From contig PLRJ01000058.1 in NCBI GenBank assembly GCA_003163855.1, positions 53,601 to 111,809 of the forward strand: DNA of 58,209 nt. Reading direction: 5' to 3'. Below are positions 1 through 58,209 of this stretch, piece by piece. The position numbers and the translations under genes are program-made. Position 1 is the first letter of the stretch; each line of letters opens with the position of its first letter. The notes beneath the pieces were generated by a model, which did no database searches, was not told the origin of the DNA, and saw only the letters and a list, made by a program, of their open reading frames with translations. Source of the DNA: Bryobacterales bacterium. GTDB lineage: Bacteria > Acidobacteriota > Terriglobia > Bryobacterales > Bryobacteraceae.

Positions 1-1371
1 GTCTTTCAGGTAATAGCCTTCCAGTTTGTAGTGCGTGATGTCATCCGCCAGGTCGATCTTCTGATAGGCGCCGAAATTAAAGCCGGCCACGGCAACCGGC
101 TGCGGCGTCACCCAATGGCTGACCATCATGCCGTCCTCAACCCCTTCACTCTGCAGCGAGCCCACGCTGATGACCTTGTATTTCTTAGGAACTCGGAAAG
201 TGAGGTCGTAAAGAGAGCGCTCGCCAAAGCCGTTCAGGTTGGGATACCACTCTTCCCTGGCGCCCACATAGAAACTGCCCTCGCCGGCTTTCATAATCAC
301 TTTGTCGCCGGCGTATTCGATAGAGATGGCGTATTCTTTGCCGGCCTCGGTTGCAGCCGGCAGCACCACGTAAAAAGATCCATCGGCTTTGCGCGATTCC
401 TGAATGAAAGCGATATCTTTGCCCGACGCATCGGCGACGCGCGACACCCGAAGATTGGGCAGCAGGTTGAACTTGACCACACGTTCGCCCGCAATTACAG
501 GCTTGAATTTGACATTCGCCACGCTGGTCAAATGCGTGTTGTTGCCGATCACGGTATCGATCTTCATCCTGGTGACGGTTTCATAACGGCGCTCCTCCAG
601 CGAATTGGCTGTGTGCTGCTGCAGTTCAGAAAGCGAATGATCCATATACCAGATGCCATCCTCGTTGCCCTCCGGATCGTAGTTGATCAACGCCACTTCT
701 TCGGGAGAGTCAAACCCGGCAATGGCGCCGCCGCGAGCTTTGGAGAGAAGACGCAGACTGCCATGCTTACCGCTTTTGACGAACGCGCTGAAGTAGGTTC
801 CATGAGCTTCGTTGTAAAGGCCGGCCAGCAGTTCAGCGTCGATGTTGTCCATGCCTGAGCCGGTGAGAATGAACTCCGAGAAACCGGCCGCGTTCTCACG
901 CCTGTGCCGCACCTGGTCCTGCCAGTCATGAAAGGCCGAACCCGCCGCCGGTGGAGTAGGAACGCCCGTCGTGGCTTGCGCGAACAGGTGATCCATGCCT
1001 TTGGAAAAACGAAACACCACCTGGGTGAAATCTTCATCCACCTGTTCCGCGCCCATCCGGCGCACGAGTTCCCTGCGGTCCAGCGCGGTAGGCGGCTTTA
1101 GACGAAAATGGCCCTGACCCACAAAGATCGCTCCTGTCACAACGCCGTTCACCGGAGCTAACAGCGTAAGCGTGCCGTCTTTCAGTTCGAAGCCAGCGAC
1201 ATCAAACGGCACGGTCAGATCTTTAACTGAAAAACTGGAACCCACTCCGACGAAACGCAACTGACGATACACAGGATCCACATTGGCTTTGTTGGAGGTA
1301 GCGTCCTCCTGAAAAGGAGCCGCTTGCAGAAGCGGAACTGCAAACAAAAGCACAGAACATAAATAGGTCAT
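1..1371 (-). CDS. M1-like metallopeptidase family protein, N-terminal part (runs off window)
   Basis: The minus strand is open from an ATG at 1371 to the window edge (457 codons, no stop). It begins with a signal peptide (MTYLCSVLLFAVPLLQAAP), so the product is exported. The visible part is beta-rich. Around residues 400-420 it has YVGAREEWYPNLNGFGERS followed by DLTFRVPKKYKVISVG, which resembles the segment just before the catalytic domain of M1-type aminopeptidase-like proteins of acidobacteria. The HExxH zinc site would lie outside the window, so enzyme activity cannot be judged. SD-like AAAGG lies about 11 bases before the ATG. The gene is separated from xerC by about 70 bp that carry a possible -10 element. 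The plus-strand ORF of about 275 codons inside it is an antisense shadow. Confidence 0.7.
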   Translation of the reverse strand, partial: MTYLCSVLLFAVPLLQAAPFQEDATSNKANVDPVYRQLRFVGVGSSFSVKDLTVPFDVAGFELKDGTLTLLAPVNGVVTGAIFVGQGHFRLKPPTALDRRELVRRMGAEQVDEDFTQVVFRFSKGMDHLFAQATTGVPTPPAAGSAFHDWQDQVRHRRENAAGFSEFILTGSGMDNIDAELLAGLYNEAHGTYFSAFVKSGKHGSLRLLSKARGGAIAGFDSPEEVALINYDPEGNEDGIWYMDHSLSELQQHTANSLEERRYETVTRMKIDTVIGNNTHLTSVANVKFKPVIAGERVVKFNLLPNLRVSRVADASGKDIAFIQESRKADGSFYVVLPAATEAGKEYAISIEYAGDKVIMKAGEGSFYVGAREEWYPNLNGFGERSLYDLTFRVPKKYKVISVGSLQSEGVEDGMMVSHWVTPQPVAVAGFNFGAYQKIDLADDITHYKLEGYYLKD

Positions 1372-1408
1372 GGTTGTTCAGCCTTTCTATCGGGCGAAAA
1401 TTTCACCA

Positions 1409-1414
1409 AGTATA
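1409..1414 (-). promoter_or_regulatory. possible -10 element for the M1-like gene
   Basis: On the minus strand TATACT (5 of 6 to the sigma-70 -10 consensus) lies about 38 bp upstream of the ATG at 1371, in the short gap after xerC. No convincing -35 was found at 16-18 bp, so this is only a candidate. Confidence 0.3.
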
Positions 1415-1439
1415 GACTACCGGTAGATTTCCGCAGACA

Positions 1440-2315
1440 CTAGGCCTTTGGGTGCGCACGGTCGTAAACGGTTTGCAAATCCTTCAGTGAAACTTGCGTG
1501 TACTTCTGCGTTGTCGATAGTCGCGCATGTCCCAAAAGCTCTTGAATAGCGCGCAGATCGGCGCCATCACTTAACAGGTGGGTGGCGTAAGCATGCCGGA
1601 AGCTGTGCGGATGGACGGTGGAATCGCCGGCAAAAAGCAGGGCATAAGCTTTCACCAGGCGGCGCACCTGCCGGTCACCCAGGCGCTTGCCGCGCGAATT
1701 GAGAAACAGCGCCGGTTCGTTATCGGCTCTGGTTTCCATGTACGCCTGCAAAGCGGCAACCGCGCGCGCGCCCACTGGAACTTGGCGTTCTTTGTTCCCT
1801 TTGCCAAGAACGCGCAACCACGATTCGCCAGGCGACAAATCGCCGCGATCGATACCGACAAGTTCACTTACGCGAATGCCGCATCCATAGAGAAGTTCGA
1901 AGATAGCCAGATCGCGAGTTTTGTGCAGGCCTTCTACGGCATCGATCAGGTTGTTGGTTTTCTCCGCGCTCATCACATCCGGCAGGCGCTGCCGCGCTTT
2001 CGGTGTGCGCAGGCGCGCGGCAACATTCTGCGCCAGTAAGCCTTCTATCAGGAGAAATTTGAACATCGCGCGAACTGCCGCGAGTTTCCGGCGGATACTC
2101 GCTGGTTCCAGTTCAGCATCGTAAAGCGAAGCCAGCCATTCGCGCATCATTCCAAGATCCAGCGCTTCAATCGCAGGCGCCGTTTCGCCAGGCGGTTCGA
2201 AGAAAACCGAAAACTGCTCCAGGTCGGACGCGTAGTTCCGTACTGTGTGCCTGGACGCGCCGCGCCGCGACAAGTCAGCCAGATACTTCGCAGAACTCTC
2301 GCGCAGAGTGGCCAT
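1440..2315 (-). CDS. xerC: tyrosine recombinase XerC/XerD family
   Basis: Site-specific recombinase of 291 aa, the usual Xer length, probably acting at dif to resolve chromosome dimers. An N-terminal SAM-like core-binding domain covers about residues 1-95. The catalytic domain shows the full set: Arg148 (GCGIRVSEL), Lys172 (GKGNKER), His237-x-x-Arg240 (HSFR), His263 (LGH) and nucleophile Tyr272 (TQKYTQ). The ATG at 2315 is chosen because GAGGAG precedes it by 6-7 bases and the protein then begins like other Xer proteins; the longer reading adds 22 basic residues. The start lies 41 bp inside the end of trmFO, so translation is probably coupled. A trmFO-xerC pair also occurs in Firmicutes, which argues for a housekeeping recombinase and not a mobile-element integrase. 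XerC versus XerD cannot be settled here. Confidence 0.9.
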   Translation of the reverse strand: MATLRESSAKYLADLSRRGASRHTVRNYASDLEQFSVFFEPPGETAPAIEALDLGMMREWLASLYDAELEPASIRRKLAAVRAMFKFLLIEGLLAQNVAARLRTPKARQRLPDVMSAEKTNNLIDAVEGLHKTRDLAIFELLYGCGIRVSELVGIDRGDLSPGESWLRVLGKGNKERQVPVGARAVAALQAYMETRADNEPALFLNSRGKRLGDRQVRRLVKAYALLFAGDSTVHPHSFRHAYATHLLSDGADLRAIQELLGHARLSTTQKYTQVSLKDLQTVYDRAHPKA

Positions 2316-3636
2316 TGAAAAACTCCTCGAACGCAACTTGAGCCCGGCGGCATACCTCGGCATGACGCGCCTTCTTGTCATGTTTCAGCTTGCGCTTGGC
2401 TTCAGGATCAAGAGCGGGCAGCAGATCGAACGTAATGTTGGCGGGCTGAAAATTCTTCGCTTCGGCGTGCGTGATGTAGTGGCATAAACTCCCCAGCGCC
2501 GTTTCGCGCGGAAAAGCAATCGGCTTTTCGCCATGCCATAGCGCGGCTGCGTTACGTCCCGCCATCAAGCCGGTGGCAATGGATTCGGCGTAACCTTCCA
2601 CGCCCGAAATCTGTCCGGCGAAAAGTATGCGCGCATCGCTGGTCAATTGCAGAGTCGGCTGCAGCAGGGCGGGGGAGTTGATATAAGTATTGCGGTGCAT
2701 CTGGCCGAAGCGCAGAAATTCGGCTTTCTCCAAGCCTGGAATCATCCGCAACACGCGCGCCTGATCGCCAAACTTCATGTGGTTCTGAAAGCCGACAAGG
2801 TTGTAACTATCGGCGCGTTGGTTCTCCTGGCGCAGTTGCACGATGGCGTAGGCCCAGCGGCCAGTACGCGGATCGTCCAACCCAGCGGGTTTCATGGGAC
2901 CGAAGCGCAATGTGTCGCGTCCGCGGCGGGCGATCTCCTCAATGGGAAGACAACCTTCGAAGTACGGCGTCTTGTCTTCGGGAATGTGAGGTTCGTAGAA
3001 CTCGGCTTCAAGCAGTGCATCGATGAAGGCGGAATACTGTTCTTTGTTGAACGGGCAGTTGATATAGTCGGCAGTTTCGTCGAGCGACTTGCCGTAGCGT
3101 GAGGCGCGAAAAGCCACCGACATGTCAATAGAATCAGCCGCGACGATGGGGCTGATGCTGTCATAGAAAAACAGGCGATCCGATCCTGTCATGCGGCTGA
3201 TATCGACGGCCAGCGAATCGCTAGTCAATGGGCCGCTGGCAACAACGACGATCCCGTTATCCGGTACAGCGCGCACTTCTTCCCGCCGGATTTCAATCCG
3301 CGGATGATTCTCAAGCGCCTGGGCGATCTCGCGCGAGAAGATTTCGCGGTCTACCGTAAGGGCGTGACCTCCGGGTACCCGCGCGATCTCGGCACAACGC
3401 ATCAGCAGCGAATGCAGCGACCGCATCTCCTGCTTAAGCAGCCAGGGCGCGGAGTTCTCCTGTTCCGTTTTCAGTGAGTTGCTGCAAACAAGTTCTCCGA
3501 AGGAATCGGTCTTATGGGCGGGCGTGCGCTGCAGCGGGCGCATTTCGTAGAGCACGACGTGCGCGCCTGCTTCGGCAGCCTGGTGGGCCGCCTCGCAACC
3601 TGCCAGACCGCCGCCAATAATTTGAATGCTTTCCAA
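2275..3636 (-). CDS. trmFO: methylenetetrahydrofolate-tRNA-(uracil-5-)-methyltransferase TrmFO
   Basis: FAD- and folate-dependent enzyme that makes m5U54 (ribothymidine) in the T-loop of tRNA; cytoplasmic, 453 aa, within the family range. The N-terminus has the FAD dinucleotide fold (IIGGGLAG, residues 5-12) followed by YEMRP and GELVCSNSLK, both typical of TrmFO/Gid. Near the C-terminus the family segments GQISGVEGYAES and GSLCHYITHA are intact. I prefer the TTG at 3636: it lies one base after the TGA of the upstream 80-aa gene (TGAC-TTG) and puts the FAD motif at the normal distance. The ATG at 3681 would add 15 unrelated residues and overlap the neighbour by 44 bp. Its 3' end overlaps xerC. 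Confidence 0.92.
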   Translation of the reverse strand: MESIQIIGGGLAGCEAAHQAAEAGAHVVLYEMRPLQRTPAHKTDSFGELVCSNSLKTEQENSAPWLLKQEMRSLHSLLMRCAEIARVPGGHALTVDREIFSREIAQALENHPRIEIRREEVRAVPDNGIVVVASGPLTSDSLAVDISRMTGSDRLFFYDSISPIVAADSIDMSVAFRASRYGKSLDETADYINCPFNKEQYSAFIDALLEAEFYEPHIPEDKTPYFEGCLPIEEIARRGRDTLRFGPMKPAGLDDPRTGRWAYAIVQLRQENQRADSYNLVGFQNHMKFGDQARVLRMIPGLEKAEFLRFGQMHRNTYINSPALLQPTLQLTSDARILFAGQISGVEGYAESIATGLMAGRNAAALWHGEKPIAFPRETALGSLCHYITHAEAKNFQPANITFDLLPALDPEAKRKLKHDKKARHAEVCRRAQVAFEEFFNGHSAREFCEVSG

Positions 3637-3637
3637 G

Positions 3638-3880
3638 TCAGTATTCGCCGGAGTCCGACAGCGGCGATCCGCTGGGGTCATGTCCCTTTGCTAATTCATG
3701 CAGGCGGCTGCGAATCTCCTGCTCGCGCTGGTGATAGCTGCTAACGCCGCTCAACGGCTCTTCCGCGAGCAGGCTGCCGTCCTGACTGCGATAACGAATC
3801 GTAAATTGCCCAGGTAAATTGCACTCGTAAATTTCGGCGCGGGAATTACCTTCTTCGATTGTCGCCAGTGGTTCGTCCAT
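3638..3880 (-). CDS. small uncharacterised protein, 80 aa
   Basis: I do not recognise this protein. It is an 80-aa soluble, acidic ORF with no signal peptide or membrane segment. It appears to form a short beta-rich part (EIYECNLPGQFTIRYRSQDG, about residues 16-35) and a charged helix (HQREQEIRSRLHELAKG). Its TGA lies one base before the chosen trmFO start, and it sits just downstream of the 349-aa gene in the same direction, so it is probably part of a polycistronic unit running from 5332 to 1440. Tight coupling to trmFO is the main argument that it is a real gene. Confidence 0.6.
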   Translation of the reverse strand: MDEPLATIEEGNSRAEIYECNLPGQFTIRYRSQDGSLLAEEPLSGVSSYHQREQEIRSRLHELAKGHDPSGSPLSDSGEY

Positions 3881-3897
3881 CTTGTCCCATCTTACGC

Positions 3898-4947
3898 TCA
3901 GTAATCGTAGATGTGCTCGATTTGAATAAGCCCGATAAGCTGGCTTAGTTCATTGACAGGCACCCTGAGCGCGACGCGTTTCGATTGCGGATCGGTCAGT
4001 ATATCCAGCGAAAACAGGAACTCGCCGACCGGCAAAGTAAAAGTCCACGAACGCGGGACAACGGCAGTGACCATAATCTGGCGATTGCCGGCGATGGTTA
4101 CGAATCTGGCCGCGGAAGCCAGTAGCCGCATGGCGGCGGCGGTAAAGCTCTGGTAGCGCGGCATCTTAACGATCTGAACCGCGGGAGTGGCTGCCAGATT
4201 CTGAACCTCGGCATAAGTGACGTCTTCTTCAACGCCATAAGTGGCATGACTTGCCAGTTGAATCAGGCTGCAATAGGCGGCTTCAACAAGGTAATCGAGC
4301 GAGAGCCATACTTTGCGCTCCCACTTCCGCACGGGGTGCGGACCCCAAAGTTTCGTACTGGTCCATAGGCCACGAAAAGCTCGCAGAAACTTGAATTCAT
4401 AGAACGGCCTCTCCAGGACAAAAACTCCATAATCTTGCGCGATATTGGCGGCGTAGCAATCTTCTTCGATAAGTTTGCCGCCGCTCGACCATTCGCTTAT
4501 ACGGCCGACAGTATCCTCATACGCGCCTTTCAGCGCGTACTCAACCGTGAAACTGGTTCCGATAACCGCCAGCATCAGATGATCGCCGAAGTTGAACGGA
4601 TATTTGTCCCGCACGACGCTGTAGGAACAGCAGTAGCCACTCCAATATTGCTCAATCGCTTGGAAGTATGGGAAACCCGATGGCAGGTGCGTCTGCTGCC
4701 AGACTGCTTTTTCCTGATAACTCCAGACGATGTACCATTCGGCATATGTAAGGAAAGTATCGTCTTCCGGACGCGCATAGCCTGCGATTTTGCGGCCGGT
4801 TGCCGTTTGAACGGAGGGTTGAAAGTGGGCCTGAACGGTGTGGCAGTGAACAGCGAAGGCGGTTACGGCTGCAAGAAACAAGGAGCCTGCAGCAACACAC
4901 ACGATTAACGCGCGTTTTAGCAGCTTAGGCACGCTGGGGAATCGCAT
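3898..4947 (-). CDS. uncharacterised membrane-anchored protein, 349 aa
   Basis: Function not recognised. One hydrophobic segment (about residues 10-33, ALIVCVAAGSLFLAAVTAFA) looks like an uncleaved anchor or signal, so most of the chain should lie outside the cytoplasm. The body is rich in aromatic residues (TYAEWYIVWSYQEKAVWQQ) and has a Cys pair (GYCCSY). The ATG at 4947 is favoured over 4977 because AAAGGA stands 7-8 bases upstream. It overlaps the end of the four-helix membrane protein by 23 bp, which suggests that the two are translated together and may act together at the membrane. Confidence 0.65.
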   Translation of the reverse strand: MRFPSVPKLLKRALIVCVAAGSLFLAAVTAFAVHCHTVQAHFQPSVQTATGRKIAGYARPEDDTFLTYAEWYIVWSYQEKAVWQQTHLPSGFPYFQAIEQYWSGYCCSYSVVRDKYPFNFGDHLMLAVIGTSFTVEYALKGAYEDTVGRISEWSSGGKLIEEDCYAANIAQDYGVFVLERPFYEFKFLRAFRGLWTSTKLWGPHPVRKWERKVWLSLDYLVEAAYCSLIQLASHATYGVEEDVTYAEVQNLAATPAVQIVKMPRYQSFTAAAMRLLASAARFVTIAGNRQIMVTAVVPRSWTFTLPVGEFLFSLDILTDPQSKRVALRVPVNELSQLIGLIQIEHIYDY

Positions 4948-5332
4948 ACGCGGGTCCTTTATCCACTGTCGCCGCAATGATAAAGGCCGCGATGAAGATG
5001 ATGGTGTGAGGCAGGTTCACTAGAAAATTCGTTTTCGGACTCATGCTGTGGAGATGGCTGAAGACGTAGATGAAGACATCAAGTCCGTAGACGACGCCAA
5101 GCATCCAGAAGTACAAGCGCGCGGCCTTCTTTGAAATAAGCGCACCGATGACTGCCAGCGCTCCAAGAGCCAGATGCCCGGCATCTACAATCGGCGTCAT
5201 GCTAAACAAGCCAAACATCTTGCCGTTCGCGTCCATAACCCCCGGCACGAAGTCGAGCGAATAGACTCCCAGGAACAGAACTGCGAATCCCCAGGCAACT
5301 TTCTGAATGGTGCTAACGTTCTTAAGCGGCAT
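4925..5332 (-). CDS. four-helix membrane protein (DUF4383-like)
   Basis: A 135-aa protein with four predicted transmembrane helices: VAWGFAVLFLGVYSLDFVPG, HLALGALAVIGALIS, YFWMLGVVYGLDVFIYVF and TIIFIAAFIIAATV. The spacing, with a Leu-Gly pattern in the second helix and a His-x-x-x-Gly start (GHLALG), resembles the DUF4383 group of small membrane proteins, but this is from memory. It is the first gene of the minus-strand unit ending at xerC and starts only 38 bp from the divergent GMC oxidoreductase start at 5371. The function is unknown. Confidence 0.6.
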   Translation of the reverse strand: MPLKNVSTIQKVAWGFAVLFLGVYSLDFVPGVMDANGKMFGLFSMTPIVDAGHLALGALAVIGALISKKAARLYFWMLGVVYGLDVFIYVFSHLHSMSPKTNFLVNLPHTIIFIAAFIIAATVDKGPAYAIPQRA

Positions 5333-5370
5333 TGGACTATGTTACGCGGTGGTGCCGTTACACTCATGTC

Positions 5371-7446
5371 ATGCTCTTGCTGATTGTATTCGCCGCCTTT
5401 GCATCTGGTATTTTCGGACAACCGACGGACACGTATCGCGCAGCACATGATGCGCTTATGGATACGTTCCTGCCGGTGGAAGAGTTCAAGAACGATGCGC
5501 AAGTATCGCAACTGCTAAAAGCGGCCGATGAAGGCATCTGGGCAGCGGCTGGGCAGGATCCGAGGTTTCGGCAATTAATAGGGCCGTTCACGAACATGAA
5601 TCTGTTCGGACCTGCGTGCGGCCTAGATGCGCTGGTGCGCGAGGCCGGTACGCCTGTTTTCGCGGAGATGACACAGCCGCAGCGTGAGCGCGCCATTACA
5701 CTGATGCAGAACTGCACGGAAAATGAACCACGGCGATTGGCGGCTACGGTTAGAAACTTTTACGTTGTGAAAGCTTACGGCGCCATTCAGGAGCCGCTCA
5801 CCGGCGTCAAGCTTAACCTTTATGCTTCCTCCGATTGGGTGCAGCTGCATCGTCCGCAGCTTCCTCCAACAAAGCTGCGCTTCGACGCAAGTTCGAACGA
5901 AATCGCCAGAGCGGACGGAGCTATCGACTATTTGGTCGTGGGCAGCGGCCCGGCGGGTTCCGTACTGGCGCATGAATTGCGGCGAGGCGGCAAACGAGTG
6001 GTGCTGGTTGAGAAGGGTTCATTCATTGTTCCCGGTTCCATGGAGACACGCCTGATTGACAACCTGATTGATACGCGAGCAACGGCGGATGGCGCCATTC
6101 GCATTCGCAACGGGATGGCGGTAGGCGGCGGTAGCCAAGTGAATGTGGACCTTTGCTTCGCGCCCACGTTGCCCAGCATTCAAGCGAAAATCGAGAGTTG
6201 GCGGCGCGCAGGGCGCATCGGCCCGACTGATTTTACTAAGGCGCAACTGGCCAGCGCCTACGAGTGGGTGAAGTCGGCGATTGGAACGCGTGTTCTCTCG
6301 GAGAGCGAAATCAACGCCAACAACCACGCTTTGTGGGATGGCGCCAAATTGGCCGGCCTGCATCCGTCTTTGTATGATCTGAACACGTATCCGCCTGGCG
6401 CTTCGCCATATCCGGTGACAGACAAGCGCTCGTCCGAGAGTCAGCTCGTACTGGAAGCTTTAACCGATACGACAAATCCTCTATCCATGCTGGCGGATGC
6501 CGACGTGCGGCGAGTGCTTTTTGACGAAAATCATACCGCTACGGGCGTTGAGATTCGCATGCGGGCGCCAATCTCCGACCCCGGAGTGATAAAGGACGCA
6601 AATGGGCTTCACATGGCTGAAGGAACCATGATGACCATTCACGCTCGGCATATTATTCTGTCGGCTGGCGCACTTGGTTCGCCGTCGATACTACTGCGCT
6701 CAAAGGTTCAAAACGACCAGATCGGCCGCGGCATTGTTTTGCATGCTTCTATGCCGATTATGGGCCGGTTTGACCGGACGATCGATGCGCTGACCGGCAC
6801 GGAGGCTTCCGTCTTTGTTTCCGACAAGCTCATCAGCGATGGTTATGCGCTGGAGTCCATGTCCGATCAACCTCTATACGCGGCCTTGATGTCGCCCGGA
6901 CCTCCGCTGCACACCTTCGAGATGATAAGGTCCTATCGGCACCTTGCAGGCTTTGGCGTCATGCTGGTGGATACACCATCACCCGCGAACCGAATCACTC
7001 TGGATAAGGATGGCGAGCCGATAATCAACTATGTTTTGTCGGGGCCGGATAAGGTTCGCTTCCGCCGTGGCGTAGCCGAGGCAGTAAGGATTATGTTCCT
7101 GGCCGGCGCCAAGAAGGTCTACCTGCCGACGACCGAGGACATTCTGGATGATGGCGTCAGTCCAGTGGTTCTTACTATTCCTAAACAGGCAGATGAAGTC
7201 GCCCGTAATCTCCAATTCATCCCTAATCAGACTATTGTCACTTCAGCCCATATGCAGGCGACTAATAAGATGGGAGCGACCGAGGCCAACAGCGTGGTCG
7301 GGCGAGATTTTCACGTCTGGGGAACTAAGAATCTGTACGTGGTTGATGGAAGCGTCTTCCCTACTTCAATTGGCGCCAATCCGATGCAGAGCATTTATAC
7401 ATTCGCAAAGATTTTTGCAGATGGTGTCGTAGCCGGCGAGAAGTAG
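5371..7446 (+). CDS. exported GMC-family FAD oxidoreductase
   Basis: Flavoprotein of the glucose-methanol-choline family, 691 aa from the ATG at 5371. It begins with a signal peptide (MLLLIVFAAFASGIFG), so it probably acts in the periplasm. A helical N-terminal domain (about residues 20-150) resembles the gluconate dehydrogenase subunit 3/fatty-alcohol-oxidase type. Then come the FAD fold (VVGSGPAGS, 190-198), the GMC signature region (GMAVGGGSQVNVD) and a C-terminal substrate/FAD segment (VVDGSVFPTSIGANP). His in TSAHMQATNKMG is the likely catalytic base. The substrate is probably an alcohol or sugar but cannot be named. A TTG at 5332 in frame would add 13 residues before the signal peptide and abut the divergent start, so I rejected it. 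The next gene is 66 bp downstream, and a shared transcript is possible. Confidence 0.85.
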   Translation: MLLLIVFAAFASGIFGQPTDTYRAAHDALMDTFLPVEEFKNDAQVSQLLKAADEGIWAAAGQDPRFRQLIGPFTNMNLFGPACGLDALVREAGTPVFAEMTQPQRERAITLMQNCTENEPRRLAATVRNFYVVKAYGAIQEPLTGVKLNLYASSDWVQLHRPQLPPTKLRFDASSNEIARADGAIDYLVVGSGPAGSVLAHELRRGGKRVVLVEKGSFIVPGSMETRLIDNLIDTRATADGAIRIRNGMAVGGGSQVNVDLCFAPTLPSIQAKIESWRRAGRIGPTDFTKAQLASAYEWVKSAIGTRVLSESEINANNHALWDGAKLAGLHPSLYDLNTYPPGASPYPVTDKRSSESQLVLEALTDTTNPLSMLADADVRRVLFDENHTATGVEIRMRAPISDPGVIKDANGLHMAEGTMMTIHARHIILSAGALGSPSILLRSKVQNDQIGRGIVLHASMPIMGRFDRTIDALTGTEASVFVSDKLISDGYALESMSDQPLYAALMSPGPPLHTFEMIRSYRHLAGFGVMLVDTPSPANRITLDKDGEPIINYVLSGPDKVRFRRGVAEAVRIMFLAGAKKVYLPTTEDILDDGVSPVVLTIPKQADEVARNLQFIPNQTIVTSAHMQATNKMGATEANSVVGRDFHVWGTKNLYVVDGSVFPTSIGANPMQSIYTFAKIFADGVVAGEK

Positions 7447-7512
7447 TTTCCCTTTCCTTAACTTACTTACGTTACGCTAATGGCAATCAACATCCATTAG
7501 GAGGGCGTAGGC

Positions 7513-10500
7513 TTGCCAATGAAAATGAGGGCAGCGCGCATAAAGCTACTCGGAGTCTTGTGCGCCGCGGGACTGGCCTTTGCCGCCGAACCCGACCAGA
7601 AAACCACGTCAGGCTCGTCCGATGCATTGAACGTTCTTTACAGTGGCCGATTCTTCGGCTACTTTCGTTATCCGGATATTCAGAACCGGTTGGCAGAAGG
7701 ATGCCCCAGCGATGATCAAAGTCTAAGCGCTGCGGCAGCGGAATATTTAAATCACGTGGGTGAGCGTCCATCCGGACAGATCCGTGTGGCCATGGGCGAC
7801 AACTTCGCGCCCGAATTTCTTTCCCGAACCCTTTACGATGATGAGCGCCCGCCAGCGGCTTTCAAGTCGCGTGACCTGTATACTCCGCTTGAAGACCCGG
7901 CAAACTCCTCGCACTGGATCTGGACGGTGGACGATCCTAAAAAGAAGGATGTCAGGCCGTTTGAAGGCCGCGTGCCATCCGACAATGTGGGCTGCTTCCT
8001 GAAGAAGGCTGGATTTCAAGCCATCGTGCCTGGCAAAGACGACTTCTACTTTGGTCCGGAGCGCGTCTCCCAAATCGCGAATTTCCTCAGGCAGAGGTCG
8101 GGCAAACTGGAACCGGTCCAGATGCTGGGTGCCAATCTGACCGTTGTTACAGAGACTTTGAACGGCAACAAGCCGCTTCCCATCGAAAAACTCGATGAGA
8201 AACTTCAGAACGTGTTCCGGCCGAAGCCAGGGGTCAAGCTATCGATACCGAGAGAAGTGCTTCCATGGCTGCACCAGATCGATTTACGTGAGGAAAAGTC
8301 GAGTGCGCCGGCAGGTTTTCTCTGCCAACCGAAAGAGGGCGATCCCTATAAGTTTGAGTTCCCGCAATATGGCACGAGGACGAATGGGTGCGAAGGACCC
8401 ATTATGCCTACAGCCGGCCCGAAGTCCCAGTCTTGGCGGTTCGAACTGCCGCCAAACAAGCAGTTGCAATCTCCTTTCTTCTTGGAGCCGGGCAGGAACT
8501 ATGTGTTTTGCATCCTTCATCCAAGCGCTGACGCATCAAGGGACATCTGTCAGGCCTTTACGACGAAACGACCGCTTCTTGAGGTTTATGGGGCCGGCAA
8601 GCCACTGCCTTATTTTGTAGATGCAAAGGAAAGCGTTGCCGTGTTCGGCGTCGTTGATGAAGACATGCTGAAACAGATCGGTCTTTTGAACTATTCCTGG
8701 CTCAACCTGAAGTCAGACCTCGCGACAACGCTAAGAATAATTCCTGCAGCCGACGCGCTTGAGCAGGTTATGCAATTGTGCGACGAAGACAGCGAATGCA
8801 AGAACGCCAGGCGCAGGATCCTGCTGGCGCAAATGCCGACCGCAAAAGCGCAGGACCTTACGCGCGACTTGGCGGACCGGATGAAAATACATTTCGATCT
8901 GGTGATTACGCAAGTAGACCGGGAGAACTTCACCGGCACTACCAGCCTTTCAAGGCTTGAAAGGCTTGAAAAAACCGAGGGGCCTGCCTTGAAGGTTGCT
9001 TCGCGCGGCCCGTTTATTGTGGTACCGGATTCCCAGTTCGAACCCGCTCCCCACGAAGAACAATTTACCGTTCGCGTGCAACAGGCTCATTTGCAGCGGA
9101 AACCCTGTATGGCACCTTGCCAAGAGTTCTGGAGCTATCTGCAAAACGACGTCGAGGAATATCCGTTGCGGGTGGAAGAACATGAGGTGCCTAAGATCAG
9201 GGCATTTGAAAAAACGATACAAGACAGCGCTAAGGTCAAGGGCGACTTGCAGGCGGCGATTCTTAGTTTGACAAAGGAACGGATGCAGAGTTTTTGCCAC
9301 TCCGATGTAGCGATGCTTCAGTTACGCGACATATTCGCGAAATATCAGACAGTTGTGCAATTTTGGCCAAGGCCAGCGGACCAAGCTACATTCGATGCGC
9401 TCTTTACAGAAGAAAATTATCTTGAAGAAATTCTCTGGAAGGGCGATTTCGCCATCTGCAGAACCATAACCGGTGCTGGTCTTAAGAAGGCTCTTCAGCA
9501 ATCAAGGACGCTAGAGGTTTCGTCGCCGGACCTAAAGCTCGACGCCATCGGTGTTGAGCCGGATAACATTCACGATACCTTTACCATCCACGGCAACCAG
9601 TTGGATGCCAAGGCTCTCTATAGCGTTGCGCTGACAGATTTCCTCGCCTTCGGTGACACGCTCTACCCGGACCTTGCGGCGCCCGAACTGCCGCCCGGGG
9701 ACACTATCCATACCTTCGACCATCAGCCGTTCCGTCCCATCGCAAATATCGTCGCTAAGGACCTCTATCCGAAATTGGAAGCCCGCTCGCTTCCTCCGTT
9801 GGAGTACTTTGACACTACCAAAGACCAGCCAGCCGATAGAACGGGCGGCTTCAGCAACACGGTAAAGATGATCGACTGGTTTCAGCATTGGGCGGTTCCG
9901 TACGATTTCACGGCTACTCTGGGCGAGATTGGAAAGAAGCCGGACGATAAAACCTATGCGCAGCATCGTCCGCTGACTTTTTTCAATCTGGAGAAACTGA
10001 ACGTCGCTTACAACCTCACCACCATTAACGGTCCCCAGCAACTGGTGAATGCGCGCTTCGGATCCATAACGAACGTCCCGCAACTTCAGAATGTCGAGCA
10101 GCAAAGCGTGACCATATGGGATAGAGTTCGCTTCGGTCATGAATTTCCAGAGTTGCTTGACCTGTTCGGGATGACTGACAACCGCTACGGATTTAAACGC
10201 CAGCGCAAGATTACAGACATCACCAGTTCAAAGGTCGGCAATGGAGAAATAACGGGATACCAGGACCCATACACCTCCAGCATTCAAGACAATTCCATCG
10301 GCGGGGAAGCCGGCGTGCTCTTCAAACGCGTCTCGAAAAATATACCTTTTCGATTTCTAATCTCGGAGCGTATGTTGACCCAATTGCGGCGGCCCTTGCT
10401 CAGTTATACGGCGCCTTATACGCAGAGCGCTGTGGCGCCGCAGAGCGTGCCTTCGAATTGCGACACCAGTAGCAGCGATGTGAAGTTGCCCGTAGTCGGC

Positions 10501-11160
10501 GGCACAAGTTCCACGAGCATTCTCTGCACCGTGCCGCGCAGTTATCTCCAGGAGACTAAATTTGGCACGCGGCTGGAAAACCTGGATAGCTGGATCGAGT
10601 TCGGCTGGCAAGTGGGGAACAACTTCAACAGCACGGGAGATTCGTTCTTCAATAAGAATGCCCCGAATCAGCTTGCGTGTCCGGCGAACACGGAACTGAG
10701 CTTGTCGGATTGCATTATTGCCGGCAACGCCGCCAATGCCAGCCTCGGAATCAATCAACTTTCGCCGCTGTACATCACCCACCGGACGCTACCCGTATCC
10801 GGCGCGTTCGTAAACTTCAAGATTCTGGTTCCGCTGTTTCCGCCAAAGCTGCAATTGAGCATCGAGAACTATTCGGAATTCTTTGTAAAGAGAGCCGACG
10901 ATAATGCAACCGACACGCGCTTTTACGAAGATGCCATCATCTCACTCCCGATCAAGCTAGGACAGAACTTCAGCTTCTCTCCGCAGGTGGAGCTTTTCGA
11001 TTTCCAGAACAAGGTGGTGCCTTACCACTTTCTGAGCCTTGTGAGCCAGTTTACGCTGGATTACAACTTCGCCTGGCATAGCGGGGTGCGCGCAGACAAG
11101 GCGCTTACTTACCCGTATCCAACATCAGTTTCTAAAACGCAAACTCTGCCTGTTCCGTAA
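7513..11160 (+). CDS. 5'-nucleotidase-like protein with most metal ligands replaced, plus C-terminal barrel-like domain
   Basis: 1,215 aa, exported (signal peptide about residues 1-25). AGGAGGG at 7499-7505 lies 7 bases before the TTG at 7513, which I take as the start; an ATG two codons later is the alternative. Residues 38-480 follow the order of the UshA/5'-nucleotidase metallophosphatase domain, but several ligand motifs are altered. The usual DxHG strand reads YSGRFFGYF (43-51), the GNHEFD position reads GKDDFYFG (174-181), the LSH position reads LAQMP (438-442) and the GHSHT position reads ITQVDREN (465-472). The GGD strand survives as AMGDNF (93-98) and the ANI strand as GANLT (206-210). 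A Cys-containing insertion covers about 235-370. A nucleotidase C-terminal domain follows at about 590-720 (TGAGLKKAL, ALYSVALTDFLAFGD). Residues about 800-1215 have alternating beta-strands that look like an outer-membrane barrel. I infer a non-catalytic binding or surface protein. Confidence 0.7.
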   Translation: MPMKMRAARIKLLGVLCAAGLAFAAEPDQKTTSGSSDALNVLYSGRFFGYFRYPDIQNRLAEGCPSDDQSLSAAAAEYLNHVGERPSGQIRVAMGDNFAPEFLSRTLYDDERPPAAFKSRDLYTPLEDPANSSHWIWTVDDPKKKDVRPFEGRVPSDNVGCFLKKAGFQAIVPGKDDFYFGPERVSQIANFLRQRSGKLEPVQMLGANLTVVTETLNGNKPLPIEKLDEKLQNVFRPKPGVKLSIPREVLPWLHQIDLREEKSSAPAGFLCQPKEGDPYKFEFPQYGTRTNGCEGPIMPTAGPKSQSWRFELPPNKQLQSPFFLEPGRNYVFCILHPSADASRDICQAFTTKRPLLEVYGAGKPLPYFVDAKESVAVFGVVDEDMLKQIGLLNYSWLNLKSDLATTLRIIPAADALEQVMQLCDEDSECKNARRRILLAQMPTAKAQDLTRDLADRMKIHFDLVITQVDRENFTGTTSLSRLERLEKTEGPALKVASRGPFIVVPDSQFEPAPHEEQFTVRVQQAHLQRKPCMAPCQEFWSYLQNDVEEYPLRVEEHEVPKIRAFEKTIQDSAKVKGDLQAAILSLTKERMQSFCHSDVAMLQLRDIFAKYQTVVQFWPRPADQATFDALFTEENYLEEILWKGDFAICRTITGAGLKKALQQSRTLEVSSPDLKLDAIGVEPDNIHDTFTIHGNQLDAKALYSVALTDFLAFGDTLYPDLAAPELPPGDTIHTFDHQPFRPIANIVAKDLYPKLEARSLPPLEYFDTTKDQPADRTGGFSNTVKMIDWFQHWAVPYDFTATLGEIGKKPDDKTYAQHRPLTFFNLEKLNVAYNLTTINGPQQLVNARFGSITNVPQLQNVEQQSVTIWDRVRFGHEFPELLDLFGMTDNRYGFKRQRKITDITSSKVGNGEITGYQDPYTSSIQDNSIGGEAGVLFKRVSKNIPFRFLISERMLTQLRRPLLSYTAPYTQSAVAPQSVPSNCDTSSSDVKLPVVGGTSSTSILCTVPRSYLQETKFGTRLENLDSWIEFGWQVGNNFNSTGDSFFNKNAPNQLACPANTELSLSDCIIAGNAANASLGINQLSPLYITHRTLPVSGAFVNFKILVPLFPPKLQLSIENYSEFFVKRADDNATDTRFYEDAIISLPIKLGQNFSFSPQVELFDFQNKVVPYHFLSLVSQFTLDYNFAWHSGVRADKALTYPYPTSVSKTQTLPVP

Positions 11161-11164
11161 ATTT

Positions 11165-12664
11165 TCAGAACACCTCTCGATACTCGCCGAAGACCTTGCG
11201 CAGAGTATCGGAAATTTCGCCGACGGTAACAAGCGACTGGCAGCAACTGAGAATGCAAGGCATAAGGTTCTGTGTGCCGCGCGCAGCTTTTTCCAAGAGA
11301 GCCAGATGGTGTTCCACTTGCGCCGCGGAACGTGAGGCGCGCACGGCTCGAACCCGATCCACCTGCTGCTGCTCCAATTGCGGATCAATGCGGAAGCCTT
11401 TTAACGGCGCGCCTTCCTCAGATTGAAATTTATTGACGCCAATAACGACCTGACTGCCGTCTTCCACCGCTCGCTGATATTGGTACGCGGCATTTTGGAT
11501 CTCGCCTTGCACGTAGCCGCGCTCGATGGCCGCTAGCGTTCCACCCTGCGCGTCAATCAGGTTGATATACGCGCGCGCGCCCGCTTCAATGTCGTCAGTC
11601 AAATTCTCGATGCACTCACTGCCGCCGAATGGATCGGGGAAAGCTGTTATGCCGGTCTCATAGCCGATAATCTGCTGGGTTCGCAAAGCCACGCGCGCCG
11701 ACTGCTCAGTAGGCAGCGACAAGGCTTCATCCTGGCCGTTGGTATGCAGTGACTGCGCTCCTCCCAATACTGCCGCCATGGCCTGCAGCGCCACCCGAAC
11801 AACATTCAGCTCCGGCTGCTGCGCGGTTAATGTCGATCCACCTGTCTGCGCATGGAAGCGCAGCATGCACGACCGGTCGAGTTTAGCGCCGAAACGTTCG
11901 CGCATGATGAGCGCATAGAGGCGTCTGGCGGCGCGAAACTTGGCAATTTCCTCCAGAAAATTGTTGTGCGCGTTGAAGAAGAAACTTAGGCGCGGGGCGA
12001 AATCGTCAATCGCCAACCCCGCCGCCAGCGCTGCTTCCACATAGGCGACGGCATTCGCCAGCGTGAAAGCCACTTCCTGTACCGCTGTGGAGCCGGCTTC
12101 ACGAATGTGATAACCGCTGATGGAAATCGTGTTCCATTCAGGCAGTTCGCGTCCCGCCCAGGCAAACAAATCCGTAATAATGCGCATGGCCGGGCGCGGT
12201 GGATAAATGTAAGTGCCGCGCGCGATGTATTCCTTCAGAATGTCATTCTGGATGGTGCCTGAGAGCCTCTTCCTGTCGGCGCCCTGGCTGTCGGCTACCA
12301 GCACATAAAGACACAGCAGAATGGCCGCGGTGGAATTGATGGTCATGGAACTGCTGACTTTATCCAGCTTGATGCCGTCGAACAGCACCTGCATATCCGC
12401 CAGTGAATCGATGGCAACGCCTACGCGCCCCACTTCGCCCACAGCCAATGGCTGGTCCGAATCCATCCCCATTTGCGTCGGCAGATCGAATGCGATCGAC
12501 AGACCGGTGGTCCCTTGCGTCAACAGATACTTATAACGTTTATTGCTTTCCTCAGCCGTACCGAAGCCTGCGTACTGGCGCATGGTCCACAGACGCTGTC
12601 GATACATTTCGGCATAAATGCCGCGTGTAAAAGGAAACTGGCCGGGCTGTTCAGCGGCAGGCAA
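11165..12664 (-). CDS. methylmalonyl-CoA mutase family, large (catalytic) chain without B12 domain
   Basis: 499 aa, the TIM-barrel acyl-CoA mutase domain. It would interconvert methylmalonyl-CoA and succinyl-CoA with adenosylcobalamin. Substrate-pocket segments are intact: [17 protein letters not shown] (Tyr typical of the methylmalonyl type), [11 protein letters not shown] with the Arg in ARGTYIYPP, and His in SGYHIREAG. Further family segments are [15 protein letters not shown] and [14 protein letters not shown]. The protein ends after the barrel, so the cobalamin-binding chain must be encoded elsewhere. The first 40-60 residues usually found before PFTRG are also missing. The only possible start before that motif is a TTG, three bases after the stop of the upstream 107-aa gene, so translational coupling is likely. 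No partner gene or meaB lies in the window. Confidence 0.85.
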
Positions 12665-12667
12665 TGC

Positions 12668-12991
12668 TCACGACCATTTGGAGCGCGTGCGCCCGATTTT
12701 ACGCGCTTTCAGGAAAGAGGCAGTACCGAAAAAACCCATCAGCAAGCCCAGAAATAAAGAAAACCCGAAAGCCACGGTGCGCCTTGGTTCGGTTGCCATT
12801 TGTCGATAGTACGTATAAGAGTTTCCCAGGAAAAGCAGTGAAAATAACAGAAAGATCGCCCCAATTGCCTGGTTCCAGATGACGCGCGCGGGACGCACTA
12901 CCTCCGGCACCACATGCTGCGCAAAACGCTGAGCGTCGCTGTATTTAACCGACTTGACCGCGCGAAAGGCGTTGGCAAATTTAAACGGCAT
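12668..12991 (-). CDS. small two-helix membrane protein
   Basis: 107 aa with two predicted transmembrane helices (AIGAIFLLFSLLFLGNSYTYY, about 43-63, and AFGFSLFLGLLMGFFGTASFL, about 74-94) between a basic N-terminus and a basic C-terminal tail (KARKIGRTRSKW). I recognise no family. It ends three bases before the mutase start and lies between two genes on the same strand, so it probably shares their transcript. The link to mutase function is positional only. Confidence 0.55.
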   Translation of the reverse strand: MPFKFANAFRAVKSVKYSDAQRFAQHVVPEVVRPARVIWNQAIGAIFLLFSLLFLGNSYTYYRQMATEPRRTVAFGFSLFLGLLMGFFGTASFLKARKIGRTRSKWS

Positions 12992-13008
12992 GAATCTCTA
13001 TTATCGTC

Positions 13009-15165
13009 TTACTTGCAACTCAGCGGCGCTGAAACCACTATCCACTGAAAGAAGTCGCGCCCGTCGTCGGCAGCCGCTATCCGCAGGTGCTTTACTTCAG
13101 ATGGAAAACGCACACGCCAGGCAGACCACAACCTATCGCCATCGCGAAACGGAAGTTCCGCCAGCTGTTTGCCGGAATCGGAATCCAGCAAATGCGCCGA
13201 TAAGCCGCGGGTGAAATTGCCATGCAGAATGGGAATCACTACGCAGCCTTTAAGAGGAGCATCAAATGGAGACGAGACTATCCGACCCGCCGCGTGCGGC
13301 GGAAGGCGATAGGCAGGCTCTGATGGCAACCAGCCATAAGCGGGAGGTTGCTGAACGCTGGTAGGTGATACCAGCCGTTCGCCCGTCCAAATGACGTTAG
13401 GCAGGACACCGCCTATCTCCGATGCCGAAGCTGCCTCTATCGACGGGACACTTGCCACGCCGCGCAGCGGCACGAGCCCCTTGCGCGTGACTACGGCTGC
13501 TCGTATGCCCGATTTAGGCGCTGCAGCTGCGTAATTGATAAATCCAACCCAGGCTTCTTGCGTTGGAGTTATCTCCGTACGCAACTCCGGTGGAAAGCCG
13601 GCCGGCAGCCACTCTCCGAAACCTACAACACGTTCTTGCTCATCCATTAGAAGTAGCCATCGAAACGGACCGCGAGCGGCCGAAACGTCCGCCCAGCCTA
13701 CCACTTGCGCTCCATGCTCCGCCGGAAAAGTGTAGCTGATTTCGCCCGGTATGTTCTGGGCCTGCAAGTCTCCGAACCTTGTGGCGCTTTGTCCCAGCCA
13801 TCGCTGGCGATCGTCATAAAACAACGCCATCCGGTCTCGCCTAAGCAGCGGCAGATACAGCGCCACAAACTCGGGCGACGGAAAGATTCTTTCAATTAGT
13901 TGCGAATCCACCAAGCCATTGTCAATACTCAGTGCTGCTAACTGACCGTGCTGAAAATACTCCGCGGCATCTTTTTGCCAAATGCGCAGCTTGTACATGC
14001 TGATTAGCAGGCATATTGAAACGGCCACCGTTATTCTCGGAACTGTAACGATCCGCCACTTCAAGCGCCCGCTTAACCAGACCACCAGGATCAACAATGC
14101 TGCCCAATTCACCAGCGGCATGGTCAAATAACGCGTGGCCCGTGCAGCCGCGACATCTTTATCGACAGTGTCCATGCGGCCCGCAGCCGTCATGACAGCC
14201 GTCAACAGCGTGAATGTGGCATAGCCGAACAGGACGACAGCCGGAGAAGTGCCAAGTAAACCGTGACGCTTGGCCAAAACAAAGAGTGCTGCAAACGTCA
14301 AGATCGACAACAGGCCGACAGAGGCTCCAAAGGCCGGATGCATCATGCCGCCAAACGGCATGCTCAAGTAACCTCCCACGAAGCCAAAGAAATACGCCGG
14401 ATGCGCCAATGGGCCTCCGAGGTTTGTATCGCGTGAGAAACGATAATCGACGAAATACAGTGAAGTGAAAGTAACGGCGCAGATTGCCAGCCACACTAAA
14501 AACCTCCGCTGCATGCGAAGAACGACTGCAACTACGAAGAGCAGCGGAAATAGAAGAAGTCCGTTGGCTGAAGAGTAGGTAGCGACAATGCCAGCGGTAA
14601 TGGCGGCCGCCAGCCAACCGCGCGCAAGGCTAAGCAGTGAAAATACAATTGCCAACTGCATCAGTGTCCATTGCAATTGAAAGGGCTGTGCCAGGACCAG
14701 TGCTACTACGGGCCAGAAAACAACAACGCCCGAAAGAAGCAGCGTGGTCCAGCGGTCAAGACGAGAAAGCCCACCATCGTTCAGAACTGTGCCGGCAACG
14801 ACTCCCCAGGTTGTTGCATAGCAGAGCACGCTGGCTGCGGTGGTGAGGATCATGCGCCCCTGACCGAGCAGAACGTCGGCGGCAAAGATTACTTCAGGGA
14901 AAATAATGCGGTGTTCATTGTGTTGCTGCCACAGAAAGCCCAGATGCAAGCTGCGATAGCTATTCATGTTCTGCATCACGCGCCAGTAATCGCCGACAGG
15001 AAGGGGAACATAATAGACGACAATGCGTTCAATGGTGCTTAACAAGTCATACGCAAGCCATACAATAAGCGAGTAAGTAAGCGCAACGCGCAGGTAGAAC
15101 GAAACAGAGGGCGGATTCACTTCCCCATCTTCTCGTGGAAACCTAATCAGCTTTGTTCCATCCAA
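13009..15165 (-). CDS. large polytopic membrane protein, GT-C-like layout, with extracytoplasmic C-terminal part
   Basis: 718 aa. The first 400 or so residues carry about 9-11 hydrophobic helices (for example LLLFPLLFVVAVVL and TFAALFVLA). An early loop with charged and aromatic residues (WQQHNEHRIIFPEV, about 79-92) is where GT-C glycosyltransferases place catalytic acids. The last 300 or so residues are soluble, Pro- and Trp-rich and beta-like. The layout fits lipid-linked sugar transferases or similar envelope enzymes, but no diagnostic motif was recognised, so this is a guess. The start is uncertain: TTG at 15165 has no SD, and GTG at 15120 follows a purine-rich stretch. The 15165 start lies 17 bp from the divergent small gene at 15183. 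Confidence 0.6.
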   Translation of the reverse strand: MDGTKLIRFPREDGEVNPPSVSFYLRVALTYSLIVWLAYDLLSTIERIVVYYVPLPVGDYWRVMQNMNSYRSLHLGFLWQQHNEHRIIFPEVIFAADVLLGQGRMILTTAASVLCYATTWGVVAGTVLNDGGLSRLDRWTTLLLSGVVVFWPVVALVLAQPFQLQWTLMQLAIVFSLLSLARGWLAAAITAGIVATYSSANGLLLFPLLFVVAVVLRMQRRFLVWLAICAVTFTSLYFVDYRFSRDTNLGGPLAHPAYFFGFVGGYLSMPFGGMMHPAFGASVGLLSILTFAALFVLAKRHGLLGTSPAVVLFGYATFTLLTAVMTAAGRMDTVDKDVAAARATRYLTMPLVNWAALLILVVWLSGRLKWRIVTVPRITVAVSICLLISMYKLRIWQKDAAEYFQHGQLAALSIDNGLVDSQLIERIFPSPEFVALYLPLLRRDRMALFYDDRQRWLGQSATRFGDLQAQNIPGEISYTFPAEHGAQVVGWADVSAARGPFRWLLLMDEQERVVGFGEWLPAGFPPELRTEITPTQEAWVGFINYAAAAPKSGIRAAVVTRKGLVPLRGVASVPSIEAASASEIGGVLPNVIWTGERLVSPTSVQQPPAYGWLPSEPAYRLPPHAAGRIVSSPFDAPLKGCVVIPILHGNFTRGLSAHLLDSDSGKQLAELPFRDGDRLWSAWRVRFPSEVKHLRIAAADDGRDFFQWIVVSAPLSCK

Positions 15166-15182
15166 CTGCGCAGGAACAACAA

Positions 15183-15455
15183 ATGAACTATCCAGAAATA
15201 ATCAACGACGCAAGACCTGGCCCGCGCAAAGAGCATCGTGAGGGACCGATTGCGCGCAGCATCGAACAACATACGGCTAAATTGCCGTCAGACACCTTTT
15301 TGTGGGCTGCCCTTGGATCCATCGGCATCTCGCTGTTCTTTCAATTTACCGGCGACGAGCGAAAGGCGAATTTCGTGGGCCACTGGGCGCCGACGTTTCT
15401 GCTGTTAGGTCTGTATAACAAATTAGTCAAGCTGCACGGCTCCGAAGGAGTCTAG
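15183..15455 (+). CDS. small membrane-associated protein, 90 aa
   Basis: The ATG at 15183 is preceded by AGGA at 15172-15175 (spacing 7). The N-terminal half is charged ([18 protein letters not shown]); the C-terminal half has two hydrophobic stretches ([18 protein letters not shown] and [15 protein letters not shown]), consistent with a small inner-membrane protein. No family is recognised with certainty. Its stop overlaps the stop of the convergent sensor kinase by four bases. It is divergent from the 718-aa membrane protein, which leaves almost no intergenic space. Confidence 0.55.
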
Positions 15456-17641
15456 CGCGGGCCAGCCGCAAGCGGGCGCTCTTCGACTGTCAATGCGCGC
15501 AGAGCGGCGAGCAATTCGTCCGGCTGGATCGGCTTTGAAACATAAGCGTCCATGCCGGCGCGCATGCACATTTCGCGGTCGCCAATAAGTGCATGGGCGG
15601 TCATAGCAATAATAGGGACATGGCTCTGGCTGCCTTCTATCGACCGGACCAAGGCCGTTGCCTCCAGTCCGTCCATCTCCGGCATGGAAACGTCCATCAG
15701 CACCAAGTCGAAGTACTGGCGCCCTAGGCGCTCGACTGCTTCACGTCCATTGCCGACTGCGATTACTGTATGTCCCCAGCGCTGAAGTAACCTAATCGCC
15801 AGTTTCTGATTGATGGGATTATCTTCCGCTAAAAGGATCTGTAGCGGCCGTTGCTCCCGCGTGTGGCTTTCCGCTAAGGCGGAAATAATATCGACTTGTT
15901 TGGGTGGCACATCGGCGGCGGGTGCCGCAATCGTGAAGGTGAAGCAACTGCCCTCGCCGGGCGTGCTTTCCAACTCAAGATTCCCCCCCATCAGTTTCAA
16001 AAGGCGCGACGAAATGCTGAGGCCCAGTCCAGTGCCGCCGAACCGCCGCGTAGTGGAACCGTCCGCTTGCGCGAACGATTCAAATATCAGCTTCTGCTTT
16101 TGCGGCGGAATGCCAATGCCGGTATCACGAACGGCAAAGCTCAAAAGGTATTCGTCGTTCTCAGTAGCCTTTGAAGATACCTGAACAACAACGCTCCCTT
16201 GATCCGTGAACTTGACAGCGTTGCCAACTAGGTTAATTAGAACCTGCTGCAAGCGGCCTTGGTCGGCAATCACTCCACGCGGCACTTCCGGCCCAACCTG
16301 AAGCTCTACTGGAAGGCCTTTTTGGCGGCCGCGCAGGCAAAACGGTCTCAGAGCCTCTTCCAGAAGTTCGTGCAGGTCGAAGCTTATGGGATCCAGCTCT
16401 AGCCGGCCGGCTTCGATCTTTGAAAAATCGAGAATATCGTTGATAATGCTTAGCAGCGACTGAGCCGAGCTTCTGCTCATCTCCACGTACTCGCGCTGTT
16501 CGTTGGTGAGTTCGGTGTGGAGTAGTAAATCAGTCATGCCGACCACGCCATTCATGGGAGTTCGTATCTCGTGGCTCATATTCGCAAGGAATTCACTCTT
16601 GGCACGGCTAGCGTCTTCAGCCTCGCGCTTGGCCTGGCGTAGACCTGCCTGACCACGCAGCAAGCGGCTTTGTGTCACCAGTAGTCGGCAACTGAAACAA
16701 GCGAACGACCCCATCCCGATAGCCGCTGCCGCCAGTGGATAGTAATGAGCCACCGGGCCCAACTGAGCCATAATCAGCGCTGGATAGAGCAAGGGGAACA
16801 ATTGCTGAAAGGCCGTATGACGAAATTTGCCGGCCGCGGAACCGTCCGGTTCGTCACGGGTGGAAGTGCTTGCCGCCTCTTGCTTTTCCTGCCGATTCCA
16901 ACCGGCCGCAATAATCAGGGCCGTCAGTACGGTCAACGCCCACACCAGATCAAACCAGTCGCCCGGAATCGGTAGCGGAGGAACCATGCCCCAAACCTCG
17001 GCAATACCGGTAACAAGGCAATAGACGGACATGCGTAGGAACATGGAACGAATAACCGGAGAATTGGTCAGCAGTCCTCTGGTGACAAACAATAGCAACA
17101 GCACAGAGTCCACAAACATGTTGCGGTTCCAGATGGGGCCATAGATAGTGGGCGCCATCCCTGCCGGCGTGAAATACACGTAGAGTGTTATCCACAGAAG
17201 CAGCGTCTGCAGCATATCGGCCCAATGAAGCGGATCGAAGCGTGCCGGTTCATGTTCGGGTTCCAAAAAAAGCGTCATCCCTAGCGGCATGGTGGCGAAT
17301 TGAAAGAGCATATCGCCGAAGGCATCCGCGGGCCCTATGGTTCCCAGCCATTGGGCAAAAATCCAGAGGACGAAGGTAAGGAAAATCAGGCGCCAGAAGT
17401 ATCTTCCCAGCGGTCCTGAACGTCGAATTGCCCCGTAACAGGAAGTTGCAGCGGCTACGCCTTCAGCCAGCAGAAACAGCGCCGAAAATAGAGGACCTTT
17501 GCCGCGCATGCCGAAATGGGCGATGCTAGCCGCATGCGCAATGTACAGCGAACAAGCGACGATGATCCAGCGCCGCAAGCTTGCATTGTCAGGTTGCGGG
17601 CGAGCCAGAATACTTTGGCGCCCGACAGGCGAAACTGTCAT
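15452..17641 (-). CDS. hybrid sensor histidine kinase/response regulator with multi-helix membrane sensor
   Basis: 729 aa. About 9-10 hydrophobic helices occupy residues 24-325, so the input domain lies in the membrane. The cytoplasmic part has a HisKA domain with phospho-acceptor His357 ([11 protein letters not shown]), then a HATPase domain with N box ([11 protein letters not shown]), G1 (DTGIGIPPQ) and G2 ([10 protein letters not shown]). A receiver domain follows (about 605-725) with acidic pair AEDNP, phospho-acceptor Asp in [11 protein letters not shown] and Lys in VSKPI. All catalytic residues are present. No output regulator is adjacent, so its partner (an Hpt protein or another regulator) must be elsewhere. 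An 8-bp inverted repeat (CTCTTATC/GATAAGAG) lies just upstream of the start. Confidence 0.9.
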
Positions 17642-17648
17642 GCCTTAT

Positions 17649-17698
17649 CTCTTATCGGTAGAAGCGGATAGAAAAATATGCAGTCAATTAGATAAGAG
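17649..17698. promoter_or_regulatory. inverted repeat upstream of the hybrid sensor kinase
   Basis: CTCTTATC (17649-17656) and its exact reverse complement GATAAGAG (17691-17698) are 34 bp apart in the 137-bp gap between trxB and the kinase start. The wide spacing argues against a hairpin terminator; two operator half-sites are possible. Confidence 0.25.
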
Positions 17699-17778
17699 CC
17701 ACAGAAGAACTACGTGGCCTCGGTTTACGGCTAGACAGTCCGTAGGAAGTTACCTCATTGTAAGCGGGCAGAGCATTT

Positions 17779-18714
17779 TCAGTGGCCTTCGGTTTCCAAG
17801 AACCGTTCCACCTCGATAGCCGCCATACATCCCGCGCCTGATGCGGTTATCGCCTGCCGATAGGTTCTATCTTGCACGTCGCCTGCGTGGAACACACCGG
17901 TGATATTGGTTCTTGCTCCACCATGCGAAATTACGTAGCCATCGGCATCTAAATCCAATTGTGACGCAAAGGGCTTCGTGTTGGGAATATGGCCAATAGC
18001 AACGAAGAATCCGTCCACTTCGCGGTCGTAAACTTCGCCAGTTTGAACGTTGCGCAGCTTTACGCCGGTCACCTCGTTCTTAGAAACGTCGTAGATATCC
18101 TCCACTACCGTGTTCATGATGAAAACAATCTTGGGATTCGCCTGCGCCCGTTCCAGCATTATTTTCGACGAACGAAACGCGGCGCTGCGATGCACAAGAG
18201 CTACTTCGCTCCCGAACCGGCTTAGGAAATTCGCTTCTTCCATGGCCGAATCGCCGCCGCCAATCACCATGATCTTTTTCCCGCGATAGAAGAAGCCATC
18301 GCAAGTGGCGCATGAACTGACACCGCGGCCAATCAGCTTCTGTTCATTCGGCAGGCCCAGCCAGCGGGCCGACGCTCCCGTTGCGATGATCAGTGTTCGG
18401 GTTTGAATCTTCTCATCGTCTTCCAGCGTAAGCGTGAAAGGCCGGCGGCCTAGGTCCGCGTGCACCACGCGGCCATGCCGGTAAGTCGCTCCAAACCGCT
18501 GTGCCTGCTGTTTCATGTTCTCAATCAGTTGTGGCCCGTGAATGCCTTCCGGAAAGCCCGGGAAATTCTCCACTTCCGTCGTAATGGAGAGCTGTCCGCC
18601 AGGCTCGTGACCTTCAAAAACCAGCGGCGCCAGATTCGCGCGCGCACTATAAATGGCTGCTGTGTTCCCGGCGCAGCCTGAGCCGAGAATCACTACGTTA
18701 TGTATGCTGTTCAT
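17779..18714 (-). CDS. trxB: thioredoxin reductase
   Basis: NADPH-dependent flavoenzyme that reduces thioredoxin, 311 aa, the normal length for the low-molecular-weight form. Visible are the FAD fold (GSGCAG, residues 11-16), the redox-active pair CATC (135-138), the NADPH fold (GGGDSAMEEA, 152-161) and the C-terminal FAD segment (GVFHAGDVQD). The ATG at 18714 is used; longer readings run back into feoB. Start and feoB stop share an ATGA (18711-18714), so trxB is translationally coupled to the ferrous-iron transporter genes. That association is unusual and suggests joint control of iron uptake and thiol redox. Confidence 0.93.
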   Translation of the reverse strand: MNSIHNVVILGSGCAGNTAAIYSARANLAPLVFEGHEPGGQLSITTEVENFPGFPEGIHGPQLIENMKQQAQRFGATYRHGRVVHADLGRRPFTLTLEDDEKIQTRTLIIATGASARWLGLPNEQKLIGRGVSSCATCDGFFYRGKKIMVIGGGDSAMEEANFLSRFGSEVALVHRSAAFRSSKIMLERAQANPKIVFIMNTVVEDIYDVSKNEVTGVKLRNVQTGEVYDREVDGFFVAIGHIPNTKPFASQLDLDADGYVISHGGARTNITGVFHAGDVQDRTYRQAITASGAGCMAAIEVERFLETEGH

Positions 18715-20639
18715 CCGAGGAAAAATTTGGTGGCGTGAAAGGCCAGCCAGGAACCAGAGTACGCCAAGGCCAACATGTAAGTGAACTGGAAGGCGGGCCA
18801 CTTCCAGCCGCCGGTCTCGCGCTTCACCACTGCCAGGGTCGAAAAACACTGCATGGCAAAGGCGAAAAACACCAGCAGCGCCACCGCGCCCGCGGTGGAA
18901 AGGTCATGATGCACGGCCGTCTGCAGCGTCTGCGATGTCTCATCGCCGTTGATGCCGTAGATGGTGCCCAGCGTGCCCACGATGACTTCCCGCGCGGCAA
19001 AGGAAGTAATCAGGCCTATGCCGATTTTCCAGTTGAAACCCAGCGGCGCAATCAGCGGTTCAATGACTTTTCCAATCATGCCGATGTAGCTGTGCTCCAG
19101 CGCCGGCGCATGGCCGCCCACCAACGGCAGATTAGCCAGCACCCACAATCCCACTGCCACCGCTAAAATGACGGTACCGGCGCGATGCAGAAAAACCTTG
19201 GCCCGGTCTACCAGGCGCAAGCTTAACGAGCGCGCGGTAGGCCAGCGATAAGGCGGCATCTCCAGCAGGAACGACGAGCCCTTACTGCGCAATACAGTCG
19301 ATTTCAGCAACCTGGCGATGAAAACCGCCGTTACAAATCCTAGGACGTAGAGTCCCAGCATCACCAAAGTCGGCAGGGACAAAAAATCACCAAGTATATG
19401 CGTGTTCGGTACGAAAGCCGCGATCAGCAGCGTGTAAATCGGGAGCCGCGCCGAGCAGGTCATCAGGGGAGCGATCATGATGGTCGCCATACGGTCGCGC
19501 TTGTCCTCAATTACACGCGTAGACATGATGGCCGGCACAGCGCAGGCATACGCGGAAAGCAGAGGGATGAACGATTTGCCTTGAAGTCCGACCCGCGCCA
19601 TGGTGCGGTCGGCGATCAGCGCGGCGCGGGCAAGATACCCAGAGTCTTCCAGAACGCCGATAAAAAGAAAAAGCAGCAGAATTTGCGGAAGAAAAACCAG
19701 GACCGAACCCACGCCCTTCCAAATGCCGTCTACCAGCAGCGACCTCCAGGGCGAATCAGGAAGTACGTGCGTCATCCACAGGCCAGACACTTCAACGGCG
19801 GTTTGCAGGCCATCCATTATCGGCTTGGCCCAGGAAAAGATGCTCTGAAAGACGGCGATAACTATAGCGATGAAAATCAGCGGCCCGAAGAACGGGTGCA
19901 GAAACACGGCATCCAGCCGGCGTGTCCAGATAGGCGGCGCTGGAGCGCGGTAGGAGGCACGGGTTCCCAACTGGGCAGCCCATTGCCGGCATTTCGGAAC
20001 ATCCTGCAAAACGGGCAATTCGATCTTGGCCGGCGGAGCGTTCAGGCGAACAGCAGTGCCCAGCAGAAACTGCTGAATGCGGTCGATACCTTCGCCTTTC
20101 GATGCGCTAATCAAAGCTACCGGCGTTTTCAGTTCGGCAGAGAGTGCCGCCACATCTACTCGTCCGCCCCGCTTCTTCAGGTCGTCGGCCATGTTCAGCA
20201 GCACCAGTGTCGGCAGGCCCAAGCTTAGAATTGGCGCTGCCAGAACAAGGTTTCGGCCTAGATTGGTGACATCGACGATGAGAATAACAGCATCGGGCTT
20301 CGGGAAATCATCCCGTTCACCTTTCAATACGTCGTGCGTAACCTGTTCGTCTTCGGCGCGCGGGTTGAGGCTGTACACGCCGGGTAGGTCCACCAGGAAG
20401 ACTTCCTGTTCGCCCTTGAGTTTGGCCTTGCCCATGCGATGCTCCACGGTGACGCCGGGAAAGTTGGCCACCTTTTGCCGCAGCCCGGTCAGGCGGTTGA
20501 ACAGAGTCGATTTGCCTGAATTCGGGGGGCCAACAATAGCCACAATGATTGGCCTGTCCGCCCCCGGGCGCGGAGGCAAGATAGAAGGGTTTGGCAGAAG
20601 GTTCGCACGGGGGCGTCCATCTGAGTGGCAATCGTTCAT
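18711..20639 (-). CDS. feoB: ferrous iron transport protein B
   Basis: Fe(II) permease of the inner membrane, 642 aa, at the short end for FeoB. A cytoplasmic G domain has G1 GPPNSGKST (37-45), G3 DLPG (84-87) and G4 NMAD (149-152), followed by a short helical region. The membrane part has the two gate-type segments and helices such as LIFIAIVIAVFQSIF, and the family segment GFNWKIGIGLITSFAAREV. The N-terminus carries about 30 extra Pro/Arg-rich residues before the G domain. It follows feoA by 11 bp and overlaps trxB by four bases. Confidence 0.95.
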   Translation of the reverse strand: MNDCHSDGRPRANLLPNPSILPPRPGADRPIIVAIVGPPNSGKSTLFNRLTGLRQKVANFPGVTVEHRMGKAKLKGEQEVFLVDLPGVYSLNPRAEDEQVTHDVLKGERDDFPKPDAVILIVDVTNLGRNLVLAAPILSLGLPTLVLLNMADDLKKRGGRVDVAALSAELKTPVALISASKGEGIDRIQQFLLGTAVRLNAPPAKIELPVLQDVPKCRQWAAQLGTRASYRAPAPPIWTRRLDAVFLHPFFGPLIFIAIVIAVFQSIFSWAKPIMDGLQTAVEVSGLWMTHVLPDSPWRSLLVDGIWKGVGSVLVFLPQILLLFLFIGVLEDSGYLARAALIADRTMARVGLQGKSFIPLLSAYACAVPAIMSTRVIEDKRDRMATIMIAPLMTCSARLPIYTLLIAAFVPNTHILGDFLSLPTLVMLGLYVLGFVTAVFIARLLKSTVLRSKGSSFLLEMPPYRWPTARSLSLRLVDRAKVFLHRAGTVILAVAVGLWVLANLPLVGGHAPALEHSYIGMIGKVIEPLIAPLGFNWKIGIGLITSFAAREVIVGTLGTIYGINGDETSQTLQTAVHHDLSTAGAVALLVFFAFAMQCFSTLAVVKRETGGWKWPAFQFTYMLALAYSGSWLAFHATKFFLG

Positions 20640-20650
20640 TTACAAGACAC

Positions 20651-20938
20651 TCATTTCAAAACCACCAAGTCCGATTCACGATCGCGCCGAATGAACAGCC
20701 TTTGTGCAGTATCGCGGCGCAAAGCTACTTCCGATCCATCCACTCGATAAACGCGCGGACCACCGCCCGGAGCGCGGCGACCCAGCGTCACTTCATTTCC
20801 TGGAAGAAAGCCTAACTCCATCAGTCTTTGCGCTAGATCCTGCGGCAAATCTAAACGGTCGAGCACGCACCTCTGCCCCTTACGCAAGTCAGCCAAGGTT
20901 AGCTGACCGCTTTTCCCGAGTTTAGCTTGCAGCGGCAT
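20651..20938 (-). CDS. feoA: ferrous iron transport protein A
   Basis: A 95-aa cytoplasmic SH3-like protein that assists FeoB. The typical FeoA course is visible: LTLADLRKGQRCVLDRL, then RLMELGFLPGNEVTLG and a C-terminal EVALRRDTAQRLFIR. The ATG at 20938 is chosen because the upstream region holds the promoter; the longer reading to 21016 would start upstream of the -35 box. First gene of feoA-feoB-trxB. Confidence 0.9.
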   Translation of the reverse strand: MPLQAKLGKSGQLTLADLRKGQRCVLDRLDLPQDLAQRLMELGFLPGNEVTLGRRAPGGGPRVYRVDGSEVALRRDTAQRLFIRRDRESDLVVLK

Positions 20939-20957
20939 ACCTATATCCGACCATTTT

Positions 20958-20986
20958 AGTATGAGATAGTACGCGAGGTGTGTCAA
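20958..20986 (-). promoter_or_regulatory. sigma-70-type promoter of feoA-feoB-trxB
   Basis: On the minus strand a perfect -35 (TTGACA, plus positions 20981-20986) is followed after 17 bp by CATACT (20958-20963, 4 of 6). Initiation about 7 bp further puts the start near 20951, giving a leader of only about 12 bases before the feoA ATG. No clear Fur-box palindrome was seen. Confidence 0.5.
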
Positions 20987-21037
20987 TTGCTTGCATCGCA
21001 AGGGGATAGCAGCCATTTAGATGGCAAATCTTCAGCC

Positions 21038-21068
21038 TTGAGCAGAAGTTTGTACTTGATGCTATGAT
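21038..21068 (+). promoter_or_regulatory. candidate promoter of the MerR-type/TPR gene, possibly leaderless
   Basis: TATGAT at 21063-21068 (5 of 6) ends six bases before the GTG start codon at 21075, where transcription would be expected to begin. TTGAGC at 21038-21043 is a possible -35, but the 19-bp spacer is long. Confidence 0.4.
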
Positions 21069-21074
21069 CTTCCT

Positions 21075-22046
21075 GTGCTGCGGGAGTCCCTGGATCACCC
21101 CACGCCAGCCTTGGAGCGAGAAGCGGGCGGAGCTTTCTCCCGCAAAGAAGTATGCCGTCTGTTGAAAGTGGACAGCCGTCAGCTTCGAAGTTGGGAGCGC
21201 CAGCGCCTGATCCCCGAGCTGACGCAATTTAAGTTCACCGATCTGCTGAAGCTTAAGCGCCTTCTGAAACTGCGCCAGGAAAAAGCCAACCCGCACTTGG
21301 TACGCCAAGCGATGCATTCGCTGGAAGTCTATCTCAAGGACTCTCCGGGAGTTTCCGCCGACGTTCAGATTTATAAGGAAGGGCGGCGACTGCGTATTCA
21401 GATTGGCAAGCAGCGACTGGAAGCCGGCTCGGGGCAGATGCTGTTCGACTTCGCCGAAGAGGAAATAACCAAGCTTTTCCAGCTTCCCGGTTCGCAGAAA
21501 AATTCGGCTAACGTTGCAGAACGTCTGCGCAACAAGCTGGAAGCGGACCGCTGGTTTGAACATGCGCTGGAACTGGAACAGACCGGCGCACCCTATGAAG
21601 ATGTCATCGCCGCCTATCAAAAAGCGGTGGAGCTTGATCCTAAGAGCGCCGGAGCGCTGGTAAACCTTGGCACGGTCTTTTTTAACGGCCATGCCTGGGC
21701 CGATGCCGAAGAACATTACAAGAAGGCCCTGACCATCGATCCGGATTACGCGCTGGCGCATTTCAACCTTGGAAATCTTTACGACGAGCAGGACGATTTA
21801 GCGAATGCTGAAGAACATTACCAGCGCGCCCTCAGCCTGCATCCCAACTATGCGGATGCCCATTACAACTTGGCGCTTCTTTACCAGGGGATGCGTGACT
21901 TTATGCGCGCCGTCCGTCACTGGCGCGCCTATCTGAAACTGGATGCCGCCAGTACATGGGCACACATTGCGCGGCGTGAGCTCGACAAACTGGAAGCTTT
22001 AACAATCGTGCCGGGCAGCCGCAATTCGTCGATGAAGCTGGAGTAA
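21075..22046 (+). CDS. MerR-type helix-turn-helix protein with TPR repeats
   Basis: 323 aa. Residues about 16-75 form a MerR-like winged HTH (AFSRKEVCRLLKVDSRQLRSW, then a second helix pair ending RQEKANPHLVRQAMHSLE). After a linker with a beta-rich segment (about 95-140) there are four TPR units from about residue 158, for example AGALVNLGTVFFNGHAWADA and ALAHFNLGNLYDEQDDLANA. The combination suggests DNA binding with protein-protein input. Ligand and target genes are unknown. The start is GTG with no SD; a -10-like TATGAT ends just before it, so the mRNA may be leaderless. The MocA-like gene follows after 21 bp and is probably co-transcribed. Confidence 0.8.
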   Translation: MLRESLDHPTPALEREAGGAFSRKEVCRLLKVDSRQLRSWERQRLIPELTQFKFTDLLKLKRLLKLRQEKANPHLVRQAMHSLEVYLKDSPGVSADVQIYKEGRRLRIQIGKQRLEAGSGQMLFDFAEEEITKLFQLPGSQKNSANVAERLRNKLEADRWFEHALELEQTGAPYEDVIAAYQKAVELDPKSAGALVNLGTVFFNGHAWADAEEHYKKALTIDPDYALAHFNLGNLYDEQDDLANAEEHYQRALSLHPNYADAHYNLALLYQGMRDFMRAVRHWRAYLKLDAASTWAHIARRELDKLEALTIVPGSRNSSMKLE

Positions 22047-22067
22047 GCTAGAGGCGAAAAAGGTTCA

Positions 22068-22649
22068 ATGCAGTTGGGAGCAGTAATGCTGGCGGCCGGA
22101 TCCGCCAGCCGGATGGGCAGTATCAAACAACTGCTTCCGTATCGCGGCCGCACACTTATCGAGCACGCCATTCAACACGCCTCCGACGCCGGCTTTTCCC
22201 CCATCGTCGTCGTTCTCGGCGCGAAGGCGGAAGAAATTGAACCGGTCGTGCAAAAAACTTCCTGCCAGGTTGTTGTGAATCCCGATTGGGCCACGGGCAT
22301 GGGCTCGTCTCTTAAAGCCGGGGTCAAGAAACTTCTCGAACTTCGCCCGGACGCCCCGGGATTGGCTGCACTGCTGGCTGATCAGCCGCGAATTTCAGCA
22401 CGCCAGCTTATTTCCATGGTCCAAATCTTTGAGGAAGGAAGGTTCCCGATCGTCGCCTCGGAATATGACGGATCCATCGGCGTTCCAGCTATATTCGGCC
22501 ATGAATTTTTTCCCAATCTGCTAAACCTTCCCGCCGAAGCCGGCGCGCGCCATCTGCTGCGCGACGCCGGCCCGTACCTCCATCGCTATTCGCTTCCTGA
22601 AGCGGCTATCGACGTCGACACTCCGCACGATTACGCAGAGTTAAGTTAA
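22068..22649 (+). CDS. MocA/MobA-like nucleotidyltransferase
   Basis: 193 aa, a GT-A-fold NTP transferase of the molybdopterin cytidylyl/guanylyltransferase group. The nucleotide-binding start (MLAAGSASRMGSIKQLLPY), the metal-binding Asp in LLADQPRIS and the late segment AIDVDTPHDY are in the family order and length. The likely reaction is transfer of CMP to molybdopterin, as in MocA, but other substrates occur in this family. AAAAGG lies 4-5 bases before the ATG. No molybdenum enzyme is encoded nearby, so the role rests on homology. Confidence 0.75.
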   Translation: MQLGAVMLAAGSASRMGSIKQLLPYRGRTLIEHAIQHASDAGFSPIVVVLGAKAEEIEPVVQKTSCQVVVNPDWATGMGSSLKAGVKKLLELRPDAPGLAALLADQPRISARQLISMVQIFEEGRFPIVASEYDGSIGVPAIFGHEFFPNLLNLPAEAGARHLLRDAGPYLHRYSLPEAAIDVDTPHDYAELS

Positions 22650-22653
22650 GAAC

Positions 22654-23127
22654 CTACCAACCTAACTCGTGGTCGATCCGCATGTCGCGCGCCGCGCGCT
22701 TCACAAAATCCATAGCGGCGTCAATGTGGCGGTACGCCAAATCGCGCCAGCCGATGGCACTTGGGTTGTCTTCTTCACGCGCAATATCGGAACGTGATTT
22801 CTGAAGCAGTTCCATCACCTTGCGAAACCGATCGACGCGACCAAGACGCGCATCCACATGCGGATGATCTTCCAGATCCTTGTGATCGAGCACGCCGGCG
22901 CGGTCGATCTCGTGAATAGCGCGGTCCATCTCTTGATCAGCTTCATGCAGGCGGCGATTCACATTGGGATCTTCGCTGCCGCGAGCAATCCATTGGGCTG
23001 CACGTAAATCACTGCGCGCATGCAGATAAGCGGGGTGCCGTCCGGGCATATCGGCCTTCATGGTGACAGGCAGTAAGCCAAATAAGCCAGCGGCTAAAAG
23101 TGGAAGTAAGTTTTTGGTTTTGAGCAT
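22654..23127 (-). CDS. exported helical protein, 157 aa
   Basis: Starts at the ATG at 23127 with AGGAG about 9 bases upstream, followed by a signal peptide (MLKTKNLLPLLAAGLFGLLP, cleavage near MKA-DMP). The mature part is highly charged and His-rich, with repeated motifs that fit amphipathic helices (RSDLRAAQWIARG, MDRAIHEIDRAG, MELLQKSRSDIA). No cysteine remains in the mature protein. I recognise no named family. It converges with the MocA-like gene, four bases away. Confidence 0.65.
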   Translation of the reverse strand: MLKTKNLLPLLAAGLFGLLPVTMKADMPGRHPAYLHARSDLRAAQWIARGSEDPNVNRRLHEADQEMDRAIHEIDRAGVLDHKDLEDHPHVDARLGRVDRFRKVMELLQKSRSDIAREEDNPSAIGWRDLAYRHIDAAMDFVKRAARDMRIDHELGW

Positions 23128-23220
23128 GAGTATTGACTCCTGCACTCCCAAACGGCCAACTTCATAGCCGGATTACGTACTTGTTCGATAACGAATATCT
23201 TTTAATAAGCCGAAGATTCC

Positions 23221-24066
23221 TTAATGCGGCGCAGGTGGAGATGGCCGCGGCGCATCGGCAGGCGGCGGTGTCGCCTCGTCACCGAAGGATACGTTGGAGT
23301 CAGCTTCAAACCGCTTGTAATTCATGTACCGGACAATGGTTCGAATGCGCTGCGGAAAAGTGCGAAAGTACAACGTATCGTCGGCATAGGTCTCAACTGG
23401 GAAGAACCACTTGCCATCAATCTCGCGCCTTATGGTGGTGAAGTGCGGCGTAAGATTCTGCTCTTTGGTGTTATCAATCTGCGGCACGGCTTGCCCTTCG
23501 CTTCGCACCACTGCAAAATCCGACTGCCGCACCCACAGCGTGCCTTCAAAGAATCGCTGACCTGCCAGAATCTGCTTCGGCCGCACATATTCAACGAAGC
23601 AGGGGATACCGTCCATCACCTGTTCGCCCTCGTAGCGGCCTTCATATTGTGAAATTTTGTCGGTGGTCAAGAGAAAGGGCTGGATATTCCGAATGTCGTT
23701 GAAATCTTCCTGCGTCAACCGTATGCGCGTCAGTGTGCTCTTGCCGGGCTGCACGATCTGCTCGCTGCGCGTCATCTTCGGCGAGAACGTGATATCGCGC
23801 ACCTCATGATATTCGCCCGTCACCTGCCCTTGCACATTAAACTCCTGCACCGTCACCGATTGCCGGTACGTGTAGTTGTCGCGCGCTTTCTCATTCTGCG
23901 ACTCGCGCACCGCTATTTTGCGCAGAAAACCCTCCGGCGGATCCGCCGCATGCGCTAGTAAGGGCAACAACATCCCCGATGCTACGATGAGGGCGATGCT
24001 TCGGACCCTGCGTCCGTTTCTTATAACGTTAGTCTGCACTTGGCTTGCTCTTGTTCTGGCTGCCAT
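23221..24066 (-). CDS. exported beta-rich protein, possible LolA-like fold
   Basis: 281 aa. A signal peptide (SIALIVASGMLLPLLAHA) is followed by a beta-rich domain (for example TYRQSVTVQEFNVQGQVTG and GTLWVRQSDFAVVRSEGQ) and a Pro-rich tail. The pattern of long strands with conserved Trp/Val pairs recalls lipoprotein-carrier-like (LolA/LolB) folds of acidobacterial secreted proteins; this is an inference without a signature motif. The start is ambiguous: ATG 24066 and GTG 24039 both give a full signal peptide but overlap the divergent CPBP gene by 80 or 53 bp. ATG 23973 avoids the overlap but leaves too short a signal. Confidence 0.6.
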   Translation of the reverse strand: MAARTRASQVQTNVIRNGRRVRSIALIVASGMLLPLLAHAADPPEGFLRKIAVRESQNEKARDNYTYRQSVTVQEFNVQGQVTGEYHEVRDITFSPKMTRSEQIVQPGKSTLTRIRLTQEDFNDIRNIQPFLLTTDKISQYEGRYEGEQVMDGIPCFVEYVRPKQILAGQRFFEGTLWVRQSDFAVVRSEGQAVPQIDNTKEQNLTPHFTTIRREIDGKWFFPVETYADDTLYFRTFPQRIRTIVRYMNYKRFEADSNVSFGDEATPPPADAPRPSPPAPH

Positions 24067-24982
24067 CGTTTATTCGAAGCGGCTCACCCACTCCTCCTGG
24101 ATATTTACGGCGGCGCTCCCGGCTTTCCTGTTCGAGTCGGCACTGTATCTTGGGTCCATATTTACTGAGACGCGCGCGTGCTTCGCATCGCTTCGTCCGG
24201 TTCGCCTGCAAGGCATGCTTCTTTGGGCCTCCGCTCTCATTCCTTACACGATCTTAAGCTTCGCCGCAGGCACGTTTCATGGCAACGCTTTTTATTTGCT
24301 GGCGGTATTGACCGGGGCATTTGCCATGTGGCACGCCATTCTGCCGCGACGTCTCGCGTACGACGTCGGATTTCTTGTTATCGCCGCGGCGCCGTTCATC
24401 ACACGCGTCTTTACGCGGCTCTATATTTCGCCCGATCCGCATGCGCAGATGGATATTCTTGGCCACTTGATGTGGATTCGCACAGGGGTAATAGCGATGC
24501 TGGTGCTGCGTGCCTGGAATCCCGGACCGTTCAGCTTCTGGCCGACGGCGCGCGAATGGCGCATGGGTGGATTCGCTTTTCTATGCGCCATCATTCCTTT
24601 GTTGGGCCTCGCGTTGGCGTTGCATGATGTTCGTTATGCGCCCTCGACGGGTCCTTGGTGGCGGGTTGGCGGGTTGACGCTTGGCTACTTCTTCAGTGCC
24701 TTGTGGGTCATCGCGATTGGTGAGGAACTTTTCTTTCGCGGAGTCATTGAGCGAGCATTGCTGGATCACTGGAAAATTCCGCCCGTTGCGGTAGCGGTAT
24801 CGGCAGTTCTTTACGGATGCGCTCACCTCTGGTACCGGGCTTTTCCCAACTGGCAGCACACTGTTGTTACTACTCTTCTAGGCGTTGCTTTAGGCATCGT
24901 GTATTTCCGCGCTGGAAGCGTTCGAGCCTGCATGGTGACGCATGCCTTGGTAGTTACCACCTGGAGATTATTCTTCAAGTAG
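23987..24982 (+). CDS. CPBP-family intramembrane metalloprotease
   Basis: 331 aa with about eight transmembrane helices. The C-terminal Abi/CPBP domain has all signature residues: Glu246-Glu247-x-x-x-Arg251 (EELFFRG), His280 (YGCAHLW) and His319 (MVTHALV), which would coordinate zinc inside the membrane. Family members process prenylated proteins or peptides, or act in bacteriocin immunity; the substrate here is unknown. The ATG at 23987 is used, with 23996 as alternative. Neither has a strong SD, and the 5' end overlaps the divergent secreted-protein gene. The stop lies directly next to the stop of the convergent DUF5054 gene. Confidence 0.8.
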   Translation: MRAMLRTLRPFLITLVCTWLALVLAAIVYSKRLTHSSWIFTAALPAFLFESALYLGSIFTETRACFASLRPVRLQGMLLWASALIPYTILSFAAGTFHGNAFYLLAVLTGAFAMWHAILPRRLAYDVGFLVIAAAPFITRVFTRLYISPDPHAQMDILGHLMWIRTGVIAMLVLRAWNPGPFSFWPTAREWRMGGFAFLCAIIPLLGLALALHDVRYAPSTGPWWRVGGLTLGYFFSALWVIAIGEELFFRGVIERALLDHWKIPPVAVAVSAVLYGCAHLWYRAFPNWQHTVVTTLLGVALGIVYFRAGSVRACMVTHALVVTTWRLFFK

Positions 24983-27025
24983 CTAGCCGACCGCTATCCG
25001 AAAACGGAACCGCGCTGGCTCGCCGAACCACTGCACGTAGTTTGTTCCCCAGCCATTATTGAACAGACTGTAATGGAAGCCTTGCGATAAATCCGGTTGG
25101 TTATTCGAGAAAAAAATGGGTGACATAACACCGAGCGACACCACCACCGCGTCCATCGACTCAATCTTTACTGCACGCTTGCCATACGCATAGGCCACTG
25201 GTCCAGTTACAGCATGAATGTGGCGATTCCCTCCACTGACAACATCAAAAGGCGACACTGGCTGCTCAAGTTTTGACATCGTCCACTTCCGCGGTTCTGC
25301 AACTTGCGGCTGAAAAGTAAGCCACATTGCCTCGGGCATGCGATTCGCGCGTTTTTCTAACCACACAAGTTCCAGGTTCACTGTCGCGCGCTCATCGTCA
25401 ATGTCGGCAATGAGATAAACGTTCTCCGGCCAAGCCGTGACTGCATCCTCCGACTGTCTTCCGAATCCGAGTTCCGCTACCAACCGATTCTTCCCCTGCC
25501 ACATCTTTACGACCGTGGGATTCCACTTAGCGCTCTTAGCCCCAAACGACTCTATGTTCGGTTTACCAAAGTCCTTAGGAGCCCAATCCGTTTTCACTGT
25601 TATGTAGGACGCTAGGAAGCGATTGTAATCGTCCTTGGAAAGTGTCTGGTAAGTAAGCAATGCCAGCGGATTCTCCGCCTCGGCAATGCTATGCCCCGTG
25701 TGTTTGTCTTCATACTGCGAGATGGCGCCGGTCCGTGGGTCCAATCCTATGCGAAAGCGCCCGGTTTCCATCGCTGTGCCTGGCTCCATCAAAGACAGTC
25801 CTGCTAAATCGGGCTTGCGCGGTGCAAGCATCGCCATACGCTTGCCTGCTTCCAACCGAAGGCCCGGCGCGAGTGCCTTCACACCATCGTCAATATCATT
25901 CCGCTTCTCCACCCAACTGCCGGTCACTGTTCGATACTTCGGCGTCGCCAGCATCACAGCCAGGTCTTTCGGCGTGTAATGGTCGTTATCGAGCCACGTC
26001 TTGGTATCTGTTCCCCAGGTATGCTCAACCGCCAAAGAAAACCTTTGCAGAAACGCCAGATCCTGTTCATCCCCGGGAGCAATCGCCCCACGTTTCACCC
26101 AGTCCGCCCGCAGTCGAAGCAATTCGCGATAGCGAGCCAGCTTCGTAGGATCACTCGCCACGCCATGAATCCAGGTATCGCCAATCTCTTGCGTCAATAC
26201 CGGGAGCTGGCTGCGAAAAGGCAGAACGGCTTCGGCAATGTCAGTCAGGCTTGCAGCGCGGATCACGGCCCCCGGAAACTGCGCACGTAAATCGGCATAT
26301 ATCTTCTGAATCTCTTCGAATGTATGCGGACCGCTGTTGTCGTCTCTGACTTCAACCGCAACCGCCAGATCCGACCCCGGCACTGTCACCACGCCGCCAT
26401 AGTCCGTGCGATGGTACATCACCATTAGTTGCTTGCCATCGGAATCCTGCCAGACAAAAAGCGGCGGAACATCGGGCGGAGTGCTGGCTGAATTGACGCC
26501 AATATCCAGAAACGTCACACCAGCTTCGGCGAGCGGGCCGACCAACCCGCGCGTATGCCCCGGCACATCGGTCATCTTCGCGCCACTGGTGCGACGGCCG
26601 AAGCGCTTATCTAAAGCCTTCGAAAAACCAACGCAGCCGATGATAGCCGATCGATCCAGCAGTTCCGATTGCCAGGTGAACGGCAATGCGTGCCACGCGA
26701 TGTCACCGCGCATGATGGCGGCTTCCATTTGCCCGGTCTGCGCTGTGGATGCCTGCTTCAGATAGGAATACAGCAACCACGATCCGGTGGTCCAGACATA
26801 TCTGTCCGCGCCCGTAGCCCGCATGCGAGAGGCCACAGCTACCGCTTGCGGATAAAACTCGTCGAAGTACCTGCGAATGATGGCTGCTTGTGTATCTACA
26901 AAGCCAACGTCCAAGTGGCATTTAAACACCACCAGCACGCGCTTGACGCCGGTCGAATCTTGAGCGAACAGTTCGGCGCTCGCAGCAGATGCAACCAGGC
27001 CGGAAAGGAAACAGCGGCGGTTCAT
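24983..27025 (-). CDS. DUF5054/GH38-like protein, Tat-type export
   Basis: 680 aa. The N-terminus (MNRRCFLSGLVASAASA) fits a twin-arginine signal. The first half resembles the glycoside hydrolase family 38 alpha-mannosidase barrel, with HLD at 37-39 (FKCHLDVGF) as a metal-binding pair and Asp153-x-x-x-His in MTDVPGHTRG as the probable nucleophile region. A conserved WGTDTKTWLDNDHY lies about mid-protein, and the rest is a beta-sandwich. I recall this as the DUF5054 group; its substrate is not established. The ATG at 27025 lies five bases after the stop of the PLP lyase gene, so the two are probably in one operon, although no metabolic link is evident. Confidence 0.75.
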   Translation of the reverse strand: MNRRCFLSGLVASAASAELFAQDSTGVKRVLVVFKCHLDVGFVDTQAAIIRRYFDEFYPQAVAVASRMRATGADRYVWTTGSWLLYSYLKQASTAQTGQMEAAIMRGDIAWHALPFTWQSELLDRSAIIGCVGFSKALDKRFGRRTSGAKMTDVPGHTRGLVGPLAEAGVTFLDIGVNSASTPPDVPPLFVWQDSDGKQLMVMYHRTDYGGVVTVPGSDLAVAVEVRDDNSGPHTFEEIQKIYADLRAQFPGAVIRAASLTDIAEAVLPFRSQLPVLTQEIGDTWIHGVASDPTKLARYRELLRLRADWVKRGAIAPGDEQDLAFLQRFSLAVEHTWGTDTKTWLDNDHYTPKDLAVMLATPKYRTVTGSWVEKRNDIDDGVKALAPGLRLEAGKRMAMLAPRKPDLAGLSLMEPGTAMETGRFRIGLDPRTGAISQYEDKHTGHSIAEAENPLALLTYQTLSKDDYNRFLASYITVKTDWAPKDFGKPNIESFGAKSAKWNPTVVKMWQGKNRLVAELGFGRQSEDAVTAWPENVYLIADIDDERATVNLELVWLEKRANRMPEAMWLTFQPQVAEPRKWTMSKLEQPVSPFDVVSGGNRHIHAVTGPVAYAYGKRAVKIESMDAVVVSLGVMSPIFFSNNQPDLSQGFHYSLFNNGWGTNYVQWFGEPARFRFRIAVG

Positions 27026-27030
27026 GAAGC

Positions 27031-28269
27031 TCAGGCCACCAGATCCAGCGCCCGAACGAAATCCGCCAGCAGATCTTCCCAATCCTCAATGCCAAATGAA
27101 ATCCGCACGAGACCTTCGCCAATCCCGGCCTCGTCTAAATCCTTCGCGCTCCAGGCGGAGTGCGTGGTGCTGCGCGGATGGCAAGCCAGCGTCTCCACTC
27201 CACCAAGCGAAACCGCGTTGCGCGCCAACTGGATATGCCGAAGAAAATCAAACGCCGCCGCTTTCCCGCCGCGCATCGCAAACGACACCAGTCCGCCTGG
27301 ATGATGGCACTGCTCACGGTAAATCCGTATCTGCTCCGCATCGTCAAACAAAGTCGGATAATAAACTTTCGCGATCCTGGGATGTCCTGCCAGGCGCTCG
27401 GCCACGCGCTGCGCGTTCTTGCTCTGCCGGTTCATCCGCAGGTGAACGGTCGGCAGGCGAGTGTTTAGTATCCAGCATTCATCCGGCTGCAGAATATTGC
27501 CAAACAAACTGCGCTTACTGCGAATTTTGTTCAGCAACGCGGCGTCCTTGGTCAGGACTACGCCGCCGATGATGTCGCTGAATCCTCCCAGGTACTTTGT
27601 CGCGGAATACATGGCCAGATCGGCTCCCAGCGCGATAGCATTTTGAAATGCCGGGCCCAGGAACGTGTTGTCCACCATGACGATTGGTTTCTCAGGATGC
27701 CGTTTCGCGGCTGCGCATACCCCGCGAACATCGGTCATGACAATAGTAGGGTTGGCCGGCGTTTCAACAATGATCACCTTCAGGTTCGGCGTCGATCTAA
27801 TGGCATCATCCAGGGCGTGCGCGTTTCCGCCAGGTACGGCCACGCCCTTGATCCCGAACGGCTGCAGAAAACCCTGGACCAAAGTCTGTGTGCCCCCGTA
27901 AATCGGAACGGTATAAATCAGGCTGTCGCCCGGCTGGAGGACCGCCAGTAGTGCGGTCATAATGGCCGCCATGCCGGAATTGAAAACCAGCGCGCCTGTG
28001 GCGCCCGGCTCCAAAGCCAGAATCTGATCCTCTAATATCTGCGCATTAGGATGGTTGAAGCGGGAATAGACAAGATCGACGTTCTCGCCCTCACCGCGTT
28101 GAGCCCGGCCGCCCATAATGTCGAACGCGCGTTCGGCCGCCTCTGGACTCGAAAAAACGTAAGTAGAACTGCGGAAGACAGCCGGACGGGCTGAACCTAC
28201 GGAAAGGCTGGGATCAAATCCGCGCGTGAGTACATCAGTTTCTGGGTGAAGAGTGGAAGGATGAGACAA
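27031..28269 (-). CDS. PLP-dependent cystathionine/methionine gamma-lyase family enzyme
   Basis: 412 aa, trans-sulfuration type (Cys/Met metabolism PLP enzymes). The PLP lysine is Lys225 in SATKYLGG, Asp200 (MVDNTFLGP) pairs with the pyridine nitrogen, and the phosphate-binding SGM (98-100) and YSRFNHPN are in place. Which reaction it runs (cystathionine lyase, synthase or methionine gamma-lyase) cannot be told from sequence alone. The start is TTG at 28269 with a strong GGAGGT eight bases upstream. The 5' region holds a structured element with mutually exclusive pairings, so control at the leader RNA is plausible. DUF5054 follows five bases downstream. Confidence 0.88.
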   Translation of the reverse strand: MSHPSTLHPETDVLTRGFDPSLSVGSARPAVFRSSTYVFSSPEAAERAFDIMGGRAQRGEGENVDLVYSRFNHPNAQILEDQILALEPGATGALVFNSGMAAIMTALLAVLQPGDSLIYTVPIYGGTQTLVQGFLQPFGIKGVAVPGGNAHALDDAIRSTPNLKVIIVETPANPTIVMTDVRGVCAAAKRHPEKPIVMVDNTFLGPAFQNAIALGADLAMYSATKYLGGFSDIIGGVVLTKDAALLNKIRSKRSLFGNILQPDECWILNTRLPTVHLRMNRQSKNAQRVAERLAGHPRIAKVYYPTLFDDAEQIRIYREQCHHPGGLVSFAMRGGKAAAFDFLRHIQLARNAVSLGGVETLACHPRSTTHSAWSAKDLDEAGIGEGLVRISFGIEDWEDLLADFVRALDLVA

Positions 28270-28568
28270 GAAGCGACACCTCCGCCATGAGTCTAGCGCA
28301 AGAAGGAAGCCGACATCGTATTAGAGTTATAGAGGTTGTGGGGGAGATTTCTGAAGCGGCGAGAACAGCCCCGAAGGGCGCCAGGGAGGTGTTGCTTCAG
28401 GGGTCTTTCTATGAGGTTAGTCTCGCTTTGGTGGGAGTTGCCTCCCTGGCTTACTTCCAATACTAGGATATGAATTTGCATAATGCAAGCCCCATCTCTA
28501 TAAAAATTCAAAAAATATTATTTTCAAGATTTTTCTGACTTGGCAATACTAGATTAGGACACAGCCGC
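28270..28568. other. divergent intergenic region between the PLP lyase and dxr
   Basis: 299 bp without a credible protein gene. The half next to the lyase is GC-rich and structured; the half next to dxr is AT-rich and should hold both divergent promoters. A possible lyase promoter on the minus strand is TTGAAA with TATAGA about 19 bp downstream (around plus 28500-28525), which would give a leader of about 220 bases. No convincing dxr promoter was found, although TAGATT lies about 13 bp before its TTG. Confidence 0.5.
28368..28450 (-). promoter_or_regulatory. structured leader RNA candidate upstream of the PLP lyase
   Basis: Read on the minus strand: GCCAGGGAGG (28450-28441) can pair perfectly with CCTCCCTGGC (28389-28380), closing a 51-base domain. 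The same 5' arm can instead form a local hairpin GGGAG-GCAA-CTCCC (28446-28433) with a GNRA loop. Directly after the 3' arm comes GCCC-TTCG-GGGC (28379-28368), a stable UUCG hairpin. The two competing pairings and the favourable tetraloops on this strand suggest a regulated 5' leader. It does not match the SAM-I or SAH consensus as I remember them. Confidence 0.45.
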
Positions 28569-29765
28569 TTGACGAATTTAACTGTATTAGGTTCAACGGG
28601 TTCGATAGGAGTAAGTACGCTCGATGTCGTCCGACAGAATCCAGAACGCTTTAAAATCCACTATTTGGTAGCAGGTAAGAACGTAGAAGTACTCACCTCC
28701 CAAATCTTGGAATTTCGCCCTTTGGGTGTTGTTGTCGCCGATTCCGCCGCCTTAGATGCTCTGCGCCGCTGCCTGCTCAGACGGGGACCATCGAGATCTG
28801 AATGGCCTGAGCTCGAAGAAGGTGCTGCTGCCACCGTTGCGGCCGCTACTGCACATAACGTCGATTTCGTCCTATCCGCGATTGTCGGCGTTGCCGGACT
28901 GGACGCCACCTACCAAGCCATCAAAGCGAAAAAGCGTATCGGCTTGGCTAATAAAGAAGTCCTAGTTGCTGGCGGCAGTCTGGTGATGAGCGCTGTGCGC
29001 GATCTGAACGTGGACCTTATACCGGTAGATAGCGAACATAACGGAGCCCATCAATGCTTCCGGTGTGGCGCGCCAGACGAGGTAACACGTCTGCTGTTAA
29101 CCGCCTCAGGGGGTCCCTTTCGCGAGACTTCAAAAGATGCGCTATGGTCGGTTACGCCAGAACAGGCTCTCCGCCACCCTACCTGGAAGATGGGTCCGCG
29201 CATTACCATCGATTCTGCCACTATGATGAATAAGGGCTTTGAGGTGATTGAAGCCTGCTGGCTGTTTGACCTGCCGCCATCGAAAGTGGATGTGGTGGTT
29301 CATCCGCAATCCTCCATTCACGCCATGGTGGAGTTCAACGATGGCAGCGTTATAGCCCAAATTTCCGCCACCGACATGCGGATGCCCATTCAGTACGCCT
29401 TGACCTACCCGGAACGCCAGCGTGCTCCCGTTCCGCGACTCGACTGGACGGAATCGCGTACCTGGACGTTTTCCGCTCCTGATCTAGACAAATTCCGCCT
29501 GCTGAAACTTGCCTATGAAGCGCAGGAACAGGGGGGTTCGGCTACTTGTACGCTGAATGCTGCCGATGAGATTGCGGTGGAGGCATTTCTGGCGGGCCGA
29601 ATTCCCTTCCCTGCGATCGCCGAAACCGTGGAAGAGACCCTGAATCGTCACACCAACACCGAGGCGGTAAGTATCAGCCATTTGCTGGAGCTCGATTTAA
29701 CGGCACGCCGGATAGCGCGGCAAGTTGTGGAGGAGAAACATGCCGCACATGCACGCCTCTCATAG
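28569..29765 (+). CDS. dxr: 1-deoxy-D-xylulose 5-phosphate reductoisomerase
   Basis: 398 aa, second step of the MEP isoprenoid pathway: DXP plus NADPH to MEP; cytoplasmic. The NADPH fold GSTGSIGVSTL begins at residue 8. Family segments follow in order: NKEVLVAGG, the metal-binding VDSEHNGAHQ, TASGGPFRE, HPTWKMGPRITIDSATM and MNKGFEVIEA. The start is TTG at 28569; no other start fits before the NADPH motif. rseP follows after about 135 bp, the order also seen in many other bacteria (dxr-rseP). Confidence 0.95.
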   Translation: MTNLTVLGSTGSIGVSTLDVVRQNPERFKIHYLVAGKNVEVLTSQILEFRPLGVVVADSAALDALRRCLLRRGPSRSEWPELEEGAAATVAAATAHNVDFVLSAIVGVAGLDATYQAIKAKKRIGLANKEVLVAGGSLVMSAVRDLNVDLIPVDSEHNGAHQCFRCGAPDEVTRLLLTASGGPFRETSKDALWSVTPEQALRHPTWKMGPRITIDSATMMNKGFEVIEACWLFDLPPSKVDVVVHPQSSIHAMVEFNDGSVIAQISATDMRMPIQYALTYPERQRAPVPRLDWTESRTWTFSAPDLDKFRLLKLAYEAQEQGGSATCTLNAADEIAVEAFLAGRIPFPAIAETVEETLNRHTNTEAVSISHLLELDLTARRIARQVVEEKHAAHARLS

Positions 29766-29802
29766 CGTACGGGCACAGCCGTCTTCCGCTGTTTAAACGG
29801 GG

Positions 29803-29808
29803 TATAGT
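29803..29808 (+). promoter_or_regulatory. possible -10 element between dxr and rseP
   Basis: TATAGT (5 of 6) lies five bases before an ATG at 29813. No -35 is obvious. It could give rseP its own transcript or a leaderless small ORF. Confidence 0.3.
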
Positions 29809-29812
29809 GAAA

Positions 29813-29893
29813 ATGCTTGCCAAGCTTATGAAGCAGACCATGCGGCTGCGCGTCCAATCTGTGAGCGGGTTCGTTACGGGACCAGGAAGGTAA
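29813..29893 (+). CDS. possible 26-aa leader ORF upstream of rseP
   Basis: A short frame ATG-TAA encodes a basic 26-residue peptide with MLAKLMKQTMRLRV at its start. It follows a -10-like TATAGT and ends seven bases before the rseP TTG, with the rseP SD (AGGAAGG) inside its last codons. It may therefore control rseP translation or be chance; there is no SD of its own and no comparative evidence. Confidence 0.25.
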   Translation: MLAKLMKQTMRLRVQSVSGFVTGPGR

Positions 29894-29900
29894 ATAACAA

Positions 29901-31214
29901 TTGTCGTTTCTCGGGCCGTTATTTTGGGTGATCATCCTCCTGGGAGTCATGATCCTGGTTCATGAGATGGGCCATTTCTGGGCTGCTCTTGCCGTTGGCG
30001 TCAAGGTAGAAACTTTCAGCATTGGTTTTGGACCGCGTCTGTTTGGCTTCCGGCGCGGCGAAACGGATTTCCGCGTCTCTGCAGTACCATTCGGTGGCTA
30101 CGTACGCATGCTGGGTGAACAACCTGGCGACGAAAACGTGGTAGATCCGCGCTCGTTCCAGGCTAAATCCCGCTGGCAGCGCGCCATTGTTATCATTGCC
30201 GGACCTTTGATGAATATCATCCTGGCCGTTGGCTTGGTCACCGGCTTATATATGTATGCTTTCCCGAAAGAAGTGGAAACCAAGGATCCTCTCATCACCA
30301 GCGTGACCCCTGACACGCCCGCCGCCTTGGCCGGTGTCAAAGCGGGCGACCGCATTCTTCAGTTTGGCGACCGCGAACATCCCAACTGGGATTACGTCAT
30401 GACGGAAGAGATCCTCAACGCGAACCGCCCGATGAAAGTGGTCCTTGAGCGCGGTTCGCAGAAGATTCCCTTAACCATCACCCCTCAAATGGACCAGAAG
30501 GAAGGCGTCGGTTCCATAGGCTGGAGCGGCGAGCAAAATGTTCAGATCGGCGAACTTAATGCCGGCTTCCCAGCCGCCGCTGCCGGCCTTCTACCGGGCG
30601 ATCTCTTCGTCACCGTCAATGGTCAGAAAGTAGCCTCAGCGGTTACCGTGCAGCAGGTAGTTTTTCACTCCAATGGCCAGCCTGTTCATTTTGAAGTGAT
30701 GCGCGACGGCAAACTCCTCAGCCGCACTGTAACCCCGCAAGCTACCAACGACCCCAAAATGCCTTACCGCATCGGCGTCAGTTTTAAATTGCCGGTGCAA
30801 TGGGTGAAACTCGGCCTCGGCGGCGCCTTCAAACAGTCGCTGGAGTTCAACAAACGCAACGCTCTGATGATGTTCCAGGTGCTGGGCGGCATCGTTGAGC
30901 GCCGCGTCTCGCCGAAATCTTTTTCGGGTCCCATCGGCATTGCCCAGATGTCCAGCGAAGCCGCTCAACAAGGTCCTTGGAACTACATGTTCCTGATGGC
31001 GTTCGTCAGCTTGCAGTTGGCCATCTTCAATCTGCTGCCAATCCCAATACTCGACGGTGGAACGCTCCTCCTTCTCTTCATCGAAATGCTGATTCAGCGT
31101 GAAGTGAGTCTCCAGGTCAAGGAGACGGTCTTCAAATTGGGTTTCGTATTCCTCATGATGCTGGTGGTCTTCGTAATCTACAACGACATCAGCCGCATTC
31201 TCACGCGCAGCTAA
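29901..31214 (+). CDS. rseP: site-2 zinc metalloprotease RseP
   Basis: 437 aa intramembrane protease (M50) that cleaves anti-sigma factors and signal peptides within the inner membrane. The zinc motif HEMGH (21-25) lies in the first helix and the second metal segment NLLPIPILDGG in the last third. Two PDZ domains lie between (about 125-190 and 205-280, with SVTPDTPAALAGVKAGDRI and FPAAAAGLLPGDLFVTVNG). The start is TTG at 29901, with AGGAAGG about 10 bases upstream; a later Met would remove part of the catalytic helix. Stop overlaps the convergent S53 protease stop by four bases. Confidence 0.93.
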   Translation: MSFLGPLFWVIILLGVMILVHEMGHFWAALAVGVKVETFSIGFGPRLFGFRRGETDFRVSAVPFGGYVRMLGEQPGDENVVDPRSFQAKSRWQRAIVIIAGPLMNIILAVGLVTGLYMYAFPKEVETKDPLITSVTPDTPAALAGVKAGDRILQFGDREHPNWDYVMTEEILNANRPMKVVLERGSQKIPLTITPQMDQKEGVGSIGWSGEQNVQIGELNAGFPAAAAGLLPGDLFVTVNGQKVASAVTVQQVVFHSNGQPVHFEVMRDGKLLSRTVTPQATNDPKMPYRIGVSFKLPVQWVKLGLGGAFKQSLEFNKRNALMMFQVLGGIVERRVSPKSFSGPIGIAQMSSEAAQQGPWNYMFLMAFVSLQLAIFNLLPIPILDGGTLLLLFIEMLIQREVSLQVKETVFKLGFVFLMMLVVFVIYNDISRILTRS

Positions 31215-34200
31215 TCGATAAAGATGCCGCTGACAACAGCGTTTGCCCCGCTGTTCAGCGTAACCTGAATAACCACGCGGCCTTTCACGTTCCAGATGGC
31301 ATATTCGCCGTTATGAAACCCTGAGAACGGTTGGGTGCTGAGCACGGTATTGGTCGCGGCATCCATGATTGTGATGGTTTCGCCGCGCACCGTGCTATCC
31401 CAGTCCAGCAGATACAACGCAATCCGGTGCGTATTCCCGTCGGTTAAATTCAAGTTGACATCAAAATAACTGCCAGGCGCAAAGTAACACGAAGCAACGC
31501 CGCTTGTCGATCCGCTGGCGCTCTGCAAAGCCCGCGGGTCGGAAGTTGGCTGAATCCATGTATACGGCGAATCGCCCGTTAAGCTGATGCTCGCAAACGA
31601 TGCGGCACTGTTAATGGTATTCGCGATTATTTCTCCATTCGAACCGTACTTGCCTGTCCACGCGCCTTGCGTAGTGGTGTCCAACCCGCTGTACGTCGCG
31701 CTGGAAGAAGGAGGTGTGGCTGCAGCGCCAGCCCCAAAGAATACTCCGCTCACCACGGCGTTGGCTCCGCCCGTGCATGTCACCTGAATCACCACATTCC
31801 CCTTGATATTCCAAACGGCGTACTCACCGCCATTGAAGCCCGAGAACGATTGCGTGCTTAATGTAGTACCGCTAGCCGCATCCTTGATGGTGATGGTCTC
31901 GGCGCGGACGCTGCTGTCCCAATCAAGCAAATACAGCGCCACCCGCCGCGTGCTGCCATCCGTAATGTCAATGCTAATGTTGAAGCTGCCGGACGCAAAA
32001 TAGGTAGATGCCAGGCGCGTGGACGATCCGCTATAAGTCTGCAAGGCTCGTGGATCGGTTGTTGGCGCAACCCACGTGTAAGTCGCATCGCCACCTAGGC
32101 TGACGCTGGCGTAGCTGGGCACAGTCATGGCGTCATTCGCAATCAGGTATCCGTCCGCTCCATAGACCCCCGTCCACGTCCCTTGCGTGGCCGTATCAAG
32201 GCCGCTATACGTAGCTGCCGAAGAAGAGCCGCCCGATCCGCCGCCGCTGCTGCCGCCGTTCCAGTTGTTCACCAGATTGGTGGCATTTACTGATCCCAAT
32301 CCCGTCGCAAAATCCCATCCATTCCCTGACGGATATGCGGCAGATAAAGAGGTCGAGGATGTCGACAACACGCCGTAGATTAGATTCGGACGCTTCCCAC
32401 TGGAGCCATAGCAGTCGATGCTGCCGCCGCAGACCACATCCATGTCGCCTTGAGTCACATCGTAGAAAGTGCAAGCGCTGCTCGGCGAACTGCTTGATAA
32501 ACAACTGCTATTGCCTGCGGACCCATACTCGCTGGCGGCTAGCGCATAATAATACGGGTTCGGATTCCCCCAGCGCGTGCTGGTTTTCTGGTTAACCAAC
32601 GCCTGTATCCCGGCCATGATGGGCGAGGCAAACGACGTCCCTCCTGCGCCGGACCATGTACTCGGGGCTCCGGAACACGATGCTCCGCCGTTCGCGGTAT
32701 CAGTCCAACAAAAAATATAGTAGTGGCCCCAAACCCCATTGGCTGCAAAAAGGGACACATCTGGAATATCGCGCACGCCATCCCCCGGATTTCCGAATAT
32801 GCCGGACTGCCAGCTTGGCTTGGCGTACCCCGCGCAACTTCCACTGACAACGCCCGCTGATGAAGGCGACCCAGTGGCGCAACCGCTAGGGCCGCCGCTT
32901 CCTGCCGCTAAATTAATAAAGTTGGCCTTACCGGTGCTGCTATTACAAAATCCGCTGGCACCCCATGAGGTGGAATAGCCGAGATATCCCGCGATAATGC
33001 TGCTGGCGCAGGAGTCGTCCCAGGGAATCTCGGGAATGTATGACTTGGCCGATTCAAAGGTCGATGTGTTGGTCGAGTTCCAGTAGTTGCTGGCCGTTCC
33101 GGTGTAGGTGTCGCCAAAATCCGTCCCGCCAACCGCCACGTTGTAGGGCGTGGAGGCGAACGCGCTAACACCAATTCCATGTGTTGCATAGGTTCCGCCG
33201 GCATCACAGCTGGCTGCACCCGAATCTCCCGAGGAAACGAATACCGATACGCCTTCAGCCACTGCCTGCTCATAAGTTGCCGCGTAAGTGGCATTCGCAG
33301 AGGCTCCATTCTCGGCCTCGCACTCGCCATAACTGATGCTTACTAGCGCGGGCGGGGTTGAGCTTGCGTTTAGCAGATTCTGCAGAGCAATTAAGCCTCC
33401 GAACGTAGTGATGGTGTCACTGCAAGACGCCAATTGAATGGCTGCGCCCGGAGCAGCTGCGCTCGCCCACTCCGCGTCTAGCGTCGCTTCCGCATCGTTC
33501 CCCGCTACCACGCCGGGGTTGGTGCAATTACCCGGATGCGTCTGGCTAAACGAGCCGGAAGAGTAGCTGGAAAGCCCAAATGTATTACGGAAAGTGGTCC
33601 AGTCGTTCGCGTTGTAAACGTTGGTGTCTTCAATCACGACGATGGTTTGCCCCTGGCCCGTAATGCCCTGCGCGAACAACGGATTCAGGTTGTATATTGT
33701 GGCCAAATCACCAGGAACCACATTCTCGGTGCCGGAACCTACGGTGTATTGTGCCCGGTCCTTCCTCATAGCATGCGGCATGAAGTTGTGCAGCGAAACA
33801 ATCCCCTCTACCGCCGGCGCCAGAGCTGACGGTATCTGAGGATCGCTGGTGTTCGCAATGTGCTGTTCGCCATCATTCTCCAGATAGTGAATCTCGGTCT
33901 TGAATGCCTGACGAACCTGACCGGCCGTGCCGGAAAAGTCCACTGTCACCTTGTTGGCATAAACCTGGTTCACCACGAATCCCTGTGCTTGCAGCCAGTC
34001 GGTAACGGCATCAACATCACTCTGCGCAAGCCCAAACTTGGTGCCGAAGTCTGCCGCGGTCAGCCACTGGTGGTATTTTGGCGACGCGGGATTTTGAACA
34101 TCCGACACGAATTGACCTAGCGCCTTTGTCAACTCAGCCGGTCGCTTCAGTTGAAGCAGCAAATGCTCAAGTTGCAAACTGTCCGGCACCATGCCTTCAT

Positions 34201-34378
34201 CAATAGCCGTCTTGGCCGCCGAGCGGGTGTTACCAGCCAGCGTGGTGCGGTGTGCATTGTCCACTGCTTGGGTGATGAGGGAACGCTTTGGAGCGGAAAT
34301 GTCATTGTTCTGCGATAGAGCCGCCGAAGTAACAAACAAGAACATAAATGCGCGGCGAATAAAGACAGGGCGTTTCAT
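31211..34378 (-). CDS. secreted S53 family (sedolisin) serine protease with two C-terminal beta-domains
   Basis: 1,055 aa. Signal peptide (about 1-22); pro-kumamolisin activation domain (about 35-200, with SPKYHQWLTAADF and KVTVDFSGTAGQVRQAF); S53 catalytic domain (about 215-700). The active site is visible: Glu297 and Asp301 (EATLDAEW) and Ser582 (GGTSFASP), the Ser-Glu-Asp triad of acid-acting sedolisins. After a Gly/Ser-rich linker come two copies of a 160-residue beta-domain, beginning ATYSGLDTATQG and ATYSGLDTTTQG. The protein should be auto-processed and act on extracellular protein. GAGG lies five bases before the ATG. Three TGTCTACA-type octamers lie in the upstream gap. Confidence 0.9.
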   Translation of the reverse strand: MKRPVFIRRAFMFLFVTSAALSQNNDISAPKRSLITQAVDNAHRTTLAGNTRSAAKTAIDEGMVPDSLQLEHLLLQLKRPAELTKALGQFVSDVQNPASPKYHQWLTAADFGTKFGLAQSDVDAVTDWLQAQGFVVNQVYANKVTVDFSGTAGQVRQAFKTEIHYLENDGEQHIANTSDPQIPSALAPAVEGIVSLHNFMPHAMRKDRAQYTVGSGTENVVPGDLATIYNLNPLFAQGITGQGQTIVVIEDTNVYNANDWTTFRNTFGLSSYSSGSFSQTHPGNCTNPGVVAGNDAEATLDAEWASAAAPGAAIQLASCSDTITTFGGLIALQNLLNASSTPPALVSISYGECEAENGASANATYAATYEQAVAEGVSVFVSSGDSGAASCDAGGTYATHGIGVSAFASTPYNVAVGGTDFGDTYTGTASNYWNSTNTSTFESAKSYIPEIPWDDSCASSIIAGYLGYSTSWGASGFCNSSTGKANFINLAAGSGGPSGCATGSPSSAGVVSGSCAGYAKPSWQSGIFGNPGDGVRDIPDVSLFAANGVWGHYYIFCWTDTANGGASCSGAPSTWSGAGGTSFASPIMAGIQALVNQKTSTRWGNPNPYYYALAASEYGSAGNSSCLSSSSPSSACTFYDVTQGDMDVVCGGSIDCYGSSGKRPNLIYGVLSTSSTSLSAAYPSGNGWDFATGLGSVNATNLVNNWNGGSSGGGSGGSSSAATYSGLDTATQGTWTGVYGADGYLIANDAMTVPSYASVSLGGDATYTWVAPTTDPRALQTYSGSSTRLASTYFASGSFNISIDITDGSTRRVALYLLDWDSSVRAETITIKDAASGTTLSTQSFSGFNGGEYAVWNIKGNVVIQVTCTGGANAVVSGVFFGAGAAATPPSSSATYSGLDTTTQGAWTGKYGSNGEIIANTINSAASFASISLTGDSPYTWIQPTSDPRALQSASGSTSGVASCYFAPGSYFDVNLNLTDGNTHRIALYLLDWDSTVRGETITIMDAATNTVLSTQPFSGFHNGEYAIWNVKGRVVIQVTLNSGANAVVSGIFID
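31214..31699 (-). repeat. C-terminal beta-domain, copy 2 of S53 protease
   Basis: 162 codons from ATYSGLDTTTQG to VVSGIFID. Shares with copy 1 the segments DPRALQ, ALYLLDWDS, GETITI/AETITI, FSGF, GEYA and ANAVVSG in the same order, so this is an internal tandem duplication. Confidence 0.85.
31736..32215 (-). repeat. C-terminal beta-domain, copy 1 of S53 protease
   Basis: 160 codons from ATYSGLDTATQG to VVSGVFF, joined to copy 2 by a 12-residue Ala/Pro/Ser linker. Divergence between the copies is mostly at exposed positions; the aromatic and Gly framework is kept. Confidence 0.85.
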
Positions 34379-34386
34379 GTATCCTC

Positions 34387-34448
34387 TGTAGACAGAAAAG
34401 AATATCTTCCCCAGGGTAATACACTATTTTGTCTACAATGTGTCTACG
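34387..34448. promoter_or_regulatory. three TGTCTACA-type octamers between S53 protease and mscL
   Basis: TGTAGACA (34387-34394), its reverse complement TGTCTACA (34430-34437) and TGTCTACG (34441-34448). The last two are spaced 11 bp, one helical turn, and the first lies nine bases from the protease ATG. The arrangement suggests binding sites for a repressor of the divergent gene or genes. Confidence 0.4.
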
Positions 34449-34537
34449 TCTTGCTAGTACTATTCTCTAAGCGGGCCATTGCTAAAATTGTGCTACTTGT
34501 TTGAAACTACCTGAGTACACGTTAGGACAACAACACA

Positions 34538-34957
34538 ATGCTAAGTGGTTTCAAGAGCTTCATTCTCCGAGGCAACGTAGTCGATCTCGCGGTTGGCGTC
34601 GTCATTGGCGCGGCCTTCGGCGCCATAGTAGACAAGCTGGTGAAAGACCTGATAACTCCGCTCATCGCCGCCATTGTAGGCAAGCCCGATTTCTCCGCCA
34701 TCGGCTTCACTATTAACGGCACGAAGTTTCCCGTTGGCGACTTCATTAATGCAATTGTCAGTTTCCTGCTGATAGCAACCGCCGTATACTTTTTCGTGGT
34801 TGTGCCGGTAAACGCACTAATGGCGCGTTCCAAAAAAGGCGAGGTTCCGCCACCTCCAAGTACCAGGAAATGCCCCGAGTGTCTTAGTGAGATTCCCCTT
34901 GCCGCTCGCAAGTGTGCTTTCTGCACTTCCCCGGTGAGCGCTGCCGCCGCTGTTTAG
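34538..34957 (+). CDS. mscL: large-conductance mechanosensitive channel MscL with zinc-ribbon tail
   Basis: 139 aa. Residues 1-100 are a standard MscL: N-terminal amphipathic helix (MLSGFKSFILRGNVVDLAVG), TM1 with GVVIGAAFGAIVDKLV, a periplasmic loop and TM2 (AIVSFLLIATAVYFFVVV). After a poly-Pro linker (VPPPPST) the C-terminus carries Cys112, Cys115, Cys126 and Cys129 (CPEC and CAFC), a zinc-ribbon pattern, in place of the usual plain helix bundle. The channel opens on hypo-osmotic shock; the ribbon could add metal or redox sensitivity. No SD is evident before the ATG. Confidence 0.93.
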   Translation: MLSGFKSFILRGNVVDLAVGVVIGAAFGAIVDKLVKDLITPLIAAIVGKPDFSAIGFTINGTKFPVGDFINAIVSFLLIATAVYFFVVVPVNALMARSKKGEVPPPPSTRKCPECLSEIPLAARKCAFCTSPVSAAAAV

Positions 34958-34976
34958 TCCTGGCCGCCGGGCACGT

Positions 34977-34982
34977 TACAAT
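34977..34982 (+). promoter_or_regulatory. possible -10 element of fabI
   Basis: TACAAT (5 of 6) ends eight bases before the fabI ATG, in the 33-bp gap after mscL. Transcription from it would leave almost no leader. Confidence 0.3.
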
Positions 34983-34990
34983 GACCGTGC

Positions 34991-35773
34991 ATGGCAGAAT
35001 TGTTAGCTGGTAAGAACACCGTCGTTCTAGGGGTGGCCAATCGTTGGAGCATTGCTTACGCAATTGCCTCCGCGTTTGTGCGCGAAGGTGCGTCGGTCTT
35101 CCTGACCTACCAAAGTGAACGTCAGCGCGAAACAGTGGAAGAGTTGGGTGCGGAACTCAAGGTTCGAAAAGTGCTTCCCTGCGACGTGACCAAGCAGGAA
35201 GAACTCGACAGCCTGGTAGAGCATTTGAAGCAGGATGCACCGGTTCTGGATGCCGTGGTCCATAGTATAGCTTTCGCCAACAAAGAGGATTTAAGCCGGC
35301 CGTTCCTCCAGACCAGCCGCGACGGCTATCTGCTGGCTCAGGAAGTCAGTTCCTACTCCCTTGTTTCTGTGTCGCGTGCTCTCGCTCCACTCATGACTTC
35401 AGGCGGCTCCATCACAACACTCACCTATCTGGGCTCCACGCGAGTCGTTCAGAATTATAATGTTATGGGCGTGGCCAAGGCAGCTCTTGAGGCCTGTGTG
35501 CGTTATCTTGCCAGTGAGTTGGGACCTTCCAAGATCCGCGTAAACGCCGTCTCCGCCGGACCCATTAAAACGGCCTCGGCGCGCGGCATCAAAGACTTGA
35601 CTAAGGTTCTGGATGGCGTGGCCAAAGCGTCCCCTTTGCGGCGCAACACTGACACTGCTGAAGTGGCAGACACGGTCGTGTTCCTCACCAGCAATATGGC
35701 GCGTGGCGTAACGGGGAACATAGTTTATGTGGACTCCGGCTTTCAAATCGTCGGCTTGGGTCTAAGTGAGTAA
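34991..35773 (+). CDS. fabI: enoyl-[acyl-carrier-protein] reductase FabI
   Basis: NADH-dependent enoyl-ACP reductase, last step of each fatty acid elongation round; cytoplasmic, 260 aa. The SDR-like cofactor region (VVLGVANRWSIAYAIA) has the FabI spacing. The catalytic residues Tyr146, Tyr156 and Lys163 occur in LTYLGSTRVVQNYNVMGVAK, with numbering equal to that of the E. coli enzyme. NMARGVTGNIVYVDSGF closes the domain. No SD precedes the ATG, but a -10-like TACAAT does, so the message may be leaderless. Triclosan-type inhibitors target this enzyme family. Confidence 0.94.
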   Translation: MAELLAGKNTVVLGVANRWSIAYAIASAFVREGASVFLTYQSERQRETVEELGAELKVRKVLPCDVTKQEELDSLVEHLKQDAPVLDAVVHSIAFANKEDLSRPFLQTSRDGYLLAQEVSSYSLVSVSRALAPLMTSGGSITTLTYLGSTRVVQNYNVMGVAKAALEACVRYLASELGPSKIRVNAVSAGPIKTASARGIKDLTKVLDGVAKASPLRRNTDTAEVADTVVFLTSNMARGVTGNIVYVDSGFQIVGLGLSE

Positions 35774-35831
35774 CGCCGTTCGCAGCCGGAGGGTGTATTT
35801 GACTAACATCTGCCGTCGTTGCGCGTCTCAA

Positions 35832-35861
35832 ATGACAGTGAAATAAATGACAGGTTATATT
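35832..35861 (+). promoter_or_regulatory. promoter of the Gld-like ABC operon
   Basis: ATGACA (35832-35837, 5 of 6) and TATATT (35856-35861, 5 of 6) with an 18-bp spacer. Transcription would start near 35868 and run through the 3' half of a small GGGC-TTTTT-GCCC inverted repeat before the ATG at 35897. Confidence 0.5.
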
Positions 35862-35896
35862 GGGCTTTTTGCCCGCTTTTCGTTGCTCCTAACAAT

Positions 35897-36895
35897 ATGA
35901 TTCAGGTAGAAGGTCTTTCCAAGAGATACGCCCGCCATGTCGCGGTAGATAACATTTCTTTTACAGTTGAAAAAGGCGACATAGTCGGTTTTCTTGGCCC
36001 CAACGGCGCTGGAAAAACCACCACGATGCGCATTCTCACTTGTTTCATGCCACCCACCGCGGGCAGCGCTAACGTAGCGGGCTTCGACGTGTTTGAACAG
36101 CCTGAACAAGTGAAACGTCACATTGGCTACCTGCCCGAGAATCCGCCCGTTTATCCCGAGATGACGGTTGCCGATTACCTGATGTTCGTGGCGCGTTTGA
36201 AGCAAATCCCAAACTCGGAAATCAAGTCGCGCACCAACAGTGTAATGGAACGCTGCGCCGTAACTGATGTTCGCGACAAACTCATTGCGAAACTCAGCAA
36301 GGGATACCGCCAGCGTGTCGGTTTGGCGCAGGCCATCATCCACAATCCCGAGGTCCTGATTCTCGATGAGCCTACCTCCGGACTCGATCCTAAACAGATC
36401 AACGAGACACGCGAATTGATCAAAGGCCTCTCGGGTGAACACACCATCATCCTGAGTACCCACATTCTGCCGGAAGTTGAGGCTGTGTGCCGCAACGTCA
36501 TCATTATCAATAAGGGACACGTGGTTGCCACCGACTCGGTGGAACACCTAAAAACTCGGGCCGGCGGTGGTGGCGCGGTGCTGGTGCAGGTTGATACTGC
36601 CGGCACTGCTGATGCACAAACCGTTCATCAGCGACTGGAACAAATTCCGGGTGTCTCTAAAGTGCTCGATCGTGTCAAGGTCGGCGAGCGCTTTACCTTT
36701 GAGGTGGAGAGCCTCCAGGGCGAAAACTCCCGGGCAGACTTAGCCCGAGCCATCGTCCACTCGGGTTGGAATCTTCTCGAGTTGAAATCAAGCGGCGTCT
36801 CGCTGGAAGCCGTCTTTCTTGAAATTACTGGAGCGCCCTATCAAGCCACGACTGCCCCGGCGGTGGAAGAAGTGCTTGAAGGAGAAGAACAATGA
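35897..36895 (+). CDS. ABC transporter ATP-binding protein, GldA-like
   Basis: 332 aa ATPase of an ABC-2 exporter. Walker A GPNGAGKTT (34-42), signature LSKGYRQRVG, Walker B LILDEPTSGLDP and the H-loop His (STHILPEVE) are intact, with a C-terminal extension of about 100 residues typical of the GldA/copper-export group. The ATG at 35897 is used; the upstream extension in the same frame has no family similarity. No SD is visible. It overlaps the permease gene by four bases (ATGA). With the next three genes it forms the GldA-GldF-GldG-DUF4340 set. Confidence 0.92.
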   Translation: MIQVEGLSKRYARHVAVDNISFTVEKGDIVGFLGPNGAGKTTTMRILTCFMPPTAGSANVAGFDVFEQPEQVKRHIGYLPENPPVYPEMTVADYLMFVARLKQIPNSEIKSRTNSVMERCAVTDVRDKLIAKLSKGYRQRVGLAQAIIHNPEVLILDEPTSGLDPKQINETRELIKGLSGEHTIILSTHILPEVEAVCRNVIIINKGHVVATDSVEHLKTRAGGGGAVLVQVDTAGTADAQTVHQRLEQIPGVSKVLDRVKVGERFTFEVESLQGENSRADLARAIVHSGWNLLELKSSGVSLEAVFLEITGAPYQATTAPAVEEVLEGEEQ

Positions 36896-37659
36896 GAAAC
36901 ATCTGGACCATCTGCCGTCGCGAACTCTATTCTTACTTTGTTTCGCCCATCGCCTGGGTGCTGATGACTATCTTCGCCGTTCTCTCGGGCGCTTTTACTT
37001 ATCTAATCGGTGCCGAATTCAGCAAGCGCGCCCTCGCCATGCAGATGCAGGGGCAGCAGATGCCCATGAATCTGAATGAGATGGTGATTGCCCCTATTTT
37101 CTCCAACATTGCAGTTGTCAGCCTATTTCTCATCCCCCTCATCAGCATGCGGCTTTTCGCCGAAGAGAAGCGCCAGGGAACGATCGAACTGTTGGTAACA
37201 TCTCCCATCACCGATGTCGAGATCGTAGCCGGCAAATGGCTCTCTGCCGTCATCCTCCTGCTCACTCTCCTCGGCATTCTGCTTATCGATTGTTCTTTCT
37301 TCTTCTTCTACGGCAATCCGGATTGGAAGCCATTCGCGACTGGATTTGTAGGCATCCTGCTGCAAGGCATTTGCCTGCTGGCCTTCGGTACATTTATCTC
37401 CACACTGACCAAAAATCAGATTGTCGCCGGCGCGGTCGGTTTTGCTCTCGCGCTGCTTCTGTGGATTCTCAGTTGGAGTACTGCCTTCGGTAATTCCGAT
37501 TTTGTCCAGGTACTTAATTACATCTCTATCGTCAGTCACCTGGATAGCTTCACACGCGGTGTCATCGACACTAAGGATGTTATTTACTATCTCTCCATGA
37601 TCTTTCTTGGCTTATTCTTAACCACTCGTTCGCTCGAGTCCCTGCGTTGGAGGTCCTAA
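36892..37659 (+). CDS. ABC-2 type permease, GldF-like
   Basis: 255 aa with six hydrophobic helices (for example YFVSPIAWVLMTIFAVLSGA, LFLIPLISMRL, AVILLLTLLGILLID and LLQGICLLAFGTFIS). The segment RLFAEEKRQGTIELLVTSPI is the characteristic loop of ABC-2 permeases. It should pair with the ATPase encoded just upstream (four-base overlap) as a homodimer. The GldG-like gene follows after three bases. The exported substrate is unknown; gliding itself is not implied in this phylum. Confidence 0.9.
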   Translation: MRNIWTICRRELYSYFVSPIAWVLMTIFAVLSGAFTYLIGAEFSKRALAMQMQGQQMPMNLNEMVIAPIFSNIAVVSLFLIPLISMRLFAEEKRQGTIELLVTSPITDVEIVAGKWLSAVILLLTLLGILLIDCSFFFFYGNPDWKPFATGFVGILLQGICLLAFGTFISTLTKNQIVAGAVGFALALLLWILSWSTAFGNSDFVQVLNYISIVSHLDSFTRGVIDTKDVIYYLSMIFLGLFLTTRSLESLRWRS

Positions 37660-37662
37660 CCG

Positions 37663-39057
37663 ATGGCACAAACACCCACCTCCAAGACAGCTACCATCAG
37701 TCAGCGTCAGGCTCGCTTCGGAGCTACTGCCGGACTCTACACTATTGTCGTCATCGCCATTCTGGCGCTGGTTAACTGGCTTGCCCAGATGCCGCGTTTT
37801 AACAAAACCTTCGACACCACAGCCAACAAACGTTTTACGCTGTCTGAGGAAACGCAGAAGATCATCAAGGGCCTCCCAGGCGACGCCACCATCATTTATT
37901 TCGACACCAAAGACGGTTTTTCAGGCGCGCAAGCCATGCTCGACCGTTACAAGAACCTTTCCACTAAGGTCCACATTCAATACGTCGATGCACAGAAGCA
38001 GCGAACTCTTGCCAGTTCCTACGGCGTGCGTTCCGCTACCGCCTTTGTCGAATTGAACGGCCGCCGTGAAGAGGCAAAGCAATTGACGGAAGAAAGCATC
38101 ACCGGCGCCTTCCTCAAGGTACTGAAGGGTGTTCGGACCGTCTGCGTCGTCAGCGGCAGCGGCGAGCATTCTCTCGACCAGACCGAGGGCGGTGGCCTCT
38201 CGGTTTATAAAACGCTTCTCTCTCGCGACAACTACGACACGAAGCCACTAACTCTCATCGATAAAACTGCTGTCCCCTCCAACTGCAATGTAGTGGTTGT
38301 GGCCGGCCCGCAAAGCGACTACACGGCCAACGAAGTGTCAGCTCTAAAGACCTATATTGAAGGCGGTGGCCGCGCGCTGTTCCTTCTCGACCCTCCCATC
38401 GATTTTGGCCGCGAACACATCGCTGAAAATACCGGGCTTACCGACCTGCTTGCCTCCTGGGGAGTTACCGCCGACAAAGACCTGGTATTGGAGCAAAATC
38501 CAATGGGCCAGTTGTTCGGTATGGGACCTGAAATCCCTCTGGTCAGCAGCTATGATTCGCAACCCATCGTCAACGACTTGAAAGATCACATCACCGGCTT
38601 CCCTGTGGCTCGCTCGCTCGAAGTCAAAAACGGCGATAAAACCACTGTAAGCAAGTTGTTCTCCACCTCCGATGCCGCTGTCGCCGCCGTCCATCTCACT
38701 GGCAAGTCCGTCAGCATGGATGCCCCGGATAACAAGAAGGGGCCCTTCGTTCTCGGTGCCGCCGGCACTTATAACACCGGCAAGCCGAATGATCCTGGCC
38801 GTTTTGTAGTCATTGGTAACTCCGGCTTCCTGACCAACGCCATGATTACGTTCCAGGGCAATCGCGATCTCGCTTTGAACGCGGTGAACTGGCTCTCCTC
38901 CGACGAAGACCTGATCTCCATTCGTCCGAAGGATCCGGAAGATCGCCGCATGAACGCCAATCAGAGCCAGATGAGTACCTTCGCTTACACCGATCTCATA
39001 GCCATTCCGCTCATCATCATCATCGGTGGCATCGCCGTCTATTGGAAACGCAGATAG
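37663..39057 (+). CDS. GldG-like ABC auxiliary protein
   Basis: 464 aa. One N-terminal helix (TIVVIAILALVNWLA) and one C-terminal helix (DLIAIPLIIIIGGIAVYWKR) anchor a large extracytoplasmic domain. The segment NKRFTLSEETQKIIKGL just after the first helix and VVVVAGPQSDYTANEV (middle) match the ABC-type uncharacterised auxiliary/GldG family as I know it. It probably acts as the periplasmic part of the exporter. Three bases from the permease and nine from the DUF4340 gene. Confidence 0.85.
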   Translation: MAQTPTSKTATISQRQARFGATAGLYTIVVIAILALVNWLAQMPRFNKTFDTTANKRFTLSEETQKIIKGLPGDATIIYFDTKDGFSGAQAMLDRYKNLSTKVHIQYVDAQKQRTLASSYGVRSATAFVELNGRREEAKQLTEESITGAFLKVLKGVRTVCVVSGSGEHSLDQTEGGGLSVYKTLLSRDNYDTKPLTLIDKTAVPSNCNVVVVAGPQSDYTANEVSALKTYIEGGGRALFLLDPPIDFGREHIAENTGLTDLLASWGVTADKDLVLEQNPMGQLFGMGPEIPLVSSYDSQPIVNDLKDHITGFPVARSLEVKNGDKTTVSKLFSTSDAAVAAVHLTGKSVSMDAPDNKKGPFVLGAAGTYNTGKPNDPGRFVVIGNSGFLTNAMITFQGNRDLALNAVNWLSSDEDLISIRPKDPEDRRMNANQSQMSTFAYTDLIAIPLIIIIGGIAVYWKRR

Positions 39058-39066
39058 GAAACTAAC

Positions 39067-40386
39067 ATGAAGCCGACCAGCCTTCTTGTAGCGGCCCTGC
39101 TGCTGGCAGGACTCAGCGGCGTTGTTTGGTGGGTTAAAAAACACCCCCAGAACGCCGATACATCCACTCCATCAACCAGCGTGAAGCTGCTGGATGTTCC
39201 CGATTCCCAGATTGTCTCCTTAGACATCCAAAAAAAAGATGCGCCGCCTGTCGAACTGGCGCGCGAAAACGGCAAGTGGGTCATCACCGCGCCTGAAAAG
39301 TACCGCGCAGATCAGGACGCCGTCAGCTCCATTGTCAGTGCACTTAGCCCCGTCACCGCCGACAACACCATCGACAGCAAGCCAGCCGATCTGAATGAAT
39401 ACGGCCTCAAGACGCCTCAAATCAGCGTCACAGTTCACGAAAAAGGCGGTAAAACCGACCACCTCTATTTCGGAGAAGATGTTCCCATAGGATCGCTCGC
39501 TTACGTTCGCGCAGGCGCCGATCCGAAAGTCTACGCCGTTCCCACGTCGCTGCGCAGTTCCTTCTCCAAAGACCTGAACGATCTACGCGATAAGCGATTG
39601 ATGACGTTCGATTCCGCCCAGGTCAGCCGCGTCGAACTGGATACGAGTAAATCTCCCATCGAGTTCGGCAAAGTCAGCCAGAGTGACTGGCAGATCATCA
39701 AGCCCCAGACCCTTCGCGCCGACAGCTTCCAGGTGGAGGAACTTCTCCGCAAACTCTCCGACGCCAAAATGGACCTCTCCAATCCAGATGAGACCAAAAA
39801 AGCCGATGCGGCTTTTGCCTCGGGCAAAAATATCGGAGAAGCAAAGGTCACTGACCCAAGCGGCGTCCAAACTCTTGACATTCACAAAGATAAAGACGAT
39901 TATTACGCCAAAAGCAGCCTTGTTCCAGGCGCCTTCAAAGTCTCTGCCGATCTTGGCAAAGAAATGGAGAAGCCTCTCGAAGATTTCCGCAACAAGAAAC
40001 TCTATGATTTCGGCTTCACTGACACGAACAAAATCGAGATCCAGCAGGGAACAAGTGACCGGACCTTTGTCCGCGCCGGTACTGACTGGAAGTCGAACGG
40101 TCAGACGATGGATGCAGGCAGCGTTCAGTCGCTTATCGACAAGCTCCGCGACATTGCCGCGACTAAGTTTGTAGACTCCGGTTTTACCACTCCGGCAGCT
40201 ACCATTACCGTCGTCTCCAACGACAACAAACGCACCGAAAAAGTAGAATTTTCCAAGACAGCCGATGGCTATGTGGCTCGCCGTGAAGGCCAGCCATCCC
40301 TCTATGCCCTGGATGCGAAATCCGTAAACGATATTCTGGAAGCAGGAACTTCGATCAAGGCAGTGGCCCCAGCATCCAAGAAGTGA
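39067..40386 (+). CDS. DUF4340 domain protein of the Gld-like operon
   Basis: 439 aa. An N-terminal hydrophobic anchor (TSLLVAALLLAGLSGVVWW) precedes three related beta-alpha modules. Typical DUF4340 phrases are present, such as NGKWVITAPEKYRADQDAV, LNEYGLKTPQISV and VPTSLRSSFSKDLNDLRDKR. It lies in the standard place after the GldG-like gene, so it is probably the extracytoplasmic component of the same exporter. The biochemical role of the domain is not known. Confidence 0.85.
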   Translation: MKPTSLLVAALLLAGLSGVVWWVKKHPQNADTSTPSTSVKLLDVPDSQIVSLDIQKKDAPPVELARENGKWVITAPEKYRADQDAVSSIVSALSPVTADNTIDSKPADLNEYGLKTPQISVTVHEKGGKTDHLYFGEDVPIGSLAYVRAGADPKVYAVPTSLRSSFSKDLNDLRDKRLMTFDSAQVSRVELDTSKSPIEFGKVSQSDWQIIKPQTLRADSFQVEELLRKLSDAKMDLSNPDETKKADAAFASGKNIGEAKVTDPSGVQTLDIHKDKDDYYAKSSLVPGAFKVSADLGKEMEKPLEDFRNKKLYDFGFTDTNKIEIQQGTSDRTFVRAGTDWKSNGQTMDAGSVQSLIDKLRDIAATKFVDSGFTTPAATITVVSNDNKRTEKVEFSKTADGYVARREGQPSLYALDAKSVNDILEAGTSIKAVAPASKK

Positions 40387-40405
40387 TGGCGGCCATGAAG
40401 GGCTA

Positions 40406-41746
40406 ATGTCTGCTTTAAATACCGATCTCTACGAACTCACCATGGCAGCGGGATATTTCGCCGCCCATAAACATCACGACGTGGCGACCTTTGAGTTGTC
40501 TGTCCGTCGTTTGCCCGCGACTCGTAACTACCTCGTGGCAGCGGGTCTTCAGCAGGCTGTCGAGTATCTTCTCAACCTGAGATTCACTCCAGAGGAGATC
40601 GATTATCTTCGCTCTCTGCCGCACTTCCGCAACGCTCCAACAGGCTTCTTCGAATATCTTTCCAAGCTGCGATTCACCGGGGACATGTTTGCGGTGCCGG
40701 AAGGCTCGCCCATTTTCCCGAACGAACCCATTGCCATCGTTCGTGCTCCCATCATTGAAGCGCAACTCGCCGAAACCTATCTCATCTCTACCTTCGCGTT
40801 TCAAACCAGCATCGCCTCAAAGGCGGCGCGCTGCGTGCATGCGGCGCAAGGCCGCACCGTAGTTGAATTCGGCAGCCGCCGCGCACACTCACCAGGAGCC
40901 GGCATCCTCGCAGGCCGCGCGGCTTACCTGGCGGGCTGCGCCGGTACCAGCAATGCCGAAGCCGGCATGCGCTATGGCATTCCCGTGTTCGGAACCGCCG
41001 CCCACTCCTGGACCATGGCTTTCCATGATGAGGAAGAAGCTTTTCTCACGCTCCAGCGGCTACTGGGAGAGTCAACCGTCTTCCTCATCGATACCTACGA
41101 CACTTTAGACGGGGCGCGCCTCGCTGCCCGTCTCGGAAAGCCCCTGTGGGGAGTTCGTCTCGATAGCGGCAATCTCATCAAGCTTTCTCGACAGGTGCGC
41201 AAGATTCTGGACGACGCCGGATTGCATGATGCAAAAATCTTCGCAACTAATGACCTGGATGAATACCGGCTCGCCGAGTTTGCTAAAGAGGGTGCACCGC
41301 TTGACGCGTTCGGAGTGGGCACGCAACTGGCAACTTCCGCCGACGCACCTTCTCTCTCCGCCGTCTATAAACTCGTGGAACTTAAGCGCGACGGTCACAT
41401 TCACTACACCGCCAAGTACAGCCTCGATAAGAACACCATGCCCGGAGCCAAGCAGGTCTACCGCTACCCCGATCATGACCTTCTGACTCTCTATACCGAG
41501 TGCAACGACGAGACTGGCGATCCTGGCGAACCTTTGCTCCGCCCCGTGGTCATCCAGGGGGGATTGCTCGAGCCATTACCCACCCTTGAACGTTCGCGCG
41601 CTTATGCGAAGCAGTCGATCGCGGCGTTGCCCAAGCAACTACATGACTTGGAGTCGGCGTCGTTGCCCTATCCGGTGAATATTAGTCCCAAACTTTTGGC
41701 ACTAAGCGAGACCCGCCGTCAGGAATTTCAGTTGACTCGCGATTAG
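40406..41746 (+). CDS. pncB: nicotinate phosphoribosyltransferase
   Basis: 446 aa, converts nicotinate, PRPP and ATP to nicotinate mononucleotide in the Preiss-Handler NAD salvage route; cytoplasmic. The N-terminus LNTDLYELTMAAGYF, the region VVEFGSRRAHSPGAG, His200 in GTAAHSW (the phosphorylated His of the family) and GVRLDSGNL are intact. The C-terminal LYTECNDETGDPGEP segment is also conserved. The ATG is 19 bp after the DUF4340 gene, so it may be read from the same promoter. The nicotinamidase follows after one base. Confidence 0.92.
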   Translation: MSALNTDLYELTMAAGYFAAHKHHDVATFELSVRRLPATRNYLVAAGLQQAVEYLLNLRFTPEEIDYLRSLPHFRNAPTGFFEYLSKLRFTGDMFAVPEGSPIFPNEPIAIVRAPIIEAQLAETYLISTFAFQTSIASKAARCVHAAQGRTVVEFGSRRAHSPGAGILAGRAAYLAGCAGTSNAEAGMRYGIPVFGTAAHSWTMAFHDEEEAFLTLQRLLGESTVFLIDTYDTLDGARLAARLGKPLWGVRLDSGNLIKLSRQVRKILDDAGLHDAKIFATNDLDEYRLAEFAKEGAPLDAFGVGTQLATSADAPSLSAVYKLVELKRDGHIHYTAKYSLDKNTMPGAKQVYRYPDHDLLTLYTECNDETGDPGEPLLRPVVIQGGLLEPLPTLERSRAYAKQSIAALPKQLHDLESASLPYPVNISPKLLALSETRRQEFQLTRD

Positions 41747-41747
41747 C

Positions 41748-42329
41748 ATGAAGACAATCTTTTTTGACGTAGATAACCAGTTGGACTTCCTCTATCCTGC
41801 TGGAGCCTTACATGTCCCCGGTGCTGAACTCTTGTTGCCGGCTTTCGCACGCCTGACACAATTCGCCAAATCACAGCACTTGCAAATTCTGTCCACGGCG
41901 GACGCGCACTCGGAAGACGATCCGGAATTCAAGACCTGGAAACCGCACTGTGTAGCTGGCACCACCGGCCAACAAAAAGCAACAGCCACGCTCCTCGGGT
42001 CGCCTCTTCAATCTATACCCTCCACCCCCGGCGCGCCCATGCCCATCGATGCCGCTCAGATCTTAATCGAGAAGCAACACACCGATTGCTTTACCAATCC
42101 CAACCTGGAACCACTTCTGACGAAGATTGCCGCAGATCGCTATGTAGTCTATGGCGTAGTCACTGAAATCTGCGTGAGCCACGCGCTCTTCGGCCTGCTG
42201 AAAACCGGCGCTCGTGTTGAACTGGTGACCGATGCGGTGCGCCACTTGAATGAGGATTCCTGTAACCAGATGATCAAGCGATTTGAAGCTGCCGGCGGCG
42301 CGCTGACAACGGTTTCCAGCGTCACCTAG
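41748..42329 (+). CDS. pncA: nicotinamidase (isochorismatase-like cysteine hydrolase)
   Basis: 193 aa, hydrolyses nicotinamide to nicotinate and ammonia, feeding PncB. The catalytic triad fits: Asp9 (FFDVDNQLDF), Lys109 (IEKQHTD) and Cys142 (VTEICVSHA, with the preceding turn). Likely metal ligands are Asp52 and His54 (STADAHSEDD) and His68 (KPHC). The general isochorismatase fold could serve other amides, but the one-base spacing after pncB makes nicotinamidase the best reading. A strong minus-strand terminator lies in the gap after its stop. Confidence 0.88.
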   Translation: MKTIFFDVDNQLDFLYPAGALHVPGAELLLPAFARLTQFAKSQHLQILSTADAHSEDDPEFKTWKPHCVAGTTGQQKATATLLGSPLQSIPSTPGAPMPIDAAQILIEKQHTDCFTNPNLEPLLTKIAADRYVVYGVVTEICVSHALFGLLKTGARVELVTDAVRHLNEDSCNQMIKRFEAAGGALTTVSSVT

Positions 42330-42331
42330 CT

Positions 42332-42369
42332 AAAAAGAAAAGGGAGACGACTAGGACAGTCGCCTCCCT
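42332..42369 (-). terminator. Rho-independent terminator of the small secreted protein gene
   Basis: 12-bp stem with one A-C mismatch (AGGGAGACGACT, 42341-42352, with AGTCGCCTCCCT, 42358-42369) and a 5-base loop. On the minus strand the stem is followed by TTTCTTTTTA. It sits between two convergent genes and may also slow plus-strand transcription from pncA, though there is no T-run on that side. Confidence 0.85.
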
Positions 42370-42394
42370 CTTCCTGCTCCTAAAGTACTTCGAG

Positions 42395-42733
42395 TTAAGC
42401 TCCGGGACGCGCGGTCGAGCCACCATCGAAAATGATCTTCGAGTGCGTTCCGCCTACGCTAATCTCCTGAACATTGGTGCCGTCTTTGTACTTGATCACC
42501 GTCGAGTACACTTTCTGCGGCTGAGCTTCCTCATGCGCAGGTACCTCAACAACTTCTTTACCCTGCTTGATCATGGCAGTGCCGTTCTGCAGTGATATCT
42601 TGTACTCGCCTGCTTTGAACGATTTGCCTTCAATCACCGAGTCCTGCAACAGTTCAACTTTGTAGCTATTATTGCTGGCTGCAAAGGCTGTCATACCCAG
42701 AGCTACGAAGCTCAGTATTAACATCTTCTTCAT
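42395..42733 (-). CDS. small secreted beta-rich protein
   Basis: 112 aa with a signal peptide (MKKMLILSFVALGMTAFA-AS) and a compact beta-rich mature domain. Segments KVELLQDSVIEGKSFKAGEY and VYSTVIKYKDGTNVQEI suggest a small all-beta fold that I associate with acidobacterial secreted proteins of unknown function. AAGGAA lies about eight bases before the ATG, a -10-like TATAGT upstream, and a strong terminator after the stop, so it is transcribed as a single gene, probably at a high level. Confidence 0.7.
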   Translation of the reverse strand: MKKMLILSFVALGMTAFAASNNSYKVELLQDSVIEGKSFKAGEYKISLQNGTAMIKQGKEVVEVPAHEEAQPQKVYSTVIKYKDGTNVQEISVGGTHSKIIFDGGSTARPGA

Positions 42734-42779
42734 TTAATTTTCCTTCCACGTGGAGCGTTTTCTGTACGCTTACATCACT

Positions 42780-42810
42780 ACTATACGAGGTTTTGGTCCA
42801 TCCTTGTTCC
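42780..42810 (-). promoter_or_regulatory. promoter candidate of the small secreted protein gene, ECF-like
   Basis: On the minus strand TATAGT (42785-42780) is a good -10. GGAAC (42810-42806) followed after 18 bp by CGTA (42787-42784) also fits an extracytoplasmic-function sigma promoter, with spacing one or two bases longer than usual. Which one is used cannot be told. Confidence 0.35.
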
Positions 42811-42922
42811 TTCTTTGGAATGAAATTATGTAAATAGTGAGGCACCTTAGGACGACCTAAAACTCAGTAGTTTTGCTGGCTAATGCGCCACGCGTGTTAC
42901 TTTCATTCACAGGAGAAACACC

Positions 42923-43300
42923 TTGAAAACACTCGCGGCGTACTGCTCGCCCGTCTTACTGCTCTTTCTGCTTTCGTTTGCACTTTTCCCTGCCAACACC
43001 AGCGTGCAAACACAGCGCTTCCCTCAGTTCGAAAATGAGGACGTCCGCGTCTGGAAGTCAGTCGTCACTCCCAACGCGCCCCTCAACATGCACCGCCATG
43101 AACATCCGCGCGTCATTATTGCTTTGCAGGGCGGGACGATGAAGATAGTGCAACAGAATGGCCCCACCGAAGTCAACGTCTGGGACACTGGTAAGGCCTA
43201 TTGGTTGCCCGCCAACGCGCCCAATACAATGCACAGCGATGTGAACGGCGGTAACAAGCCCATTGAAGTTATGGTGGTGGAACTAAAAAAAGAGAAGTAG
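42923..43300 (+). CDS. secreted cupin-like protein
   Basis: 125 aa. Signal peptide (about 1-25), then one cupin barrel with the metal-binding pattern HRHEHPR (about 57-63), Gly-rich turn ALQGGTMKIV and C-terminal EVMVVELKKEK. The start is TTG at 42923 with AGGAG seven bases upstream (42911-42915). Function is probably metal-dependent or ligand-binding in the periplasm; the substrate is unknown. The 3' part of this gene has a decayed second copy at 46345-46501, about 3.2 kb downstream. Confidence 0.75.
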   Translation: MKTLAAYCSPVLLLFLLSFALFPANTSVQTQRFPQFENEDVRVWKSVVTPNAPLNMHRHEHPRVIIALQGGTMKIVQQNGPTEVNVWDTGKAYWLPANAPNTMHSDVNGGNKPIEVMVVELKKEK

Positions 43301-43308
43301 GCTGGCCG

Positions 43309-44853
43309 CTAATGCCCCAACTCTTTCAGCTTGGCCTTCGCATCCTCGTTTCCCGGATTCTTTTCCACTGACTTCTGATAGCTCTCCATCGCCGCTTCCT
43401 TCTGTCCCGCTTGCTCATAAGCCGCGCCCAGCGCCGCGTAGGCGCTGCTTGACTCCGGATACATCTGGACGTTCAATTTCAACACCACGATCGCCTCGGG
43501 AACATGACCGCCGCTAAGCAACTCGCCCGACCACGAGTTCACCGCCGCTTCGTCCAGCTTGAAGTCCGGCTTTTCTTTGCACATCGCGGCATAAATATCT
43601 GGCGCATGCGCAAAGCCCTGCCGCCCCACTTCGCCCCGCAACGCATCCAACGTTAGCGGAATGCCTTTGGCTGCTCGATAGCTCACCGCCATCAGGTGCT
43701 TCGGAGCGCCATTCTCCGCTGGCGAATTCTTCAGAAAAGTCATGCCCGCGTCGTCATGTTTCAGATAGGCATCCAGAAAATGAAGCGTATAGCGCGCCAC
43801 CCACGCATAACCGCTGATGCCGTCTTCCCGGTCGTAGTCGCCCTTCTTCTGTTCGGCGTAACGCTTCCACGTATTATCATTGCGCTGGTACATGGAACTG
43901 TGTTCGGTGTGCGTCATCCCCAGCATATGCACCATCACCAGGTCGCCATGCGTCCACTCGTTAAGTACATTAGGGCCGTCCTTCAGGTTCAATTTCATCT
44001 GCTCCTGGTTTTCCAGCGTTATCTCGCCTTGCGCAAAGTAAAGCAGCGGAATCGTCATCTGATCCGGATGAACATAGCCCGATTGCTTAATCAGTCCCGG
44101 AAAGTAGCGCATCGATCCATCCAGCGCCACCAGCGCATCAATGCGGTTATCACGAGCCGCCGCGAACAGGTTGGAAATCCCGCCCCAACTGAAGCCCGCC
44201 ACCGCCAGCTCCGACATGTCGGTGTTCGCCAGCGTCCGCGCAAAGCCAATCAGAAACGATATGTCGGCCGCTTGCGCCTCAATTCCACTGACGTCGCTTG
44301 TCATCCCGCGCGCCGCCGCGCCCATATCCGGACTCGCAATCACCACATAACCATGCGTCGCCAGGTACTCGCAAAGATCTGCATTCTCCCACGACATGGC
44401 CGAAAAGCTGGGCGCATAAATCACCACAGGAAAGCGCCCAGCCAACGGCACAGCATCGCGCCACGCCCACATCGGCATCGCCATCGTGGGCTTCATTCCC
44501 TCAATCCACTGCTTCTGTTGCTCCCAAAGATTCGGAGTGCCAAAGCTAGTCTCCGTCTGCAGCAGTCCGGCGTAATCACCCACGGTCATCGGTTTGCCGC
44601 CCAGCTTGGGTGTGTCCGCCGGATACCAGACCAACGTCTGCAATGGCCGAGCGCGTTCGCCCTGATACGGTTTGCCCAGGCTATCCGTTAACGGCCGATA
44701 GATCCGCGCATAGTCGTACTGCTCAACCACCTTCAACCCGGCCGCATGCGGCCCGGGCTTTTCCGTGAAATGAAACAGCGGAACGGTTTGCGCCGCAGCT
44801 GCTAGCGAAGTGGCAAGTACAAGAAAGGGAATTAGATGAGAATTTTGAGGCAA
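43309..44853 (-). CDS. exported alpha/beta hydrolase with C-terminal TPR
   Basis: 514 aa. A signal peptide (about 1-21) precedes an alpha/beta hydrolase domain like those of platelet-activating-factor acetylhydrolase or dienelactone hydrolases. The nucleophile elbow is GFSWGG, the preceding segment is VVIYAPSFSAMSWENADLCEYLATHG, and the probable acid and His lie downstream (MLGMTHTEHSSM). Two TPR-like units (about 440-514, SSAYAALGAAYEQAGQ) end the protein. The start is TTG at 44853 with no clear SD. Substrate unknown. It lies between the two cupin copies and converges with the cupin gene eight bases away. Confidence 0.75.
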   Translation of the reverse strand: MPQNSHLIPFLVLATSLAAAAQTVPLFHFTEKPGPHAAGLKVVEQYDYARIYRPLTDSLGKPYQGERARPLQTLVWYPADTPKLGGKPMTVGDYAGLLQTETSFGTPNLWEQQKQWIEGMKPTMAMPMWAWRDAVPLAGRFPVVIYAPSFSAMSWENADLCEYLATHGYVVIASPDMGAAARGMTSDVSGIEAQAADISFLIGFARTLANTDMSELAVAGFSWGGISNLFAAARDNRIDALVALDGSMRYFPGLIKQSGYVHPDQMTIPLLYFAQGEITLENQEQMKLNLKDGPNVLNEWTHGDLVMVHMLGMTHTEHSSMYQRNDNTWKRYAEQKKGDYDREDGISGYAWVARYTLHFLDAYLKHDDAGMTFLKNSPAENGAPKHLMAVSYRAAKGIPLTLDALRGEVGRQGFAHAPDIYAAMCKEKPDFKLDEAAVNSWSGELLSGGHVPEAIVVLKLNVQMYPESSSAYAALGAAYEQAGQKEAAMESYQKSVEKNPGNEDAKAKLKELGH

Positions 44854-45147
44854 TGGTCGGCTTCGGCAATTGGAATTTTTAGGTAGTTTAGCAGGCTGCT
44901 GGACGTTGCCGTTCTTCCAATAAGAATTCGCTTGTAACGTCCGCGTTTGAATGCCGGAAGTTGCCGAGAGACCGAATGGTTTTGCCCCCAGGTGTGTCCC
45001 GTCACCGAATGCCCTCCCGCCGGTATAAGCGACGCCAGTGGCTTTGATCGTCGGTATTACAAGGCGTTGCCGAAAGAGAATATAAAGGTAATATTATGTT
45101 TGAGTGTGTGCCCCGCCGAGCACACACCGTTGGGATTACCGTTTCCC
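44854..45147. other. intergenic region with an 8-bp perfect hairpin
   Basis: 294 bp without a credible gene. At 45104-45127 GTGTGTGC and GCACACAC form a perfect stem with an 8-base loop, 20 bp from the stop of the minus-strand 179-aa gene. It may act as that gene's terminator, although no T-run follows on either strand. The rest holds no feature I can support. Confidence 0.4.
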
Positions 45148-45687
45148 TCACGTTTTTGGCGACTCATACTCCTTCTCGATCCTCCGCAAGACCGCGAGCG
45201 CGTCTTCGCGGTTCACTCGTCGCCGTTTGATCAGTTTGCTCCACCACCCGCCCCGGAGTTGCGACTCAACCACGCCTTCATAGACAACTCCCGTTGGCGT
45301 CTTTCTTTCTTGCACACCAAAGCGGGCGATATCCCGCTCCGCCAGCGGGAGGAGTGGAAAGCCAGAAACCCACTCCGCGACCGCGTCGTCGGTTGCGAAC
45401 TGTGCCGCGCTCGCCATAACGACCGAAATTAGGCCCTGAAGGATCACGCTTGAGGAACAAACTTGCCTTCCTTCAACCGCCTTTTCTCGGCTATATTCAG
45501 CCATTGCATATTTAGCTGATCTGCCTAGTCCTGAGGCAATTGCTCGTCTCTCGTCTGCAGGAACGCGCTGGAACAATTCGACCAGAGCCGAAATCGTTTC
45601 AAAGAGCACTGAATTGGTCTGCGGATCATCGAGCCGGAGCCACATGGGGCAGCTATTCAGCCGCTCGACTAAGTCTCTACCATCCAT
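45148..45687 (-). CDS. uncharacterised protein, 179 aa
   Basis: Function not recognised. An ATG start at 45687; no signal peptide. The first half is helical (LVERLNSCPMWLRLDDP, LVELFQRVPADERRAIASGL); a single moderately hydrophobic stretch (SVILQGLISVVMASAAQFA, about 83-101) is followed by a basic region (GGWWSKLIKRRRVNREDALA). The AT-rich stretch directly upstream (45690-45730) and codon choices unlike the neighbours suggest acquired DNA. It is flanked by the two cupin copies. The plus-strand ORF of 161 codons opposite it is less convincing. Confidence 0.55.
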   Translation of the reverse strand: MDGRDLVERLNSCPMWLRLDDPQTNSVLFETISALVELFQRVPADERRAIASGLGRSAKYAMAEYSREKAVEGRQVCSSSVILQGLISVVMASAAQFATDDAVAEWVSGFPLLPLAERDIARFGVQERKTPTGVVYEGVVESQLRGGWWSKLIKRRRVNREDALAVLRRIEKEYESPKT

Positions 45688-45895
45688 CTAACTAAGTTCT
45701 GTAGCATAATTTTTTCAAAAAACGAACCCACCACTTTCGTTTCGCAAAATACCGAAAACCGGACATTCCACCTCACCCAAAATCGTCATTCACAAAAATC
45801 ACTAATCTTTCTTGGTAATCCCTTCAACCACTTACAGCCCTTTTTTCCGCTCCGCCGCACACCCCACAGAAATACTCGTGGGCGAAAGGTAAATT

Positions 45896-46300
45896 ATGGC
45901 GACTAAAGCACAAATCGAAGCGAACTGCGCCAACACGCCACTCGGCAGCGGACCTGTCCAAGAGGAAGGCCCCGCCCCCTCCTCCCACAAGGCTGTCGAA
46001 AACGGCCTCACCGGCCAAACTAGTAGGTTGCGGAACCAGCCGCCGGCGGCCCCGCAGGACCGTCCCCCTTTGCCGGGACGTAAAGTGTGGAAGAGGGTTG
46101 CTCCTGAGATTGCTCCTGATGATGGCTATGTGAAGCGCTGCAAGGAGTGCCAAGCCGTTATGACTGACCGGCGCCGTACGTATTGCTCTGCCGCTTGCAC
46201 GCGTCTGGCTTTGACCGAGAATTCGAAGTTCATCGTGCCTCCCTCTGTTTCTCCGCGTGCATCGTTTGTGCGCAATCCTTACCGGCGGCGCTGGAGTTGA
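45896..46300 (+). CDS. degenerate member of the acidobacterial STGP/HGLT repeat-protein family with a CxxC-CxxxC finger
   Basis: 134 aa. The N-terminus (MATKAQIEANCANTPLGSGP, then EEGPAPSSHKAVENGLTGQT) follows the order of a very abundant acidobacterial protein family whose usual form I recall as QIEANRANAQ, STGPxTEEGK and NALKHGLTGQT. Several conserved positions are changed here. The C-terminal half instead carries CKECQ and YCSAAC, 15 residues apart, a possible zinc finger, in a basic context (RNPYRRRW). It is either a recombined or decaying family member. GAAAGG lies five to six bases before the ATG. No function is established. Confidence 0.5.
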   Translation: MATKAQIEANCANTPLGSGPVQEEGPAPSSHKAVENGLTGQTSRLRNQPPAAPQDRPPLPGRKVWKRVAPEIAPDDGYVKRCKECQAVMTDRRRTYCSAACTRLALTENSKFIVPPSVSPRASFVRNPYRRRWS

Positions 46301-46344
46301 TTCCCCCACGCCTCTACCCGGCCGGCAGCCTTTTCCAGGTCCAT

Positions 46345-46501
46345 AAAGATGGTCCTCAGAACGGTCCCCTTAGGTGAATGTCTGGGACACTGGTAGAGCC
46401 TATTGGTTGCGCGCGAACGCTCCCAATACGAGCCACAGCATCCGAATGGCGGTGACAAACCCATTGAATTTACGGTGGTGGAGCTCAAAAAAGAGAAGTA
46501 G
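46345..46501 (+). pseudogene. decayed copy of the 3' end of the cupin gene
   Basis: Positions 46374-46501 match the last 125 bp of the cupin gene closely: NVWDTGRAYWLRANAPN, and after a -1 deletion near 46443 the end NGGDKPIEF then VVELKKEK and TAG. Weaker similarity reaches back to about 46345. The 5' two thirds, with the signal peptide and HRHEHPR metal site, are missing, so this is not functional. It overlaps the start of the next gene. Confidence 0.8.
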
Positions 46502-48143
46502 TTTAGTTGCACTACTGCTGCCGGTGCTCTTGGTCCCGGCCGCTGCCGCCACCCCCGATTTTGCGCATGACATCGCGCCCATTGTTTATTCGAAATGCGC
46601 GCCCTGCCATTACAGCGGCGGTCCCGGGCCGTTTCCTTTAACCTCCTACGCCGAAGTCCGAAAGCACTCGCTCCAGATCCAGACCGTCACAAGCAGCCGC
46701 TACATGCCACCCTGGCTCCCCTCCGAACAGCCAATCCATTTTGCCGACGAACTCCGGCTGACTGACCAGCAACTCCAGACCATATCCAATTGGGTACGCG
46801 CCGGCTCGCCCGAAGGTTCTTCGGAGGTACCTACAACGCCTGCACCAACCACTGATGAAACCTGGCGCCTCGGTCCCCCAGACTTAATCGTAAAAGCTGC
46901 CCAGACTTTTCACGTTCCCGCCGCGGGCCGCGACGTCTTCTGGAATTTCATCCTCACTCCGCAACTGACTCAAGGCCGCTTCGTCCGCGCCATCGACATC
47001 CGCCCGTCAAATCCAAAAATCGTCCATCACGCAAACGTGATCATTGATCGCACCGGTTCCCAGCGCATGCGTGAAACCACTCCCGGCCAGGGCTTTCCGG
47101 GCATGGATGTCACCGTTCTCGGCAGTCCTCTCGACCTCAACGGCCACTTCCTCTTCTGGAAACCGGGCAGCATCCCCTGGAGTGAGCCCGATGGCCTTTC
47201 CTGGCGTCTGAACCCCGGCAACGACCTAATCCTCAACATGCACCTGCAACCTTCCGGCAAACCGGAAACCGAGCTGCCAACCATCGCTCTCTACTTCACC
47301 GATAAACCGCCCACCCGTTTTCCCTACCTACTGCAGTTGGAGCATGACGGCTCCCTCGACATACCCGCCGGCCGTTCCGATTTCGTAATAACCGACAGTA
47401 TGAAGCTGCCGGTCGACACAGAGGTTCTGGCGGTCTATCCGCACGCGCATTATTTGGGCAAGCTACTGGAGGCCTGGGCCACCAAGCCGGATGGGACGCG
47501 CGTTCAACTCATCCGCATTCCGGCCTGGGATCCAAACTGGCAGGCTGTTTATCGCTATGAACAGCCGTTGTTGCTGCCCGCTGGGACGATGGTCTCCATG
47601 CGCTATCACTACGACAACTCCAGCGCCAATCCGCGCAACCCGCATCATCCTCCGAAGCGCGTGGAAGGGGGAAATCAGGCTACCGACGAAATGGGCCATC
47701 TGTGGCTGGAAGTTCTCCCTGAAAAAGGCCGCGATGCGCGACGCGTCTACGCCGAAGCCTGGGCCCATCACCAACTCGAAAAGTATCCAGACGATTATTC
47801 CGCGAACCTCACGCTCGGCTCACTGGCGCTTTCGCGGTTGCATGCCCAGGACGCCGTCGAACCGCTGCGCAAAGCCGTTCGTCTGCAGCCGAACGACGCC
47901 ATCGCCCGCAACCTGTACGCCGAGTCGCTGGATGCGACCGGACGAATGACCGAGGCGCTGGCCCAGTTCCGCCTCGCGGTCAAACAGAAACCCGACTTCG
48001 ATAACGCACGCTTCAATCTGGCTCACGCACTCGCCCGAACCGGCGATAAAGCCGGCGCTATCGAAAATCTCCGAGTGATCCTTGCCGCCCATCACGACGA
48101 TCCGGCGGCGAAAGCCTATCTCGATCAACTGACCGCGCAATAA
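46446..48143 (+). CDS. cytochrome c / dicopper (PHM-like) monooxygenase / TPR fusion
   Basis: 565 aa from the ATG at 46446 (TTG at 46464 is an alternative). The signal-like start (KKRSSLVALLLPVLLVPAAAA) is read, out of frame, from the cupin remnant. Residues 51-55 are a heme c site (CAPCH). The main part resembles copper type II ascorbate-dependent monooxygenases: His194-His195 (IVHHANV) and His266 (NMHLQP) would be the first copper site; His333 and His335 (YPHAHYLG) and Met416 (DEMGHLW) the second. Three TPR-like units close the protein (about 455-565). All ligands are present, so an enzyme is possible: a periplasmic oxidase with electrons passed through the heme. The substrate is unknown. 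Confidence 0.8.
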   Translation: MAVTNPLNLRWWSSKKRSSLVALLLPVLLVPAAAATPDFAHDIAPIVYSKCAPCHYSGGPGPFPLTSYAEVRKHSLQIQTVTSSRYMPPWLPSEQPIHFADELRLTDQQLQTISNWVRAGSPEGSSEVPTTPAPTTDETWRLGPPDLIVKAAQTFHVPAAGRDVFWNFILTPQLTQGRFVRAIDIRPSNPKIVHHANVIIDRTGSQRMRETTPGQGFPGMDVTVLGSPLDLNGHFLFWKPGSIPWSEPDGLSWRLNPGNDLILNMHLQPSGKPETELPTIALYFTDKPPTRFPYLLQLEHDGSLDIPAGRSDFVITDSMKLPVDTEVLAVYPHAHYLGKLLEAWATKPDGTRVQLIRIPAWDPNWQAVYRYEQPLLLPAGTMVSMRYHYDNSSANPRNPHHPPKRVEGGNQATDEMGHLWLEVLPEKGRDARRVYAEAWAHHQLEKYPDDYSANLTLGSLALSRLHAQDAVEPLRKAVRLQPNDAIARNLYAESLDATGRMTEALAQFRLAVKQKPDFDNARFNLAHALARTGDKAGAIENLRVILAAHHDDPAAKAYLDQLTAQ

Positions 48144-49181
48144 CTAACCGTTCTTCTTTTCCAACTCCGCCAGCCGCCGCTCCAGCGACCTTATGGTCCG
48201 CAGCATCTCTCCCAACTTCGGAAACGTTGCCGATGACCGCAGCCAATCGCGCGAATCAAACGCCGGCGATCCCGACACGATATGCCCCTCCGGCACATCA
48301 TGCCCCACACCCGACTGCGCCCACACAATCGCGTTCTTATGAATGGTCAAATGGCCGGACGAGCCCGTCTGCCCCGCCATAATCACGTTCTCCTCCAGCA
48401 CCGTGCTGCCCGCCAAACCGGTCTGCCCGCAGATGATATTGTCCTCACCCACCACGCAGGCATGGCCAATCTGGCAAAGACTGTCGATCTTGGCGCCGCG
48501 CTTGACGCGCGTTTCGCCCAGCGTCGCACGGTCCACGGAGGTCAGCGTCTGAATCTCGACATCGTCTTCAATCACGGTGTTGCCCGATTGCGGAATCTTG
48601 AACTGCCGCCCCTCATTGGTTTTAGCGAAGCCAAAGCCATCGCCGCCAATCACTACGCCGTTATGAATGGTTACGCCATTGCCAATGCGGCAATGCTCAC
48701 GGACGGAAGAGTGCGCATGCGCAGTGAAGTTGTCGCCAATGACGCAGCCCGCGTAAATCACCGCATGCGGATGCAGAACCGCATTGGCGCCGATGGTTGT
48801 GCCATCGCCCACCACGGCGAAAGGTCCCGACCCCCGCGTTCGGCCCGATGGTGGCGGTGGGCGCAACGAACGCCAGCGGATGAATGCCTGGGCGGGATCG
48901 CCGGCGGCTGATAGAAAAACGAAAGCGCACGCGCAAAATCGTGATAGGGATTTTTCGATACCAGCGTGGCGCCGGGAAAATCTTTCAGTGGTTCGGCCGC
49001 GATGATGGCCGACGCCTGACTGGCGCGCGTTTTCGGCGCGTACTTCATGTTGGCCAGAAAAGTTATCTCTCCCGGCCCGGCTTTTTCAATGGTCGATACG
49101 GCCCGAATTTCCATCGACGCGTCGCCAGCGACGGTGCATCCTAATTTCTCAGCCAACTGCGGCCAGCGTAAAGGTCGGCAT
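48144..49181 (-). pseudogene. lpxD: lpxD broken by three single-base insertions
   Basis: UDP-3-O-acyl-glucosamine N-acyltransferase of lipid A synthesis, here spread over three frames. From the ATG at 49181 the frame MPTFTLA is interrupted in CTGGCCGCAG (49157-49166). The next frame carries QLAEKLGCTVAGD to FFYQPPAIP, a third GIHPLAFVAPTATIGPNAG, and the first frame again GPFAVVGDGTTIGANAV to the stop. Removing one base at each of three sites (near 49162, 48891 and 48825) gives one ORF of 344 aa, normal for LpxD, with the hexapeptide repeats and His in QIGHACVVGEDN. Either a recent pseudogene or sequence errors. It starts 10 bp after the FAH gene. Confidence 0.85.
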
Positions 49182-49190
49182 AACGACCGC

Positions 49191-50048
49191 TTAGGCTTCT
49201 GCCACAATCGGATTGCGCAGTTCGCCGATGGCCGGAATGCGCACCGTCACCGTCTCGCCCGCTTTCAGAAACCGCTGTGGCGTGCGCGCAACGCCGACAC
49301 CCGCGGGGGTTCCCGTGGAAACTATATCGCCCGGTTCCAGCGTGAAAACACTCGACAGGTACGCGATCAGCTCCGGAATTTTGAAAATCAATTCTCTGGT
49401 GTTTGAGTCCTGCATCGTCACGCCGTCGATAGCAAGAGATATGTCCAGGTTGTGCGGATCCGCAATCTCATCCGCGCTCACAATCCACGGCCCCATAGGA
49501 CCAAACGTGTCGAAAGTCTTTCCCATCAGCCACTGCGATGTCGCTTTCTGATAATCGCGCCCCGTCACATCGTTAACGCAGGTATAGCCGAACACGTGCT
49601 TTCGCCAATCTTCCGCCGCAATATGCCGCCCGCCCTCACCAATCACAAACGCGAACTCAGCCTCAAAGTCAGGCATCTTGGAAACCTTCGGCAGCACAAT
49701 GTTCGCACCCGGTCCGATAACCGCCGTCGCAAACTTATTGAAAATGGTGGGCACATCGGGAATGGGCGTATTAGTTTCCGCCGCATGATCACGATAATTC
49801 AAACCAACGCAGATGAACTTACGCGGCAGCGGAATGGGCGCCAGCAGTCTGACTTGCGTTAATAAATGGCGCGAATCCGTAGGTGACTCGGCGGCCAACT
49901 TAGCGGCTTTCTTGAAGGCGTCATCCCCGCCCGCAATGAAGCGCAGCAGGGTGTGGTAGCCAATTAACGAAAGATCTACAACCGTTTGGGCATCGGCAAG
50001 TACGCCTGGGCGGGCCAATCCACCCTGTTCGAAGGTAACAAATCGCAT
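49191..50048 (-). CDS. fumarylacetoacetate hydrolase family protein
   Basis: 285 aa, a metal-dependent C-C hydrolase or decarboxylase/isomerase of the FAH superfamily. The metal site is typical: KFICVGLNYRDHAAE, then DFEAEFAFVIG with two Glu, and the Asp in NDVTGRDYQ; the active-site segment KTFDTFGPMGPW and STGTPAGVG follow. Likely substrates are acyl-pyruvates or 2-oxo-hepta-dienoates; the exact one cannot be told. It heads a two-gene minus-strand group with lpxD, which starts 10 bp after its stop. Confidence 0.9.
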   Translation of the reverse strand: MRFVTFEQGGLARPGVLADAQTVVDLSLIGYHTLLRFIAGGDDAFKKAAKLAAESPTDSRHLLTQVRLLAPIPLPRKFICVGLNYRDHAAETNTPIPDVPTIFNKFATAVIGPGANIVLPKVSKMPDFEAEFAFVIGEGGRHIAAEDWRKHVFGYTCVNDVTGRDYQKATSQWLMGKTFDTFGPMGPWIVSADEIADPHNLDISLAIDGVTMQDSNTRELIFKIPELIAYLSSVFTLEPGDIVSTGTPAGVGVARTPQRFLKAGETVTVRIPAIGELRNPIVAEA

Positions 50049-50077
50049 GCTTGAAGTTTAGCGTTCGTACCAATAAC

Positions 50078-50117
50078 AAACCCGCTGCCACGCCTGAACA
50101 GGCATAACAGCGGGTTT
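50078..50117 (-). terminator. Rho-independent terminator candidate after the CxxC gene
   Basis: AAACCCGCTG (50078-50087) and CAGCGGGTTT (50108-50117) pair perfectly over 10 bp; the 20-base loop contains a small inner hairpin (GCC/GGC). On the minus strand the stem ends in GGGTTTGTTATT, a short T-rich tail. It lies 18 bp after the stop at 50136. Confidence 0.65.
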
Positions 50118-50135
50118 GAAAATCGAAAAAGGAGA

Positions 50136-50348
50136 CTACTTTGCTTTCTTCTGCTTCTGCTGACCGACGCGGACCTTGCTCTGTTTCTGCTTGCTTTCCT
50201 GGAACGCTTTATGATCGTGACGGGCGACAGCATCTTTCAGATACGCATCGAGGTCAACATCGTTCGGCAGGACAACCATGACAGTAAAGTCTTCGTTGCA
50301 GGTAGGGCAAAAGGGCCGAAATCGCTTTACATTCGGGATTGATGCCAT
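50136..50348 (-). CDS. small CxxC protein with basic tail, 70 aa
   Basis: ATG at 50348, seven bases after the TIGR01777 epimerase gene. A single CPTC motif (FCPTCNEDF, about 13-21) may bind half a zinc site or act with a partner. A short helix (DLDAYLKDAVARHDHKAF) and a Lys/Gln-rich tail (KQKQSKVRVGQQKQKKAK) suggest nucleic-acid contact. Not a recognised family. It closes the photolyase-epimerase group and is followed by a terminator. Confidence 0.6.
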   Translation of the reverse strand: MASIPNVKRFRPFCPTCNEDFTVMVVLPNDVDLDAYLKDAVARHDHKAFQESKQKQSKVRVGQQKQKKAK

Positions 50349-50355
50349 AACATCG

Positions 50356-51252
50356 TTAGGATACCACGGATTCCAGCGCCGCCTGTAAGGTTCCGTAACG
50401 AAACTGAAAGCCAAGTTTCAATGGCGCTTTGGGCATAACGCGCAAGCTGTCAAATAGAAAGTCGGACATTTCGCCCAGCGCCAGCTTCATAGCGAACTTC
50501 GGCGCCGCCAGAAATGCCGGCCGGTGCAGCGCACGCCCCAGTGCGGCAGTGAAATCAGCGTTGGTAACCGGCTGGGGACTGCTGCCGTTCAACTCCTGCG
50601 AATCGCCCTGCCAACTGGCGGCAAACTGCAGCATCGCGCACAAATCATCAACATGAATCCACGACATCCACTGCTTGCCATCGCCGAACTTAGCGCCCAA
50701 TCCCAGCCGGAACGGCCGCGCCATCAGCGGAAACGCCCCGCCTTCGCGTCCCAGCACGGTGGCAATACGAACGGGCATTACCCGCAGCCCGAATTCTCGC
50801 GCCCGCAGCGCTTCGATCTCCCAATCGACGCAGACCGTCGCCAAAAAATCGCCGCCCGGCAAACTGACCTCGGTCAGCACTTCGCTTCCCCGGTTGCCGT
50901 AAAAGCCGACTGCTGAGGCCGAAACCAGAACGCGTGGCCTGTGCTTCAACTTGCCTATCGCGTCCACCAGGTTCCTGGTGCCGATGATGCGGCTGTCATA
51001 AATGCGCTTCTTCACTTCCGGCGTCCAGCGCTGGGCAATGGGTTCGCCCGCCAGGTTAATCACCGCGTCGACCCGCGGCACGCTCGAAAGCGGCGCTTCG
51101 TTATTCGGATCCCAGGGATGAAAAGCCGCTCGCGAATCGAAATGCTTCGGCCGCTTACGCGCCAGAAAATTAACCGAATCCCCATTCGCCAGCAGCCGGT
51201 TGACTAGCTTTGTCCCAACGAACCCGGTTGCGCCGGTAATCAGATACGTCAT
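50356..51252 (-). CDS. TIGR01777-family NAD(P)-dependent epimerase (YfcH-like)
   Basis: 298 aa SDR-type protein. The cofactor motif ITGATGFVG (5-13) and Ser/Tyr-containing segment SASAVGFYGNRGSE are present. The phrases INLAGEPIAQRWTPEVKKRI and SWIHVDDLC are typical of the TIGR01777/YfcH group, whose substrate is unknown. The ATG overlaps the photolyase stop by four bases (ATGA), so the two are coupled; the same pairing would fit a role in UV or light response, which is only inferred. Confidence 0.9.
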   Translation of the reverse strand: MTYLITGATGFVGTKLVNRLLANGDSVNFLARKRPKHFDSRAAFHPWDPNNEAPLSSVPRVDAVINLAGEPIAQRWTPEVKKRIYDSRIIGTRNLVDAIGKLKHRPRVLVSASAVGFYGNRGSEVLTEVSLPGGDFLATVCVDWEIEALRAREFGLRVMPVRIATVLGREGGAFPLMARPFRLGLGAKFGDGKQWMSWIHVDDLCAMLQFAASWQGDSQELNGSSPQPVTNADFTAALGRALHRPAFLAAPKFAMKLALGEMSDFLFDSLRVMPKAPLKLGFQFRYGTLQAALESVVS

Positions 51253-52664
51253 GGACGCAGCTCAAATTGCGGCTGTTCACTGCCCGCTAGCGCGTTTATC
51301 TCTTCGATATACGCGCGCGTATTCGTCTTCCGCTTCATGCCTTCTAAAGACATAAACCTCATCTTTCCAAAAATCGGACGTTCAGGCCATGGACGATCAT
51401 GCAGCCCGAAGCACCACAAGATATTCGTGTAGGTAGCCGGATCGCGCCCATCCAGCGCATAACGCCCATGCAGCCGAATCATCGTATTCGCCGCCTCCTG
51501 GTAGCCGCCCGACCATTCGATAATCTTCTTGCCCCAGTACATGCGGTAGTAACCGTGAATGGTTCCGCGCAGCATCATTTCCCGCTGCGTGGCATTCCAA
51601 AGCTCGTCATACGTCTCGCCGTTTTCCAGTTGCTTGGCCGTGTAATGCGGGTCGCGCTTGTCGGGCGCGTGCTTCTTCATGTTCAACTGGCACCATTCGG
51701 GGAGATTGCGCAGGTCGCCCGGATCTTCCACAAAGCGCGTGTAGTTGAATGCCAGTTCACGCCGCACAATCAACTCTTCCAGGAACTCGGCGGCAATCAA
51801 CTTATGCTGCTGCGCATAATGGGAAGCCGCCAGCGCTACTTCCAGTGACGATATCTGCCCGAAGTGCAGGTAAGGACTTAAGCCGGAGGTGGCGTGTTTC
51901 GAAGGTTCGTTGCGCCCCAGCGCATAGCCCTTCAGGTTTTCCGTTAGGAAGTGCTGCAGCCGTTCTTCCGCCGCTAGTCGTCCGCCCGGACGGCCTTCCA
52001 CTGCCGGCACCGAATGGTCAATCTCGCAGCCGGCCACCAGTTCGGCTATGTTCTTATTCGTCACCTCGACATGAACGTCGGACATTGGCCCTTTGAAGTG
52101 CTGCTTGACGCGCAACTCATCGGCCGGCTGTAAATATTTGCCGAGCACTTTATTGATCTTCGGACGAATCGTATAAGCGCCATACTGCCGCACCGGGACC
52201 ACGCTCATGGGAACGACGCAACTGGAATCGACAACGTAATACGCGACATCCAGCTTCGCTGGCACGCTGCGATTATGCTGGCGCGCGATAAAGGTTGGAT
52301 AATCGTCCGTGACTACCGCCGCCGCAGACTTCGCCAGTTGATAGAAAACGTCGTTGGCCGATTTGCGCGTCTTCCGCAAGTAAAAGACATACCCGATGCC
52401 GGCCTTCTTCAGACGCTTCGCGGTCTCCGGAACGCCCTGCAGAATGAAAGTATGTAACCGGTCGTTGGCGAACTCATAGGTGCAGGTAAGCCCCTCGTAA
52501 AACAGCACCGGAAGGCCGAGTTTGTTAGCGATTTCAACAGCGTAAAGCAGCGCATGATTGGAATCGACGCGCCGGTTCATCTGCGACCAGTACAAAACGT
52601 ATTGGCGTTCAGGCTGCTCCGGCGCGTCGTTCAGCTTCTGTATTCGTTCCGGCTCAACGGGCAT
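51249..52664 (-). CDS. phr: class II deoxyribodipyrimidine photolyase
   Basis: 471 aa, repairs cyclobutane pyrimidine dimers with light energy through FADH. The class II start is clear (YVLYWSQMNRRVDSNHALLYA), as are the FAD-domain segments SGLSPYLHFGQIS, ELIVRRELAFNYTRF, LWNATQREMMLRGTIHGYYR and the C-terminal WCFGLHDRPWPERPIFGKMR. ATG at 52664. It is the first gene of a group with the TIGR01777 epimerase and the CxxC protein; the TonB-dependent transporter gene upstream ends 40 bp before it on the same strand. Confidence 0.93.
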   Translation of the reverse strand: MPVEPERIQKLNDAPEQPERQYVLYWSQMNRRVDSNHALLYAVEIANKLGLPVLFYEGLTCTYEFANDRLHTFILQGVPETAKRLKKAGIGYVFYLRKTRKSANDVFYQLAKSAAAVVTDDYPTFIARQHNRSVPAKLDVAYYVVDSSCVVPMSVVPVRQYGAYTIRPKINKVLGKYLQPADELRVKQHFKGPMSDVHVEVTNKNIAELVAGCEIDHSVPAVEGRPGGRLAAEERLQHFLTENLKGYALGRNEPSKHATSGLSPYLHFGQISSLEVALAASHYAQQHKLIAAEFLEELIVRRELAFNYTRFVEDPGDLRNLPEWCQLNMKKHAPDKRDPHYTAKQLENGETYDELWNATQREMMLRGTIHGYYRMYWGKKIIEWSGGYQEAANTMIRLHGRYALDGRDPATYTNILWCFGLHDRPWPERPIFGKMRFMSLEGMKRKTNTRAYIEEINALAGSEQPQFELRP

Positions 52665-52704
52665 CAGCTATAAGATTACGCTTTGGCCCGTTTAGCCCTA
52701 CGAA

Positions 52705-55700
52705 TTAAAACGCCAGCTTCAAACTCAATTGCACATTCCGCGCAGGATAAGCCGCAGAAATAGTGCCGAAGTTCGAATTCGACTGCGTAGTGTTCAAGGT
52801 CGACCAGTTGACGACATTAAAGGCGTTGAAGAAATCCCCCTGAAACTTAAGGTCAAAGCGTTCTTTGAAGGCGAAATGCTTCGCCAGCGACAAATCGTAG
52901 CTCTGCAGATTCGGTCCGCGGATGATGCCCGTGCCGGACGTTCCGTAACTGCCGATTCCCGCCGGTGCAAACGCTGCCACGTTAAACCATTCAAAAGGTC
53001 CGGGATTGCTGACGTTGATGTTCCCGCCCACATAATTGGCGCGCCGCGTGCCGGTTGACGTTGACGCCGTCACGGTATAAGGAGCGCCCGTCTGCAGATG
53101 GATGACCCCGCTCAACTGCCAGCCGCCCGCCACTCCGCGGACAATCGGATTCTGGCCTTTTAGCGCCGCCAACTGCCAGACGAAAGTACCCGCGAAGGTA
53201 TGCGTACGATCAAACGTTACCGGACCGTAGTTGAAATGCCGGTTCTGGTAATCCTCCAGGTTGTCGCCTTCGCCACTGGAATCGCCCAGCGCCTTTGACC
53301 ACGTATAACCGCCGGTGAAGACAACCGCGCCTTCGCGCTTCGAAGCGTAAACCTGCAGCGCATTGTAGTTCGAGGTTGAATCGCTTAGATACTGCTGAAT
53401 GGTGCTGTATCCAAGGTAGGGAACAAACGCGTTGGTGGAAGCCGTCGGATTGGCCGCCACCTGCGCCAGGTTCGGGAAGTTGATATTCGGGTCGCGCAGT
53501 AAGTGACGCCCCATGTTCCCCACGTACGTCATCTCCAGAAACGTTCCCGCGCGGAACTGCTGCTGCACTCCGAAACTGTATTGATACACCGTGGTGTATT
53601 TCAAGTTTGGATCGATAGCGCTGATGCTGCCGATAGGAGACGTGCCTGGCGCGCCACCGCTGACGTTGGAAAGATTCCCGTTGTCGTATTCGGAGATCTG
53701 CAGAAACGGCGGCAGATTCACCTGCGAGAAGGTAACGTTGCCTTCCGGCCGGTCGTAATAGATGCCAAAGCCGCCGCGAATTACCGTGTTCTGGTAGGGG
53801 TTATAGGCGAAGCCGAAGCGCGGTGCAAACAGACCTTTCGAATCATACAGGCCGCGCGGGGCGCCCGTCGGTATCTGCTGGAAGAGGGGATTTGTGGTTG
53901 AGCCCGGCACGCGGCCCTGCTGGCTCTTCGGAACGCCATTGCCTGCCGTTATCAGCCCGTCATACGGGTTGCCCGAATTCGGAACAACGGTCCCCTTCAG
54001 CGTCACCTGCACTGCCTGCGCCGGATTGTAGAGCGCCGGCACAAAGTTGGCCATATTGTTCGCCTGTGTGTACATAGGCTCCATGTATTGGAAACGTACG
54101 CCCATCTCCACGCTGAACTTTGCGCTTACCTTCCAACTGTCCTGAATGAAAGCTTCGGGCTGGGTGAAGCGGAAGAAGCCAACCGGGTCGGCACTCGCCT
54201 CTGTGTAGCTCTTGAAGTTTCCTAACAAGGCATCTGCCAAAGCATTACCGGTGGAATTGGGATTGCCGCTGGCGTTGAAAGTCAGGTTGCCCGTGTAGTA
54301 CGGCCGCCCATTCTGATCCACGCGGTCGCGTATGACCACGGCGCCGCCTTTAATCAGGTGGCTGCCGATTGTCCATGAGACCGTATCCGTCACCTGAATA
54401 TCTGTGCTGGGCGACATCAGCGCGAAGTTCGGTCCCTGGAAGCCGGCGAAATTGGTAATTGTCGCCGCCGGGATGCCGTTGTGATATTCACCGCCGTTGT
54501 ACAGCGTCTGGAATTGGAAGCCGTAAGCGCTGCGCTGCCACTCGTTTCCATAAGGCGGAATGTGTTGCGAGGCCCAACTCGTGTTTAAGCGCAATTCGTT
54601 CACCACGTGCGGCGTAGGCAGCCACGTCTCCGCAATCAGGAAGCTTTCGCCAGGCCGCATGCGCAAAGTCGGAGTGGTGGGCAGGATGTTGCCATTCGCA
54701 AACGTTCCGAATGGATCGATCAACTGGTTGTAATCTTGAATCCAGCGTCCGTACAGACTGTTCTTCTCATTCAGGCTGTAGTCAATCCGGACCAGATCTT
54801 CGCGGAAGCTTAGCGGATTCGCCGGCGTCACGGTCAAATTGTTCGCAACCGCCGCATTCACAAATGTGGCCGCCTGCTGTGCCTGCAGCTTGTAAATATT
54901 GGCGATGGCTGCGCCGTCGGGCGTAATCAGCGAAGCAATGTTGTTGCCCGGAATGGGAATCTTGGTGGTGGTGGCCGTGCCAGGCTCATAAAGCACCGGC
55001 AAGCCGGCGAAATTGCCGTTCAACTCTGCCGTATCCGGCACCGTCAGGCGCGTCGGCGTCTGCTGTTGCGCCAGTTTCTTCCATTCTTCTCCGACGAAAA
55101 AGAACAGCTTGTTCTTCATAATCGGGCCGCCAAAGTCATAACCGAAATCATTAAAACGCAGTTCCGTCTTTTGCGCGGCAAAGAAGTTGCGCGCGTCTAA
55201 AGCATTGTTCCGGAAGTATTCGAAAACCGCGCCATGGTATGCGTTCGTCCCGTTCTTGGTGACGACGTTGAACGACGGACCGGACATGCGGCCGTACTCA
55301 GCCGATGGATTTGAAGTTTCCAGCTTCACCTCCTGCACAAACTCGGAACTCACATTGTTCATCAGGCTGCCGTTGCTGCCGGCCACAAGATTGAATGCTC
55401 CGTCTACCGTCAGGTTGCTGGTGTCCGAGCGGTTTCCATTGATGTTCTGGTTCGTCGCCGACAAACTCGTCGTAACACTGAACTGGTCCGGATTCGTAAC
55501 GACAGCGCCCGGCACCATGGTCATCAACTGAATATAATTGCGCCCGTTCAGCGCCAGGTTCGCCACCTGCTTGGTGTCGATAACACGCGCCAGTTCACCC
55601 GAAGTCGTGTTCAGCGTCTCGCCGGTGGCCGCCGTTACTTCCACCGTTTGCGTAAGATCGCCGATGACCAAATGAAAATCGACCGTTAACTTTGCGTCGG

Positions 55701-56004
55701 CAACAATCGAGATATTCGTTTTCTGCTGCCGCCGGAAGCCGGCTTGATTAATTTCCACAGAGTAATTGCCAATGGGCAATTCGTTCGCGCTATAAAAGCC
55801 GCTGTTGTCGGTGGTAACGTTTCGTGTTGCTTGTGTCCCAATATTCAGAATGGTGACGCTGGCGCCTGCAATGGAAGCTCCACCGGGGTCGGTGATGGTG
55901 CCCGAGATGCGTCCGAAACTGGTCTGGGAAAAAGCGGGAAGGGAAAAGATTAGAAACGCTAAGGCAGCCGAGGCCCTTCGCGCGTGTGAGCGCAGAAACA
56001 ACAT
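52705..56004 (-). CDS. Oar-like TonB-dependent outer-membrane transporter
   Basis: 1,099 aa. Signal peptide (about 1-26, LAFLIFSLPAFS), a carboxypeptidase-regulatory-like domain (about 28-110, GRISGTITDPGGASIAGASV and GFYSANELPIGNYSVEI), a plug domain (about 115-260, LALNGRNYIQLMTMVPG) and a beta-barrel that ends in Phe (VQLSLKLAF), the usual outer-membrane signal. This class is greatly expanded in Solibacter-type acidobacteria and is thought to import oligosaccharides or peptides; the substrate here cannot be named. No partner lipoprotein is adjacent. Confidence 0.92.
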   Translation of the reverse strand: MLFLRSHARRASAALAFLIFSLPAFSQTSFGRISGTITDPGGASIAGASVTILNIGTQATRNVTTDNSGFYSANELPIGNYSVEINQAGFRRQQKTNISIVADAKLTVDFHLVIGDLTQTVEVTAATGETLNTTSGELARVIDTKQVANLALNGRNYIQLMTMVPGAVVTNPDQFSVTTSLSATNQNINGNRSDTSNLTVDGAFNLVAGSNGSLMNNVSSEFVQEVKLETSNPSAEYGRMSGPSFNVVTKNGTNAYHGAVFEYFRNNALDARNFFAAQKTELRFNDFGYDFGGPIMKNKLFFFVGEEWKKLAQQQTPTRLTVPDTAELNGNFAGLPVLYEPGTATTTKIPIPGNNIASLITPDGAAIANIYKLQAQQAATFVNAAVANNLTVTPANPLSFREDLVRIDYSLNEKNSLYGRWIQDYNQLIDPFGTFANGNILPTTPTLRMRPGESFLIAETWLPTPHVVNELRLNTSWASQHIPPYGNEWQRSAYGFQFQTLYNGGEYHNGIPAATITNFAGFQGPNFALMSPSTDIQVTDTVSWTIGSHLIKGGAVVIRDRVDQNGRPYYTGNLTFNASGNPNSTGNALADALLGNFKSYTEASADPVGFFRFTQPEAFIQDSWKVSAKFSVEMGVRFQYMEPMYTQANNMANFVPALYNPAQAVQVTLKGTVVPNSGNPYDGLITAGNGVPKSQQGRVPGSTTNPLFQQIPTGAPRGLYDSKGLFAPRFGFAYNPYQNTVIRGGFGIYYDRPEGNVTFSQVNLPPFLQISEYDNGNLSNVSGGAPGTSPIGSISAIDPNLKYTTVYQYSFGVQQQFRAGTFLEMTYVGNMGRHLLRDPNINFPNLAQVAANPTASTNAFVPYLGYSTIQQYLSDSTSNYNALQVYASKREGAVVFTGGYTWSKALGDSSGEGDNLEDYQNRHFNYGPVTFDRTHTFAGTFVWQLAALKGQNPIVRGVAGGWQLSGVIHLQTGAPYTVTASTSTGTRRANYVGGNINVSNPGPFEWFNVAAFAPAGIGSYGTSGTGIIRGPNLQSYDLSLAKHFAFKERFDLKFQGDFFNAFNVVNWSTLNTTQSNSNFGTISAAYPARNVQLSLKLAF

Positions 56005-56131
56005 AGTTCAACTCCTAAAGCAATGGGCGCAAGGAAAGTTCCCCAACTAGACTGGCGGCGTTGCTGCCGCTTGCGCTTAACTAACTGCACGACATCATAT
56101 AACAAAGGGGTTGAAACGTTATATTCGGAAA

Positions 56132-57490
56132 CTACTCTTTCGGCACAATGCCCAGCGTCTTCATCTTGCGATACAGATTGCTGCGTTCCAGCCCAAGCAA
56201 CTCCGACGCGCGCGTAACGTTGCCGCCCGTCTCTTCCAGCTTGCGCAGAATGTAATCGCGTTCAGCCGCTTCCTTCACTTCGTGCAGGCTGCTGAATCCT
56301 TCCGACTTCGCATTGCCGGCGCGCCGTCCGTTGTCGAACCCCAGATGCCTGGCTTCAATGCGCCGTTGCGGATGCAGAATCACCAGCCGCTCCATCAAAT
56401 TGCGCAATTCGCGCACGTTGCCGGGCCAAGGGTAAAGCATCAGCGCCTCTAACGCATCGTCGCTTAGCTCTTTCGGCTTGCGGCCATAAGCCACCGAAAA
56501 CTCATGCAGAAAGTGATTCGCCAACTGCGGAATATCCTGCGCCCGATCCCGCAGCGGCGGCACGGTAAACGGAATCACGTTCAAACGGTAGAACAAATCC
56601 TCCCGAAAGTTGCCCCGCTCAATCTCTTTCTCCAGATTCTTATTGGTGGCCGCAATCACCCGCGCGTCCACCTGAATTGAGTGCGGCGCACCCACCGGTT
56701 CAAAGCGATGTTCATCCAGCGCGCGCAGCAGCTTGGCCTGTGTCTTCAGGCTCATGTCGCCCACTTCGTCCAGGAAGAACGTTCCGCCATGCGCCTTCTG
56801 CAGCTTGCCGATCTTGTAATCCACCGCGCCTTCATTCGTAATGCGCCGGTGGCCGAAGAGTTCAATTTCAATCTGATCTTCCGGAATCGCCGCGCAGTTC
56901 ACCTCTACAAATGGACCGTTCGCGCGCTGGCTGGCGCGGTGAATAGCACGCGCCACCAATTCTTTACCCGCTCCGCTTTCGCCATAAATCAGAACGCGCC
57001 CGTTGGTTCCCGCCATCAGTTTCAACTGCTGGCGCAACGCTTTCACCGCCACGCTGTCGCCGATAATCTCCGGCCAGTCGGTGTCCTCGCGCAGCCGTTC
57101 CAGTTCCAGATCCGTGCGCCGCTTCTGCACCGCGTTCTTCAACGCCACGCTGACTTTCTCAATCGTCAACGGCTTTTCGACAAAGTCGAATGCGCCCAGC
57201 TTGGTCGCTTTTACCGCGGTTTCAATGTTGCCGTGACCCGAAATCATAATCACCGCCGGCCGCGTGCCCGCTGGCAACTCTTGAATATGCGAAAGCGTCG
57301 TCAGCCCATCAATCCCGGGCAGCCAGATATCCAACAGCAGCGCCTCGTAGCTTTCGCGGCTCAGCGCCTCTAAACACGCTTCGCCCGAAGCCACAGCCGT
57401 GCAATCGTAATTCTCGTCTCCAAGAACGCCGCTAAGTGATTGCCGAATGTTGGCCTCATCGTCCACGATAAGGATCTTTGGTCCACGCAT
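56132..57490 (-). CDS. ntrX: NtrX-like response regulator with AAA+ domain and altered GAFTGA loop
   Basis: 452 aa. Receiver with Asp54 (LLLDIWLPGIDG) and Lys in FVEKPL; AAA+ domain with Walker A GESGAGKEL (170-178), Walker B GGTFFLDEVGD and arginine-finger region; Fis-type HTH at the C-terminus (NVTRASELLGLERSNLYRKM). In place of GAFTGA after ELFGH the sequence reads ITNEGA (residues 216-221), so contact with sigma-54 may be lost, as I recall for some alphaproteobacterial NtrX proteins. It follows the NtrY-like kinase by 17 bp, which supports the NtrX assignment, but the symbol is tentative. Confidence 0.85.
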   Translation of the reverse strand: MRGPKILIVDDEANIRQSLSGVLGDENYDCTAVASGEACLEALSRESYEALLLDIWLPGIDGLTTLSHIQELPAGTRPAVIMISGHGNIETAVKATKLGAFDFVEKPLTIEKVSVALKNAVQKRRTDLELERLREDTDWPEIIGDSVAVKALRQQLKLMAGTNGRVLIYGESGAGKELVARAIHRASQRANGPFVEVNCAAIPEDQIEIELFGHRRITNEGAVDYKIGKLQKAHGGTFFLDEVGDMSLKTQAKLLRALDEHRFEPVGAPHSIQVDARVIAATNKNLEKEIERGNFREDLFYRLNVIPFTVPPLRDRAQDIPQLANHFLHEFSVAYGRKPKELSDDALEALMLYPWPGNVRELRNLMERLVILHPQRRIEARHLGFDNGRRAGNAKSEGFSSLHEVKEAAERDYILRKLEETGGNVTRASELLGLERSNLYRKMKTLGIVPKE

Positions 57491-57507
57491 GAAAATGTAG
57501 GAAGTGC

Positions 57508-58209
57508 CTAGACCTTTAGAGTAGCGGCTGTCGCCACCGGCACTTCCAGCGTACTGCCCGCTGTTTCGCTTGTCGAAGCGGCATTCAACTCAACAATGAA
57601 GCGAGCGCCGCGCGGCTGATTGTCCTCCACTCGAACCCGTCCCTGATGGTCGTTGACAATATGGCTGACAATCGCCAGGCCCAACCCGGTACCGCGGCCT
57701 TTGGTGGAAAAGTACGGCAGGAAAAGCTTCTCTTTGTCGGCCGCCGAGACGCCGCTGCCCGTATCGGTGACGCGCAGTTCCACCGTATCGATGGACGGCT
57801 GGGAAGTGCTGATGATTAACTGGCGCACGGGGGAATCTGTCATCGCCTCGGCCGCATTGTCTATCAGGTTCACAATCACCCGCTTCATCTGTTCGCGGTC
57901 GGCCAGCACCGCCGGAATAGCAGGGTCAAGCGAGAGAGTAAAATCGATCGCGTCCAAGCGTCCTAAGAATACGGCGCGGGCGCTCTCCACAATCTCGTTC
58001 AAATCGGCTGGCGCAGGATCAGCCCGCGGAAAGCGTGAAAACTGCGTGAACTCATCCACCAGCGTTTTCACCGTCTGTACTTCCTGCTGAATGGTCTGGG
58101 TACACTCTTCCAGAATCGCGCGCGCCGACGGCTCCAAAGGCAGGCGCAAAAGTTGGCGCGCAATCCGGTCCGCACACAGCGAAATCGGCGTCAGCGGGTT
58201 CTTAATTTC
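57508..58209 (-). CDS. NtrY-like sensor histidine kinase, C-terminal part (runs off window)
   Basis: 233 codons are visible, open to the window edge. The first codons read EIKNPLTPISLCADRI, the H-box of a HisKA domain whose His lies just outside; the DHp helix and HATPase domain follow with N box (NLIDNAAEAM), G1 (DTGSGVS) and G2 (GRGTGLGLAI). The KNPLTPI phrase is typical of NtrY-type kinases. It should phosphorylate the NtrX-like regulator encoded 17 bp downstream. The sensor and membrane part is not in the window; an ATG at 58149 is internal and not the start. Confidence 0.88.
   Translation of the reverse strand, partial: EIKNPLTPISLCADRIARQLLRLPLEPSARAILEECTQTIQQEVQTVKTLVDEFTQFSRFPRADPAPADLNEIVESARAVFLGRLDAIDFTLSLDPAIPAVLADREQMKRVIVNLIDNAAEAMTDSPVRQLIISTSQPSIDTVELRVTDTGSGVSAADKEKLFLPYFSTKGRGTGLGLAIVSHIVNDHQGRVRVEDNQPRGARFIVELNAASTSETAGSTLEVPVATAATLKV

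Follow-up and report, generated by a model that had tools for sequence, protein, structure and literature searches.

The UshA-type 5'-nucleotidases (PF00149 plus PF02872; E. coli UshA, CpdB, NadN, SoxB) are two-domain enzymes whose di-metal ligand set we take to be D, H, D, N, H, H, and H/Q, and in which D504 of UshA presumably has a role in the nucleotide pocket of the C domain. The UshA residues F429, F498, and His117 are cited from PMC7922932, according to which the C domain of E. coli CpdB, on its own, has no activity, yet contains the substrate-binding site. A PF00149 domain also lies ahead of an outer-membrane barrel in the 'Metallo' subfamily of Omp85 proteins (PMC4104836, in an excerpt that names PF00149 a metalloprotease where Pfam has a calcineurin-like phosphoesterase), and Omp85 barrels have 16 strands (PMC11116518, likewise in excerpt). 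The gene described here joins a degenerate nucleotidase-like part to a C-terminal barrel. The sequence-only reading knew of no described protein of this combination, and we found no description of such a fusion in the openly licensed PMC literature, an absence that is weak evidence.

The gene, its homology, and its family

The gene occupies positions 7513..11160 on the + strand of the window (the whole 58,209-nucleotide stretch of Bryobacterales DNA that was analysed), where the ORF list and translation give 1215 residues plus stop, with TTG as the start at 7513 and the stop codon at 11158-11160; position, strand, and length are as first claimed, and homologues likewise run in one open frame. 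By eye, AGGAGGG (7499..7505), a likely ribosome-binding site (Shine-Dalgarno), stands 7 nt ahead of the TTG, and residues 1-25 (7513..7587) read as a signal peptide with a basic n-region, a hydrophobic core, and AFA-A; these and all features below are on the + strand. The flanking genes encode a GMC oxidoreductase and a methylmalonyl-CoA mutase. Searching the protein against the PDB by phmmer gave chance matches only (bunyavirus polymerase L, E 0.45), and NCBIfam gave a single chance match (E 0.18); both were set aside.

As reference nucleotidases we used those nine of the 13 loci examined in which a GDGY/GGDG-like motif lies in a frame of at least 300 aa; four loci were left out. Aligned with these ordinary enzymes by hhalign, residues 26-265 gave E=5.2e-8, against E 0.084 for the best of 20 column-shuffled controls, so that the N-terminal homology is not a matter of chance, and residues 374-726 gave E=5.5e-21. 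On this basis we assign the first half of a metallophosphatase-like domain to residues 38-237 (7624..8223; hhalign and VIA-align) and the second half to residues 356-545 (8578..9147; hhalign), all domain bounds being our reading of alignments and models. The full-length AlphaFold model has a mean pLDDT of 39, and we took only the order of the fold from it. Among the 50 matches listed by VIA-align for this model, the first 8 are E. coli UshA structures and matches 9-17 are other 5'-nucleotidases, SoxB, and NadN; the UshA-type matches cover model residues 6-687, the top one reaching Z 8.8 with an rmsd of 14.6 A over 311 residues, on a model of low confidence; the rmsd is 14-16 A for the matches to UshA and 13-16 A across UshA relatives. 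Foldseek returned nothing for the full-length model at E<=0.001, and the top matches listed were mostly Ig-like domains and barrels, with no nucleotidase in the list of 50. PF00149 had no match to the window protein at E<=10 or to any of 15 family members at E<=1, and matches 11 other genes of the window's genome. By its alignments the product is a UshA-type two-domain protein, and the strand order and C-terminal domain first read from the letters are borne out by hhalign of both halves and by VIA-align.

Searching relatives, as the sequence-only reading had suggested, yielded 17 loci of this protein family, 14 of them whole and three truncated where a contig ends, from the window's own family and two other families of its class. 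They share one build, a broken metallophosphatase, a Cys-bearing Ig/Fn3-like insert, a remodelled 5_nucleotid_C domain, and a C-terminal barrel, and form one clade, a 100/100 branch separating the 17 rows from the 9 ordinary nucleotidases. On sequence grounds, the gene is a member of a conserved family and no lone oddity. In one family alignment (A5) the window row was cut to residues 1-796. A scan of genome contigs with the window protein alone found no relative, and one with the family alignment found five loci. Among 299 genomes scanned, 11 matched, and removal of three short C-domain matches (L063, an ordinary nucleotidase, L061, and L062) and one barrel remnant left seven; in a second scan 20 of 297 genomes matched, with whole members only in the window's genome and G342, and absences in these scans are weak evidence because several of the genomes are incomplete. 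Gene neighbours, compared by blastp over 14 loci, are not common to the loci in general: besides the family itself, two gene pairs are shared by L046 and L047, of the same genus, and one three-locus group includes the window's histidine kinase. With neighbours so scarcely shared, we rejected the gene neighbourhood as a functional guide.

The di-metal ligand columns and the specificity domain

The loss of metal ligands first noticed in the letters stands up to alignment of the ligand columns by hhalign and within the family. Six of the seven positions are altered in the window protein, whose residues there are R46, F48, D96, K175, Q440, V468, and R470. YSGRFFGY (7639..7662) replaces NDxHG, with R46 for the D and F48 for the H; GKDDFYFG (8032..8055) replaces GNHEFDFG, with K175 for the bridging N and D176 for the catalytic His; LLAQM (8821..8835) replaces LTH, with Q440 for the His; and ITQVDREN (8905..8928) replaces GGHxH, with V468 and R470 at the two His positions. 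The exchanges proposed earlier (GNHEFD to GKDDFYFG, LSH to LAQMP, and GHSHT to ITQVDREN) fall in the correct columns by hhalign. It had also been held that only the GGD strand was kept; one ligand motif is indeed retained, on the AGD columns with D96, but it reads MGDN (7792..7803).

The same holds across the family. The N-terminal columns, counted over 16 rows and not 17 because L004 is without the N-terminal half, retain D1 in 1/16, H1 in 0/16, D2 in 15/16, and the bridging N in 0/16 rows; in the second half the LTH His is kept in 1/17 rows and the GGH His and the last His each in 0/17, and no row retains more than two of the seven ligands. Two of the replacements are consistently basic, with R/K at position 46 in 13/16 rows and K/R at 175 in 14/16. 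Read from these columns, the di-metal site is lost in the whole family, by conserved repurposing rather than decay.

The 5_nucleotid_C (specificity) domain spans residues 575-752 (9235..9768; Pfam and hhalign), with the Pfam match at 650-719. The window protein scores 18.4 bits, under the Pfam cut-off of 23.6, while 13 of 15 family members match at E<=1 (best 1.3e-7) and L074 and L075 exceed the cut-off; no further 5_nucleotid_C gene was found in the window's genome (89% complete). According to hhalign and the family alignment, QLRDIF (9319..9336) replaces NGGxIR, with Q603, R605, and D606 invariant in 17/17 rows and F or Y in 17/17 at column 608, that of the GGxIR arginine, and WKGD (9436..9447) replaces PFxN, with K643, G644, and D645 invariant in 17/17. 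Alignment to UshA makes DFLAFGDTLYP (9637..9669) the equivalent of NFNATGGDGYP, F710 corresponding to F498 and T716 to D504: the F498 column, that of the base-stacking aromatic, holds F or Y in 17/17 rows, the D504 column T in 17/17, and Y718 is likewise invariant (17/17). Of the pocket features F429, F498, D504, and GGxIR, the alignments placed the last three. With T at the D504 column and F/Y at the arginine column, the ligand may differ from nucleotides, and so much of the pocket has been rebuilt that it does not in itself argue for nucleotide binding. Fully invariant residues are most frequent in the specificity domain, the top of eight segments at 10.1% with the next at 8.5%, in a count over 12 whole rows of 15 (L004, L021, and L022, cut by contig ends, were dropped, and L074 and L075 are absent from this alignment). 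At the 90% level the domain reaches 11.2% versus 11.0% and 11.1% in the metallophosphatase halves, a near-tie by which conservation alone does not mark it out.

The insert, the barrel, and its orientation

The Cys-containing insertion noted earlier is real and lies between the metallophosphatase halves at about residues 238-355 (8224..8577), with C271 conserved in 17/17, C333 in 17/17, and C346 in 15/17 rows. It is probably an Ig/Fn3-like beta-sandwich, its structural matches in VIA-align reaching Z 4.2-5.4, a level that the tool rates as common, on a low-confidence model.

Downstream of the specificity domain, the models give a variable linker with a helix (residues 753-815; 9769..9957), a predicted outer-membrane beta-barrel of 12 strands (residues 816-1190; 9958..11082), and a 25-residue tail beyond the last strand (11083..11157). 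Modelled alone, the C-terminal part has a mean pLDDT of 63, with strand blocks at 72-89, and shows a helix at model residues 13-18 followed by the 12 strands. Foldseek returned 88 matches for it at E<=0.001, of which the 50 listed are all outer-membrane barrels, led by FapF and NalP, with TM-scores by query length of only 0.20-0.34, and VIA-align matched it to outer-membrane barrels with Z values as high as 14.6 (rmsd 3.2 over 190 residues). A model of moderate confidence thus agrees with the earlier suspicion that this beta-rich part is an outer-membrane barrel. A profile search with the barrel matched five of 250 class genomes, four in the same fusion and one in a 139-codon remnant, and since it was seen in no other intact context the barrel offers no independent functional hint.

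In barrels of this kind long loops usually lie outside the cell. The odd loops of the model average 22.5, 7.6, 13.3, 33.2, 10.2, and 8.6 residues and the even turns 3.2, 11.4, 2.0, 5.3, and 8.0, so that both barrel ends, and hence the nucleotidase-like part, would face the periplasm, by a rule that is imperfect here in that the S4-S5 (11.4) and S10-S11 (8.0) turns are longer than certain of the odd loops. We infer a periplasmic position at the outer membrane for this part; the surface receptor suggested by the sequence-only reading is not supported by the loop pattern.

Function and comparison with known systems

As the best reading we tentatively favour a module that binds without hydrolysing, attached to an outer-membrane barrel at its periplasmic face. 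The protein would be secreted, its C-terminal barrel embedded in the outer membrane and the 790 residues of its N-terminal part extending into the periplasm. The di-metal site would have been dismantled before the known relatives diverged, so that hydrolysis of phosphate esters in the manner of UshA is not expected; with the metal site predicted to be lost, binding without cleavage, as suggested earlier, is the likeliest mode. The specificity domain would have been retained and rebuilt as a family-specific pocket, and the basic residues at two former metal-ligand positions might hold an anion or form salt bridges that replace the metals. The module would then capture a ligand where the barrel opens to the periplasm, its two domains closing as in UshA, and capture would either favour passage through the pore or gate it. 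A more specific version, which we think quite unlikely, is a capture channel that works without metals, in which a retired nucleotidase is the periplasmic gate of an outer-membrane pore: Arg and Lys would take over from the metal pair in holding the phosphate of a ligand, nucleotide-like or otherwise anionic, the rebuilt specificity domain would read the rest, and hinge closure would open or shut the pore. If true, a former enzyme would here serve an outer-membrane transporter as its ligand-binding domain, and this transporter would be of neither the TonB/SusCD nor the porin type.

Two other readings are unlikely without being far-fetched. In the first, the protein is autotransporter-like: its nucleotidase-like part would be exported through the 12-strand barrel, or assembled together with it, and displayed on the cell surface as an adhesin or receptor. 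Classical autotransporters (type Va) have the same order of parts, from signal peptide and large soluble N-terminal part to helix and C-terminal 12-strand barrel, and the structural matches listed include EstA, NalP, EspP, AaaA, Hbp, and the secretion barrel FapF; however, OMPLA, porins, Tsx, and CymA match equally well or better in VIA-align, and the 25-residue tail runs on past the last strand. PF03797 (Autotransporter beta-domain) had no match at E<=10 in the window protein or at E<=1 in 15 members, whose matches at that threshold fall in six Pfam families with no Autotransporter among them. The conserved N-terminal Cys pairs, C333/C346 and C423/C429, also speak against it, as conserved paired Cys are unusual in autotransporter passengers. 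A second reading, of similarly low probability, has the barrel as a mere anchor and the degenerate nucleotidase part as a protein-binding scaffold (for an envelope partner, for example) with no small-molecule ligand. The lost metal site, the probable Ig/Fn3-like insert, and the lack of conserved transport neighbours fit such a role, and a tsetse-fly salivary 5'-nucleotidase-related protein binds a protein receptor besides having apyrase activity (PMC2843633, in excerpt). Invariant residues in the pocket-motif columns of UshA relatives would suit the binding of a small ligand more than a patch on the surface, an argument softened by the other halves being nearly as conserved as the specificity domain.

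That catalysis persists at another site of the UshA scaffold, through a single metal or metal-free chemistry, is very doubtful. D96 (15/16 rows), D157, D177, and N208 (each 16/16) are conserved and could form a smaller metal site, and the catalytic His column of GNHE holds His in 10/16 rows, which would be unexpected were that site useless. Against this, the window protein has D at that column, no His reaches 85% in any nucleotidase-part column covered by at least 14 rows, and ordinary enzymes presumably also keep an acid or Asn at the D177 and N208 columns, where these are not ligands. Drift in a decaying pseudogene is extremely improbable: although remnants exist elsewhere (a 139-codon barrel piece in G301 and, in G089, a frame of 93 codons that matches over 31 positions), the frame is open for all 1215 codons, with a ribosome-binding site ahead of it and a signal peptide at its start, homologues at 24-42% identity likewise have open frames, and 17/17 rows have identical new invariant residues, a family-wide conservation that contradicts drift.

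The reading as a periplasmic binding module makes clear predictions for the family: basic residues in place of metals, a rebuilt pocket, and a periplasmic side. Annotation from the C domain only may call such proteins nucleotidases, when nucleotide hydrolysis is, from their sequences, very unlikely. Compared with UshA-type enzymes, the window protein has their two-domain order, profile homology, and the aromatic of the F498 column, and differs in six of seven ligands, the missing catalytic His, T for D504, QxRD plus an aliphatic/aromatic pair for NGGxIR, WKGD for PFxN, the large insert, and the fused barrel. With the Omp85 'Metallo' proteins, so far as the excerpt describes them (PMC4104836), it shares the plan of a PF00149-type domain at the N terminus and an outer-membrane barrel at the C terminus; their PF00149 domain is recognisable, whereas here it is degenerate and followed by 5_nucleotid_C, 12 strands are modelled versus 16, and Omp85 Pfam profiles had no match in the window protein or 15 members. 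The protein of L080 (G464, another family of the same phylum) likewise joins an altered-ligand nucleotidase, a degenerate metallophosphatase with 5_nucleotid_C, to a C-terminal beta-rich domain; it differs in its length of 770 aa, its lack of the insert, its canonical-looking C-domain motifs NRGALRP and SGGDGH, and a DUF3078 match, and its barrel scores 27.7 against the family barrel, with shuffles reaching 21.8 and reversed family barrels 30.0. Set beside these systems, the family would be a conserved case in which an old hydrolase fold has lost its metal site and become joined to a barrel of the outer membrane.

Nucleotidase homology and loss of the metal site

The reading frame recognized from sequence alone at 7513-11160 (+ strand, 1215 aa, TTG start) was confirmed, with a Shine-Dalgarno-like AGGAGGG 7 nt 5' of the TTG and a signal peptide that, judged by eye, looks ordinary. 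The protein is barely detectable by single-sequence searches: in Pfam, only 5_nucleotid_C matches meaningfully, at residues 650-719 and below its cut-off (18.4 against 23.6 bits), the gene was absent from the 11 Metallophos matches of its genome, which are ordinary, and no other 5_nucleotid_C gene was found in that genome. Two further long frames of the window, 13012-15165 (718 aa) and 3898-4977 (359 aa), both on the - strand, have no Pfam match at E<=0.001, while 15455-17641 (- strand) encodes a hybrid sensor histidine kinase with a receiver domain. Two other members of the family (loci L038 and L074) also have frames nearby that resemble this kinase in blastp, perhaps by chance, such kinases being common.

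Profile-profile comparison of the window protein and its relatives (the family) with nine ordinary nucleotidases of the phylum (reference alignment A4, from nine of the 13 loci examined) gave E=5.5e-21 across residues 374-726 (4.2e-19 with family alignment A3). The N-terminal half alone (residues 26-265) gave E=5.2e-8, the best of 20 column-shuffled controls reaching 0.084. Searched against PDB sequences, the family profile likewise found UshA (E 0.03, over 43 residues), and VIA-align of the full-length model returned UshA structures in rows 1-8 (Z 8.8 to 7.2, rmsd 14-16 Å), followed by other 5'-nucleotidases, SoxB and NadN; Foldseek with this poor model gave no nucleotidase among the matches listed. 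A tree built on the nucleotidase part separates the 17 family rows from the nine ordinary ones by a 100/100 branch. The nucleotidase likeness first noticed by the sequence-only reading holds, and is firmer than that reading could know.

The ligand motifs are changed, as had also been noticed. By alignment, the di-metal columns of the window protein hold R46, F48, D96, K175, Q440, V468 and R470; six of the seven differ and only D96 is kept. Across the family, the D1 ligand is kept in 1/16 rows covering the column, H1 in 0/16, D2 in 15/16 (E in the remaining row), the bridging N in 0/16, the His of LTH in 1/17, and the His of GGH and the last His each in 0/17, so that at most two of the seven are retained in any one row. 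The window protein has D at the position of the catalytic His, a residue present in 10/16 rows. Column 46 is basic (R/K) in 13/16 rows (others H, G, D), as is column 175 (K/R) in 14/16 (others Q, M). No nucleotidase-part column covered by at least 14 rows has His at 85% or above; D96, D157, D177 and N208 reach that level.

In the aligned sequences, invariant residues of the family's own stand where ordinary enzymes carry their pocket motifs. Q603-x-R605-D606 replaces NGGxIR, K643-G-D645 replaces FxN of PFxN, and T716, at the UshA D504 column, is accompanied by Y718, all invariant in 17/17 rows; the arginine column of GGxIR (608) and the UshA F498 column are each F or Y in 17/17 (UshA numbers were derived from the chain ranges of the profile match to PDB UshA). 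Among 12 whole rows, the fully invariant share is highest in the specificity domain (10.1%, compared with 8.5% in the first and 6.3% in the second metallophosphatase half and 3.2% in the barrel); with a 90% threshold these three nucleotidase segments come out nearly equal (11.2, 11.0 and 11.1%). Passages of one paper describe the base in UshA as sandwiched by F429 and F498, with His117 acting in catalysis, and the separate C domain of E. coli CpdB as inactive yet bearing the substrate-binding site (PMC7922932).

The barrel and a proposed role

Between the metallophosphatase halves lies an insert (about residues 238-355) that, in a low-confidence model, matches Ig/Fn3-like sandwiches (VIA-align Z 4.2-5.4). 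C271 and C333 are conserved in 17/17 rows, C423 in 16, and C346 and C429 in 15.

Modelled alone, the C-terminal part has a mean pLDDT of 63 and a pTM of 0.58, with strand blocks at 72-89. Foldseek gave 88 matches at E<=0.001, and all 50 listed are outer-membrane proteins, with TM-scores by query length of only 0.20-0.34. VIA-align reached Z 14.6 with PcoB, followed by OMPLA, NanC, CymA, OmpG, Tsx, FapF and autotransporters; for this model, these matches establish a barrel without assigning its family. In the model, twelve strands can be counted. The odd strand connections average 22.5, 7.6, 13.3, 33.2, 10.2 and 8.6 residues and the even ones 3.2, 11.4, 2.0, 5.3 and 8.0, a modelled pattern that is clear but not perfect: the S4-S5 turn exceeds three odd loops and S10-S11 exceeds one. 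Outer-membrane barrels usually have their long loops outside, and odd loops obeying this rule would put both termini and the nucleotidase part in the periplasm. The loop pattern thus speaks against the surface receptor first suggested for this protein, and the nucleotidase part is probably a periplasmic module.

We tentatively propose, from sequence and models, that the nucleotidase-derived module binds a ligand without hydrolysis at the periplasmic face of the barrel; we infer that it would be inactive, and that the barrel may form a pore gated from this side. Autotransporter-like display of the nucleotidase part on the cell surface seems unlikely. We give similarly little credence to a plain barrel anchor whose nucleotidase part serves as a protein-binding scaffold. 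Least probable of these is an enzyme with a different site, although the conserved D96, D157, D177 and N208 might form a smaller metal site.

Distribution of the family

A search of the whole genomes of 60 relatives with the window protein matched five: the window's own, G007 (two copies, one matched almost completely with 44% identity and the other piecewise), G011 (almost complete, 35%), and G003 and G004 (in pieces only). The translated loci of all five have an identical build, save that G003 lacks the N-terminal half at a contig end. Of 200 genomes sampled from the taxonomic family of the window's genome, 13 gave matches to a six-member profile, one of them (G089) with only a 31-position remnant. 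A 15-member profile matched 11 of 299 genomes, seven being true members, and added whole members in G342 and G299, which represent two additional families of the class. In a phylum-wide draw of 297 genomes the latter profile matched 20, G342 and the window's own (G000) being the only whole members and the others short matches. The 17 loci in total comprise 14 whole ones and three cut by contig ends (G003, G184, G159). A profile scan of a separate genome collection with family alignment A1 gave five loci, all metagenome-assembled and with contigs equal in length to those of G007, G011, G004 and G003. The spread is patchy, incomplete genomes contributing to this, and neighbouring genes are in general not common to the 14 loci compared; together these fit frequent loss or transfer.

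Three further frames match the family only in part. At G089:C275:7640-7738 (L051:4539-4817), a 93-codon frame carries YTGRLFGYYR, the first motif of the family, but nothing else that matches the family profile, and is likely a truncated copy. A 139-codon frame at G301:C453:418-747 matches the barrel end, with no nucleotidase part among its matches, and is likely a decayed copy. In another family of the phylum, a 342-codon frame matches the barrel end weakly at G509:C125:12933-13106 (E 6.9e-5) and is perhaps a distant relative of the barrel.

Comparison with known fusions

No description of the family's architecture was found in the openly licensed literature searched. In the part consulted, one survey (PMC10454023), applying its own criteria, records neither ushA-like nor cpdB-like genes for Acidobacteriota; ordinary 5_nucleotid_C proteins occur in the genomes searched as Acidobacteriota. 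Among published fusions, the closest comes from the Omp85 superfamily, whose 'Metallo' group has PF00149 before an Omp85 barrel (PMC4104836); the window family has neither marker. A second fusion of like plan, a 770-aa protein from another family of the phylum (L080:1161-3470, G464:C18), is homologous to nucleotidases across 442 columns (E=3e-16), has altered ligand motifs and matches DUF3078. It resembles the window family in joining a degenerate-motif nucleotidase to a beta-rich C-terminal domain, whereas its 5_nucleotid_C motifs, unlike the family's, look canonical. A comparison of its barrel with that of the family scored 27.7, above shuffled controls (up to 21.8) and within the range of reversed family barrels (up to 30.0). 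Searched against 247 phylum genomes, it matched 22, whole only at its own locus and elsewhere within the nucleotidase part. Loss of the metal site with the binding domain kept may have arisen more than once, or the two may go back to a single ancestral fusion.
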